From assembly GCA_021737425.1 (NCBI GenBank), contig JAIPDZ010000004.1, forward strand, positions 1 through 45,715: a stretch of 45,715 nucleotides of DNA, given 5' to 3'. This stretch comes from Deltaproteobacteria bacterium. GTDB taxonomy: Bacteria > Desulfobacterota > DSM-4660 > Desulfatiglandales > Desulfatiglandaceae. Of this stretch, positions 1 to 45,715 are shown piece by piece (position 1 is the first letter of the stretch; each line of letters opens with the position of its first letter). Position numbers and translations under genes: made by a program. Under the pieces are notes generated by a model. That model ran no database searches. It was not told the origin of the DNA and was given only the letters and a program-made list of their open reading frames with translations.

Positions 1-261
1 TTACAGAAAGGAGGCCATGTTTGAAAAGAGATCAAACTACAATCGGCTTCCGGGAAAACATCCCAGAAAAAACGCTATTCAATTGTCAAAGAACAAGGGC
101 CTCACAGGCCCAAAAACTACCGCGAAGCGGTTTAGTTCATCCTTCTGTCTCGTCCAGCCCAGGCCGATTGAACCTTCCTATATTATGCATGACATTGAAT
201 TTATTCAGATCCCTGACAACATTGAGCGTTTCTGCAAGGCAAATAGGCGCCAAAAAACCGT
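1..261. other. Non-coding left edge
   Basis: No convincing gene is seen here. A plus-strand ATG at 17 follows a good Shine-Dalgarno-like AAAGGAGG, but only two bases separate them, and the frame it opens shows no recognisable domain and runs antisense through the VanZ-like gene. A GC-rich dyad at 97-111 lies about 150 bases beyond the stop of the minus-strand VanZ-like gene and is annotated separately as a possible terminator. Confidence 0.4.
87..111 (-). terminator. Possible intrinsic terminator after the VanZ-like gene
   Basis: GGGCCT (97-102) and AGGCCC (106-111) pair perfectly around a three-base loop. Read on the minus strand the stem is followed by a T-rich stretch (TTGTTCTTT), the expected order for a rho-independent terminator of the leftward genes. 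The T-run is interrupted and the distance from the stop is long, so this is tentative. Confidence 0.35.
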
Positions 262-747
262 TTACCCCTCCCGCATTATTTGCCTGCATTTTCCGGGTGC
301 GGGATCATTTGGCCTATATCCTTCGGATGAAACCCACTTTTTACGATTTCGAAACAGGAATATGCCCACTCCCACGCCCGTGCTGTTGGCGAGCATATCA
401 GCGGGCGAGACTTGTCTTCCGGGTACCCAATACTGAGCCAATTCCAGTCCGCACCCGAGGACAATCATCAAAAGTGCCGCCACCAATGCATGTCTCATGC
501 GGACAAATCCCAGGAAGGGAAGGGAGGCAAGCCACAGGTAAGCAAGAAAGTGGACAAGCTTATCAGCCCCGCTGAACGTATAGGGGATCTCCATTCTGGG
601 AAGGAGGGAAAGATAGGAGACCAGGAAAATGGAGAGGAGCCACACAATGCGTATGAGAGGCCCCCACCATGGAAACCGCTTATGCCATGAGGCCTGAGAG
701 GTTGTCGTAGCGTTGGGCAAAGAGTGAGGCCCTCCCTTGAAAGACAT
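262..747 (-). CDS. VanZ-like membrane protein
   Basis: A 161-residue membrane protein with about four hydrophobic segments (roughly residues 32-48, 64-82, 87-107 and 115-132). The family hallmarks are visible: a D-K-x-x-H pattern (DKLVHFLAY), a G-x-E-x-x-Q pattern (GCGLELAQYW) and an S-P-x-D-x-x-x-N pattern (SPADMLANS). VanZ was named from a teicoplanin-resistance locus, but most members are widespread inner-membrane proteins of unknown role, so no resistance function is implied. The start used overlaps the end of the upstream 150-residue gene by 68 bases; no closer in-frame ATG precedes the first membrane segment, so translational coupling or an alternative start is possible. It is the last gene of a leftward run with the unknown protein, cobU and the MBL hydrolase. 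Confidence 0.75.
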   Translation of the reverse strand: MSFKGGPHSLPNATTTSQASWHKRFPWWGPLIRIVWLLSIFLVSYLSLLPRMEIPYTFSGADKLVHFLAYLWLASLPFLGFVRMRHALVAALLMIVLGCGLELAQYWVPGRQVSPADMLANSTGVGVGIFLFRNRKKWVSSEGYRPNDPAPGKCRQIMREG

Positions 748-1132
748 TGCACTGGGTCAGGACATGTTCGGCTACCTTCATTCGCTTATCCTCCGGGAGT
801 TGGTTAAACTGAACGATAAACCTGTCCTCATCCTCGATCCGGCTCAATACCTCCCAGATCTCCTGGGGGGACATATCAGGGGAGATTGCCGTGTCGCCTG
901 CTTCGGCATTGCCAACCCCTTTGAACAGGTCCCGGGCCGTAACCATAATGTGCTCCAGGTCCTTTTCAATTTCTTGCTGTGCCGCCTCGAGATCCGCCTC
1001 GGTGCAACACAGTCCGGAGACCGGACAGGGAATCTGCTGATCCGCTATCCGTAGATCAATGCCGATATAGACCCCGGCTTCGTCTTTATTGTCGACCTCG
1101 GTGGCCTTTATGAGTCTGAACACATGTGCCAT
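680..1132 (-). CDS. Hypothetical protein, 150 residues
   Basis: I do not recognise this protein. It is soluble and acidic, with no signal peptide or membrane segment. It holds a PVSGLCC segment near residue 40 and an alpha-helical, E/Q-rich stretch at about residues 46-65. It is probably real: it starts 51 bases after the stop of cobU on the same strand, overlaps the VanZ-like gene downstream, and has codon use like its neighbours. The paired cysteines could bind metal or form a disulfide, but nothing else points to a function. Confidence 0.6.
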   Translation of the reverse strand: MAHVFRLIKATEVDNKDEAGVYIGIDLRIADQQIPCPVSGLCCTEADLEAAQQEIEKDLEHIMVTARDLFKGVGNAEAGDTAISPDMSPQEIWEVLSRIEDEDRFIVQFNQLPEDKRMKVAEHVLTQCNVFQGRASLFAQRYDNLSGLMA

Positions 1133-1183
1133 AAGATACCCTTTTGGAATAGTTAGGAAGTGGATCCTGATTAAAGCGGTCCC

Positions 1184-1714
1184 TTATTTGATGAACTGGG
1201 GAAGTCCGGCCACGGTCAGGACCACTTTATCCGCCAGTTGAGCCATCTCTTGGTTCAAGAATCCAGCCAGATCCCGGAACTCTCTGCCCAGGGGATGCTC
1301 GGGAACGATGCCCATCCCCACCTCATTGGACACCATGACCACGGTTTGCTCTATTTCCGAGACCGCCCGGATCAGCCGCTGTTCATGGGCGGCCACTCGT
1401 GTTTTCCCCTCTTTGAGCAGTACATTGCTCAGCCATACGGTCAAACAGTCCACCAAAACCGCATTCACGCGACTGCATTTGGTTTTTAGTGCCTCACCCA
1501 GAAGAAGCGGTTCCTCCATTAGTCGCCACTGGGGTCCACGCGCCGCCTGGTGGCGTCTGACCCGTTCTGCCATCTCCTCATCCTTCACCTCTGCCGTGGC
1601 AATGAAAAGGCAGGTCTCATAACGGTCCTGAACGTAATTAAGTGCCCATGAACTCTTGCCGCTCCTGGCCCCTCCCATGACGAGGATGATTTCTTTGGAG
1701 GTTGATTCATTCAT
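1184..1714 (-). CDS. cobU: Adenosylcobinamide kinase / adenosylcobinamide-phosphate guanylyltransferase
   Basis: Bifunctional enzyme of the nucleotide-loop assembly step of cobalamin synthesis. It phosphorylates adenosylcobinamide and then transfers GMP to give adenosylcobinamide-GDP. The P-loop GGARSGKSSWA lies at residues 14-24, followed by the family's R-x-x-x-H-x-x-x-R stretch (RRHQAARGPQW), the LVDCLTVWLSN segment and the VSNEVGMGIVP segment typical of CobU/CobP. At 176 residues it has the usual length. No other cobalamin genes are in the window, so this is an isolated member of the pathway. Its presence fits the cobalamin-linked MetH-activation-like gene at 30348. It lies between the MBL hydrolase and the unknown 150-residue gene on the same strand. 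Confidence 0.93.
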   Translation of the reverse strand: MNESTSKEIILVMGGARSGKSSWALNYVQDRYETCLFIATAEVKDEEMAERVRRHQAARGPQWRLMEEPLLLGEALKTKCSRVNAVLVDCLTVWLSNVLLKEGKTRVAAHEQRLIRAVSEIEQTVVMVSNEVGMGIVPEHPLGREFRDLAGFLNQEMAQLADKVVLTVAGLPQFIK

Positions 1715-1781
1715 AGGGCATCATGAACGCTGAAGGAGAATGCGGATAAAACAGACTGTGCAGACACCCGACAAGAAACAC

Positions 1782-2630
1782 TCAAAGAATCAGCTCGCTG
1801 CCTTCCCTGGCGGCTTCCACCGTGAGGGAGGCCTTTGCTTTTCGAGCCCATTCACTGCATCGCGCTTCGATGTCCTCTATTTCCGTGTCTGTTCGTGAGG
1901 GATTGTGATGAAACAGAATCAGGCGCCGGACCCCGGCCGCTATCCCCAGGTTCAGGGCGGATGCGCAATCAGAATGCCCCCAGCCCCTGTGCCGGTCAAT
2001 TTCGTCTTCGGTGAACTGGGCATCGTGGATGAGAATGTCGGCGTCTTTACAGAATCTGACGTAATCCTCAGGCCGACACCCGGCCCGCGCGGTTTCGGTC
2101 AGTTCATTATCGGTAATAAAGACCAGATGCCTGTGACCCTCTTCAAAACGATACCCGAAGGCCCCCTGGGGATGATTGAGGGGGATGGCTTCGATGCGGC
2201 AGTTATCGATGAAGAGCGACCTTTCTTTTTCGAGGGTTTTCAAGTGGGTGATCTCGGCACTCAACTCGTCGAATTGAATGGGGAAAAATCCGTCACCCAG
2301 ATTGTTGTCAAAAATAGCCCTCAGGCCCTTCATACCGGCCGGAAAGCCGCACACGGTGATGTTGGTGGTGGGCTTGAACGCGGGATCAAAAAAGGGAAAT
2401 CCCTGAATGTGGTCCCAGTGCACATGGGTCATGAGCAGGTGAACGTTGACCGGATCTCCCTGATCTATCAGGTGATCACCCAGGGGTCTGATGCCGGTTC
2501 CGGCATCCACGATGATTTTGCTGCCGCTCTCGAGATCGATCTCCAGACAACAGGTGTTTCCCCCGTACACGATGGTTTCTCTTCCGGGGGCGGCAATGGA
2601 TCCCCTTGTCCCCCAAAACGTAAGCTTCAT
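1782..2630 (-). CDS. MBL-fold metallo-hydrolase
   Basis: A 282-residue metallo-beta-lactamase-fold hydrolase. It begins with the KLTFWGTRGS strand typical of the subgroup that includes phosphoribosyl cyclic phosphodiesterases. The metal motif H-x-H-x-D-H is seen as THVHWDHIQG at about residues 68-77, with later ligands suggested by PLNHPQGAFGYR, FITDNE, ILIHDAQFTEDE and LILFHHNPSRTD. The substrate cannot be read from the sequence; cyclic nucleotides or phosphodiesters are plausible by family. It is probably the first gene of the leftward run ending in the VanZ-like gene, with 67 bases to cobU. Confidence 0.8.
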   Translation of the reverse strand: MKLTFWGTRGSIAAPGRETIVYGGNTCCLEIDLESGSKIIVDAGTGIRPLGDHLIDQGDPVNVHLLMTHVHWDHIQGFPFFDPAFKPTTNITVCGFPAGMKGLRAIFDNNLGDGFFPIQFDELSAEITHLKTLEKERSLFIDNCRIEAIPLNHPQGAFGYRFEEGHRHLVFITDNELTETARAGCRPEDYVRFCKDADILIHDAQFTEDEIDRHRGWGHSDCASALNLGIAAGVRRLILFHHNPSRTDTEIEDIEARCSEWARKAKASLTVEAAREGSELIL

Positions 2631-2764
2631 CTGATGTGTTCGCCCCTTTAACCCGTTAATGGTCCCCGCATGGGACCCTATCGTACCATAACCGGCGGGG
2701 GGAGTTTACGTCATCAATACAAGGGTGTCAATTCAAAAAACATAATGGATATGGCAAGATGGGC

Positions 2765-4024
2765 TTACTCGAAGGGGATCGAGTCAGCAATGGTTTCATC
2801 TAAGTACAGGGCGGCAAAGACCTTTGTATCTCGGATGATATCCGAAATCAGGCAATATTCGTTGGGCTGGTGTGCCGTATCCGGACAAGTAGACCATACT
2901 GCAGCGGGAAGTCCCTGTTGTCGAAAAAGGGCGGCCACTGTTCCTCCGCCGATCCCCATGGGACGGGCCTCCCTTCCGGTAACCGTGAGGATAGCCCGCC
3001 TTAATGCCCGGACCACCGGGGCATCAGGAGGGGTGGGATCTGCCGCGTCCTGCCGATGAACCGCCTCCACATCAATCTCAAGGCCTGTTTGACTGCTGAC
3101 TTCCAGGGATATGGCCTGTGCTGCGGCAATCACCTCATTGAGACTGTACCCGGGAAGCACGCGGCAGTCCACGTAAAAGGTGTCCCGACCCGGGATGGTA
3201 TTGATGTTGGGGACATTCCCCTCGACTTTGGTGGGCGAGAAAGTGGAACGGGACGGACTGAAAAGCGGGTCCGTGTCAGCAAACTGATCCTGGAGACCTT
3301 CCAGGGCCGTGATCAGCCGGGCCGCACAGATCAGGCTGTTCTTCCCTTTCTCCGGCGTACTGGCATGACACTGGTGTCCGGTCACCGTAAACTTAAGCCA
3401 TAACATGGATTTTTCCGCCACCTCGATCATGGTGCCGGAGGAGTCCCCCGCATCCGGCACCACAATCAGATCGGATTTCCTGAAATATTCCCGTCGGTGT
3501 TTAAGGACGTATTCAAGGCCATAGCGGTTTCCGGTCTCTTCGTCGGCCACAGCGATTAACCCCACCGGCCGTGTCAACTCATGTCCGGACTCGAGCACCG
3601 CCTTGAGGGCCAGAAAGGCGCTCACAAAACCATGCTGGTTATCCTCTACCCCCCGGCCGATAATACGGTCTTCTTCCACTGCTATCGTAAAGGGATCGGT
3701 TTTCCACAGGGAAAGATCGCCCGGGGGGACTACGTCCGCGTGGCTCAGGACCCATATGACAGGGGACGCCTGCTTCCCCTCCCACTTGGCAATCAGGTTG
3801 GGCCGGTAGCCATCCCGGGCCTGGTCATCCGGGGCCCGGATTTCCTCCACAAACGGGGGGTTGAGTCCCTTTAAAGCCTTTTTTATGAAAGCCATCTTTC
3901 GGTGTTCACCCGTCCCCCCGTTTAAAGGGCCTAACGCCGCCCTGGCAGTGAGTTCCCGCTGCAGGTCGATGATTTCTTGGGTATAACCGTCGATTCGTGT
4001 AAAAAACGCCGCGTAATTAGACAT
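2765..4024 (-). CDS. M20-family metallopeptidase (ArgE/DapE type)
   Basis: A 419-residue zinc-dependent deacylase or peptidase of the ArgE/DapE/CPG2 family. Metal-binding motifs are visible: a VLSHADVVP segment (first ligand His plus Asp), GRGVEDNQHG (bridging Asp), VADEETGNRYGLE (catalytic and metal Glu), VVPDAG, and a late C-terminal His in the DTAHQPNEYC segment. The dimerisation domain lies between about residues 200 and 310. The start at 4024 is chosen because AGGAGA sits six bases upstream; a longer frame to 4054 has no such site. Family members act on acylated amino acids or dipeptides, and the exact substrate is not determined. Its codon use matches its neighbours, and the acyltransferase gene ends 40 bases upstream on the same strand. 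Confidence 0.85.
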   Translation of the reverse strand: MSNYAAFFTRIDGYTQEIIDLQRELTARAALGPLNGGTGEHRKMAFIKKALKGLNPPFVEEIRAPDDQARDGYRPNLIAKWEGKQASPVIWVLSHADVVPPGDLSLWKTDPFTIAVEEDRIIGRGVEDNQHGFVSAFLALKAVLESGHELTRPVGLIAVADEETGNRYGLEYVLKHRREYFRKSDLIVVPDAGDSSGTMIEVAEKSMLWLKFTVTGHQCHASTPEKGKNSLICAARLITALEGLQDQFADTDPLFSPSRSTFSPTKVEGNVPNINTIPGRDTFYVDCRVLPGYSLNEVIAAAQAISLEVSSQTGLEIDVEAVHRQDAADPTPPDAPVVRALRRAILTVTGREARPMGIGGGTVAALFRQQGLPAAVWSTCPDTAHQPNEYCLISDIIRDTKVFAALYLDETIADSIPFE

Positions 4025-4064
4025 GATGTCTCCTGTTATTATCTCGAAAATCACAGCGACCGGA

Positions 4065-4706
4065 TCATTCCAGGCGTGAAAGCAGGGCGATTTGCCGCAT
4101 GACCGCGTTTAGACTTCGGTTCGGCCGCCCCGTTTTATCCGGATACAGGGGTCTTCCGAAGTGGATATTGACCCGGATTCTGATCCCTTTTCGGGTATAG
4201 TGCACACCCGCGGGAACGAGAGGGAGGGATAATCTGGACATGATTAGTCGCAGTATTCCCGCCTTGCCGGGACCCATCTTCCCTCTGTAATAAGTGCCCT
4301 CGGGGAAAACCACCACCCCTTGTCCGGCCTGGAGGTAATGAATCATGGCCCTCAGGGAATCCCTGCTTTTCAGGGGATTTTGGCGATTCAGAGGGATCCC
4401 CCCCAGGGATCGCATAAACCGTCCTGAAACCGGGCCTTGGAATAGCTCGTGCTTGGCAATATAGTACAGGGGTCTGGGGGTGGCCAGGGCGATGAGGGGA
4501 ATGTCCTGCCAGCACTGGTGTTTGGGCAGGAGGATAAAGGCATCATGTCGGGGAAGATGCCTTGCCCCTTCGGTCTTGAGGTCATAGAATAAAAAGAGTA
4601 TCCCTTTGGCAATGACCGCCACCATGCGGCACAGAGGGTCATTCCTTCCCAGGGATGCCCTGGATCCAAGCCGATTTCCCCGTTTAAAGGGCAAAAGTGT
4701 CTGCAA
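4065..4706 (-). CDS. 1-acyl-sn-glycerol-3-phosphate acyltransferase-like (PlsC family)
   Basis: A 213-residue membrane-associated acyltransferase of the PlsC/LPLAT family, expected to acylate lysophosphatidic acid or a related acceptor in phospholipid synthesis. The catalytic H-x4-D box appears as KHQCWQD at about residues 61-67, followed by SLGGIPLNR (block II) and VFPEGTYYRG (block III, substrate phosphate binding). A hydrophobic segment precedes the catalytic box. Length and motif spacing are normal. The gene has 21 bases to the DUF202 gene upstream and is probably cotranscribed with it. Confidence 0.85.
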   Translation of the reverse strand: MQTLLPFKRGNRLGSRASLGRNDPLCRMVAVIAKGILFLFYDLKTEGARHLPRHDAFILLPKHQCWQDIPLIALATPRPLYYIAKHELFQGPVSGRFMRSLGGIPLNRQNPLKSRDSLRAMIHYLQAGQGVVVFPEGTYYRGKMGPGKAGILRLIMSRLSLPLVPAGVHYTRKGIRIRVNIHFGRPLYPDKTGRPNRSLNAVMRQIALLSRLE

Positions 4707-4727
4707 GCGTATCTGTCTCCGACCCCA

Positions 4728-5039
4728 TCATCCTGTGTCTCTATTTTCCGCCTCTGCCTGTTGTCTACGCATGGCCCGATTCGTCCTCCCATAGGAGATC
4801 ACCCCCAGAACCATAGCGACTACGCCGGTAGGGAGCAGAATCCATCCCAGTGCGGCAACAAAGGGGTGCCCAAAGAACTTGATGAACGCCAGCCCGGATA
4901 TGAAGCATGCCAGCGCGGTTCGAAAATAGGATAGAAAGGTTCGCTGGTTTGCAAGATCGGTGCGGCAGCTGGCGAGATGATCCCGCACAAAGACATCCTG
5001 TTTGGAGAGTTGATTCGATCGATTATCCGATGCTGTCAT
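4728..5039 (-). CDS. DUF202 (YidH-like) inner-membrane protein
   Basis: A 103-residue protein with a polar N-terminus, the family signature LANQRTFLSYFRTALACF near residues 29-46, and two or three membrane segments. This R-T-x-L-x-x-x-R-T-A-L pattern is characteristic of DUF202/YidH, small inner-membrane proteins without an established role. It is the first gene of the leftward run and is divergent from the dehydratase cluster at 5258. Confidence 0.82.
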   Translation of the reverse strand: MTASDNRSNQLSKQDVFVRDHLASCRTDLANQRTFLSYFRTALACFISGLAFIKFFGHPFVAALGWILLPTGVVAMVLGVISYGRTNRAMRRQQAEAENRDTG

Positions 5040-5167
5040 GCCGTGAGCCCTTTAAAACCCTCATAAATCAGAATTCTCATCAATTCCCGTGGCCGGGATG
5101 GTCTGGGCAATCCCGCTATAGAAGAAAAATAGAAGATGGGCCGAGAGCCTGTCAAGGGTTTATGAAC

Positions 5168-5194
5168 TTGACATGCATTGAGCGGTTACAATAC
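5168..5194 (+). promoter_or_regulatory. Promoter-like elements ahead of the dehydratase cluster
   Basis: TTGACA at 5168-5173 is a consensus -35 box and TACAAT at 5187-5192 a five-of-six -10 box, but the 13-base spacing is too short for a normal sigma-70 promoter. With 17-base spacing the -10 would be the poorer ATACAA. The elements lie 65-90 bases ahead of the GTG at 5258. The same ten bases, GTTACAATAC, occur again at 8561-8570 just before the aminotransferase gene. Confidence 0.35.
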
Positions 5195-5257
5195 AAAGGT
5201 GTGGGATCTCAGGAATACCTGGATCTAACCCCCAACCCCGGGTAAACGAAAACGGCA

Positions 5258-6331
5258 GTGACACGCACGGAATATCTCATAAGTCAGAAACAGATGGGCC
5301 GGCGCCTTATCGGCGCCTTTCCCGCCCAGTATCCCAAAGAGATCCTGTGGGCCATGAATGCGATCCCTGCTGAGATCTGGGATCCGCCGGTGGATACCAG
5401 TGAGGCCAATGCCCATCTTCAACCCTATATCTGTTCGGTAGTCAGAGCAGGTTTGGCGCTGATTCTGGAGGGAAAGTGCGATATGTTGGACGGCTTTCTC
5501 TTTCCTCACACCTGTGACTCTATTCAGAACCTGGCCTCTATAGTGAACGACTACTTGGGAATCCGAAAACCCTGTTACTTCTTTTATCCTCCCAAGGCCC
5601 CGTATCGGCATTCTTCCAGGCGGTATTTTGTTGAACAACTCAGGGCCCTGGTCACCGCCCTGGAAAAGACCATGGGACCCCTGGACCCGTCCAGCTTCAA
5701 ACAGAGCGTACAACAGGGGTTTGCCCTGGGGGCCCTCCTGGGGGAAATCTATGAACAGAGAAGGGCCGGCACCCTAAACGCACCCAACGCTGATTTTTAC
5801 GGTGTGCTTCGACAAGGGGAGTATCTGCACCCCGAGGATTTCATTCCCAGGCTGGAAGCGTTTAGAAGAACCGCCGAGAGAGAAGACACCTCCGGGCCCG
5901 GGGTGATCCTGAGCGGGGTGCTTCCCAATCCCCCTGAAATACTGAAGCTCCTGGATGCCTCAGGGGTCCGAATTGTGGATGACGATTTTATGAACTGCAG
6001 CAGAAGGTTCCTGATCCACGGGGAACCGGCTCAGGATCCTTTTGAGGCCTTGGCAGATGCTTATTTTTCCTTGCCCCCATGCACTACCAAAAATTCAAGC
6101 ATCCAGGAAAGGATAAACGGCCTTTTGGAAAAAATCGAAAAAAGCGGGGCCAGGGGGGTGATTTTTTATCTGGTAAAATTCTGCGAGCCCGAACTATTTG
6201 ACGTGCCGCTCGTTTCAGAGGCAGTCAAAGACCGTGGCATCCCCACCCTTGTACTGGATGTGGAGATCAATCAGGGGCTCACCGGGCAACTAACCACCCG
6301 AGTGGAGGCCTTTGTGGAGATGATCAGTTGA
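5258..6331 (+). CDS. 2-hydroxyacyl-CoA dehydratase / benzoyl-CoA reductase-like subunit (smaller)
   Basis: A 357-residue member of the HgdA/HgdB, BcrB/BcrC family, whose paired subunits carry [4Fe-4S] clusters and perform one-electron, ATP-driven dehydration or reduction of CoA thioesters. Three cysteines fall where family cluster ligands are expected: C59 (PYICSVVR), C86 (PHTCDSIQN) and C309 (VKFCEPELFD). It begins with GTG at 5258; no strong Shine-Dalgarno is seen, and an in-frame ATG exists 12 codons later. The next gene is a second paralogous subunit 37 bases on, followed by the activase, so the three form a complete electron-activation module. Neighbouring genes do not reveal the substrate. 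Confidence 0.85.
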   Translation: MTRTEYLISQKQMGRRLIGAFPAQYPKEILWAMNAIPAEIWDPPVDTSEANAHLQPYICSVVRAGLALILEGKCDMLDGFLFPHTCDSIQNLASIVNDYLGIRKPCYFFYPPKAPYRHSSRRYFVEQLRALVTALEKTMGPLDPSSFKQSVQQGFALGALLGEIYEQRRAGTLNAPNADFYGVLRQGEYLHPEDFIPRLEAFRRTAEREDTSGPGVILSGVLPNPPEILKLLDASGVRIVDDDFMNCSRRFLIHGEPAQDPFEALADAYFSLPPCTTKNSSIQERINGLLEKIEKSGARGVIFYLVKFCEPELFDVPLVSEAVKDRGIPTLVLDVEINQGLTGQLTTRVEAFVEMIS

Positions 6332-6368
6332 CGGATATTCGTGTCCGATCACGGAGAGGAAAACAGCC

Positions 6369-7682
6369 ATGTCCGTAGCGAAGCGCTGCGTCTATAGCTT
6401 TATGAAAGACCTGGGTGCACCGGTAACCATGGGGCTGGGTAGGGTCGCCAAGCGAAAGAAATCACGCCCACCCAACCCCTGCTTCGGTCCCCCGCTTGCG
6501 TGTACGGGAAGACTCAAAGAGATCATGACCCGTCACTACTTCCTTTCCCGCTATGCCGAAGGGGCCAAACCCGTAGCCTGGGTGACCAGCGGGGCGCCCG
6601 TGGAGATCCTGAGACCCTTTGACTTTTACACGGTATATCCGGAAAACCATGGGGCCCTGTGCGGGGCGCAACGGATGGGACCGGAACTGTGCAGCGCGGC
6701 AGAGGAGAACGGTTACCACCAGGACCTTTGCTCCTACGCCCGGATCGACCTGGGACATTTTCTATCCGGAAAAACCCCGGTGGGTAAATTGCCCAAACCC
6801 GATCTACTCTTTGCGTCCAATAATATCTGCCAGACCGTGGTGTACTGGTACAGGGTGCTCGCCCATAAGCTAAACATACCGCTGATCCTCTTTGATACGC
6901 CCTACAACTTTCAGGAAATCAATGATACGGATGTGGCCTATATGGTGCAGCAACTAAAGGAGATGATTCCGGTTTTGGAAGCGATATCAGGACGGCCCTT
7001 CGACGAACGGAAATTCCAGGATATGATTCGAATCGGCAAAGAGGCGGCCCTTACCTGGGGCCAGGTATTGGAGACCATGAAAGCAAAGCCGGCGCCCATG
7101 ACCATATTCGACGCCTTTGTTCACATGGCGCCCATCGTATCCCTGAGGGGGCTTCCGGTGGCCCTGACCTACTATCAAACCCTGCTCCACGAACTTAGAG
7201 AGAGGGCAAGAAAAGGAATCGGCGCCATTGCCCATGAAAAGAAGCGGCTGATGTGGGATAATATCGCCATCTGGTACAAGGTCCGGGATTTTTCGAATCT
7301 ATTTGCTGAAAAGGGGATGAATTTTGTGACCGCAACCTATACCAATGCCTGGGCCGAGACCATTCCCCACATGCATGCAGAACGGCCCCTGGAATCCATG
7401 GCCAAGGCCTACAGCCTGGTGATCCTTAATAACAATCTGAAACACCGCCTCAAGCTCATGGAGGATCTGATCCAAGCCTATGGGGTGGACGGACTGGTCA
7501 TCCATTCGGCCAAGAGTTGCAAGCCCTACTCTGTGGGACAATACGATCTAAAACGCCTGCTCATGGATCGGCTAAACATCCCCTGCGTGATCGTCGAGGC
7601 GGATATCACCGATTCTCGGGCCTATTCTGAGGAGCAGACCCGTACGCGTCTGGAGGCCTTTTTTGAGACCATGGGGGGGTGA
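6369..7682 (+). CDS. 2-hydroxyacyl-CoA dehydratase / benzoyl-CoA reductase-like subunit (larger)
   Basis: A 437-residue paralogue of the preceding gene, closest in build to the BcrC/BadD/HgdB-type subunits. Candidate cluster ligands are C121 (the family motif DLCSYAR), C154 (NNICQTVV) and C384 (SAKSCKPYS), matching the three-cysteine pattern of its partner. The start at 6369 is supported by GGAGAGGA nine bases upstream. The stop at 7680-7682 is separated by one base from the activase ATG at 7684, so translation is probably coupled. In this family the two subunits form a heterodimer that receives a high-energy electron from the activase. The acyl-CoA substrate is unknown. Confidence 0.87.
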   Translation: MSVAKRCVYSFMKDLGAPVTMGLGRVAKRKKSRPPNPCFGPPLACTGRLKEIMTRHYFLSRYAEGAKPVAWVTSGAPVEILRPFDFYTVYPENHGALCGAQRMGPELCSAAEENGYHQDLCSYARIDLGHFLSGKTPVGKLPKPDLLFASNNICQTVVYWYRVLAHKLNIPLILFDTPYNFQEINDTDVAYMVQQLKEMIPVLEAISGRPFDERKFQDMIRIGKEAALTWGQVLETMKAKPAPMTIFDAFVHMAPIVSLRGLPVALTYYQTLLHELRERARKGIGAIAHEKKRLMWDNIAIWYKVRDFSNLFAEKGMNFVTATYTNAWAETIPHMHAERPLESMAKAYSLVILNNNLKHRLKLMEDLIQAYGVDGLVIHSAKSCKPYSVGQYDLKRLLMDRLNIPCVIVEADITDSRAYSEEQTRTRLEAFFETMGG

Positions 7683-7683
7683 G

Positions 7684-8469
7684 ATGGAGGAAGACCATTA
7701 TTTCGCAGGCGTGGATGTGGGATCTCTCAGTACGGAAACGGTCATTGTTGACGCCGCAGGGGGGATGGTGGGGTATTCCATTACTTCCACCCAGGCAAAC
7801 AGTACTCAGGCCGGGCTGGAATCTCTGGAAAAGGCCCTTTTTGACACCGGTGTGGCGCGAGACCAAATCAAAAGACTCATCGCCACCGGATACGGACGGG
7901 TCTCCATCCCCTTTGCTGATAAACGCGTGACTGAGATTTCCTGCCATGCGGCCGGTGCACGGCACTTATTTCCGGATACTCAAACGGTTATCGATATAGG
8001 GGGCCAGGACTCAAAAGTAATCCGAGTGGGAGAAGGCGGCAAGGTCCTGGATTTTACCATGAATGACAAGTGCGCGGCCGGCACGGGCCGTTTTCTGGAG
8101 GTCATGGCTGCCAAGCTCGGGGTATCCCTGAATGATTTGGGCCCTCTCGCAGAACAGGCCCGGGGAGAAGCGGTCATCAGCAGCGTGTGTACAGTGTTTG
8201 CGGAAAGCGAGGTCGTCTCCCTTGTGGCCCGAAACCGTCCCAAGGAGGAAGTGATCCGGGGGCTGCACCGGGCCATCACCAACCGGGTGTTCAGTATGGT
8301 AAAGTCCGTGGGCGTGCACGGTTCGGTGACCATGAGCGGAGGGGTGGCCAAAAATATCGGTGTGGTGAAGCTTATGCAGGAAAAACTGGGCAGGCCCATT
8401 CACGTGTACACAGAACCGCAGATCATTGGGGCCCTCGGTGCGGCTCTTCTGGCCCGGAATTCCACATGA
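7684..8469 (+). CDS. 2-hydroxyacyl-CoA dehydratase activase (ASKHA ATPase, HgdC/BadF family)
   Basis: A 261-residue ATPase that, as a homodimer bridged by one [4Fe-4S] cluster, injects an electron into the dehydratase or reductase. The two bridging cysteines are visible as C130 (NDKCAAGTGRFLE) and C169 (SSVCTVFAESE). The nucleotide-binding signatures are GVDVGSLSTETV near residue 9, VIDIGGQDSKV near residue 103 and TMSGGVAKN near residue 220. The start at 7684 is preferred over the longer frame at 7663 because it follows the previous stop by one base and sits after a G-rich ribosome-binding stretch. At 261 residues it has the usual length for single-domain activases. Confidence 0.92.
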   Translation: MEEDHYFAGVDVGSLSTETVIVDAAGGMVGYSITSTQANSTQAGLESLEKALFDTGVARDQIKRLIATGYGRVSIPFADKRVTEISCHAAGARHLFPDTQTVIDIGGQDSKVIRVGEGGKVLDFTMNDKCAAGTGRFLEVMAAKLGVSLNDLGPLAEQARGEAVISSVCTVFAESEVVSLVARNRPKEEVIRGLHRAITNRVFSMVKSVGVHGSVTMSGGVAKNIGVVKLMQEKLGRPIHVYTEPQIIGALGAALLARNST

Positions 8470-8517
8470 ATGCAGTAAGCGGCTTGTTTTTCACTCATTG
8501 CATTCGGAACCATCCCT

Positions 8518-8538
8518 GCCCCGCTGTTCGGGCGGGGC
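8518..8538 (+). other. GC-rich hairpin between activase and aminotransferase genes
   Basis: GCCCCGC (8518-8524) and GCGGGGC (8532-8538) pair perfectly around a seven-base loop, 49 bases after the activase stop. No T-run follows, so it is a weak terminator at best; it could stabilise the upstream mRNA or attenuate transcription into the aminotransferase. Confidence 0.5.
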
Positions 8539-8584
8539 TGAAACATGCTTCGATTAACCCGTTACAATACGATGAGGAGTGCCT

Positions 8585-9766
8585 GTGAACCGGGAACAGA
8601 AACCAGAGCAAGGGGAAGTTGTCATTGAGGCGCTTCGCCCTTTTGGAACCTCTATTTTCACAGAGATGACCGTTCTGGCCAATCGCTATCACGCGGTCAA
8701 TCTCTCTCAGGGGTTCCCGGACTTTGACGGCCCGGGGGAAATTAGGGCCAAGGCCGCGGAAGCCATCCTTCGGGGCCCCAATCAGTATGTATTATCCTAC
8801 GGCGTTGCGCAATTTCGGGATGCCGTATCGCGTAAGGTCAAGCGGTTCTACCATCTTGATATAGACCCTGACCAGGAAGTAACCGTTACCTCCGGGGCCA
8901 CGGAAGGGTTATGCGCCACCCTGTTGTCCATACTGGAACCTGAAGATGAAGTGGTTCTGCTGGAGCCGGCCTATGACAGCTATCCGCCGGTGGCCGCCAT
9001 GGCCAGGGCCAAGGTGAGATATGTGTCACTGGACCCACCTGACTTCGCTCTACCGAGGGAGCGGCTGCGCCAGGCGTTCGGTCCCCGGACCCGGGCCATT
9101 GTGATCAATAACCCCCAGAACCCGTGCGGCAAAGTATTCGGACGGGAAGAACTGGAGTTCATCGCAGCCCTGTGCGCACAATACGATGCCTATGCCATTT
9201 CCGATGAAGTCTACGAGCACCTGGTGTATGATAAGCGCCATACCATGCTTCTCACCCTCCCTGAACTGAAATCGCGGGCATTTGTGGTTTCTTCCACGGC
9301 CAAGACATTCTCCATGACGGGATGGAAGGTGGGGTACGTAATTGCATCCCCGGTCCTTTCCCGGGCAGTTCGGATGAGTCATCAGTTTATTACCTTTTGC
9401 GGCCAATCGGCATTGCAGGAGGCCATGGCATTTGCCATGGACTTTCCGGATACCTACTACAGGCAATTGCTCCAGGATTATACCCGAAAACGGGACCGGC
9501 TGTCGGACGCCCTGTTTGATATGGGGTTCAAGGTTTATCCCTGTGATGGGACGTATTATCTGCTGGCGGATATCACTGGGCTGGGATTTGATGATGATGT
9601 GACCTTCTGCCGGATGCTCCCGGAAAAGGCCGGGGTTGCAGCCATTCCCTGTTCCTGTTTCTGGAAAGAACGGCGGGCGGGTCGAAATCTGGTGCGGTTT
9701 TGTTTTTGCAAAGAAGATGCCACATTGACAGAAGCCATCAAACGGCTGAGGCGGTACTTCAAATGA
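8585..9766 (+). CDS. PLP-dependent aminotransferase (class I/II, YbdL/kynurenine aminotransferase-like)
   Basis: A 393-residue fold-type I aminotransferase. Visible signatures are LSQGFPDFDGP near the N-terminus (typical of the methionine/glutamine/kynurenine aminotransferase group), NNPQNPCGKVF, ISDEVYEHLVYD, and the PLP-binding lysine in SSTAKTFSMTGWKVGY (first lysine). GTG at 8585 is preferred to GTG at 8579 because GAGGA at 8574-8578 gives normal spacing only for the former. The gene overlaps the following omega-amidase-like gene by four bases (ATGA). That pairing matches the glutamine transaminase/omega-amidase couple used in methionine salvage, in which 4-methylthio-2-oxobutyrate is transaminated and the resulting 2-oxoglutaramate is hydrolysed. 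Substrate is inferred from context. Confidence 0.88.
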   Translation: MNREQKPEQGEVVIEALRPFGTSIFTEMTVLANRYHAVNLSQGFPDFDGPGEIRAKAAEAILRGPNQYVLSYGVAQFRDAVSRKVKRFYHLDIDPDQEVTVTSGATEGLCATLLSILEPEDEVVLLEPAYDSYPPVAAMARAKVRYVSLDPPDFALPRERLRQAFGPRTRAIVINNPQNPCGKVFGREELEFIAALCAQYDAYAISDEVYEHLVYDKRHTMLLTLPELKSRAFVVSSTAKTFSMTGWKVGYVIASPVLSRAVRMSHQFITFCGQSALQEAMAFAMDFPDTYYRQLLQDYTRKRDRLSDALFDMGFKVYPCDGTYYLLADITGLGFDDDVTFCRMLPEKAGVAAIPCSCFWKERRAGRNLVRFCFCKEDATLTEAIKRLRRYFK

Positions 9767-10536
9767 GACTTGCGGCAGTACAGATGGATATTGTATGGCA
9801 TGACCGGGCTGCCAACCATGCCCATGCATGGGATCTGGCAGCAGCGGCAAAGGCATCGGATGTGGATCTGGTGGTCTTTCCCGAGATGTTCTCCACCGGC
9901 TTTTCCATGGACACCGCCGTCACTGCAGAAGCAGGGGACGGATCCACACCGACCTTGCTCAGATCCATGGCAAGAGAACTGAACATAAATGTGGTGGGCG
10001 GCTTTGCGCTCTCAGACGGTGCCCAAAGGCCCAAGAACGTGGCCCTCAGCGTGGACCGGTACGGAAAGGACCTCGCCCTGTATGCCAAAATTCATCAAAT
10101 TGCCCTTCTTCAGGAGGACGCTCATTACCAGGCAGGTGACCGGCCTCAACCGTTCGCATTGGGTTCCATGAAGGCTGCGTGTCTGGTGTGCTATGATTTG
10201 AGGTTCCCTGAATTATTTCGAACTCTGGCGGATGGGTGTGGGCTCATGGTGATCATTGCCTCCTGGCCTGCTGAGCGTCAGGCCCATTGGGATCTGCTTC
10301 TGCGGGCCCGGGCTATAGAGAACCAGTGTTTTGTTGCGGGAGTAAACCGGGTGGGGGAGGGCGGGGACCTGAGTTTTACCGGGGGATCGGCCATCATAGA
10401 CCCCACGGGTGACGTAATTGCCTCGGCCGGAGACCAAGAAACACTGCTCATCGCTGACATTGAACCCAAGAGGATTGACGCAGTGAGGTCGGCCATGCCT
10501 TTTTTGAAGGATCGAAAACCGCATTTTTTCAAGTAG
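9763..10536 (+). CDS. Carbon-nitrogen hydrolase, omega-amidase (YafV/NIT2)-like
   Basis: A 257-residue nitrilase-superfamily amidase. The Glu-Lys-Cys triad is visible: Glu in VVFPEMFSTGFSMD, Lys in YAKIHQIALL and Cys in CLVCYDLRFPELFR. The FSTGF segment is characteristic of the YafV/omega-amidase branch. The start at 9763 overlaps the stop of the aminotransferase (ATGA), so the two are translationally coupled. Omega-amidases hydrolyse 2-oxoglutaramate or 2-oxosuccinamate, products of glutamine or asparagine transamination, which pulls the otherwise reversible transaminase reaction forward. Length is normal. Confidence 0.87.
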   Translation: MRLAAVQMDIVWHDRAANHAHAWDLAAAAKASDVDLVVFPEMFSTGFSMDTAVTAEAGDGSTPTLLRSMARELNINVVGGFALSDGAQRPKNVALSVDRYGKDLALYAKIHQIALLQEDAHYQAGDRPQPFALGSMKAACLVCYDLRFPELFRTLADGCGLMVIIASWPAERQAHWDLLLRARAIENQCFVAGVNRVGEGGDLSFTGGSAIIDPTGDVIASAGDQETLLIADIEPKRIDAVRSAMPFLKDRKPHFFK

Positions 10537-10579
10537 AATAAAAAAGAGGAGCAACCCACCGATGATGCCGCCTGCGATA

Positions 10580-10598
10580 GGGGACCCATAAAGGTCCC
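10580..10598 (+). other. Hairpin downstream of the omega-amidase gene
   Basis: GGGACC (10581-10586) and GGTCCC (10593-10598) form a perfect six-base stem about 45 bases after the stop. It lacks a following T-tract, so termination is only a possibility. Confidence 0.35.
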
Positions 10599-10665
10599 AA
10601 GAAATGCATCACGTTTTATTTCTTCAGATCAATAAAGGAATGGGGTTTAATTGATATAAAAATGG

Positions 10666-10694
10666 TTGACAAAGGCTGAAGATGGCTGTATTTT
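10666..10694 (+). promoter_or_regulatory. Sigma-70 promoter for the HU gene
   Basis: TTGACA (10666-10671), a 17-base spacer and TATTTT (10689-10694) make a near-consensus sigma-70 promoter. Transcription would start near 10701, leaving a leader of about 108 bases before the HU start at 10809. Confidence 0.7.
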
Positions 10695-10808
10695 CTAAGT
10701 TTTAGAAGATACGGCGGTTTTGTCCGATTGTTTACAGGCCCTTTCTGAGCCGAGGCGTTGCTCAGATGGAGAATGATAACATCTTTAGGTTTAGGAAAGG
10801 AGAGACGT

Positions 10809-11186
10809 ATGGCAGCCAAAAACAGTTCTGAAAAGGGGTCCGCCAAGAAACCGGCCAAAAGAAAAGTATCGGCGGTTCAAAAACCGATGACCAAATCAAC
10901 AATGGTGAACGAAATCGCTGAAAACACCGGTTTAACGAAAAAAGAAGTATCAGCCGTATTTGACGAATTGAGCGCCCTCATAGAACGCCATATCAAAAAA
11001 AGAAGTGCGGGGCAGTTTACACTGCCCGGGCTTTTAAAAATCGAAGTGAAACGAAAGGCTGCAACCAAGGCTCGAAAAGGCGTTAATCCATTCACCGGGG
11101 AAGAGATTACCATAAAGGCAAAACCCGCCCGAAGGGTGGTAAAGATTCGACCGTTGAAACGGTTGAAGGAGATGTTGGGCTCATAA
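10809..11186 (+). CDS. HU-family DNA-binding protein with basic N-terminal extension
   Basis: A 125-residue nucleoid-associated protein. Residues from about 28 onward match HU/IHF: MVNEIAENTGLTKKEV, the FTLPGLLKIEVK strand, and the DNA-arm region KGVNPFTGEEITIKAKPAR, which contains the intercalating proline. HU is normally near 90 residues; here about 27 residues precede the fold and are rich in Lys, Ala and Ser (GSAKKPAKRK), resembling histone H1-type tails. The start at 10809 has an AGGAAAGGAGA ribosome-binding site upstream. Its own promoter and a strong terminator make it monocistronic. HU bends and compacts DNA; the tail would add non-specific DNA or RNA binding. Confidence 0.92.
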   Translation: MAAKNSSEKGSAKKPAKRKVSAVQKPMTKSTMVNEIAENTGLTKKEVSAVFDELSALIERHIKKRSAGQFTLPGLLKIEVKRKAATKARKGVNPFTGEEITIKAKPARRVVKIRPLKRLKEMLGS

Positions 11187-11268
11187 AGGGTTGGACAGAA
11201 CCGTGTAAGGCGTTCGTTTTTTGAGCCCGTTTTCCTTCCTTCCTGCCGAGCTTTTTTGGCCATGATCA

Positions 11269-11310
11269 GGACCTGCAAATGAAATGGCGGTTTGCAGGTC
11301 CTTTCTTTTT
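11269..11310 (+). terminator. Rho-independent terminator of the HU gene
   Basis: GGACCTGCAAA (11269-11279) pairs perfectly with TTTGCAGGTCC (11291-11301) and is followed by TTTCTTTTT. This is an 11-base stem with an 11-base loop and a T-tract, the clearest intrinsic terminator in the window. Confidence 0.88.
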
Positions 11311-11471
11311 CTACGTCCGTCTATTTGACTCCGGCGCCGGAGGAAAGGGACTATGCCTCTGAACCGCTCCCAATTCCATTGCGGCGGGCCAAATGACCTG
11401 ACACTATAGCTTGGATATCCTCACTGCATTAGGGCTTGCCAGGGGCCTTGGCTTCTGATACTAAAGCCACC

Positions 11472-12281
11472 ATGACCAATTTGGAAACGATTGCTTTAGG
11501 CATTGTACAGGGGCTGACCGAATTTCTCCCTGTGAGCAGTTCCGGTCATCTCGTTATTTTCGAGCATTTTCTCGGGTTCAGGGAGCCCGAGCTGCTGCTG
11601 GATGCCTCTTTGCACTTGGGCACGCTGATAGCGGTGTGTGCCTTTTTTCGTGACGATCTCAAAAGAATACTCCAGGAGATCGGATCACTGGTAAACTCCG
11701 GGCAGTATCGTTCCTTTCAAGACAGCCCTCACGCCTTTCTTGCCTTGATGGTGATCGTGGGATCGGTCCCCACTGCGCTGATGGGAATAATGTTCAAGGA
11801 TTTCTTCGAAGGGCTTTTCGGATCCGTGACCCTGTCAGGGGTTATGCTCCTGGTTACCGGAGGTATCGCGGGACTGACCCGGTTGATTCCCCGATCCCAT
11901 GAAACACTGGAGCGTGTAACCCCTATCATGGCGTTGGCGGTGGGTACGGCCCAGGGGCTGGCCATCATGCCGGGCATTTCGCGCTCCGGTACAACGATTG
12001 TATGCGCCCTGCTGCTGGGGTTGAACCGGGATATGGCAGGCCGATTCTCTTTTATTCTGTCTATCCCGGCTATCATAGGGGCGGTCATCCTCCAGTTCAA
12101 TGCTGAGGCCTTGGGCAGGGTGGGGATTATCCCCTTGGGCCTGGGGCTGGTTTCCTCGGCGCTGGTGGGACTTCTGGCCCTGCGGATTTTGATGGGTATG
12201 GTCAGGCGGGGTCATTTCTATTATTTTGCACCGTACTGCTGGGCCCTGGGTCTGACGGTCATCCTGCTTTCCAGAGGCTGA
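11472..12281 (+). CDS. uppP: Undecaprenyl-diphosphatase
   Basis: A 269-residue integral membrane enzyme of the BacA/UppP family that dephosphorylates undecaprenyl diphosphate to undecaprenyl phosphate, the lipid carrier for peptidoglycan and LPS O-units. Both family motifs are present: GLTEFLPVSSSGHL near residue 15 (catalytic Glu and Ser/His) and PGISRSGTTI near residue 165. About eight hydrophobic segments follow. ATG 11472 fits the family N-terminus; a TTG at 11436 in frame is less likely. The gene is followed 21 bases later by a DUF368 gene whose relatives translocate undecaprenyl phosphate, so the two probably act consecutively on one lipid. Confidence 0.94.
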   Translation: MTNLETIALGIVQGLTEFLPVSSSGHLVIFEHFLGFREPELLLDASLHLGTLIAVCAFFRDDLKRILQEIGSLVNSGQYRSFQDSPHAFLALMVIVGSVPTALMGIMFKDFFEGLFGSVTLSGVMLLVTGGIAGLTRLIPRSHETLERVTPIMALAVGTAQGLAIMPGISRSGTTIVCALLLGLNRDMAGRFSFILSIPAIIGAVILQFNAEALGRVGIIPLGLGLVSSALVGLLALRILMGMVRRGHFYYFAPYCWALGLTVILLSRG

Positions 12282-12302
12282 GATCTCTTTTTGCGAAGAA
12301 AT

Positions 12303-13235
12303 ATGGAAAAACAAAACCGGCCGCTTACGCACTATGTGGGGTTGACCGCCAAGGGCTTCTGCATGGGGGCTTCAGATGTGGTGCCTGGGGTCTCCGGTGG
12401 CACCATGGCGTTCATCTTGGGCATTTTCGAAGATTTGATAGCGGCCATACGCTCCTTTGACCTTAAAAGCCTAAGGCTCCTTTCTGCCTTGAAGTTCAGG
12501 GAATTTTTGAGCGCGGTTTCCTGGGAATTTCTGCTGTCCGTGGGAGTGGGTATTCTCCTGGCCGTTTTTACCCTTGCCCAAGGGCTTGCGTGGCTTCTGG
12601 AGAACAAGCCGGTGTTTATCTGGTCCTTTTTTATGGGATTGATCTTGGCCTCTGTACTCACGGTAAGCAGAAGGGTTGCGCACTGGAGACCCGGTACATG
12701 GCTCTCGTTTTTCATGGGATTGGCAGGAATCTATTTTCTGGTGGGTCTGGTTCCTGGCAAAACGCCCAATGATTCCTGGTTTTTGTTCCTTTCAGGCGCA
12801 ACCGCCATCTGTGCCATGATTCTCCCGGGAATATCCGGGTCCTTTATTTTGGTCTTGATGGGCAAGTATCAGTATATCCTGGAGGCCGTAAACCACAGGG
12901 ATTTTGAAGTCCTTCTCATTGTAGGGGCCGGCGCCGTGATCGGCATCATTGTATTTTCACGACTGCTGGGCTGGATCCTCAACAGATACCACGATCTCAT
13001 CGTGGCGTTCCTCATCGGTCTTATGTTGGGGTCTTTGCGCAAGGTCTGGCCTTGGAAGGAACCCCTTGAAAGCGTTGCCGATGCCCATGGAAATATGGTC
13101 CCGCTGGTGCAAGCCAATACCCTCCCTCCCTGTTTGAATCAGGAGGCGGCCGTTGCCATACTCCTGATGGCGGTGGGATTCGGGGTGGTGGTCGTACTGG
13201 ATTGGATGGCAGGGAAGACAGCCCGCGAGGGGTAA
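12303..13235 (+). CDS. popT: DUF368 membrane protein, probable undecaprenyl phosphate translocase
   Basis: A 310-residue polytopic membrane protein of the DUF368 family. It shows the two related glycine/proline motifs of the family, one in each half: GASDVVPGVSGGTMAFILG near residue 22 and MILPGISGSFILVLMGKY near residue 172, consistent with an internally duplicated transporter fold. DUF368 proteins (PopT) have been reported to return undecaprenyl phosphate across the membrane for reuse. The direct 3' neighbourhood to uppP supports that role here. ATG 12303 is preferred; an in-frame TTG at 12291 would add four residues. The stop lies six bases from the convergent lptD stop. Confidence 0.85.
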   Translation: MEKQNRPLTHYVGLTAKGFCMGASDVVPGVSGGTMAFILGIFEDLIAAIRSFDLKSLRLLSALKFREFLSAVSWEFLLSVGVGILLAVFTLAQGLAWLLENKPVFIWSFFMGLILASVLTVSRRVAHWRPGTWLSFFMGLAGIYFLVGLVPGKTPNDSWFLFLSGATAICAMILPGISGSFILVLMGKYQYILEAVNHRDFEVLLIVGAGAVIGIIVFSRLLGWILNRYHDLIVAFLIGLMLGSLRKVWPWKEPLESVADAHGNMVPLVQANTLPPCLNQEAAVAILLMAVGFGVVVVLDWMAGKTAREG

Positions 13236-13241
13236 ATCCTG

Positions 13242-15632
13242 CTACCATTCCCCGGTATCTCCCAGGCCCACGAGCCTCAACACCACGATCACATTGGTTT
13301 CGTTGTACTCCTTTTCAGCCCCCAATTTGATCCCCCAGCACTGGCTTTGGTATCCGACCCACCCGGCGGTCAGAATATTGTGGTCCTTGTCAAGATCCCT
13401 ATGAAAAGCGCCGCCTATGGACAGGCCGTGAACCAGGTTCACATCGGCCTTGAGATTCACATTGGTTTGCCCGCCCTCATCCGCTGCATAATACTGATAA
13501 TTGACCTCATATCTGTCTTTTCTGCCGCCGTTCCGTTGGACGGTAAGCTCGCCTGAAAGAGTGGTCCGGGAAAGCTGATGGTCATAGTGATCCCAGGCCG
13601 TACTCGCCCGCAAATCGAGAGCAGGAAAAGGGGTTACGGTCAACTGGGCAGCCAGGGGGGTGAAGGGTCTTTTTTCTTCTCCCGGCCTTATGCTGCGGCG
13701 GTTCTCATCAATGTCATAGCCCTGGATCAGTTTAAAGGTGGACCACTGGCGATAGTCGACCTTTCCCTCCCTGTCTTCGAGCCGGGCATCCAGAAAATTC
13801 TCCAGTGCCAGAGAAATACGATTCCTGGAAAGATCTTCTTCCCGGCCCTGATCCATGAAATCGAACCAGGGGCTTCCATAGTCATCATAGTCGATGGGAT
13901 TAAACCAGGGGTCTTCCTGTTGATCGGTGCGATAGCCCCTGTAGGTGTAATAGAGGGCCGGGGAAACCTTATGCCGCACCCTTTTGACTCGCGACCCGTC
14001 TACGACGTACACCTTTTCCGCATTGGTGGCCAGCCTGGCCCGGGCCTCGTAGGCCGACTGATAGTAATTCTCTTTGGTTCCATCAAGGCCATCTACCCTG
14101 AGGGCGTCATAAGTATACCGAAAAGCCGGCTCAAACTCCACATAAGGTCCCAGCCAGAAGGGGAAGGTGACCTCCGGTGAGATGGAAAGACTGTGCCCCT
14201 TTGTTTCCTGCTCACTCCAAATATAATCGTAGTTTGACTTTACATTGAAGAAAACAGGGAGTTGTCTGATCTGCTCTTGCATAAATGTGAAATCGAGTCC
14301 TCCCAGGGGTTGATGGATTTGATCTTTATCGGCAGGATCTTCCAGGTATTGATAATAACTGGTCATGCCCTGAAGGCTGTATGCATCTGTATCCCGGCTG
14401 AACCTGAGGGCCGATCGCCGGGTGGGAGAACGCTGCTCCTCAAACGGCCGGTGGAACTCATCGGCCAGGTCCGTCCGGGTGGTAAACCCGAAAAGAGAAT
14501 CTTCAAATTCCCTCAGGTAATCCTGATCGCTCACATAATCGGCATCCAACCGGGCTTCCATCCCGAGGGGGAGATCCTGATCCACCATGCTTCTGAGCCA
14601 GTAGCGTGTCCGGTTGGTGCGTTCATAGGGACTGATATCCAGGGCGTCTGCGTCCGACATGCTCTTTTGTTTTTCAAGATCGGAAAGGATATCAAACTTT
14701 ACCACCCCTTTGGAGGCTTCATCTGCAAGGTAACGGAATTCCACCCCCTGCATATACCCCCGCTGGCTCATGTAGCGCTGGTAAAAGGTGGCATCAACCT
14801 GATCGGAAACGGCCCAGAAAAATGGAACCTCTACCTCCCCGCCGTTCAAAGTGGAGTAACCGATTCTGGGAGGCAGAAGACCGGTTTGGCGCCGGGTTTT
14901 GGCGGGAAAAATCATATAGGGAACATAGATGATGGGGAGGCCCCGAACGCGAAATGCCGCATGCCTGACTGTGCCGTATCCCTCTATGGTGACCCGGACC
15001 TTTGAGCCTGTGATACGCCAGTCCGGATTGGTCCCGTCACACGTGGTTACGCTGCAATCCTCGATCACATAGGTATCCGCGCCCACCTTTTCCAGAAGCT
15101 GGCCATTGATATAATAATGGTTGCGCTCCAGAAACAGAGCCCCCTCCACGATCTTCCCGGTCCGGGTATTGAGATTGAAAGACCCCTCCTTTCCTGTAAC
15201 CGTATCCCCGTCTGTTTCCAGCCGCAGTCCCCCTGAGAGGGTAACCGTGCCTGTACGGATATCATAGGTGGCGTACTGGGTGTACAGTGATTGATCTGCC
15301 TTGGAGATGATGACGTTCCCTTCTGCCACATAAGTTCTTTCCGCCGCCATGTAGGTGAGGCGATCCGCGGAAATCTTCCAAGGGGACTCCCTATCTCCCG
15401 CCATATCCAAGCCGGAAGCAAACCCGGCTGCCGAGGCCATGTGAGGAGAAATCAGGCTCCAGAAAAGAACTGCGCCCGCAATAAGAACAAAGGAAATCCG
15501 GTTTGGAGGATGGATGGGCTTACCTCGTCTAATAGCGGGATTCAGAAATAAGCAGATGTTCAACATATCCGTACGAAAATATCTTATATGGGTTCGGTTA
15601 TCGGCGTATCTGCCATCTTGGCCGTTTTTCAC
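13242..15632 (-). CDS. lptD: LPS-assembly protein LptD
   Basis: A 796-residue outer-membrane beta-barrel that inserts LPS into the outer leaflet, in complex with LptE. A hydrophobic signal segment (about residues 47-70, ending near MASAAG) is followed by the OstA/LptA-like jellyroll (SADRLTYMAAERTYVAEGNV onwards) and then the large LptD C-terminal barrel rich in alternating aromatic strands. Cysteines that may form the functional disulfides are seen at EDCSVTTCDG in the N-terminal half and at SQCWGIKLG near the C-terminus. GTG 15632 overlaps the folC stop by four bases; an ATG at 15566 is an alternative start still ahead of the signal segment. It ends the leftward unit kinase-EMO-folC-lptD. 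Confidence 0.9.
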   Translation of the reverse strand: MKNGQDGRYADNRTHIRYFRTDMLNICLFLNPAIRRGKPIHPPNRISFVLIAGAVLFWSLISPHMASAAGFASGLDMAGDRESPWKISADRLTYMAAERTYVAEGNVIISKADQSLYTQYATYDIRTGTVTLSGGLRLETDGDTVTGKEGSFNLNTRTGKIVEGALFLERNHYYINGQLLEKVGADTYVIEDCSVTTCDGTNPDWRITGSKVRVTIEGYGTVRHAAFRVRGLPIIYVPYMIFPAKTRRQTGLLPPRIGYSTLNGGEVEVPFFWAVSDQVDATFYQRYMSQRGYMQGVEFRYLADEASKGVVKFDILSDLEKQKSMSDADALDISPYERTNRTRYWLRSMVDQDLPLGMEARLDADYVSDQDYLREFEDSLFGFTTRTDLADEFHRPFEEQRSPTRRSALRFSRDTDAYSLQGMTSYYQYLEDPADKDQIHQPLGGLDFTFMQEQIRQLPVFFNVKSNYDYIWSEQETKGHSLSISPEVTFPFWLGPYVEFEPAFRYTYDALRVDGLDGTKENYYQSAYEARARLATNAEKVYVVDGSRVKRVRHKVSPALYYTYRGYRTDQQEDPWFNPIDYDDYGSPWFDFMDQGREEDLSRNRISLALENFLDARLEDREGKVDYRQWSTFKLIQGYDIDENRRSIRPGEEKRPFTPLAAQLTVTPFPALDLRASTAWDHYDHQLSRTTLSGELTVQRNGGRKDRYEVNYQYYAADEGGQTNVNLKADVNLVHGLSIGGAFHRDLDKDHNILTAGWVGYQSQCWGIKLGAEKEYNETNVIVVLRLVGLGDTGEW

Positions 15633-16933
15633 TCATCTGGTTTAAATGTCACCGGATCAAAATAGGTCAAGGCCTCGCCCACGGTGAACAGAGAGCCGCA
15701 CACCAGGATCATATCACGGGGATCGGCCATTTTCCTGGCACGGTCCAGGGCCTGTGGCAGGGTGGCGGCGATTTCTCCAGGTTTTCCAAGCGGGGCGGCC
15801 GTGGCCATGAGGCGTTCAGGCGGGGCAGCCCTTGCGTAAACCGGGCGGCTATAGATGGTGTAATCCGCCAATGGTACGATGCCCTTAAGCACGGGATAAA
15901 GGTCTTTGTCCGCCATGACGCCGATCACTAAAATCAAGCGCTCATAAGTAAACCCCTTGCGTACCGAAGCGGCCAAGGTTCGGATGGCGGGAGGATTGTG
16001 TGCGCCATCCACAATGATAAGCGGGGCATGGCTCACCACCTGCATCCTCCCGGGCCAGCGGGTATGGGCCAGGCCGTCTCTGATATCTCCGGCAGAGATG
16101 GCATACCCCTTTTGGATAAGCCGCTCCACAATACCCAGGGCAAGGGCGGCGTTTCTGCTCTGAAAAGCCCCTTTCAGCCCCAGGGAAAGCCCTTCCAATC
16201 GAAGATGCGGACCGGTGTAATGAAATCCTTTCCGGGTGGTGCGGTATCTGATCTCATTTCCCACCCGCCATAACGGCGCTTTTTTTTGCAGGGCAATGGC
16301 CTTGACAATATCAATCACGGCAGGCTGTGAGACAGAGGTGATAACATCGACGCCCGGTTTGATGATACCGGCCTTTTCCCTGGCGATGTCTGTGAGACGG
16401 TTTCCCAGGAATCCCCGGTGTTCCATCCCGATGCTGGCAATGCCGCAAACCACGGGAGTAATCACGTTGGTGGCATCCAACCGACCGCCCATGCCCACTT
16501 CCAAAATGGATAGGTCTGTCTTCTCCCGTGCAAAATAGATCAGGGCCATGGCGGTGGTGACCTCAAAAAAGGTGGGTGGTTCTTCTTGCACAAATGCCTC
16601 ATGGAGTGCTTCCATGAGATCCACGGCCGTGTCCTGATCCATTTCCCGGTTATTGATTTGAAAACGCTCTGTAAACCGCACCAGGTGGGGGGATGAATAG
16701 AGACCCACTTTGAGCCCTGCCTGCTGCAAAACAGCTGCGATAAAGGCGGCCGCCGATCCTTTGCCGTTGGTGCCGGCGATGTGGATATACCGCTGACCGA
16801 CTTGCGGGTTCCCAAATTTTGTCAGCAGGTTCGTGGTTTTGGAAAGACCAAATTTAATTCCGTACTTCTGAAGCCCATACAGACGGTTGATGGCCTCTTG
16901 GTATCTAATTGTTGGGGTGATTACCGCATCCAT
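15629..16933 (-). CDS. folC: Folylpolyglutamate synthase / dihydrofolate synthase
   Basis: A 434-residue Mur-ligase-type enzyme that adds glutamate to dihydropteroate and to reduced folates. The ATP-binding loop HIAGTNGKGSAAAF is near residue 50, followed by SSPHLVRFTERFQIN, EVGMGGRLDATNV and the C-terminal VDGAHNPPAIR motif. ATG 16933 is preferred (GAGAAAACG lies just upstream) over GTG 16957. The gene is 75 bases downstream of the EMO-like gene and overlaps lptD by four bases, so it belongs to the same transcript without an obvious functional link. Confidence 0.93.
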   Translation of the reverse strand: MDAVITPTIRYQEAINRLYGLQKYGIKFGLSKTTNLLTKFGNPQVGQRYIHIAGTNGKGSAAAFIAAVLQQAGLKVGLYSSPHLVRFTERFQINNREMDQDTAVDLMEALHEAFVQEEPPTFFEVTTAMALIYFAREKTDLSILEVGMGGRLDATNVITPVVCGIASIGMEHRGFLGNRLTDIAREKAGIIKPGVDVITSVSQPAVIDIVKAIALQKKAPLWRVGNEIRYRTTRKGFHYTGPHLRLEGLSLGLKGAFQSRNAALALGIVERLIQKGYAISAGDIRDGLAHTRWPGRMQVVSHAPLIIVDGAHNPPAIRTLAASVRKGFTYERLILVIGVMADKDLYPVLKGIVPLADYTIYSRPVYARAAPPERLMATAAPLGKPGEIAATLPQALDRARKMADPRDMILVCGSLFTVGEALTYFDPVTFKPDE

Positions 16934-17008
16934 AATCGTTTTCTCAGGTACATCCACATCCCATGCCTGGAAATACCAAATGGGTTGTCTTCGGGCGCCA
17001 CGGGGAAA

Positions 17009-19087
17009 TCATTCCTCCTCGCCGCTGCCAGCGGGATTTTCGACGAGCGTGGATGCCAGCAATTGCATGAGGTCGAACACCCGCATCTCGTTTTCCAGGC
17101 CTAATGTCTTGATGGCGTCTTCAAAGTGTATGAAACAAAACGGACACGCAGTAACGAGGCCGTGCGCACCAGCCGCCCTGGCCATTTGAACCCGTTTTTC
17201 AGCCATGCGCATCTGTTCGGACTCCATTTCGTGCCATAGCACGATATCACCGCCTCCACAACAAAAGCTTCGATCCCGGCTCTTTTCCATTTCCACCCAG
17301 TGCATCCCTGGCATGGATTGAAGGATCTCTCTCGGTTCCAGATAGACGTCGTTATGCCGTCCCAGGTAACAGGGGTCGTGGTAGGTGTAGGTCCTGCAGT
17401 CCTCAAGGGTCTTTTGGGGACGCAACCTCCGTTGGCTAATGAGCCGGGCGAAAAACTGGGTGTAGTGTAACACCTCAACGGCATGGGGATAGTCGTTCTT
17501 GAGTGTATTAAACGCATGGGGGTCGGTGGTGATAATCTGCTTGAACCGGATCTGCCGGAAGGTTTCAAGGTTTTCTTCCATTAGGAGCTGGAACAACCCT
17601 TCCTCCCCCATACGGCGCACCTGATGTCCGGAGTCCTTTTCCAAGGGGCCCAAGATGCCGAAATCCATGTCAGCCGCTTTCAGCCCCTGAACAATGGCGC
17701 CGGCAATGGCTTGACCGACCGGATCAAAGGCGCCGTAACTGTCTACAAAGTATAGGACATCCACCTCATCCCCTGGCTTGAGGATCCTCACTCCCGAGTG
17801 TTCGCCCTCCCTGATCCAGTCGGCCCGTTTGGAGGGGGGTTTTCCAAAGGGGTTTCCGGTCTTTTCCACGTGCATCAAGACCTGGTTGAAGGCCTTGGGG
17901 CCCTGGGCGGTTTCAATAAGATGACGCCGCATATCCACGATCTTATCAATGTATTCAATAAACAGGGGACATTCGGCTTCACAGGCTCCGCAGGTGGTGC
18001 AGGACCACACCACATCCTCAGAAATGATCCCCCCGATGAGCGACACCCCTTCATCATTATCCGATTTTTTCATGGCTGATCCGAATAGAGGATTGCATTG
18101 GGCCACATGATGTCTGAGGGTCATGGTCAGCATTTTGGGATTAAGCGGTCTTCCAATGGCATGGGCCGGACAATTGTCCGTACACCGGCCGCACTGGGTG
18201 CAGGTGTAGAAGTCCAGAATATGTTTCCAGGTGAAATCCTTTAGTTTTTCCACGCCCAGGGTCTCCAGTTCCTCCAATTCCTCGACTCCCCATCGGGCCG
18301 GTTTGAGGGCGCCTTTGGAGCGTTTTCTGAAAAAGAGGGTGGGCAGGCCGGTGATAATGTGAAAATGCTTGCCAAAGGGAAGATAATTGAGAAAAAAGAA
18401 AAAGGTGAGGATGTGGAGCCAGTAGGCCCAGCCATGAATGGGGGGTAGGGCTGCGGAAGGTACCAAGGAAAGACCTTGGGCCGCGAGTTGTGCTGCCGGG
18501 ATCCATTTGCCTTCTCCTCCCTCAAGGATCAGGGTGGTGCCTTCATAGGCCATATCGGTGATCATCAAAAAGGAGATGAGCCCCAGGACCAGATAAGCTT
18601 CTTTGTGGGGGCTCCCCTCGTATCTCTCAGGCCGCAAAACAGCCCGTCTCAAGATGGCCCACACACAGGCGAAAAGCACGATGATTTCAAAGACATCCCG
18701 CAGACAGTCGTAGATGGGACCAAAACCGGTACTCATGAGGGGAGCAAAAATAGGAAACCCCAAGCCCTGGGTGATCAACTGCAGGGACCGTAGCCCCAGC
18801 ACCACAAACCCCCAGAAAATCATGAGATGGATCAGTCCGGACCATAGATAACGAGGCTGCCGTTTCTGAATCAGTCCGTAAATAACAAGATCCTTGAGCC
18901 GTTTTCCCATATGATCCCATCTGGGATCCGGCTGGGCCGCACGCAGGACCGAAAGCCTCCGATACAAGGTGTAGCAAAAAAGGGATAAGGCGGCAATGAC
19001 AATCACCCACATGATGAGGTGTCCAGAGACGCCCAGAAAGGTGGCTGCGGTCGGATGGGCCAGGGTATGGTGGATTTGCGCATTCAT
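17009..19087 (-). CDS. Membrane Fe-S/cytochrome b oxidoreductase, EtfAB:menaquinone oxidoreductase (EMO)-like
   Basis: A 692-residue protein. The N-terminal 260 residues hold about five membrane segments of NarI-like cytochrome b type, with several His residues. Two ferredoxin-type clusters follow (C296, C299, C302, C306 and C363, C366, C369, C373). The C-terminus has two CCG-type domains. The second is intact (C573, C609-C610, C648 and C651); in the first, all equivalent cysteines are replaced (S450, D485, D522, A525) although the surrounding sequence and spacing are conserved. This architecture matches enzymes shown or proposed to pass electrons from electron-transfer flavoprotein to menaquinone during beta-oxidation, but no etfAB is in the window. 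DsrK/HmeD-like roles are an alternative. It begins 27 bases after the sensor kinase gene. Confidence 0.8.
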   Translation of the reverse strand: MNAQIHHTLAHPTAATFLGVSGHLIMWVIVIAALSLFCYTLYRRLSVLRAAQPDPRWDHMGKRLKDLVIYGLIQKRQPRYLWSGLIHLMIFWGFVVLGLRSLQLITQGLGFPIFAPLMSTGFGPIYDCLRDVFEIIVLFACVWAILRRAVLRPERYEGSPHKEAYLVLGLISFLMITDMAYEGTTLILEGGEGKWIPAAQLAAQGLSLVPSAALPPIHGWAYWLHILTFFFFLNYLPFGKHFHIITGLPTLFFRKRSKGALKPARWGVEELEELETLGVEKLKDFTWKHILDFYTCTQCGRCTDNCPAHAIGRPLNPKMLTMTLRHHVAQCNPLFGSAMKKSDNDEGVSLIGGIISEDVVWSCTTCGACEAECPLFIEYIDKIVDMRRHLIETAQGPKAFNQVLMHVEKTGNPFGKPPSKRADWIREGEHSGVRILKPGDEVDVLYFVDSYGAFDPVGQAIAGAIVQGLKAADMDFGILGPLEKDSGHQVRRMGEEGLFQLLMEENLETFRQIRFKQIITTDPHAFNTLKNDYPHAVEVLHYTQFFARLISQRRLRPQKTLEDCRTYTYHDPCYLGRHNDVYLEPREILQSMPGMHWVEMEKSRDRSFCCGGGDIVLWHEMESEQMRMAEKRVQMARAAGAHGLVTACPFCFIHFEDAIKTLGLENEMRVFDLMQLLASTLVENPAGSGEEE

Positions 19088-19114
19088 CTTCGTTGTCCTG
19101 AACCGCCCCCCACA

Positions 19115-21463
19115 TTACGCCGGCGGAAAATAAAGGGTAAAGGTCGTTTCCCCGGAGTTGTAGCAATCTCTTTTGTGCTCGCAATGGGGGCACTTGCTGA
19201 TTCGACCCGGACACAGATCGCTTTCTTTGGGGATGAACCGGCATCTCGTGGAAGTCATCTCTATCTTAAAATTGTATCGCTCGGAAAAAATCTTCATTCG
19301 CAATAGATCAGCCCCTTTACCGCCCGCGTTGAAGTCAAAGGCCTGCTTGGAGGAATAGGCCATGGTATCTTGAGTGGCAAAGAAACCGTCGAAAATATGC
19401 CGCTGGGCGTCGGTGATGATACCGACGCCATAGTCATGCACCGAAAACTCAGTCCCTTCCCCTTTCGGGTGGACCGAAAGAACGATTTTTCCTTCATCCG
19501 GCGTGTTTTCGATGGCATTTTTGATCAGACCATCCACCACCTTCTCAAGGGGGTCCAGGGGGATGGAAATGGCCGGTGCAGGTTCCAGCAGACTTACGAT
19601 GTCTACTTCACGGTGGGCGAACCGGGGTTTAAGCACCTCCAGGCGCCGGGCCACATATTGGTCCAACTGAACCCGTTTGTGCTCGATTTCTTTGGGACCC
19701 ATCAACTTGTCGATGCGGTTTCGAACCGCCTCAATGTGCGGGCCTTCCCCGAATTGTTCCGCCAGGAGGGACTCCAATTCATCCGCGCACTGATCCAGTA
19801 GCAACGAGGTCACATGATGAGATTCATAGTGCCGATCCAGCATGATATCCTCTACCTGATTCTGGATTTCCATGATCCGTTCCAGGTTCCTCCTGCTCCG
19901 GGTCAAGGCCTTCTCCCAATCCTTGGCCGGAAGAACCATCAGGTGCCTTTCTAAAATGTTCAGTGAGCCGGACAGGACAGAAACGGGGGTCTTTAACTCG
20001 TGTGAAAGGTGGTTGATGACCTTGTCCTTAGCCCGGTTCATGCTGATCACTTCGCGGTAGGCCTTTTTCAACTCCTCCGAGAACCTGGCATTTTCAATGG
20101 ACAGGGCCACGGTGGCGGCCACCATGTTTAAAAGCTCCACATTGGCCTGATCAAATGCCTCGTCCTTTTTGTTGATGGCGCACAATACCCCAATAATCCG
20201 ATCCTTGCTCCGCAAAGGGACCAGTAAAAGGTTCCGGGTGTGGTACCCCAGTTTTTTATCTCTTTCCCGGTGAAGGTCGCGATTCTCGCTGGTATCCGAA
20301 ACGATAACGGGCTCGCCGGTGCGGATCACCTCGCCGGCCACGAGCTCGTCCAAAGGGAACCGAATTTCCTTTATGCGTTTCTGAGTATCGGTATCGTCAT
20401 AAGCCGCACCCATAAAGAAGAGTTCTCCCTTTTCCTCGTCCAGCAGTATGACCAGGGCCCCCTCTGTCATTAGAAGCTGTTTGACCTCACTGGTGATGTA
20501 ATCAAGCAGGTCCTCCAGATCAGGATATTCAGGAAGCGCCATACTGATCCTCAGTACCGCCTCGTTATTTCGGGCGATCTCTTTTTCGTGAGTAATGTCC
20601 CGTAAGATCACGATCTCGCCGGCCGGTGCATCTTCTTCCTCGGCATAGACCCGCCCTTTCATCACCACGTCCAGGATGCGGCCGTCCTTGGTGAGCCGTC
20701 TGGTTTCATGGCGGAGAATAATCTTCTCGTCCAGGAGTCTTCTAATCATCTGATCTGTTTCTTCCGCCAGCTCCGGCGGCGTATAGGGAATGGTTTTTCC
20801 GCGAAGCTCTTCCAGGGTCCAGCCGAAGGTCTCTGTAAAAGAGGGGTTCAGATAGTCCACACGACCGTCCAGGGTGAACACCACGATGGGGTAGGGCACA
20901 AAATCCAGAAGCGTCCGCAGTCGTCTTCCGGATTTCCGTAGGGCATGTTCAGCCCTCTTCTGTTCAGTGATATCCTGAAGGGTTTCGATGGCACCGGTGA
21001 TTCGTCCGTCATCATCTTTGAGTGGCGAGGCGGTAAAAAAGAGCCACTTGGGTTCCTTTCCCAAATCTCGGAATAGGGCAGAGGCCTCATATCCACCCTC
21101 ACTGATCAATGATTTTCGTTCTCTGCCGCTGTAATATCTGGAGATTTCTTCTTCCGAGGCCTCATCCACGATCAGGTCGGCCATGGTGGGTCTCTCGGTG
21201 GGGTAAAAACACATCCACTGTTTGTTGGTTCCCAGGATTTCCTGGGCGGAGATCCCCGTTAAATTTTCATAGGCCTTGTTGATGTGGGTAACGATGTGGT
21301 TCTTGTCAATGACAAAAGTGGGAATGGACGTCTCCTGAATGATCTGAGAAAGCCGCTTTTCTCTTTGTCTCAGCCGGATTACCTCCGCCTCAGATCGAGC
21401 TACCTTGGCTTTTAGTTCCCTAATCTTATTCTCCAGCGTCTCGTAACTGGGATTTTCGGTCAT
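19115..21463 (-). CDS. PAS-PAS-GAF sensor histidine kinase with C-terminal cysteine cluster
   Basis: A 782-residue soluble-looking histidine kinase. In order it shows a coiled coil (residues 8-45), PAS (about 40-165, with PAC), a second PAS (about 180-295), GAF (about 315-465), a DHp domain with phospho-His at about 488 (NHLSHELKTPVSVL) and a HATPase_c domain (N box GLIKNAIENTPDEG, G1 box VHDYGVGI). Before the last ATPase strand (TTFTLYFPPA) it carries a cysteine-rich insert with five cysteines: one in TRCRF and four in LCPGRISKCPHCEHKRDC. No membrane segment or signal peptide is seen, so it probably senses a cytoplasmic cue. ATG 21463 is chosen because GGAGG lies six bases upstream. No response regulator is adjacent. 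Confidence 0.88.
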   Translation of the reverse strand: MTENPSYETLENKIRELKAKVARSEAEVIRLRQREKRLSQIIQETSIPTFVIDKNHIVTHINKAYENLTGISAQEILGTNKQWMCFYPTERPTMADLIVDEASEEEISRYYSGRERKSLISEGGYEASALFRDLGKEPKWLFFTASPLKDDDGRITGAIETLQDITEQKRAEHALRKSGRRLRTLLDFVPYPIVVFTLDGRVDYLNPSFTETFGWTLEELRGKTIPYTPPELAEETDQMIRRLLDEKIILRHETRRLTKDGRILDVVMKGRVYAEEEDAPAGEIVILRDITHEKEIARNNEAVLRISMALPEYPDLEDLLDYITSEVKQLLMTEGALVILLDEEKGELFFMGAAYDDTDTQKRIKEIRFPLDELVAGEVIRTGEPVIVSDTSENRDLHRERDKKLGYHTRNLLLVPLRSKDRIIGVLCAINKKDEAFDQANVELLNMVAATVALSIENARFSEELKKAYREVISMNRAKDKVINHLSHELKTPVSVLSGSLNILERHLMVLPAKDWEKALTRSRRNLERIMEIQNQVEDIMLDRHYESHHVTSLLLDQCADELESLLAEQFGEGPHIEAVRNRIDKLMGPKEIEHKRVQLDQYVARRLEVLKPRFAHREVDIVSLLEPAPAISIPLDPLEKVVDGLIKNAIENTPDEGKIVLSVHPKGEGTEFSVHDYGVGIITDAQRHIFDGFFATQDTMAYSSKQAFDFNAGGKGADLLRMKIFSERYNFKIEMTSTRCRFIPKESDLCPGRISKCPHCEHKRDCYNSGETTFTLYFPPA

Positions 21464-21692
21464 GTGCATCCTCCGGATCCATGGGGTTGGTGATCACCAG
21501 ACGCACCCATTGATACCCTGTAAAAAGAGATTTTTCAAGATCTCTTTGGGTTTGTTTTGACAGGAGGTTGTATTTGACACCTTCTTCGGATTGACTTATA
21601 CTCGGACCGAGCAAATGCGGGGAAGTAAAAAGATTGGCGGTGAAGGGCCAAAAGCGGGATTCAAAAAGAAGCGAGAGGAGAAATAGGCGATA

Positions 21693-22034
21693 ATGAAGTG
21701 TCCATACTGCGAAAAGGAATTGCCGGGGATTACCTGCCCCGATTGCGGTCAGACAGTGCCGGAGGGTGCCAACTACTGCATGTATTGTGGTGCGCCCATG
21801 CGGGAGGATTTGGAGGCCCCCGTGGACCAGGATCCCATGGAAGAGGATGACCTGGATCTGGAAAACAGGGTGTTGTGTCCTGATGGGACCTGTACGGGTA
21901 TCATTGTGGACGGCAGGTGCACCGAGTGTGGAAAGAGGTTGGAGGACCACTTAGAGCCAGAAGTGGAAGCAGAGGACGAGTCAGCAGATAAGGCCGCCGA
22001 GGACAAAGCAGAACAGAATTCGGCGGAAAAATGA
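21693..22034 (+). CDS. Double zinc-ribbon protein with acidic tail
   Basis: A 113-residue protein. Three Cys-x-x-Cys knuckles near the N-terminus (CPYC, CPDC and CMYC) look like a zinc-ribbon pair, and a second cysteine group follows in the middle (CPDGTC and CTECGK). The last 30 residues are almost entirely acidic and alanine-rich, and an acidic stretch (PMEEDDLDLE) also links the two zinc regions. No catalytic domain is present. Such small zinc-ribbon proteins are common and poorly characterised; a protein or nucleic-acid contact role is a guess. It is 12 bases ahead of queD and probably cotranscribed. Confidence 0.75.
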   Translation: MKCPYCEKELPGITCPDCGQTVPEGANYCMYCGAPMREDLEAPVDQDPMEEDDLDLENRVLCPDGTCTGIIVDGRCTECGKRLEDHLEPEVEAEDESADKAAEDKAEQNSAEK

Positions 22035-22046
22035 GTAGATTGTTGA

Positions 22047-22421
22047 ATGTATGAACTGAAGATTATCTCCGATTTTGCCGCCGCTCATCAACTCAGGGAA
22101 TTTGAAGGCGGGTGTGAAAGGCTCCATGGCCACAACTGGAAGGTGGAGGTCCACGTGAAGGGGACCACCCTGGGGGAAGACGGCCTGCTGGTGGATTTCA
22201 GGGAGATAAAGGCTGAAACCCAAAAGGTATTGGACCAGCTGGATCACCGGTTTTTAAATGAGTTGCCCCCTTTTCAGGAGCTGAACCCATCCTCTGAAAA
22301 CATCGCCCGCCATATCCTTGAAGGTCTGGCTCGCAAATTTGACGGCAGAAATGTCCAGGTCTACAAAGTGAGCGCCTGGGAATCGGAATCCGCCTGTGCC
22401 AGTTATACGGTCGACGGTTGA
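22047..22421 (+). CDS. queD: 6-carboxy-5,6,7,8-tetrahydropterin synthase
   Basis: A 124-residue enzyme of the 6-pyruvoyltetrahydropterin synthase fold. In queuosine synthesis it converts dihydroneopterin triphosphate to 6-carboxytetrahydropterin. Zinc ligands are visible as H14 (AAHQL), H27 and H29 (RLHGHNW), with the catalytic Cys at C23 (GGCERLHGH). The DFREIK and LDHRFLNE segments and the late WESESACASY motif are family typical. Length is normal. No queC, queE or queF is in the window. Confidence 0.92.
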   Translation: MYELKIISDFAAAHQLREFEGGCERLHGHNWKVEVHVKGTTLGEDGLLVDFREIKAETQKVLDQLDHRFLNELPPFQELNPSSENIARHILEGLARKFDGRNVQVYKVSAWESESACASYTVDG

Positions 22422-22486
22422 TTGCCGGTTTGCTTCTTTTTACCCGCCCCATGGTATCCGGGTTAAACGGGTTGTAAACGTTTCCG

Positions 22487-23236
22487 ATGAAGATATTCGC
22501 CTTTATTCCGGCAAGATACGGTTCAAGTCGCTTTCCCGGGAAACCCCTGGCCCTTATTTCCGGAAAGCCCATGATTCAGCATACCTATGAACGGGCCCTG
22601 AGGTGTCCGGACCTCGAAGCGGCTTTTGTTGCCACGGATGACGATCGGATTGCCCGATGCGTACAAGGATTTGGGGGCAAGGTGGTGATGACGGCATCGA
22701 CCCATAAATCGGGCACGGATCGGATTGCGGAGGCCGCCCGAAAAATGGGTTTCGACCCGGATGATATCGTTGTCAATATTCAAGGAGATCAGCCCCTGTT
22801 CGATCCCGGTGTGATTTCCGAGATGACCCGTCCCCTGGTGACGGATATTGGGTTACCCATGAGCACCTTGAAGTGGAGAATCCAGGAATCGGAAGAAATA
22901 ATGAACCCGAACCATGTCAAAGTGGTTACGGATGAAAACCACCACGCACTTTATTTCTCTCGCCACCCTATCCCCTATTGCCGGGATGTACCCTGCGACG
23001 GGGCCCACTTCAAGCATCTCGGATTTTACGCCTTTCGCATGTCCTTTCTCTCTACGTTCACCACCCTCCCCATGGGCGTTCTGGAAGGGCTGGAAAAACT
23101 GGAACAGTTACGGGCACTCGAACACGGGTACAGGATTAAGGTCATTGAAACCCGTTACGATTCTATTGAGGTGGATGTGCCTGAAGATGTTGGAAAAATT
23201 GAGGAATCCCTCTCCCGTCCCGTGAAGTGCGGATGA
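22487..23236 (+). CDS. kdsB: 3-deoxy-manno-octulosonate cytidylyltransferase
   Basis: A 249-residue nucleotidyltransferase that activates Kdo as CMP-Kdo for the LPS inner core. The N-terminal signature FIPARYGSSRFPGKPLA is complete, and ATDDDRI, NIQGDQPLFDP and YFSRHPIPYCRD follow at the expected places. It overlaps recJ by four bases (ATGA). With lptD it shows that the organism makes Kdo-containing LPS. Confidence 0.95.
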   Translation: MKIFAFIPARYGSSRFPGKPLALISGKPMIQHTYERALRCPDLEAAFVATDDDRIARCVQGFGGKVVMTASTHKSGTDRIAEAARKMGFDPDDIVVNIQGDQPLFDPGVISEMTRPLVTDIGLPMSTLKWRIQESEEIMNPNHVKVVTDENHHALYFSRHPIPYCRDVPCDGAHFKHLGFYAFRMSFLSTFTTLPMGVLEGLEKLEQLRALEHGYRIKVIETRYDSIEVDVPEDVGKIEESLSRPVKCG

Positions 23237-24987
23237 TGTGCGGACTCCCGGTGGCGCCTGTTCGCAAGGCCTGGAGACTATGTCCGCCCCTGCCCCATGC
23301 ATCCCCCCTTTCCCGCGAAACCGGCGTGACACCACTCCAGGCCCAACTCCTTTTTAACCGCGGCATCTTGGATCCTGATTCGGCACGCGTCTTCCTCTCC
23401 CCGACCCTGTCACAGATGGCCGACCCCATGGAGATGAAAGGGATACGCTCTGCCGTAGGCACTATATTAGGTGCTGTGGAACACCGTAGAAAAGTTACCG
23501 TTTACGGTGATTACGATGCGGACGGCCTCACGGCGACTGCGCTCCTGTGGCATTTTTTTGCAGATCTTGGTGTTGAAGCGGATGCCTATGTGCCGGACCG
23601 GCTGACCGAGGGATACGGGCTGAATTCTGCCGCCATTCGCCGGATTGCTCACAATGGGACCGATCTGATCATTACGGTGGACTGTGGCATATCCGCCCTC
23701 CAGGAGACCGCCCTTGCCATGGATCTCGGGATGGATATGGTGGTCACCGATCACCATCAAATAAAGGGAGAGATCTCGCATGGGTGTCCTGTCGTCAACC
23801 CGCACCAACCCGGATGCCGGTTTGCGTTTAAGGGCCTGGCCGGCGTGGGTGTGGCCTTTTTTCTGGCCGTGGCCGTCCGTTCTGCCCTCCGAGAGCGGGG
23901 ATGGTTCACACAACAACCCGAGCCTGACCTCAGGAAGCTTCTCGATCTGGTGGCACTGGGCACAGTGGCGGACCGGGTACCTCTGGTGGGGCAGAACCGG
24001 ATCCTGGTGAAAAGCGGCCTGAGGTGCATGGCCCAATCCCGGTGGCCGGGCATTCGGGCATTGATGGGCGTCTCCAATGTGGAGGGCTCTGAAATTTCTT
24101 CCGAAGATCTGGCATTCAGGGTGGCGCCCCGACTCAATGCCCCGGGCAGACTGGGGCATGCTGAAGATGGACTTAACATACTGACCGTAAAAGAGAGAGT
24201 TCAGGCCGAAAGCCTGGCAAGGCAACTCAACCGGACCAATTCCAGACGCCAAAAACTGGAACAGGAAATTCTCTCGGAGATCGAGAAGAAGGCCGGCCAA
24301 GAGGCCCTGGTGGGCCGTCGAAGGACCCTTTTGTTCGGGGGAGCGGACTGGCACCAGGGGGTGCTCGGTATTGTGGCCTCCCGACTCGTGGACAGGTTCC
24401 ATCGACCGGCCCTGGTGTTCAACATAACCGACGGCGTGGCCACCGGGTCGGGGAGAAGCATAGACGGGTTCGATCTTTTTAAGGCCCTTGGCCGGAACGC
24501 ACACCTCTTTGAACGGTTCGGCGGGCATGCCCATGCAGTAGGGCTGCGCCTGGAGACAGGGAACCTGGCTGCAGTCGAAGAAGGGTTTGAGGCATGTGCC
24601 TGTGAGATGCTCTCGGATGAAACCCTTATCCCGGTTATTCGCGTGGATGCCCGGGTGGGACTCGATAGGGTGGGCCCGGAGTTCATGGAGCAGGTGGCTG
24701 AATTGGCCCCATTCGGGGAAAAAAATGCCGAACCTGTTTTCATGGCCGGTTCAGTGGAGGTGCTTGACGCCCGGGTGGTGGGGGAGAACCACCTCAAGAT
24801 GAGAGTGAGGCAGGGGAAAACCACCCTGGAGGCCATCGGTTTCAGGATGGGTCATATGAAACCGGTCAGGGGGGCCTGCCTGCACCTCCTTTTTTCACCG
24901 GAATATAACCGGTGGCAGGGGCGTGACAGGCTTCAGCTCAGGTTGGTGGACGTAAGATCCTCCTCGGCAGCCATCCAGTTCGGTTAG
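23233..24987 (+). CDS. recJ: Single-stranded-DNA-specific exonuclease RecJ
   Basis: A 584-residue 5'-3' single-strand exonuclease of the DHH phosphoesterase family, used in recombination and mismatch repair. The catalytic motifs are visible: VYGDYDADGLTATALL, TVDCGIS and VVTDHHQI in the DHH domain, the DHHA1 motif (GRSIDGFDL and RFGGHAHAVGL), and an OB-fold region at the C-terminus. ATG 23233 overlaps the kdsB stop. Its stop codon overlaps the convergent ACT-domain gene by four bases. Confidence 0.94.
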   Translation: MMCGLPVAPVRKAWRLCPPLPHASPLSRETGVTPLQAQLLFNRGILDPDSARVFLSPTLSQMADPMEMKGIRSAVGTILGAVEHRRKVTVYGDYDADGLTATALLWHFFADLGVEADAYVPDRLTEGYGLNSAAIRRIAHNGTDLIITVDCGISALQETALAMDLGMDMVVTDHHQIKGEISHGCPVVNPHQPGCRFAFKGLAGVGVAFFLAVAVRSALRERGWFTQQPEPDLRKLLDLVALGTVADRVPLVGQNRILVKSGLRCMAQSRWPGIRALMGVSNVEGSEISSEDLAFRVAPRLNAPGRLGHAEDGLNILTVKERVQAESLARQLNRTNSRRQKLEQEILSEIEKKAGQEALVGRRRTLLFGGADWHQGVLGIVASRLVDRFHRPALVFNITDGVATGSGRSIDGFDLFKALGRNAHLFERFGGHAHAVGLRLETGNLAAVEEGFEACACEMLSDETLIPVIRVDARVGLDRVGPEFMEQVAELAPFGEKNAEPVFMAGSVEVLDARVVGENHLKMRVRQGKTTLEAIGFRMGHMKPVRGACLHLLFSPEYNRWQGRDRLQLRLVDVRSSSAAIQFG

Positions 24988-25466
24988 TCCTTGAAGATGT
25001 CTGCGGCAAGCTCAATATCTTCGGGGCAGAAAACGAAGAGGGATTTTTTGCCGTTGGGGAGGGCCGAACCGTAGACATAGTTGATATTGATCCCTTCTTC
25101 CCCGAATTTCTGGGCCATACCGGCCAGGGTGCCCGGTTTATTTTCTATTTCCAAGGCAATGACCGGCATGATATCAAAGACGTATCCCTGGTGGGAGAGG
25201 CGGTCAATGGCCTGGTCCGTGTTGTCCACCAGGAGCCGGATCAGCGCATAGTCTGCCGAGTCCTTTTTCATGGAGCCGTAGCTGGCAGCGGGCGCCACCC
25301 GTTTGAGGGATTTTCCCCGTGCCCTGAACAGTTCCTGGACATATTCGGAGGCGTCCTGGATGGTGAGGGCATCGATGTTGATGCCGGCCTCGGAAAGAAG
25401 CGTGGTCAGCTTCCCCAGTTCACCGGGGGCATTGACCAGAAAGAGGGATATCTCGGTTCTTACCAT
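24984..25466 (-). CDS. Tandem ACT-domain protein
   Basis: A 160-residue protein of two ACT domains. The first starts at EISLFLVNAPGELGKLTTLL (about residues 4-23) and the second at ALEIENKPGTLAGMAQKFGE (about residue 93). No catalytic domain is attached, so it probably binds an amino acid or other small ligand as a regulatory subunit. ATG 25466 is preferred; a TTG at 25505 would overlap hflC. It lies 25 bases after the hflC stop on the same strand. Confidence 0.82.
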   Translation of the reverse strand: MVRTEISLFLVNAPGELGKLTTLLSEAGINIDALTIQDASEYVQELFRARGKSLKRVAPAASYGSMKKDSADYALIRLLVDNTDQAIDRLSHQGYVFDIMPVIALEIENKPGTLAGMAQKFGEEGININYVYGSALPNGKKSLFVFCPEDIELAADIFKD

Positions 25467-25491
25467 TTCTCTGTTGTCTCCTGCTTTAGAA

Positions 25492-26436
25492 TCACTCGTT
25501 TTCAATCTTATAGTCTTTGAAATATCTCAAGAAGTCGGAATCCGTGGAAAGGATGAGGGACGTCTTTTTGTCCACCGCCTTTTCATACACCTCCAGCGAT
25601 TTTAAGAAGGAATAAAACAGCGGATCTCTGTTATATGCCTTGGCATAGATGGCGGTGGATTTGGCATCGGCCTTTCCCATGATCTCCTGGGCCTCCCGGT
25701 AGGCCTCCGAGCGGATCCGCTTCAGGTCCTTTTCCTGATTTCCCTCGATTTTGCGGGCCTCCCCCTGACCCTCGGACCTGAATTTTTCCGCGATCTGTTT
25801 CCGTTCTGCGATCATCCGCTGGTACACCGAATTGCGGACCTGTTCCACATAATTGAGCCGTTTAATCTGCACGTCCACCAGCTCAATGCCGAAATCCGTC
25901 ACCTTGGGTTGGGCCTGTTCCAGGACTTTTTTGATAATCAGGCTTCTTCCGGTCTTTACCGTCCCCAGGTGGCGTTCATCCTGCACATGCCCCACGCCCA
26001 CCTCAAAGGTGTCCAGTTCCCGGTTGCTGTTTCGAACTGTTTCCAAGAGCGGATAGGAGGTGATCAGATTGCGTACCGCCGGATCAATGATATCATCCAG
26101 TCGAGCCATGCCCCCGATCACACTGTTTACGGTCTCAAAAAACTTAAGGGCGTCGACGATTCTCCAGCGGGCAAAGGTATCCACATAAATAAAGGTCTTG
26201 TCCCGGGTGGGAACCTGGCCTGCATCGCCGTCCCACTCTAAGAGATTTTTGGGAAAGACGTTTGCGTTTTGAATGATGGGGATCTTGAAATAAAGACCGG
26301 GCTCGGTCTTGGGTTCGCCGATGGATTCCCCAAACTGGGTAATCACCACCTGTTCGGTTTCGTCAATGGTGTAGGCCGCGGAATAGAGGATAATCAGCAG
26401 AAGCACAATGGGAATTATCAGGATCTTGAATTTCAT
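25492..26436 (-). CDS. hflC: HflC, SPFH/band-7 modulator of FtsH
   Basis: A 314-residue inner-membrane protein with one N-terminal membrane anchor (residues 4-22) and a periplasmic SPFH domain, ending in a long charged helix (ERKQIAEKFRSEGQGEARKI region). HflC pairs with HflK in a large cage around the FtsH protease and modulates membrane-protein turnover. It overlaps hflK by four bases, the usual gene order and coupling. Confidence 0.94.
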   Translation of the reverse strand: MKFKILIIPIVLLLIILYSAAYTIDETEQVVITQFGESIGEPKTEPGLYFKIPIIQNANVFPKNLLEWDGDAGQVPTRDKTFIYVDTFARWRIVDALKFFETVNSVIGGMARLDDIIDPAVRNLITSYPLLETVRNSNRELDTFEVGVGHVQDERHLGTVKTGRSLIIKKVLEQAQPKVTDFGIELVDVQIKRLNYVEQVRNSVYQRMIAERKQIAEKFRSEGQGEARKIEGNQEKDLKRIRSEAYREAQEIMGKADAKSTAIYAKAYNRDPLFYSFLKSLEVYEKAVDKKTSLILSTDSDFLRYFKDYKIENE

Positions 26437-27488
26437 TTTCGGCCTCCTTCCGGTATACCCATGTTGAGCAGGGGGAGGAAGTTTTTCTGGTCTGCATCCA
26501 CGATGTACTTATCCCCCAGTTTGGGCAGGATCACTTGCATGGCTTCGAGATACAGGCGTCTTCGGGTTACGTCTTTCGCCAATACATAGGCATTGTACCG
26601 ATCCAGAAACCTTGCCGCATCCCCTTCGGCCCGATTGACCCGGTCCAGGGCATAGGCCTCGGCTTCCTTGACGGTCTTTTCCGCCTGCCCCCTGGCAGTG
26701 GGGATCACCTTGTTGTAGGCCTCCCTGGCCTGGTAAATCATTCGCTCTTTTTCCTGAACCGCCTGGTTTACTTCATTAAATGAAGGCTGGACCGGTTCGG
26801 GGACATTGGTTTTCTTCATTTCCACGGTCACCACCTTGATCCCGGTGTCCGCTTCATCCAGCATCTCCTGCAGCAACACCTTGGCTTTGAGCGCAAGCTC
26901 TTGGCGCTTGCTGATCACCTCGTTGATGCTGCTGTCCCCCACCACGAGACGCATGCTGGCCTGGGACAGGTCCCGGAAGGTTTTGGTGACGTTTCGGACC
27001 TTGAACAGGTAATTGTAGGGATCTTTGACCCGATACTGGACAATCCAGGGAACCACGGCCACATTCAGATCTCCGGTCAGCATCAAAAATTCGTTTTGAT
27101 AGGAGGAATCGGGTGTGTACCGGGTCCTGACCCCGGCCTGAAGGGTCCGGAAGCCGAACTCCTCCTTGAATACATACCTCACCTTGACCTTGGTCACCTT
27201 CTCGACCCCGCTGGGGAGCTTGAAGTTGAGCCCGGGCTGGGTGGTCCGGACATATTTTCCGAAGCGCTGGATCACCCCCACTTCATCAACCCCCACCGTG
27301 TAAAAGCAGCTCGACCCCAGGAAAAGGAGAATGATGATGACGATAACGATCCACCACCCCCCCGGAACTTTGTTCCTGGCCCCCTTGATCTTTTCAAAGA
27401 TGTCGTCAAGGTTGGGAGACGGCCCGGAGGGCCCCCCGCCGCCTGTACTCTTTTTCTGCTGCTGTAACTTATCCCAGTCCCAGGCCAT
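26433..27488 (-). CDS. hflK: HflK, SPFH/band-7 modulator of FtsH
   Basis: A 351-residue partner of HflC. A Gly/Pro/Ser-rich cytoplasmic N-terminus starting MAWDWDKLQ is followed by one membrane segment (about residues 45-64, WWIVIVIIILLFLGSSCF) and the SPFH domain starting YTVGVDEVGVIQRFGKYV. The C-terminal helix is rich in E, A and R. The start has AAGGAGTG eight bases upstream. It is the first gene of the leftward hflK-hflC-ACT unit. Confidence 0.94.
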   Translation of the reverse strand: MAWDWDKLQQQKKSTGGGGPSGPSPNLDDIFEKIKGARNKVPGGWWIVIVIIILLFLGSSCFYTVGVDEVGVIQRFGKYVRTTQPGLNFKLPSGVEKVTKVKVRYVFKEEFGFRTLQAGVRTRYTPDSSYQNEFLMLTGDLNVAVVPWIVQYRVKDPYNYLFKVRNVTKTFRDLSQASMRLVVGDSSINEVISKRQELALKAKVLLQEMLDEADTGIKVVTVEMKKTNVPEPVQPSFNEVNQAVQEKERMIYQAREAYNKVIPTARGQAEKTVKEAEAYALDRVNRAEGDAARFLDRYNAYVLAKDVTRRRLYLEAMQVILPKLGDKYIVDADQKNFLPLLNMGIPEGGRK

Positions 27489-27670
27489 AAAATCACTCCT
27501 TACTTAGGGTATTGAGGTCCTGTTGTTCGGTTCGATGGGCGTACCGCAAGTATTGGTACCCTTCATATAAATCAATGTCCATGAAGGAAAACGAAAAAGG
27601 CATTAAGTTGAAGCATATACGGAAAAAAAACCGACGTCAAGGCCTAATCATAAATTCCCGGGGCCGTGTC

Positions 27671-27699
27671 TTGACATATTCCCAGGGCTTCATTAGTGT
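27671..27699 (+). promoter_or_regulatory. Probable sigma-70 promoter for the YidD-like/TPR operon
   Basis: TTGACA (27671-27676), a 17-base spacer and TAGTGT (27694-27699). The -35 is perfect and the -10 is weak. It lies 89 bases ahead of the start at 27788, in the 299-base divergent spacer shared with hflK, where I see no gene. Confidence 0.5.
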
Positions 27700-27787
27700 C
27701 TGAGCGAGGATGGGGCCGTCTTTGAAGTGCTCAAGCTCGGGATAGGGTGTGCCCGGCGATTTAATCCGTCATGATAAAGAGTGCCTT

Positions 27788-28219
27788 ATGTACCGTTTAT
27801 TCAGTTATTTGGGTGTGTTGTTCCTGTTCATCTGCCTTCTCCAGATAAGCGCGGAACAGGCCGTTTGCGGCGAAAAATTGTCCCGCACCCACCCATCATC
27901 CCCCCTGGATGAACCCCCGGACAAGGACTCATCGGGAGGGAATGCGGGAACATGGCTGGCTTCATTTTTTCGAGAGCACATATCCGCGGTGGACGGCGAC
28001 CGGTGCCCCAGCATGCCCACCTGCTCATCTTACAGTGTCCAGGCCTTTGAGAAACACGGATTTTTTATTGGGTGGATCATGACCGTGGATCGATTGATCC
28101 ATGAAGGAGAGGAGGCGGGTGTTTCTCCCCTGGTGCATCAAAACGGCGTCACCCGGGTCCTTGATCCGGTGGAAAATAACGACTTCTGGTGGTATAAGGG
28201 TAAGGACGCACACCAATGA
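27788..28219 (+). CDS. YidD-like protein with N-terminal signal segment
   Basis: A 143-residue protein. After a hydrophobic N-terminal segment (residues 3-22) and a polar linker rich in S, P and D, residues 58-105 resemble the YidD domain: FFREHISAVDGDRCPSMPTC, then SSYSVQAFEKHGFFIGW. Canonical YidD is about 70-85 residues, lies by rnpA-yidC and aids membrane-protein insertion. This copy is longer, carries a signal or anchor, lacks the usual third Cys after the arginine helix (RLIHEGEE) and is not near yidC. It overlaps the following TPR gene by four bases (ATGA). A function in insertion is uncertain. Confidence 0.7.
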   Translation: MYRLFSYLGVLFLFICLLQISAEQAVCGEKLSRTHPSSPLDEPPDKDSSGGNAGTWLASFFREHISAVDGDRCPSMPTCSSYSVQAFEKHGFFIGWIMTVDRLIHEGEEAGVSPLVHQNGVTRVLDPVENNDFWWYKGKDAHQ

Positions 28220-29139
28220 TGAATAAGGCATGTGCTTTTGTGATGGGGACCGTGCTTCTGTTTTCAGGAATCCCTTCCGTTTTGGCGGAAGAATTGGTCA
28301 TCCGCAGCAATGAGCAACTGGAATATGCCCATATCCTTATGGCAGAAGGGGCCTATGATCGGGCCCTCACCGAGCTTGAGCGGTTTATCCATTTTTTTCC
28401 CGAGGACCAGCAGGTCCCGTTGGCCCGGTACCTGATCGGGGTCTGTTATTTCAAGACAAGGCAATATGAGAAGGCCAGAGACCGGTTTTCCCATATTTTC
28501 CGTTCAAACCCTCAAGGACCCTTTGCCGGCAAGGCGCTTCTGATGATTGGGGAGACCTATTATGAGCAAGGGGTGCCCGCCGAAGCCGAGCATTATTTCA
28601 TGGAGGTGCTGAGTCGATATGAGACACCGGAGCTTCGGAATTCGGCCCAATACCGATTGGGATGGACCCGCCTGGTGGAAAACAGATGGCAGGACGCCTC
28701 CCAGGCATTTAAACAAGTGGAAAAGGGAAGCCCTTTGTATGAGAGCGCCAGAGGGCTTTCGGATGCGAGCGTGAAAGGAGAGCTGCTTCCCCAAAAAGAC
28801 CCGGTGGTTGCGGGGGTCATGGCCGGACTGGTTCCGGGTCTCGGGCATGCCTATGTATCGCGCTACAAGGACGCCCTGGTGGCGTTTCTCTTAAACGGGT
28901 TGTTCATCTGGGCCACGGTGGAGTCCTTTCACCAGGATCATGATGTGCTGGGGGGGATCCTGGGATTTCTGGAAATCGGGTGGTATACCGGCAACATCTA
29001 CAGCGCCGTCAATGTGACCCACAAATGGAACCGCAAGGTGAGGACCGATTTCAGAAAGGGTCTCAAAGACCAACTCAAGCTCAATCTCCTCACCTCCGAT
29101 AGGGGCCCTGCCGGTCTGATGCTCAGCTTTACCTTTTAG
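28216..29139 (+). CDS. TPR protein with C-terminal membrane domain
   Basis: A 307-residue exported protein. A signal peptide (residues 1-24, ending PSVLA) leads into about four TPR units (residues 30-185, for example LMAEGAYDRALTELERFIHF and GVCYFKTRQYEKARDRFSHI). A C-terminal hydrophobic domain (about 195-275) begins PVVAGVMAGLVPGLGHAYVS. The glycine-rich PGLGHAY motif followed by two membrane segments recurs in bacterial proteins of unknown role. Translational coupling to the YidD-like gene suggests the two products act together at the membrane. Confidence 0.75.
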   Translation: MMNKACAFVMGTVLLFSGIPSVLAEELVIRSNEQLEYAHILMAEGAYDRALTELERFIHFFPEDQQVPLARYLIGVCYFKTRQYEKARDRFSHIFRSNPQGPFAGKALLMIGETYYEQGVPAEAEHYFMEVLSRYETPELRNSAQYRLGWTRLVENRWQDASQAFKQVEKGSPLYESARGLSDASVKGELLPQKDPVVAGVMAGLVPGLGHAYVSRYKDALVAFLLNGLFIWATVESFHQDHDVLGGILGFLEIGWYTGNIYSAVNVTHKWNRKVRTDFRKGLKDQLKLNLLTSDRGPAGLMLSFTF

Positions 29140-29272
29140 ATAGGTATTTTCTCCCGGTTTCCGCAAAATAAAGGTCCGCCACCCGGTTCAAGGAGACCTT
29201 AATAAGGGAGTTGAAGGGATTGCGTCATAATCCGCAGCCGCCTCATGACCCCAAGGAAATCTTACGGGGTGC

Positions 29273-29302
29273 TTGACATTCGTGCCTGCCAACCCTTAAA
29301 AT
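29273..29302 (+). promoter_or_regulatory. Sigma-70 promoter ahead of the DUF2333 operon
   Basis: TTGACA (29273-29278), an 18-base spacer and TAAAAT (29297-29302), a five-of-six -10 box. Transcription would start near 29309, giving a leader of about 85 bases before the start at 29394. The rest of the 254-base spacer shows no gene. Confidence 0.68.
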
Positions 29303-29393
29303 TAGAGTGGAAATTTTCGACAGATTTCGGCCGTCAGGCCTGCAGTGGGGAGTTTGCCTGTACACCATAGAAAAATGGAGAGGGGAAAAGGCC

Positions 29394-30347
29394 ATGAGTG
29401 ATCAGGATAAAGAGAGACGCCGCGGATTTGGTTTTCTTGTTTTGGCCATACTGCTGGTGTTGGTCATTTTTGTAATCGTCACCATGTGGACCAACTCCAA
29501 AATGCCTGAACCACTTGCCCAAAAAAAACCGGATCCAGAGGTGAGGGGGGCCGCATTCATCCTGGCCAATCAAGGTCTGATCAAGCAGATGGAGGAAAAC
29601 TGGCTGCCCAATGATATGTTCTGGCCCACCGTGCTTCTGGACAACATGCCCAGCTTTCAGATCGGGGAGCTGGAGGTGGTTCGGTACAATGTCCGCGTGT
29701 TGAGAGATAATCTTTCCCGGCTCAGGACGACGGACAAGCTCGATCCCTGGGCCGAAGGGGCCTTTACCGCCCTTTCCAACGACCCCTATAAGTGGTGGTT
29801 TCCGTCAGCAGAGAGTAAGTGGAGCAAGGCCTATAAGGACCTTGAGATATTTTATGAGAATCTGTTGACTGGAAAATCTCACTTTTATCCTCGGGCCGAC
29901 AACCTGATTCAGCTTCTAAACGAATATGCTTCCCTCATGGGCGGGGTCAATACCCGGCTCATCAATGCTTCCAGACGGGGGGGGGAAATTTTACCCATCA
30001 ACGGGGATACCAAAACCGGCGAGAAGGGAACCCAGCTCATCAAAATCGATATCCCCTGGCATAAGATTGATGATAATTTTTATTATGCAAAAGGGGTTGC
30101 ATACGCCCTCCATGAATCGTTCAAGGCCATACGGATCGATTTTATCAAGGTATTGAGGGACAAAAACGCCGTGGAATTGACAGACAAGATTCTTGAAGAT
30201 CTGCGCCGGTGCGATTTCGAGCCTTGGATCGTGTTTAACGGCTCTCCGGACAGTATGTTCGCCAATCATTCCCTCAATCTCTCGGGCGTATTCAATGACG
30301 CCAGGCAGAAGGTGTATTCCCTGAGCGTGGCCTTGTCCCAAGGGTAA
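29394..30347 (+). CDS. DUF2333 family membrane-anchored protein
   Basis: A 317-residue protein with a charged N-terminus, one membrane segment (about residues 12-34) and a large extracytoplasmic or cytoplasmic domain matching DUF2333, a family of unknown function. Recognisable stretches are GLIKQMEENWLPNDMFWPTV, LDNMPSFQIGELEVVRYNV and DNFYYAKGVAYALHESFKAI. ATG 29394 is chosen because GGAGAGGGGAAAAGG precedes it; the longer frame from 29307 would begin at the promoter's expected +1. A run of nine G lies inside the gene at 29977-29985. The stop is immediately followed by the ATG of the next gene. Confidence 0.8.
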   Translation: MSDQDKERRRGFGFLVLAILLVLVIFVIVTMWTNSKMPEPLAQKKPDPEVRGAAFILANQGLIKQMEENWLPNDMFWPTVLLDNMPSFQIGELEVVRYNVRVLRDNLSRLRTTDKLDPWAEGAFTALSNDPYKWWFPSAESKWSKAYKDLEIFYENLLTGKSHFYPRADNLIQLLNEYASLMGGVNTRLINASRRGGEILPINGDTKTGEKGTQLIKIDIPWHKIDDNFYYAKGVAYALHESFKAIRIDFIKVLRDKNAVELTDKILEDLRRCDFEPWIVFNGSPDSMFANHSLNLSGVFNDARQKVYSLSVALSQG

Positions 30348-31019
30348 ATGGAGACGCTTGATCGCATCCCCCTTCGAATAGGGCTTGAAGAAGTCAGGGC
30401 CGAACTCGGAAACGGCGACCGGGATCTGGTTCAAAGACTCCTGGACAAAGAAACTTCTTGGATCCGGCCCAGGGCCGCATACGGGGTGTGCCGTGTTACC
30501 GGGAAATATGACCGGGCGGCAGTCGTCGATGGGGTCTTATTGAAAAGCCGAGTGCTTGCGCATCATCTCAAGAATGGAATGCGCGTTTTTCCATTTGTGG
30601 TGACCATCGGAAGGGGACTGGAGAGCCGTGCCGATGCCACAAAAGAACTTCCGGCCAGGTCCTGTCTCCATACCATTGGAAACCTGGCCCTGAATAAGGC
30701 CCGGAGATACCTCAAAAATTACTTAAAGAAACACTCTGCGCACGCACGCCTTTCTCATTTGAGCCCCGGTTCCCTGAAGGACTGGCCTCTTGAGGCCCAA
30801 CGCCCGTTGTTTTCTATCTTGAAGGGGGCTGAACGTGCCATCGGTGTGCAGTTAACCCACCGCCTACTGATGAACCCCACCAAGTCGGTATCCGGCATCT
30901 TTTTCCCCACCGAAACTCCCTTTGAGTCCTGTCAACTGTGCCCCCGGGACCCGTGTCAGGGGAGAAGGGCCCCGCACAATGCGGATTTGGTAAAAAAATA
31001 CGGCATAGATAGCTTATAA
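30348..31019 (+). CDS. MetH activation-domain-like protein with C-terminal cysteine motif
   Basis: A 223-residue protein related to the AdoMet-binding activation domain of cobalamin-dependent methionine synthase. The family outline is visible: RVFPFVVTIGRGLE, the LSPGSLKDWPLEAQRPLF segment, and VSGIFFPTET. It ends in CQLCPRDPCQGRRAPHN, a Cys-x-x-Cys-x4-Cys motif that could hold a metal or Fe-S centre and is not part of the MetH domain of E. coli. Stand-alone relatives in anaerobes are thought to reactivate corrinoid proteins, but no MetH or corrinoid methyltransferase is adjacent. The gene starts directly after the DUF2333 stop. Confidence 0.75.
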   Translation: METLDRIPLRIGLEEVRAELGNGDRDLVQRLLDKETSWIRPRAAYGVCRVTGKYDRAAVVDGVLLKSRVLAHHLKNGMRVFPFVVTIGRGLESRADATKELPARSCLHTIGNLALNKARRYLKNYLKKHSAHARLSHLSPGSLKDWPLEAQRPLFSILKGAERAIGVQLTHRLLMNPTKSVSGIFFPTETPFESCQLCPRDPCQGRRAPHNADLVKKYGIDSL

Positions 31020-31024
31020 ACAAC

Positions 31025-31069
31025 CTTAAGAATATAGCGTAAGCTCCTAATATAAAGTTAATTCTTAAG
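31025..31069 (+). repeat. AT-rich inverted repeat
   Basis: CTTAAGAAT (31025-31033) and ATTCTTAAG (31061-31069) are perfect complements separated by 27 bases, just beyond the previous stop. The arms are AT-rich and not followed by a T-tract; its purpose is unclear. Confidence 0.45.
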
Positions 31070-31128
31070 CTGTAAGGTCCAATAGGAAGTAAGCGGTGGC
31101 TCAGGAGGCCGGCGTTTGAGGAAAGGGC

Positions 31129-31348
31129 TTAAAGCCACTTCTTTTTCTTGAAATAGAGGACCATGACCCCGCCGATGACGACCACGAGGCCCCAGAACAT
31201 GGGATACCCCCAGGGCCATTTCAGTTCAGGCATGAATTGGAAATTCATACCGTAAATACCGGCGATAAAGGTCATGGGGATAAAAATGGTGGCAATGATG
31301 GTCAAGAGGTAACCCCGCCTTTTTCGCAGCTTTCTTAAAAAGCCCCAT
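31129..31348 (-). pseudogene. corA: Internally deleted corA (magnesium/cobalt transporter) remnant
   Basis: Two parts of one CorA gene are joined with the middle missing. At the 5' side, AAAGGAGG lies eight bases before an ATG at 31348 that opens MGLFKKAAKKAGLP, like the N-terminus of many CorA proteins (KKAGLPPG). At about 31305-31310 the sequence jumps, one frame off, into the C-terminal CorA membrane region: LTIIATIFIPMTFIAGIYGMNF with the GMN signature, a second membrane helix and the KKKKWL end. Roughly 250 of about 320 residues are absent. A 130-codon open frame (31521-31129) covers the C-terminal part but not the N-terminal frame. The N-terminal match rests on memory of family sequences. 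Confidence 0.75.
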
Positions 31349-31656
31349 CGCGCCTGCCTCCTTTGAGCCCCCACAAGGGTCTCCATGGGTTTGATGGACA
31401 TATGGATCGCGGACCCGTTATCCCTGATTTTCACTGTGAACGCGCCGAATGTTTGGTACGCCAACAGGTATATTTCTTGAATGCTGCTTTGGCCTCTGAT
31501 ATTCTTGTTTACTGAAATCACTTCTTAGACACCCCACATCGATGCCCCGGTAGCCATATTCGGGGCTCTCGGTTGTTGATGTACAAGTTTTACATGATTG
31601 GTCTTGCATTCGCAATCCCAAACCCTTTGGAGCGGTTTTGAGAAAGGAGATGCCCT
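31349..31656. other. Spacer between the corA remnant and pckA
   Basis: No gene is supported here. A hairpin GCCCCG (31544-31549)/CGGGGC (31561-31566) and a short dyad ATGTA-N7-TACAT within about 31577-31595 could be regulatory for pckA or the former corA, which are divergent. The pckA ribosome-binding site AAAGGAGA is at 31643-31650. Confidence 0.4.
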
Positions 31657-33276
31657 ATGGAAATGAGCGATTTGAGACCGGATTACGGGCTCACACATGC
31701 GGGCTTACATGATCTCGGCCAGGCCTACTGGAACCTGTCCACCCCGGCCCTGTATGAATACGCCCTCAGGCGCTACGAGGGCCGCTTGGCCCATCTGGGG
31801 CCCTTGGTGGTCTCCATGGGACAGCATACGGGTCGGGCCGCCAAAGACAAATACGTGGTGGACGAGCCAAAAACCACCAGGGATATCTGGTGGGGAAAGG
31901 TCAATGTCAAGTACCCGGAAGCGCGCTTTCAGGCCCTGCACCAGCGGATGTGCGCCTACTTGCGCGGAAAAACAGTATTTGTACAGGATTGCTATGCAGG
32001 GGCTGATGTATCGTATCGGCACGCTGTCCGGGTGATCACGGAATTCGCGTGGCACAACCTATTTGCCCGCAATATGTTCATCCAGATGCCCAGGGAACGG
32101 GACATTATCCAGAAGTTTGTACCCGAATTCACGGTGATTCACTGTCCCAACTTCAATGCGGACCCGGATGAGGATGGCACCCGAAGCGGGACATTTGTGG
32201 CGTTGAATATCGGTCAGAGGCTGATCCTCATCGGCGGCACCGGTTATGCCGGAGAGATCAAGAAATCCATCTTTTCGGCACTAAATTTTCTCCTGCCCGG
32301 TAAAGAGGTCCTTTCCATGCATTGCTCGGCCAATGTGAGTCAGAATGATCCCCACAATGTGGCCATTTTCTTCGGGCTCTCCGGAACCGGAAAGACCACG
32401 CTCTCGGCGGATCCGGGGCGGAATCTCATTGGCGATGACGAGCACGGCTGGTCTGAGAACGGAATCTTCAATTTCGAGGGGGGGTGTTATGCCAAGGTCA
32501 TCCATCTCTCCCGCGAGAGCGAGCCGGAGATCTATGAATGCACCCGTCGGTTCGGGACCATCCTGGAGAATGTCCCCATGAACCCGGCCATTCGCCGGAT
32601 CGACCTCAATGACACCAGCCTGACGGAAAACACCCGGGCCTCCTACCCCTTGACCCATCTTCCCAATATCGTTAAATCCGGCATGGCCGGGCACCCCCGA
32701 AACGTCATCATGCTGACCGCGGATGCCTTCGGTGTCCTACCGCCCATTGCCAGGCTGACGCCGGATCAGGCCATGTATCACTTTATCAGTGGATACACGG
32801 CCAAGGTGGCAGGCACTGAAAAGGGGGTCACTGAGCCCTCGGCCGTGTTCAGTGCCTGTTTCGGCGCCCCGTTTATGATTCGTCACCCATCCGTGTATGC
32901 CCAGTTGTTGGCGGACAAAATTGCCCGGCATGGGGCCAATTGCTGGCTGGTGAATACCGGATGGACCGGGGGCGGGTACGGGGTGGGGACCCGCATGAAG
33001 ATTGAACATACCCGTGCGCTGCTGAATGCGGCCCTGGAGGGTGCCCTTGAAGGCGGGGATATGGTGGAAGACCCCACCTTTGGTTTTCAAGTCCCCGTAC
33101 GCGTACCGGGGATCCCCGCAAACCTATTGGACCCCCGCAGTACCTGGCCTGATCCCCTGGCCTATGATGCCCGGGCCAAGAGGTTGGCAGCCCTATTTCA
33201 CGAAAATTTCGAGCAGTTTAAGGACCGCACCCCGGATCGTGTGCAGGCCGCAGGCCCGAGAAAAGGATTGAAATAG
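31657..33276 (+). CDS. pckA: Phosphoenolpyruvate carboxykinase (ATP)
   Basis: A 539-residue enzyme that converts oxaloacetate and ATP to PEP, CO2 and ADP in gluconeogenesis (or the reverse in CO2 fixation). The ATP-type family is shown by the P-loop GLSGTGKTTLSAD near residue 244, the preceding MHCSANVSQND segment, the metal and second nucleotide motif LIGDDEHGW, and the C-terminal TGWTGGGYGVGTRMK segment. Length is normal. AAAGGAGA lies six bases ahead of the start. hypA follows 58 bases later. Confidence 0.96.
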   Translation: MEMSDLRPDYGLTHAGLHDLGQAYWNLSTPALYEYALRRYEGRLAHLGPLVVSMGQHTGRAAKDKYVVDEPKTTRDIWWGKVNVKYPEARFQALHQRMCAYLRGKTVFVQDCYAGADVSYRHAVRVITEFAWHNLFARNMFIQMPRERDIIQKFVPEFTVIHCPNFNADPDEDGTRSGTFVALNIGQRLILIGGTGYAGEIKKSIFSALNFLLPGKEVLSMHCSANVSQNDPHNVAIFFGLSGTGKTTLSADPGRNLIGDDEHGWSENGIFNFEGGCYAKVIHLSRESEPEIYECTRRFGTILENVPMNPAIRRIDLNDTSLTENTRASYPLTHLPNIVKSGMAGHPRNVIMLTADAFGVLPPIARLTPDQAMYHFISGYTAKVAGTEKGVTEPSAVFSACFGAPFMIRHPSVYAQLLADKIARHGANCWLVNTGWTGGGYGVGTRMKIEHTRALLNAALEGALEGGDMVEDPTFGFQVPVRVPGIPANLLDPRSTWPDPLAYDARAKRLAALFHENFEQFKDRTPDRVQAAGPRKGLK

Positions 33277-33334
33277 TCTGAAGTTGAACATAAACTACCT
33301 GCAATTCATATTTTACAAAAATGGGATTGCATCT

Positions 33335-33676
33335 ATGCATGAAATGTCCATAGCACAGAGCTTGATAGAGATTATTGAAGAGGAGATGAAAAAACATCAC
33401 GCAAAATACCTCAGATCGGTCAGGCTCAACATCGGTCAACTCTCTGCAGTGGTCCCCGAATCCCTCTCTTTTTGCTTTGAGGTGATTACCTCGGGCACAC
33501 CCCTGGAAGGAGCCGAGCTTATCATGGATATGGTTCCCTTGAAAGGGGTCTGCCGAAGTTGTGGTCAGACATTTGAGATTCAGAATTATGCCTTTACCTG
33601 TCCCGAGTGCCACAGTACGGAGATTGAGACGGTTTCGGGACAGGACCTCTCCATCGTGGAGATGGAAGTGGACTAA
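33335..33676 (+). CDS. hypA: Hydrogenase nickel-incorporation protein HypA
   Basis: A 113-residue nickel chaperone for [NiFe]-hydrogenase maturation. The conserved MHEMS N-terminus (Ni-binding His2) fixes the start at 33335 within a longer open frame. The zinc domain shows two Cys-x-x-Cys pairs (CRSC and CPEC). HypA hands nickel to the large subunit with HypB, which here lies 518 bases away beyond a repeat-filled spacer. No hydrogenase structural gene is in the window. Confidence 0.94.
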   Translation: MHEMSIAQSLIEIIEEEMKKHHAKYLRSVRLNIGQLSAVVPESLSFCFEVITSGTPLEGAELIMDMVPLKGVCRSCGQTFEIQNYAFTCPECHSTEIETVSGQDLSIVEMEVD

Positions 33677-33855
33677 AAAAATGAGAACTGAACTATTGAT
33701 GATTGAAAATGGGATGTGACGGACCCGGTAGGTTACTACTTTGGAGGCCGTTTTATTGAAAATGCTCAGCGAGCGCATTCCCCGCTGCTTGTTGGAGCGA
33801 AGCGGAAATCCCGCCTTGCGGGGCAGCGGACCGCCAGGGGGGGGGGTAAAGGTTA

Positions 33856-33913
33856 GCTCGCCCTGTTAAACGCCGCTTTGCGGCCCTCCTATGGAGGGTT
33901 TAACAAGGCGAGC
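33856..33913. repeat. 58-bp Y-shaped inverted-repeat element
   Basis: Outer arms at 33856-33871 and 33898-33913 pair at 15 of 16 positions (one C/A mismatch). Between them, with no unpaired linkers, lie GCCGC-ttt-GCGGC (33872-33884) and CCTCC-tat-GGAGG (33885-33897). The whole is a three-way junction on either strand. It contains no open frame or transposase, so a small palindromic repeat or a structured RNA or DNA element is likely. Confidence 0.75.
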
Positions 33914-33952
33914 GAAATAAAAATGGTAAAAACTCCTTACATTTGGGAGATT

Positions 33953-33972
33953 CCCAGTAGCTTGCTACAGGG
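33953..33972. repeat. Short hairpin
   Basis: CCC-a-GTAGC-tt-GCTAC-a-GGG, a near-perfect stem with a two-base loop on paper. It is 40 bases beyond the Y-shaped element and followed by GTTCTTCAAT. It could act as a terminator after hypA, but the T-tract is weak. Confidence 0.5.
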
Positions 33973-34062
33973 TTCTTCAATCGCTCTCGCCGAGGCCCGT
34001 TCCGTACTAATGTTGTGTCATGTATCAAATGTCTGATCTGAAAGAAAGTGAAGCATCACCTA

Positions 34063-34142
34063 CGTCATTCCGGCGAAAGCCGGAATCCAGTATTTGTGGC
34101 AGATTCGAAGATTCTGGATTCCGGGTCAAGCCCGGAATGACG
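34063..34142. repeat. REP/BIME-like pair of inverted hairpins
   Basis: Two arms, 34063-34090 and 34114-34142, are inverted copies with a few differences. Each arm is itself a hairpin: ATTCCGGC-gaaa-GCCGGAAT (34067-34086) and ATTCCGGG-tcaag-CCCGGAAT (34118-34138). This CGTCATTCCGG...CCGGAATGACG type is a widespread intergenic repeat in proteobacteria. It lies 52 bases ahead of hypB. Confidence 0.8.
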
Positions 34143-34194
34143 GCATCTTTACGACATTATGGATATGACAGAACACTAAAAAGGAGCAGTAAAA

Positions 34195-34854
34195 ATGAAA
34201 GTATCTGTGGTGAAAGACATCCTGGAAGCCAATGATCGTATTGCCCAGGAAAACCGTGCAATTTTTGACGAAAAGGGCCTGATGGTCTTTAACCTGATGA
34301 GCTCCCCGGGGGCAGGAAAGACCACGCTTTTGGAAAAGACCATCGGGGCACTGCATGATTCCTTAAAAATAGGCGTTATCGAGGGGGACATCCAATCTTC
34401 TCATGACGCGGAACGGATTGCGGACAAAGGTATTCCTGTGGTCCAGATCAATACGGGCGGGGCCTGTCATCTGGACGGAAACATGATCCGCGACACCTTT
34501 AAGGAATTTGACTTGGACGCCCTTGATCTCCTGGTGGTGGAGAATGTGGGGAATCTGGTCTGCCCGGCCGAATTCAAGGTGGGGGAAGACTTTAAGGCCA
34601 TGATCCTGAGCGTTACCGAAGGGGACGACAAACCCGCCAAATACCCGCTCATGTTTCGCGAATCCAGGATCCTTCTCATCAACAAGATCGATCTTATCCC
34701 CTATCTCGACATCAGCATGAACCGAATCAAGGAAGAAGCCCTCAAGATCAATCCCCATCTCATCATATTTGAGATCTCCTGCAAGACTGGAGAGGGGCTG
34801 GATCAATGGTACGCATGGCTTAAGGAGACAGTGGAACGCAGGAATGCGGCCTGA
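34195..34854 (+). CDS. hypB: Hydrogenase nickel-incorporation GTPase HypB
   Basis: A 219-residue GTPase that drives nickel delivery to [NiFe]-hydrogenase. The P-loop SSPGAGKTTLLEK is near residue 37, the metal-site Cys/His pair is in NTGGACHLDGNM, a further Cys is in ENVGNLVCPAEF, and the guanine motif is NKIDLIP. It lacks the long His-rich or CxxGC N-terminus of some homologues, so it has only the G-domain nickel site. AAGGAG precedes the start. Its end overlaps the hypF start by 11 bases. Confidence 0.95.
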   Translation: MKVSVVKDILEANDRIAQENRAIFDEKGLMVFNLMSSPGAGKTTLLEKTIGALHDSLKIGVIEGDIQSSHDAERIADKGIPVVQINTGGACHLDGNMIRDTFKEFDLDALDLLVVENVGNLVCPAEFKVGEDFKAMILSVTEGDDKPAKYPLMFRESRILLINKIDLIPYLDISMNRIKEEALKINPHLIIFEISCKTGEGLDQWYAWLKETVERRNAA

Positions 34855-37213
34855 AGTCATTCCCCAGCCAAATCCACCCATGGATGAACGGATCAAAGGC
34901 GCTGTTCAAGGGATTGTACAGGGGGTGGGTTTCCGTCCCTTTGTTTACAGGCTCGCCACCCGGTATGCCCTGTCCGGATATGTGAACAACACCCCTACCG
35001 GTGTGGACATTGAGGTTCAGGGTCCGGCGAACAGCGTCCGCCAATTCATGGAGTCGTTGACGGCCCAACCCCCCCCGCTGGCTTACATCGCCTCGGTTCA
35101 ATGGGAGGCGGTTCCCCTCAGAAGGGAAGATGCCTTTCACATAGACAAAAGCCGACCCGGGGAAGAACGCTCCGCCCTCATCTCCCCTGACGTCTGTATA
35201 TGTGAAGACTGCCTCAGGGAGATGAGAGACCCCTCCAATCGACGGTTTGGATACCCGTTTATCAACTGTACCAATTGCGGGCCCCGCTACACCATCATCA
35301 AGGATATCCCCTACGATCGGTCCCACACCACCATGCAGGTCTTTACCATGTGTCCGGAGTGTCAGGCGGAATACGAAGATCCCGGCGACCGCCGGTTCCA
35401 CGCCCAACCCAATGCCTGCTGGAAATGCGGCCCCCGTATGGCACTTCACGACGCAGAGGGGAGCCCCATGGCATGTGCGGACCCTGTCTCAGAGGGCCTT
35501 TCATTCCTCAAAAAGGGGGCCATCCTGGCCATCAAGGGGTTGGGCGGGTTTCATCTTGCCGTGGACGCCCTAAACCATGGAGCGGTCGTAAGGCTGCGAA
35601 AACGAAAACACAGAGAAGAGAAACCATTAGCTATAATGGTTAAAGAATTGGATGATGTTTACAGGGTGGCTCATGTGAGTGAGGAAGAGGCCGCCCTGCT
35701 GACTTCGCGGGAACGACCGATTGTCCTCCTCCCAAAACGGCATCCTGAGCGGCTTTCTTCACAGATAGCCCCCCAAAACAGCCATATCGGCATCATGCTA
35801 CCGTATACCCCGATGCACTATCTCCTTATGGACCGGCTGAGCAGGGGAGCACCGTTGGCCGCCCTGGTCATGACCAGCGGCAATAAGACCGAAGAACCCA
35901 TTAATACCCACAATCAGGATGCCTTTAAAAATCTCTATGAGATTGCGGACTACTTCTTGACCCACAACCGAGGGATTTATCTCAGGGCCGACGATTCCGT
36001 GATGAAGGTGATTGACCATGTCCCGAGACAGATCAGGCGATCCAGGGGATACGTGCCCCGTCCCCTTTTCCTCTCTGCTCATTTGACGTCCCTCCCGTCA
36101 GTGCTTGCGGTGGGGGGGGGACTCAAAAATACCGTCTGTCTGACCAAAGAAAATCGGGCCTTTATGAGCCAACATATCGGGGATATGGAAAATGTGGAGA
36201 CATTGAATTTCTTTCATCTGACCATCGACCATCTGAAACGGATTCTGGAAATTGAACCTGAAGTGGTGGTGCATGATCTGCATCCGGATTATCTGAGTTC
36301 CAAATTTGCCCGGCATGAACAGAAGGCCCCTGTTCTGGCGGTTCAGCACCATCATGCTCACGTGGTGGGGTGCCTCGCAGAACACGGTTTGGAGGGACCG
36401 GTGATGGGGGTAGCCTTGGATGGGACCGGGTTGGGTACGGACGGTCGCATATGGGGAGGAGAGATCCTGGTCTGTGACCTGGTCTCATTTGAACGGAAGG
36501 CTCATCTCGCCTACGTGTCTCTTCCGGGCGGGGATGCAGCGGCCCGGTATCCATGGCGAATGGCGTTAAGTTACCTGTACGAGGCCTTTTATGATGAACT
36601 CTTCAACCTGCCCATTCCTTTTGTGCAAAAACTGGATCGCCATGCAGCCGAGCTCATCCTGCGTATGGTGCAAAAAGGAGTTAACTCACCTTGGACCTCA
36701 AGCTGCGGCAGGTTGTTCGATGCAATGGCCTCTCTGATCGGCCTGCGGGACCAGATTGCCTATGAAGGACAGGCAGCGGTGGAACTTGAAATGTGCCAGT
36801 CCCATGCAGAAAAAGGGGTTTACCCTCATGAGATACAAGAAAGCGGGAGTGAGCAGGTGATATCGGGTCCCCATCTCATCAAAGAGGTGGTCCATGATCT
36901 GTGCGCAGGAACCCCCCAGGGGGTCATTAGTCGACGGTTTCACAATACCATGATCCGGATGATGGCGGATGCTTGCGCCCGAGTGGGGGAAGAGACCGGG
37001 CTGAACCGCATCGCCCTCAGTGGCGGTTCTTTCCAGAACATGACCCTTTTGACCGGGCTCACCCGGATGCTCAGGCTGGAGGGGTTCGAAGTATACAGTC
37101 ATGAACAGGTCCCCACCAACGACGGCGGTCTTTCCTTGGGGCAGGCGATTTGTGGGGGCCTGACCTATTCCGGGCGTAAGGGGAAATTTCAGGAATCCTA
37201 TGAAATACATTGA
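34844..37213 (+). CDS. hypF: Carbamoyltransferase HypF
   Basis: A 789-residue enzyme that makes the cyanide ligand precursor by transferring carbamoyl from carbamoyl phosphate to HypE. Domains in order: acylphosphatase (VQGVGFRPFVYR near residue 20), a zinc-finger-like region with four Cys-x-x-Cys pairs (CEDC, CTNC, CPEC, CWKC), a YrdC-like domain, and the Kae1-like carbamoyltransferase domain with VQHHHAHVVGCLAEHG. The start at 34844 overlaps hypB; a longer frame to 34769 is not needed. A run of nine G lies in frame at 36112-36120. The last 14 bases overlap hypD. Confidence 0.95.
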   Translation: MRPEVIPQPNPPMDERIKGAVQGIVQGVGFRPFVYRLATRYALSGYVNNTPTGVDIEVQGPANSVRQFMESLTAQPPPLAYIASVQWEAVPLRREDAFHIDKSRPGEERSALISPDVCICEDCLREMRDPSNRRFGYPFINCTNCGPRYTIIKDIPYDRSHTTMQVFTMCPECQAEYEDPGDRRFHAQPNACWKCGPRMALHDAEGSPMACADPVSEGLSFLKKGAILAIKGLGGFHLAVDALNHGAVVRLRKRKHREEKPLAIMVKELDDVYRVAHVSEEEAALLTSRERPIVLLPKRHPERLSSQIAPQNSHIGIMLPYTPMHYLLMDRLSRGAPLAALVMTSGNKTEEPINTHNQDAFKNLYEIADYFLTHNRGIYLRADDSVMKVIDHVPRQIRRSRGYVPRPLFLSAHLTSLPSVLAVGGGLKNTVCLTKENRAFMSQHIGDMENVETLNFFHLTIDHLKRILEIEPEVVVHDLHPDYLSSKFARHEQKAPVLAVQHHHAHVVGCLAEHGLEGPVMGVALDGTGLGTDGRIWGGEILVCDLVSFERKAHLAYVSLPGGDAAARYPWRMALSYLYEAFYDELFNLPIPFVQKLDRHAAELILRMVQKGVNSPWTSSCGRLFDAMASLIGLRDQIAYEGQAAVELEMCQSHAEKGVYPHEIQESGSEQVISGPHLIKEVVHDLCAGTPQGVISRRFHNTMIRMMADACARVGEETGLNRIALSGGSFQNMTLLTGLTRMLRLEGFEVYSHEQVPTNDGGLSLGQAICGGLTYSGRKGKFQESYEIH

Positions 37214-38288
37214 TGAATACAGAGACGGATCGATAGCCAGGGCCTTGGCCCGCAGGATCAAGATGACTTCATCGAGGCCGATCCGGCTGATGGAAATCTG
37301 CGGCACCCACACCATGGCCATATTCAAGCACGGTATCCGAAGCCTTTTGCCCAAGACCATAGAGTTGATTTCCGGGCCGGGCTGCCCGGTCTGCGTGACC
37401 GCCACGGAAGAGATTGACCGGGCCGTAAAGCTGGCCAGGATGTCCGATGTGATCGTCACCACCTTCGGCGACATGCTGCGGGTGCCCGGAGGCGAGACAT
37501 CCCTCAAGCAGGCGCAGGCCAGGGGGGCGGATGTAAGAATGGTTTATTCCACCTTTGATGCCCTCAACATTGCCGCTGAAAATGCGGATCGGCATGTGGC
37601 ATTTCTCGGGGTGGGATTTGAAACCACCGCCCCCACGGTGGCTGCGGCCATCAAGACGGCCCATGAGCGGGAACAGTCCAACTTTTCGGTCCTTTCCGCC
37701 CACAAGCTGCTCCCCCCGGCCATGAACGCCCTCCTTGGGGGAGGGGATCTCAAAATCGACGGCTTCATCTGTCCGGGTCACGTGACCACTATTATCGGGA
37801 CCTCCTCCTATAAGCGGGTGGCGAGAGACTATCACACACCTTGTGTGGTGGTGGGGTTTGAGCCCATTGACATACTTCAGGGCATCCTGATGCTGGTGGA
37901 GCAGGTAGAGAGGGGAGAGGCTGAAGTGGAGATTCAATATACTCGAGGTGCATCGGATCAAGGCAACCCCGGAGCCCTGCGGCTGATGGATGCGGTATTT
38001 GAAACATGCGATTCGAGGTGGCGAGGGCTCGGGGCTATACCCCGAAGCGGTCTGGCATTACGGGAGACCTATTGGGCCTTCGATGCCAGAAGGCGCTTTG
38101 ATCTCGAGGTGCCGACGGCCGGGGAACCGCCCGGGTGCAGATGTGCAGAGATCCTGAGAGGGGCGGCAATTCCTCCCATGTGCCGGCTTTTCAGGACCGT
38201 CTGCACTCCTTTGAACCCTGTAGGTCCCTGCATGGTCTCCAGCGAAGGCACCTGTGCAGCCTATTTCAAATACCATGCGGTCGATTGA
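37200..38288 (+). CDS. hypD: Hydrogenase maturation factor HypD
   Basis: A 362-residue Fe-S protein that, with HypC, assembles the Fe(CN)2CO group. The redox and iron motifs are visible: MEICGTHTMAIF near residue 31, SGPGCPVCVT near residue 58, and the C-terminal cysteine-rich region from PPGCRCAEIL to GPCMVSSEGTCAAYF. Length is normal. It overlaps hypF by 14 bases. In many genomes a hypC gene lies between hypF and hypD, and hypE follows hypD; neither is here. Confidence 0.95.
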   Translation: MKYIDEYRDGSIARALARRIKMTSSRPIRLMEICGTHTMAIFKHGIRSLLPKTIELISGPGCPVCVTATEEIDRAVKLARMSDVIVTTFGDMLRVPGGETSLKQAQARGADVRMVYSTFDALNIAAENADRHVAFLGVGFETTAPTVAAAIKTAHEREQSNFSVLSAHKLLPPAMNALLGGGDLKIDGFICPGHVTTIIGTSSYKRVARDYHTPCVVVGFEPIDILQGILMLVEQVERGEAEVEIQYTRGASDQGNPGALRLMDAVFETCDSRWRGLGAIPRSGLALRETYWAFDARRRFDLEVPTAGEPPGCRCAEILRGAAIPPMCRLFRTVCTPLNPVGPCMVSSEGTCAAYFKYHAVD

Positions 38289-38299
38289 CCGCCGAGGAC

Positions 38300-39001
38300 A
38301 TGACCATAGGCACGGATGAAAAATTCAGGTTTAACGGTTTAACCCTTGCCAATCTCCCCCGGAAGAGCCGCGGTATTCTAAGAGGGGGAGGCAGCACCAG
38401 GCCGGTCATCTGGAGGGTGGAAGAAAAAGGGGCGCGGGCCGTGGTCAAGGATTTCAGTAGAAACAGACCCTTTTTCCGTCACGTGATCGGTCGTTTCCTG
38501 GTATGGCGCGAGAAAAGGGCCTACCAGCGGTTGAAAGGCCTCCGAGGGGTACCGGCCCTGTACAAGGTGATGGATGGGCTGGCCCTGGTGCTGGAGGAAA
38601 TTCCTTCTGAAAGCCTGGAAAATCTTGAAAAACAGCGGAGACTCCCGGAGTTGTTTTTCCGTGAATTGGAAATGCTGGTGGGCCGAATCCATGAGCGGGG
38701 TATGGCCCATTGTGATTTAAAACGCGCCCCCAATACGCTTTGCGGCCATGACGGCCGTCCCTATATTATCGACTGGGGAGCCTCCATCTCTCAAAAAGAG
38801 ATGAAAATGCCGCCGCTCAACCTGGTCTACAGGAGATTTGTCCGTGACGATGAGATGGCCATCATTAAACTGAAACTGCGGCACAGGCCCGAAAGCGTGA
38901 GCCGTGCGGACAGGGCCCGCTACCAGTATCGGGGAAGGGGGGAGCGGTTTATCAGGGCCTTGAGGGATTGGGCCAGGGATCTTCTTCAGAAAACCGTATA
39001 A
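38300..39001 (+). CDS. Small protein-kinase-like / lipopolysaccharide-kinase-like protein
   Basis: A 233-residue protein with a kinase C-lobe: the catalytic loop reads MAHCDLKRAPNTL (like HxDLKxxN) and the metal motif is IIDWGAS instead of DFG. A possible ATP-binding Lys is in ARAVVKDFSR. It is smaller than eukaryote-like Ser/Thr kinases and resembles Kdo/heptose kinases (WaaP type) or RIO-like proteins. The start is uncertain: ATG 38300 follows GAGG closely, and TTG 38285 would overlap the hypD stop. It is in the position where hypE is often found. Function is not known. Confidence 0.65.
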   Translation: MTIGTDEKFRFNGLTLANLPRKSRGILRGGGSTRPVIWRVEEKGARAVVKDFSRNRPFFRHVIGRFLVWREKRAYQRLKGLRGVPALYKVMDGLALVLEEIPSESLENLEKQRRLPELFFRELEMLVGRIHERGMAHCDLKRAPNTLCGHDGRPYIIDWGASISQKEMKMPPLNLVYRRFVRDDEMAIIKLKLRHRPESVSRADRARYQYRGRGERFIRALRDWARDLLQKTV

Positions 39002-39013
39002 GGGTTCGGACCT

Positions 39014-39721
39014 TCATCCTCCGCGGGACTTATCTGCGAGAGAAACCATTGTCTTATTGGCCGCTCCCCTCCCGAGGGCCAGCCGGGAGTAGCCGTGTCC
39101 CAAAATAAGCCGTCCCCTCCCGGAATTGGTAATGACCTCCACCACCTCTCCGGGCCTCAACCCCATAGCGGCCAATCTGGCCCGCCCGGCCCTGCCTCCA
39201 CCGATCTCCCTGACCACCACGGTTTCCCCGGGCTTGGCCATGGCCAGGGGCATCAGCGGTCTGCGCTTGGCAGTGCATTCCGAACAAAGGCCATAGATGT
39301 CCATCCGGTGCTGGAGCATATAAAAGCCATACCTGGCCGCCACCTTTCGTTGAAGCCGTTCAATCTCCTCATCGGCGAATTCCAGGATTTTTCCGCATTT
39401 GGTGCATATCAGATGGTCATGGTGCTTCCCCAAGTGCCGGTGTTCATATCGAACGGGTTGATCGTGAAACTGTTTTTTCTGTGCAAAACCCAAGTCCACC
39501 ATTCGATTCATACACTGTTTCACGAATTCGGGCGTCACCCGCAGGCCTCTCGCCCTGGCCAGGCCTACCAATTCATCCAATGTAATGTGCGCCTCTGTGC
39601 TCAGGAAAACGTCCAAGAGCTTCATCCGCTCTTCGATCCGGGCCGTACCCTCTGACTCAATAAGGGCCCTGAAATTTGCCTTTTCGAGATGGTTGCCGTT
39701 GAACATGGTCTGTTTTTTCAT
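39014..39721 (-). CDS. Fur-family repressor fused to a FeoA domain
   Basis: A 235-residue fusion. Residues 15-150 form a Fur domain: a winged helix (LDELVGLARARGLRVTPEFV), a metal site (HRHLGKHHDHLICTKCGK) and a C-terminal Cys pair (CSEC). Residues about 155-230 are FeoA-like: an SH3-type fold starting LAMAKPGETVVVREIGG and RARLAAMGLRPGEVVEVI. Fur regulators bind DNA with Fe(II) or Zn(II); FeoA is normally a small cytoplasmic partner of the FeoB iron channel. The fusion suggests a regulator whose metal response or partner contact is mediated by the FeoA part. No feoB is in the window. It is convergent with the kinase-like gene, 12 bases apart. Confidence 0.9.
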   Translation of the reverse strand: MKKQTMFNGNHLEKANFRALIESEGTARIEERMKLLDVFLSTEAHITLDELVGLARARGLRVTPEFVKQCMNRMVDLGFAQKKQFHDQPVRYEHRHLGKHHDHLICTKCGKILEFADEEIERLQRKVAARYGFYMLQHRMDIYGLCSECTAKRRPLMPLAMAKPGETVVVREIGGGRAGRARLAAMGLRPGEVVEVITNSGRGRLILGHGYSRLALGRGAANKTMVSLADKSRGG

Positions 39722-39756
39722 CTGAGTAACAGTTTAGGCCTCTGAAACGGGGTTAC

Positions 39757-39974
39757 AGGCCATGAGGGGGTCTTTTTCAAAGTCCGTACACCCATGTGAG
39801 TGACCATGGAACGCCCCAGCAAGATTCAAGAGTACGCACTGTTAGGCAGATAGGATCACGTCTCCGACAAGCCATATCCTTTGGGGCTATCAGCAAGGTA
39901 AGTCGAAGCCCCACTGCCGTGAAAGGAAGGGATCCGGAAATTTACGGACTTTGAAAAAGACCCCCTCATGGCCT
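39757..39974. repeat. 218-bp element with perfect 32-bp terminal inverted repeats and a three-way-junction core
   Basis: The arms 39757-39788 and 39943-39974 are perfect reverse complements over 32 bases. Inside, CCATG (39792-39796)/CATGG (39805-39809) form a hairpin. A junction follows: GGCAG (39845-39849)/CTGCC (39914-39918) encloses AGGAT (39852-39856)/ATCCT (39876-39880) and GGGGCT (39883-39888)/AGCCCC (39907-39912), with linkers of only two, two and one bases. CAC (39837-39839)/GTG (39919-39921) extends the outer stem across a five-base bulge. There is no transposase or open frame, and the flanking bases show no obvious target-site duplication. It may be a MITE or a structured RNA. Confidence 0.8.
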
Positions 39975-40025
39975 TCATTCAGGGCTCGTTATTTCAACAT
40001 GCTAAGTTAATACTCATCTGATTAT

Positions 40026-40173
40026 ACGGCGTAGCCGTGCCTGAGGGAACTGGGTGCATGGGAATATAAGGTTCCCCCTAACTCCCGTCAAGCCTGTGAA
40101 GGTTCTCCTTCGGAGTTCTTGCAGGTGCTCTTTTCCTGCGGAGATGTCAGAGCAAAACGGCGAATCTCCCGCC
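40026..40173 (+). promoter_or_regulatory. Array of five hairpins upstream of ribE
   Basis: Consecutive stems are ACGGC/GCCGT (40026-40038), GGGAAC/GTTCCC (40045-40076), a compound stem CCTG-AAG-CTCC/GGAG-CTT-CAGG (40093-40125), TGCTCT/AGAGCA (40126-40154) and GGCG/CGCC (40159-40173). They could form a structured ribE leader. The conserved boxes of the FMN riboswitch are not seen. The same region also carries a promoter-like sequence on the other strand, so a structured 5' region of that transcript or overlapping control is also possible. Confidence 0.5.
40063..40091 (-). promoter_or_regulatory. Possible leftward promoter for fur-feoA
   Basis: On the minus strand, TTGACG (40091-40086), a 17-base spacer and TATATT (40068-40063) resemble a sigma-70 promoter. 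Transcription would start near 40056 and run through the 218-bp inverted-repeat element before the Fur-FeoA start at 39721. No clear Fur box is seen. Confidence 0.4.
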
Positions 40174-40280
40174 AGAAACTTTCGCTTAACAAAAGGGGGG
40201 TGATATGGTAAATTTAAAAATACAAACATAATGCATTTGTTTGAAAAACTGAAAGTGAACAAAAAAGGGAATGAACCGCA

Positions 40281-40937
40281 ATGTTCACGGGGTTGATCGA
40301 AGGGATCGGTAGAATAAAAGGGATCCGCCGCTCAGGCGGCGATGCCGTCATGATGATTGTGCCGCCCCCTCACATGGCCGGATTCAAGATAGGGGAGAGC
40401 ATGGCCGTGAACGGCGTATGCTTGACGGTGACCAGAATCCTTGAGGGCGGAATTTCCGCGGACGTATCCATGGAGACCCTCTCCCGGACTACCCTGGGTG
40501 AACTGGGGCCCTCCCAGGAGGTGAACCTTGAGCGGGCCCTGCGTCTTAGCGATCGGGTGGGTGGACATCTGGTATCCGGCCATGTGGATGGCCTCGGAGA
40601 AATTTCAAGTAAAGACCAGCGGGCCGGTTCATGGCGTATCAAAATCCGAGTGAACGAATCCATTTCCCGCCATATGATTGAAAAAGGTTCCGTGGCCGTA
40701 GACGGTATCAGCCTGACCATTAATACTTGTGAAAAAGATTTTTTTGAGGTAAATATCATCCCGCAGACCCAGATGGAGACCACCCTTTTGAGAAAAGGAA
40801 TGGGAGACCGGGTCAATATTGAAACGGATATGATTGGAAAATATGTAGAAAAATTGCTTTCAGTGAAGGGAGAAGCCCGGGTATCAGCTTCAGGTATTGA
40901 TATGGATATGCTGATGAAACACGGGTTTGATACATAA
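40281..40937 (+). CDS. ribE: Riboflavin synthase, alpha chain
   Basis: A 218-residue enzyme that dismutates two 6,7-dimethyl-8-ribityllumazine molecules to riboflavin. Two lumazine-binding repeats are visible, each with a start like MFTGLIEGIGRI or HLVSGHVDGLGEI and a GxSLT-type segment (NGVCLTV and DGISLTIN). Length is normal. It is the first gene of ribE-ribBA-ribH-nusB, one base ahead of ribBA. ribD is not in the window. Confidence 0.96.
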   Translation: MFTGLIEGIGRIKGIRRSGGDAVMMIVPPPHMAGFKIGESMAVNGVCLTVTRILEGGISADVSMETLSRTTLGELGPSQEVNLERALRLSDRVGGHLVSGHVDGLGEISSKDQRAGSWRIKIRVNESISRHMIEKGSVAVDGISLTINTCEKDFFEVNIIPQTQMETTLLRKGMGDRVNIETDMIGKYVEKLLSVKGEARVSASGIDMDMLMKHGFDT

Positions 40938-40938
40938 T

Positions 40939-42147
40939 ATGCCGATTTCAAAAATTGAAGATATCTTGGACGATGTCAGACAAGGAAAAATGATCATCCT
41001 GGTGGATGATGAGGATAGGGAGAATGAAGGGGATTTGACCATAGCCGCGGAAAATGTCTCTGCGGAGAACATCAATTTTATGGCCAAATACGGGCGGGGG
41101 CTCATCTGCCTGGCCTTGGATCCCGAGATCGTGGAAAATCTGAAGCTCAATCAGATGGTGGAAGAAAATCGATCCTCCTTCCAGACTGCCTTCACCGTAT
41201 CCATTGAGGCGGCGAAAGGGGTCTCAACAGGGATATCCGCTGCAGACCGGGCCCATACCATACACACGGCCATAGCGGATGATGCCAAGCCAGAGGACCT
41301 TGTGCAGCCCGGGCATGTGTTTCCGCTCAGGGCCAGACGGGGAGGGGTCTTGTTCCGAACCGGACAGACCGAGGGGTCCGTGGATCTGGCCCGTCTTGCA
41401 GGGCTCAAAAAGGCAGCCGTCATTTGCGAGGTGATGAAGGACGACGGGACCATGGCCAGGCTTCCGGACCTGGAAGAATTTGCCCGAGTGCATGACCTCA
41501 AGATTGCCACGGTGGCCGACATCATCTCCTACCGCATGCGGACGGAATCTTTTGTGCACCGGGTCGCAGAAACCGTCTTGCCCACCCCCTTTGGTGAATT
41601 CAAGGCCATTGCCTTTGTCAATGACATCGATGACTATGAGCACCTGGCGCTGATAAAGGGAGAGATTGACCCTGAAAAGGATGTGCTGGTCAGGGTCCAT
41701 TCCGGTTGTCTGACCGGGGATGTATTCGGCTCCTATCGGTGTGACTGCGGCGAACAGCTGGAAAAGGCCATGCAGATGGTTCAGGATGAAGGGTTGGGGG
41801 TCGTCCTTTACCTGCAGCAAGAGGGCAGGGGGATCGGCCTGGCCAACAAGTTGAAGGCATACGCATTGCAGGATCAGGGGTTTGATACGGTGGAAGCCAA
41901 CGAGGAACTTGGGTTTGCCCCTGATCTGAGAGATTACGGGGTGGGCGCGCAAATCCTGGTGGACCTGGGGGTGCGCAAGATGAAAATCATTACCAATAAC
42001 CCCAAGAAAATCATTGGATTGGACGGGTATGGATTGGAAGTTACCGACCGGGTTCCCATTGAGTGCGAACCCCGACCCGAGAACATCAGATATCTGTCCA
42101 CCAAGTGTCAGAAATTGGGACATCTGCTCAAATTAATCGAGCAATAG
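40939..42147 (+). CDS. ribBA: Bifunctional DHBP synthase / GTP cyclohydrolase II
   Basis: A 402-residue fusion supplying both precursors of lumazine. The N-terminal half (about 1-200) is 3,4-dihydroxy-2-butanone-4-phosphate synthase ([12 protein letters not shown] near residue 22, [12 protein letters not shown]). The C-terminal half (about 205-400) is GTP cyclohydrolase II with zinc cysteines in [20 protein letters not shown] and the [12 protein letters not shown] segment. ATG 40939 follows the ribE stop by one base; no clear ribosome-binding site is present, so coupling is likely. Confidence 0.95.
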
Positions 42148-42170
42148 GGCGGCGACTGGAAGGGGGGATT

Positions 42171-42638
42171 ATGCCTGAGATAGTAGAAGGCCACTTGTCA
42201 GCCGAAGGGTTTCGTTTCGCGATTATCGTTAGCCGATTTAATGACTTTATCTGCTCAAAGCTGACCGAGGGCGCCATGGACGCACTCCTGAGGCACGGGT
42301 GCAAGGAGGACCAGGTCTTTCTCGTGCGTGTCCCGGGTGCCTTTGAAATGCCCCTGGCAGCCAAAAGGGTGGCCCAAAGCGGCAAATATGACGCGGTGAT
42401 ATGCCTGGGCGCGGTCATCAGGGGATCGACCCCGCACTTTGATTATGTGGCGGCAGAGGTTTCCAAAGGATTGGCCAATGTGGGATTGGAGAGTAATATC
42501 CCGGTAACATTTGGGGTGTTGACCACAGACAATCTCGAACAGGCCATTGAACGAGCAGGGTCCAAATCGGGCAACAAGGGATACGAAGCGGCCATGGCCG
42601 CCATAGAAATGGCAGACCTTTTTAAGAAGTTGTCCTGA
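42171..42638 (+). CDS. ribH: 6,7-dimethyl-8-ribityllumazine synthase
   Basis: A 155-residue subunit of the icosahedral or pentameric lumazine synthase, which condenses the two precursors made by RibBA and Rib[15 protein letters not shown] near the N-terminus, [30 protein letters not shown] and [17 protein letters not shown] are family signatures. AAGGGGGGA precedes the start at 42171 by four bases. Confidence 0.96.
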
Positions 42639-42661
42639 CGACTTCACTGCGTGTCAAGTCT

Positions 42662-43078
42662 ATGGGCGAGAGAAGACGGGCCAGGGAATTGGCGCTTCAA
42701 GTCCTTTTTCACCTGGAATTCAATCCGGGTGATCCCTCTGAAGCCTTTCAGTTTATCTGCATGAATTTCAATCCGCCAAGATCGATCCGGGCCTTTGCCA
42801 TGGATCTGGTGGTGGGAGTATATCATAACAAGGCGGTATTGGATCAGACCATCAGCAAAGCCTCCCGGAACTGGCGGATCGAACGGATGAGCCATTTGGA
42901 TAAGACCATTTTGAGAATCGCTGCCTTTGAAATGCGCTTTATGGACGATATCCCCCCCAAGGTGTCGCTGGATGAAGCAGTGGAGTTGGGGAAAAAATTC
43001 GGCAATGAACATTCGGCCCGTTATATAAACGGCGTACTGGATAATATTTACAATAGACTGGGGGGCGATAATGGGTAG
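42662..43078 (+). CDS. nusB: Transcription antitermination factor NusB
   Basis: A 138-residue all-helical RNA-binding protein for rRNA antitermination. RRRARELALQVLFHLEF at the N-terminus is typical, as are DKTILRIAAFEMRFMDDIPP and SLDEAVELGKKFG near the C-terminus. Its place after ribH is common in this phylum. The stop is 64 bases before leuS. Confidence 0.94.
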   Translation: MGERRRARELALQVLFHLEFNPGDPSEAFQFICMNFNPPRSIRAFAMDLVVGVYHNKAVLDQTISKASRNWRIERMSHLDKTILRIAAFEMRFMDDIPPKVSLDEAVELGKKFGNEHSARYINGVLDNIYNRLGGDNG

Positions 43079-43142
43079 CAAACCGACGTATCCCGGCAGG
43101 TACGGCTCAGCGAAAAATTTGGGTTAGAAAGGGACTCATCCT

Positions 43143-45715
43143 ATGAAATATAACCCCCAGGAGCTGGAAGTAAAGTGGCAGGAATACTGGGAGAAAAATT
43201 ATCTTTTCAATAGCTTGAAGGATAAAGCTAAAGAAAAATATTATCTTTTGGAGATGTTTCCCTATCCTTCAGGGAAAATTCATATCGGCCATGTGAGAAA
43301 CTATAGCATCGGTGACGTGGTGGCGCGTTACAAAAGGATGTGCGGGAAAAACGTGCTTCACCCCATGGGATGGGATGCCTTTGGGATGCCTGCGGAAAAC
43401 GCGGCCATTGAAAATAACACTCATCCGGCCCAGTGGACCTACAACAACATCGAACACATGAAATCCCAACTCAAACGAATGGGATTCAGTTATGACTGGG
43501 TTCGGGAATTTGCCACCTGCGATCCGGATTATTATAAATGGGAACAACTAATCTTTTTACAGATGTATGAAAAGGGACTGGCCTACAAAAGAAAGACCCT
43601 CGTTAACTGGTGCGAAAAATGTCAAACCGTGCTGGCCAATGAACAGGTGGAAGACGGCTGTTGCTGGCGTCACACGGATGAGGAAGTAACCATCAAGGAG
43701 ATGGACAGCTGGTTCCTCAAAATAACCGAATACGCGGACGAAATCCTTGAGTACTGTGACCGGCTGCCGGGATGGCCGGAGAGAGTCCTCACCATGCAGC
43801 GCAACTGGATCGGAAAAAGTCATGGCGCCATCATCCGCTTCCCGCTGAAGGATTCCGACAAGACCATTGAGGTCTTTACCACCCGTCAGGATACGGTCTT
43901 TGGCGCCACCTTCCTCTGTTTTGCCCCGGAACACCCCATGGTCAAAGAGATGGTAGCAGGCCGCCCGGAAGAAAAGCCGGTGATGGATTTTGTGGACCGC
44001 ACCCTGAAGATGGACAGCTTTATGCGCACTGCGGACTACACGGACAAAGAGGGAATTTTTACCGGAAGATACTGCCTCAATCCGGTAACCAATGAAGCCA
44101 TCCCCATTTTTGTGGCCAATTTTGTCCTGTTTGAGTATGGCACCGGTGCCATCATGGCGGTCCCCACCCACGATCAGCGGGACTTTGAATTTGCCAAGAA
44201 ATACGGGCTGAATCTGAGGGTGGTTATCCGGCCCGAGGACCAGGACCTCAGTGAAGAGACCATGACCGAGGCCTATGTGGACCAGGGAATCCTGGTCAAT
44301 TCAGGACCTTTCAACGGACAGCGCAACTTGGAGGCCCTGGACAGCATCGCCGACTATCTGGAATCCAAGGGGCTGGGCCATAAGACCGTCAATTTCAGGA
44401 TCAGGGACTGGGGAATCTCCAGACAGCGATACTGGGGGGCGCCCATTCCCATTATCTACTGTGATCAATGCGGCACGGTCCCGGTTCCTGAATCCGACCT
44501 GCCGGTGGTGCTCCCTCTGGAACTGGATATGAGGCCCAACGGCGGTTCACCTCTGCCATTCGAGCCTGAGTTCTATGAAACGCAATGTCCCCAATGCAAG
44601 GGGCCGGCCCGGCGAGAAACCGATACCATGGATACATTTGTGGAGTCATCCTGGTATTTCGACCGTTATACCTGTCCGGATCACCAGGAGGGCCCGCTGG
44701 ATAAAAAACGGGTAAATTACTGGATGCCCGTGGACCAGTATATCGGGGGCATTGAGCATGCGATTTTGCATCTGCTTTATTCCAGGTTCTATACCCGGGT
44801 CCTGAGGGACCTCGGGTATCTGCAGGTCAGTGAGCCGTTCACCAACCTCTTGACCCAGGGCATGGTGTGCAAAGAGACCCAACAGTGTCCCAAACATGGG
44901 TTTTTGTATCCCGAAGAGGTGCGGGAAGGTACGTGTGTACACTGTGGATCCCGGGTTATTGAAGGCAATATGGTCAAGATGTCCAAATCCAAACGAAACG
45001 TGGTGGATCCCCAGGCTCTGATCGATCGGTATGGCGCGGATACGGTCCGGATGTTCTGTCTTTTTGCCTCCCCCCCGGACCGGGATTTGGAGTGGAGTGA
45101 TCAGGGGGTGGAAGGATCGTTTCGGTTCCTCAACCGGCTCTGGAGAATGATCGTGGACAATCTTCCGCACATGAGAGATGTCACTGCTTATGCGGGAGAG
45201 AAAACCCTGCAGGGACCGGTGAAAGAAGTCCATCGAAAAACCCATCAGACCATCAAAAAGGTGACTGAGGATATTGAAAACAGGTTTCATTTTAACACGG
45301 CCATTGCCGCGGTTATGGAACTGGTCAACGAAATCAACCAGTTTGTAGGGAGTGATGCCCGAAAAGACGACATGGCCTGGTCCGTGATCCGGGAGGCTGC
45401 CGAAGCAGCAGTGACGCTCCTCTCCCCGGTGGTGCCTCACATCACGGATGAATTGTGGCACATGATGGGGTATGAGAACTGTCTCATTGAACGGTCCTGG
45501 CCCACATACCGGGAAGCAGCCCTCAAAGCGGAAAAGCGCCTCATCATTGTGCAGGTCAATGGGAAACTGAGGAGCAAGATCGAGGTTCCGGGATCATACT
45601 CGGACAAGGAAATTGAGGCCGAGGCCCTGGCGGACGAGCGCATCCAGAAATTTATGGATGGAAAAAAGATTAAGAAAGTGATCGTGGTTCCACAAAAACT
45701 GGTGAATGTAGTGGT
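43143..45715 (+). CDS. leuS: Leucyl-tRNA synthetase (3' end beyond the window)
   Basis: A class I aminoacyl-tRNA synthetase, read here for 857 complete codons without a stop; the window ends inside codon 858. The HIGH motif appears as [15 protein letters not shown] near residue 41, KMSKSKRN is near residue 614, the WCEKC zinc-like and editing-domain regions are present ([12 protein letters not shown] and [12 protein letters not shown]), and the C-terminal end [15 protein letters not shown] suggests that only a few codons are missing. It begins with ATG 43143, with AAGGGA upstream. Confidence 0.96.

Follow-up and report, generated by a model that had tools for sequence, protein, structure and literature searches.

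The 218-bp element bounded by perfect 32-bp repeats, located in the 45,715-nucleotide stretch of DNA analyzed here (the window), is best described as the inner, invertible part of a MITE of 288 bp whose core has been kept order-wide as a single-strand fold, a reading to which we assign a probability of roughly 70%. The two arms are 100% complementary and enclose 154 nt, as in the original prediction, and the 218 bp contain neither an ORF nor a transposase. While the arms had been placed correctly, the mobile unit extends beyond them: it spans 39726-40013, its outer ends are imperfect, and a target duplication of 8 bp, TCATCTGA, flanks it. On one side of the 218-bp piece the outer end reads GTAACAGTTTAGG..., on the opposite side it is GTATTAACTTAGC... 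in reverse complement. The element and its surroundings are made up as follows.

39014-39721, minus strand: Fur-FeoA fusion ORF (PF01475 and PF04023), directly downstream of the element in the minus-strand direction
39718-39725, unstranded: left target-site duplication TCATCTGA, which includes the ATG of the fur-feoA ORF as called on the minus strand
39726-40013, plus strand: whole 288-bp MITE
39726-39756, plus strand: left outer end GTAACAGTTTAGGCCTCTGAAACGGGGTTAC
39757-39788, plus strand: left inner arm, 32-bp perfect inverted repeat and inversion boundary, found with both core orientations
39789-39942, plus strand: core interior, 154 bp, conserved order-wide
39809-39817, plus strand: strand s1, half-sites A1 GAAC and A2 GCCCC
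39840-39849, plus strand: strand s2, half-sites X TGTTA and B GGCAG
39883-39892, plus strand: strand s3, half-sites C GGGGC and Y TATCA (A2:C 5/5 and X:Y 4/5 paired in the window copy)
39914-39922, plus strand: strand s4, half-sites D1 CTGCC and D2 GTGA (B:D1 5/5 and A1:D2 2/4 paired in the window copy)
39943-39974, plus strand: right inner arm, 32-bp perfect inverted repeat and inversion boundary
39975-40013, plus strand: right outer end TCATTCAGGGCTCG...GCTAAGTTAATAC, matching the left outer end imperfectly and in inverted orientation
40014-40021, unstranded: right target-site duplication TCATCTGA
40063-40091, minus strand: promoter-like site TTGACG-17-TATATT, a consensus match only, beyond the element as seen from fur-feoA

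The element belongs to a MITE family. It is found at about 15-16 full-length places in its own genome, plus fragments, and the dispersed copies, outer terminal repeats and exact 8-bp target duplications bear out the earlier suggestion of a non-autonomous transposable element. Among 42 elements the duplication length is exactly 8 bp, with a mean match of 81% at this length vs 31-36% at 6, 7, 9 and 10 bp; in a control where left flanks were compared with the right flanks of other elements 7 of 8 positions matched in only 7/1722 cases. The same 8-bp length is seen in genomes G015 and G003. At least 25 short relatives (55-123 bp) in the genome of the window have kept the outer ends and the duplications and have no core, and because these copies moved as well the core must be unnecessary for transposition itself. 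End patterns used in the search for an autonomous partner in G000 and G003 yielded short elements only. The genome has one IS66-type transposase-like gene (PF03050; G000 contig C223, L055:1953-4507), which adjoins a DruA-family gene (PF14236), apparently as one unit; it was rejected as a candidate since its flanks are without MITE ends. A recurrent protein gene beside the copies was not found, the recurring clusters being the element's own translations or ordinary genes, and the core as a coding sequence is not supported, with spacers between its islands that vary by 1-2 nt between genera. Several copies have features of their own. In L080 (from 1501, minus strand), and also in L006 and L098, the left outer end of the first MITE hosts a second one (ends CCAATGTCATTAACTTAAG), with AGTTTAGGC duplicated; L017 and L018 hold degenerate cores without the usual outer ends, the arms of L017 still matching each other though unlike those of other copies; and one element copy has a c-di-GMP-I-GGC riboswitch (Rfam RF03167) in its vicinity, at L295:3056-3133.

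The family is spread well beyond this genome. Searching with a covariance model built on the interior brought up relatives in five more genera, and a motif pattern run against a single genome per species (84,980 species) returned 83 stretches, almost all from Desulfobacterota; three stray matches (L196, L237 and L247) are without the fourth motif and look like chance. With a second covariance model, 24 of 85 genomes from this order gave matches, and when 395 genomes were drawn from across the phylum the five matches obtained all fell inside this same order. Viral contigs, plasmids and phages gave no matches. Copy numbers are often at least 30 per genome, with at least 26 to at least 38 copies scored in G015, G020, G023, G055, G076 and G081. 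The same core is found in different outer ends, of the GTAAC type with 8-bp duplications in G000, G015 and G003 and of the CAGCAATTC type with 9-bp duplications in G054/G012, and its presence in at least two transposon end types means that the core is separable from any one end. Two conserved cores lie close together in the same orientation at L298:124-259 and 360-495, and in the core of L192 (match 5446-5594, minus strand) islands three and four have an additional GC-rich, hairpin-like insert of 14 nt between them.

With respect to the outer ends, two orientations of the 218-bp piece occur, in ratios of 7:9 in this genome, 18:16 in a second genus (G015) and 8:3 in a third (G054/G012), where the outer ends are quite different from those of this genome. 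Orientation changes on core trees number at least 6 in this genome and at least 11 in G015, equal to what is obtained with shuffled labels, and two copies that are 98% identical (L001 and L002) have opposite core orientations. In several genera the inversion breakpoints are exactly the arm borders, and no duplication is found at the core/outer junction. Differences between the arms within copies total 9, vs 34 upon random re-pairing of 5' and 3' arms (0 of 2000 re-pairings were as low), and private variants are present on both arms of the same copy. Because the arms match within each copy and orientation is unlinked to core phylogeny, the simplest reading of these sequences is that the 218-bp piece inverts through its arms. 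Perfect arms had originally been taken to mean either recent arrival or selection for structure; a third possibility, homogenization within each copy by inversion, fits the data. Many of the loci come from metagenome assemblies, and the evidence on orientation is gathered across copies, with each locus seen in one orientation. Draft metagenome assemblies make up most of the genomes, but calls of orientation should be reliable, since 32-bp arms are shorter than usual read lengths. In the elements of G024 (L120, match 1501-1652) and G003 (L354, match 400-533) the perfect arms are ∼64-70 bp and reach the outer ends, so that each is entirely one long inverted repeat enclosing the core.

Other accounts of the two orientations, and of the position of the window copy, can be weighed against inversion through the arms. 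Both orientations might have arisen from repeated insertion of the core into the outer element, or from swaps between copies, as the cores of L011, L017 and L018 without the usual outer ends and the sharing of one core between end types with 8- and 9-bp duplications would allow. Orientation, however, changes repeatedly among near-identical copies such as L001 and L002, and both the absence of a duplication at the core/outer junction and breakpoints that match the arms exactly in several genera argue against such insertion, which we consider unlikely. A programmed inverton, in which a dedicated site-specific recombinase would read the arms and switch expression of neighboring genes, could likewise account for a segment bounded by inverted repeats with both orientations across copies and genera, and the window copy does lie where fur-feoA starts, a promoter-like site being present on its other side. 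Yet arm sequences differ strongly between genera that all show flipping, which makes a dedicated recombinase unlikely, and with copies dispersed by the dozen, no recombinase gene seen to recur next to them and no promoter-like site within the window copy's core this reading is quite improbable. The element had also been suggested to be a leader segment of fur-feoA, and a minus-strand transcript from the promoter-like site would indeed have the element as its leader. A cis-regulatory, riboswitch-like leader RNA would agree with the placement of the element immediately upstream of the ORF, which holds, but the insertion is unique, absent in 18/18 orthologous loci, the same element is found elsewhere at unrelated sites and there is no Rfam match, so that a role of this kind is extremely improbable. 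At fur-feoA the element is a private insertion and no conserved regulator; an accidental effect on this one gene is possible.

The interior had been drawn as a closed three-way junction with an additional hairpin, and although all four of the pairings can be found in the letters of the element only one of the three junction stems holds up. GGCAG/CTGCC, helix B:D1 in what follows, is conserved (99% paired) and covarying, while AGGAT/ATCCT is paired in 65% of cells only and GGGGCT/AGCCCC in 82%, with changes on one side only. The conserved partner of GGGGC is instead an upstream GCCCC, which forms a crossing helix that is 99% paired with double changes. The CCATG/CATGG hairpin is not conserved, not even among copies of this genome, and covariation over the whole three-way junction is little above that of shuffles. 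A structured family with covarying stems does therefore exist, with a structure that differs from the one drawn. Shuffled-sequence folding of the 218 nt gives z = -7.8 (+) and -8.3 (-), as opposed to +1.33 and +0.59 for the 154-nt interior alone; the strong scores are due to the arms, and the interior folds no better than shuffles with a tool that ignores pseudoknots. Membership in HEARO or another Rfam family, also raised originally, is not supported: at E values up to 5 no match turned up for the element or for any of its relatives searched.

A MAFFT alignment of 47 diverse cores, made without fitting to structure, contains four near-invariant islands vs ∼40% of columns that differ between genera. 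Each island consists of two adjoining half-sites (s1, NAAC and GCCCC; s2, GGACA and GGCAG; s3, GGGGC and TGTCC; s4, CTGCC and GTTN), and the half-sites pair as A1:D2, A2:C, X:Y and B:D1 to give four helices. In the resulting model every strand would run from helix to helix with no linker bases, forming a four-way junction, and the cyclic strand order s1, s3, s2, s4 would make this junction pseudoknotted. The topology maps onto itself under reverse complementation and, as such a strand-symmetric arrangement predicts, a one-strand model also matched the opposite strand at eight loci. The nearly equal abundance of G.T and A.C mismatches (34 vs 28) favors neither RNA nor ssDNA, and neither strand.

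Over the 47 cores the fraction of paired cells is 99.1% for A2:C and 99.6% for B:D1, with much weaker values for X:Y (78%) and A1:D2 (83%). Double compensatory changes in 10 pairs amount to 47 cells, vs 17.7 ± 3.2 after shuffling, in a count that uses the same sequences from which the junction model was drawn. Those recovered with the motif pattern were preselected for three islands, whereas the covariance-model sequences from other genera, the source of the key compensations, are free of that selection, and the crossing helix A2:C is part of neither covariance model. Compensation in B:D1 took place in separate lineages, from GGCAG/CTGCC to GGCAC/GTGCC and to GGCGG/CCGCC; in A2:C there is a change from GCCCC/GGGGC to GCTCC/GGAGC, the double changes in this helix being few and in single sequences. 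In a tree-based test of co-change, which scores changes on shared branches, the model pairs have a mean -log10 p of 0.838 vs a maximum of 0.377 for 2000 random partner sets with similar numbers of changes (0/2000 as high). Among the best 80 of 8670 column pairs only three are well paired, and all three are in the model. A first covariation test, on an alignment that included the arms, had no power, with the arms misaligned. These covariation results fit a strand-crossing four-way junction that the islands keep through compensatory changes beyond phylogeny.

It might nonetheless be argued that this is an ordinary young MITE, with arms that are perfect from youth and a core whose conservation reflects recent spread and horizontal transfer, the fold having no function. 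The element is multi-copy, with target duplications, its core-less relatives also transpose, and in the early set of 30 sequences the conserved pairs were invariant with few exceptions. Cores of different genera, however, have diverged extensively outside the islands, double compensations such as those in B:D1 fall in separate lineages, and the arms vary between copies yet match within a copy, so that a functionless young element is a rather unlikely explanation. A more specific version of the conserved fold, which we put forward tentatively and at somewhat below even odds, is that the core is an undescribed functional fold with the same topology on both strands, carried across the order on different transposon ends because a protein recognizes the folded strand. 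Inversion between the arms would then be harmless, as either strand folds alike.

The invertible MITE with a conserved core might operate in the following manner. The outer ends would be used in trans by a transposase that makes 8-bp duplications, and the 32-bp arms would be recombination repeats between which the enclosed segment flips, a step for which we infer either intramolecular recombination or replication template switching. Flipping would keep the arms of each copy identical and randomize orientation. The four bipartite strands would pair in the pseudoknotted four-way junction, closed by the long stem of the arms, with the folded strand being either RNA from read-through transcription or ssDNA at replication. 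We further infer a protein that would bind this folded single strand and so help the element to move or persist. The core may raise the chance of mobilization, protect the element RNA or expose the junction to host enzymes at replication.

MITEs are commonly viewed as selfish scraps with an interior of little meaning. In the present MITE the interior is the most conserved part, with a knotted junction held by compensatory change, and it is found inside at least two end types, which suggests that this mobile module of RNA or ssDNA has a function. The family was not found described in literature on MITEs, structured RNAs, inversion and Desulfobacterium. The element resembles HEARO / IscB omega RNA in being structured, RNA-like and dispersed without a protein-coding gene, but differs in having no match in Rfam, 8-9 bp target duplications and long terminal repeats.

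Closer on the DNA side is QMITE2 of Coxiella burnetii, a small prokaryotic MITE with no ORF, terminal inverted repeats, 7-9 bp direct repeats and a stable predicted stem-loop (PMC10969869). The present element is likewise a small ORF-less unit with terminal repeats and direct repeats in this range, and has a core of similar size; unlike that of QMITE2, and of MITEs in general, its core has been conserved from genus to genus, with compensatory changes, and it flips with respect to the outer ends. IStrons, as outlined in PMC4227781, join a group I intron to an insertion sequence and thus also place a structured module on a DNA transposon, whereas here there is no Rfam group I intron match, no ORF and a total of only ∼290 bp. 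In chloroplasts, flip-flop small inversions at stem-loops involve 5-50 bp segments and 11-24 bp repeats (Kim and Lee 2005, as summarized in PMC12928735), with hairpin inverted repeats that similarly allow the enclosed sequence to flip; our case differs, on that summary, in its conserved 154-bp core and in being a bacterial mobile element. Inversion has been reported for the Correia repeat enclosed elements of Neisseria (Elbeyioglu 2017, as cited in PMC10969869), which, going by that citation, are also dispersed MITEs able to invert and often lie beside genes. In contrast to what is related there, it is an inner segment with its own 32-bp arms that would invert inside a longer element in the present family, and the core has a covarying pseudoknotted junction. 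With each copy giving an orientation, a degree of arm matching and a core sequence, the family would provide a natural record of bacterial inversion through arms, repeated over many copies.
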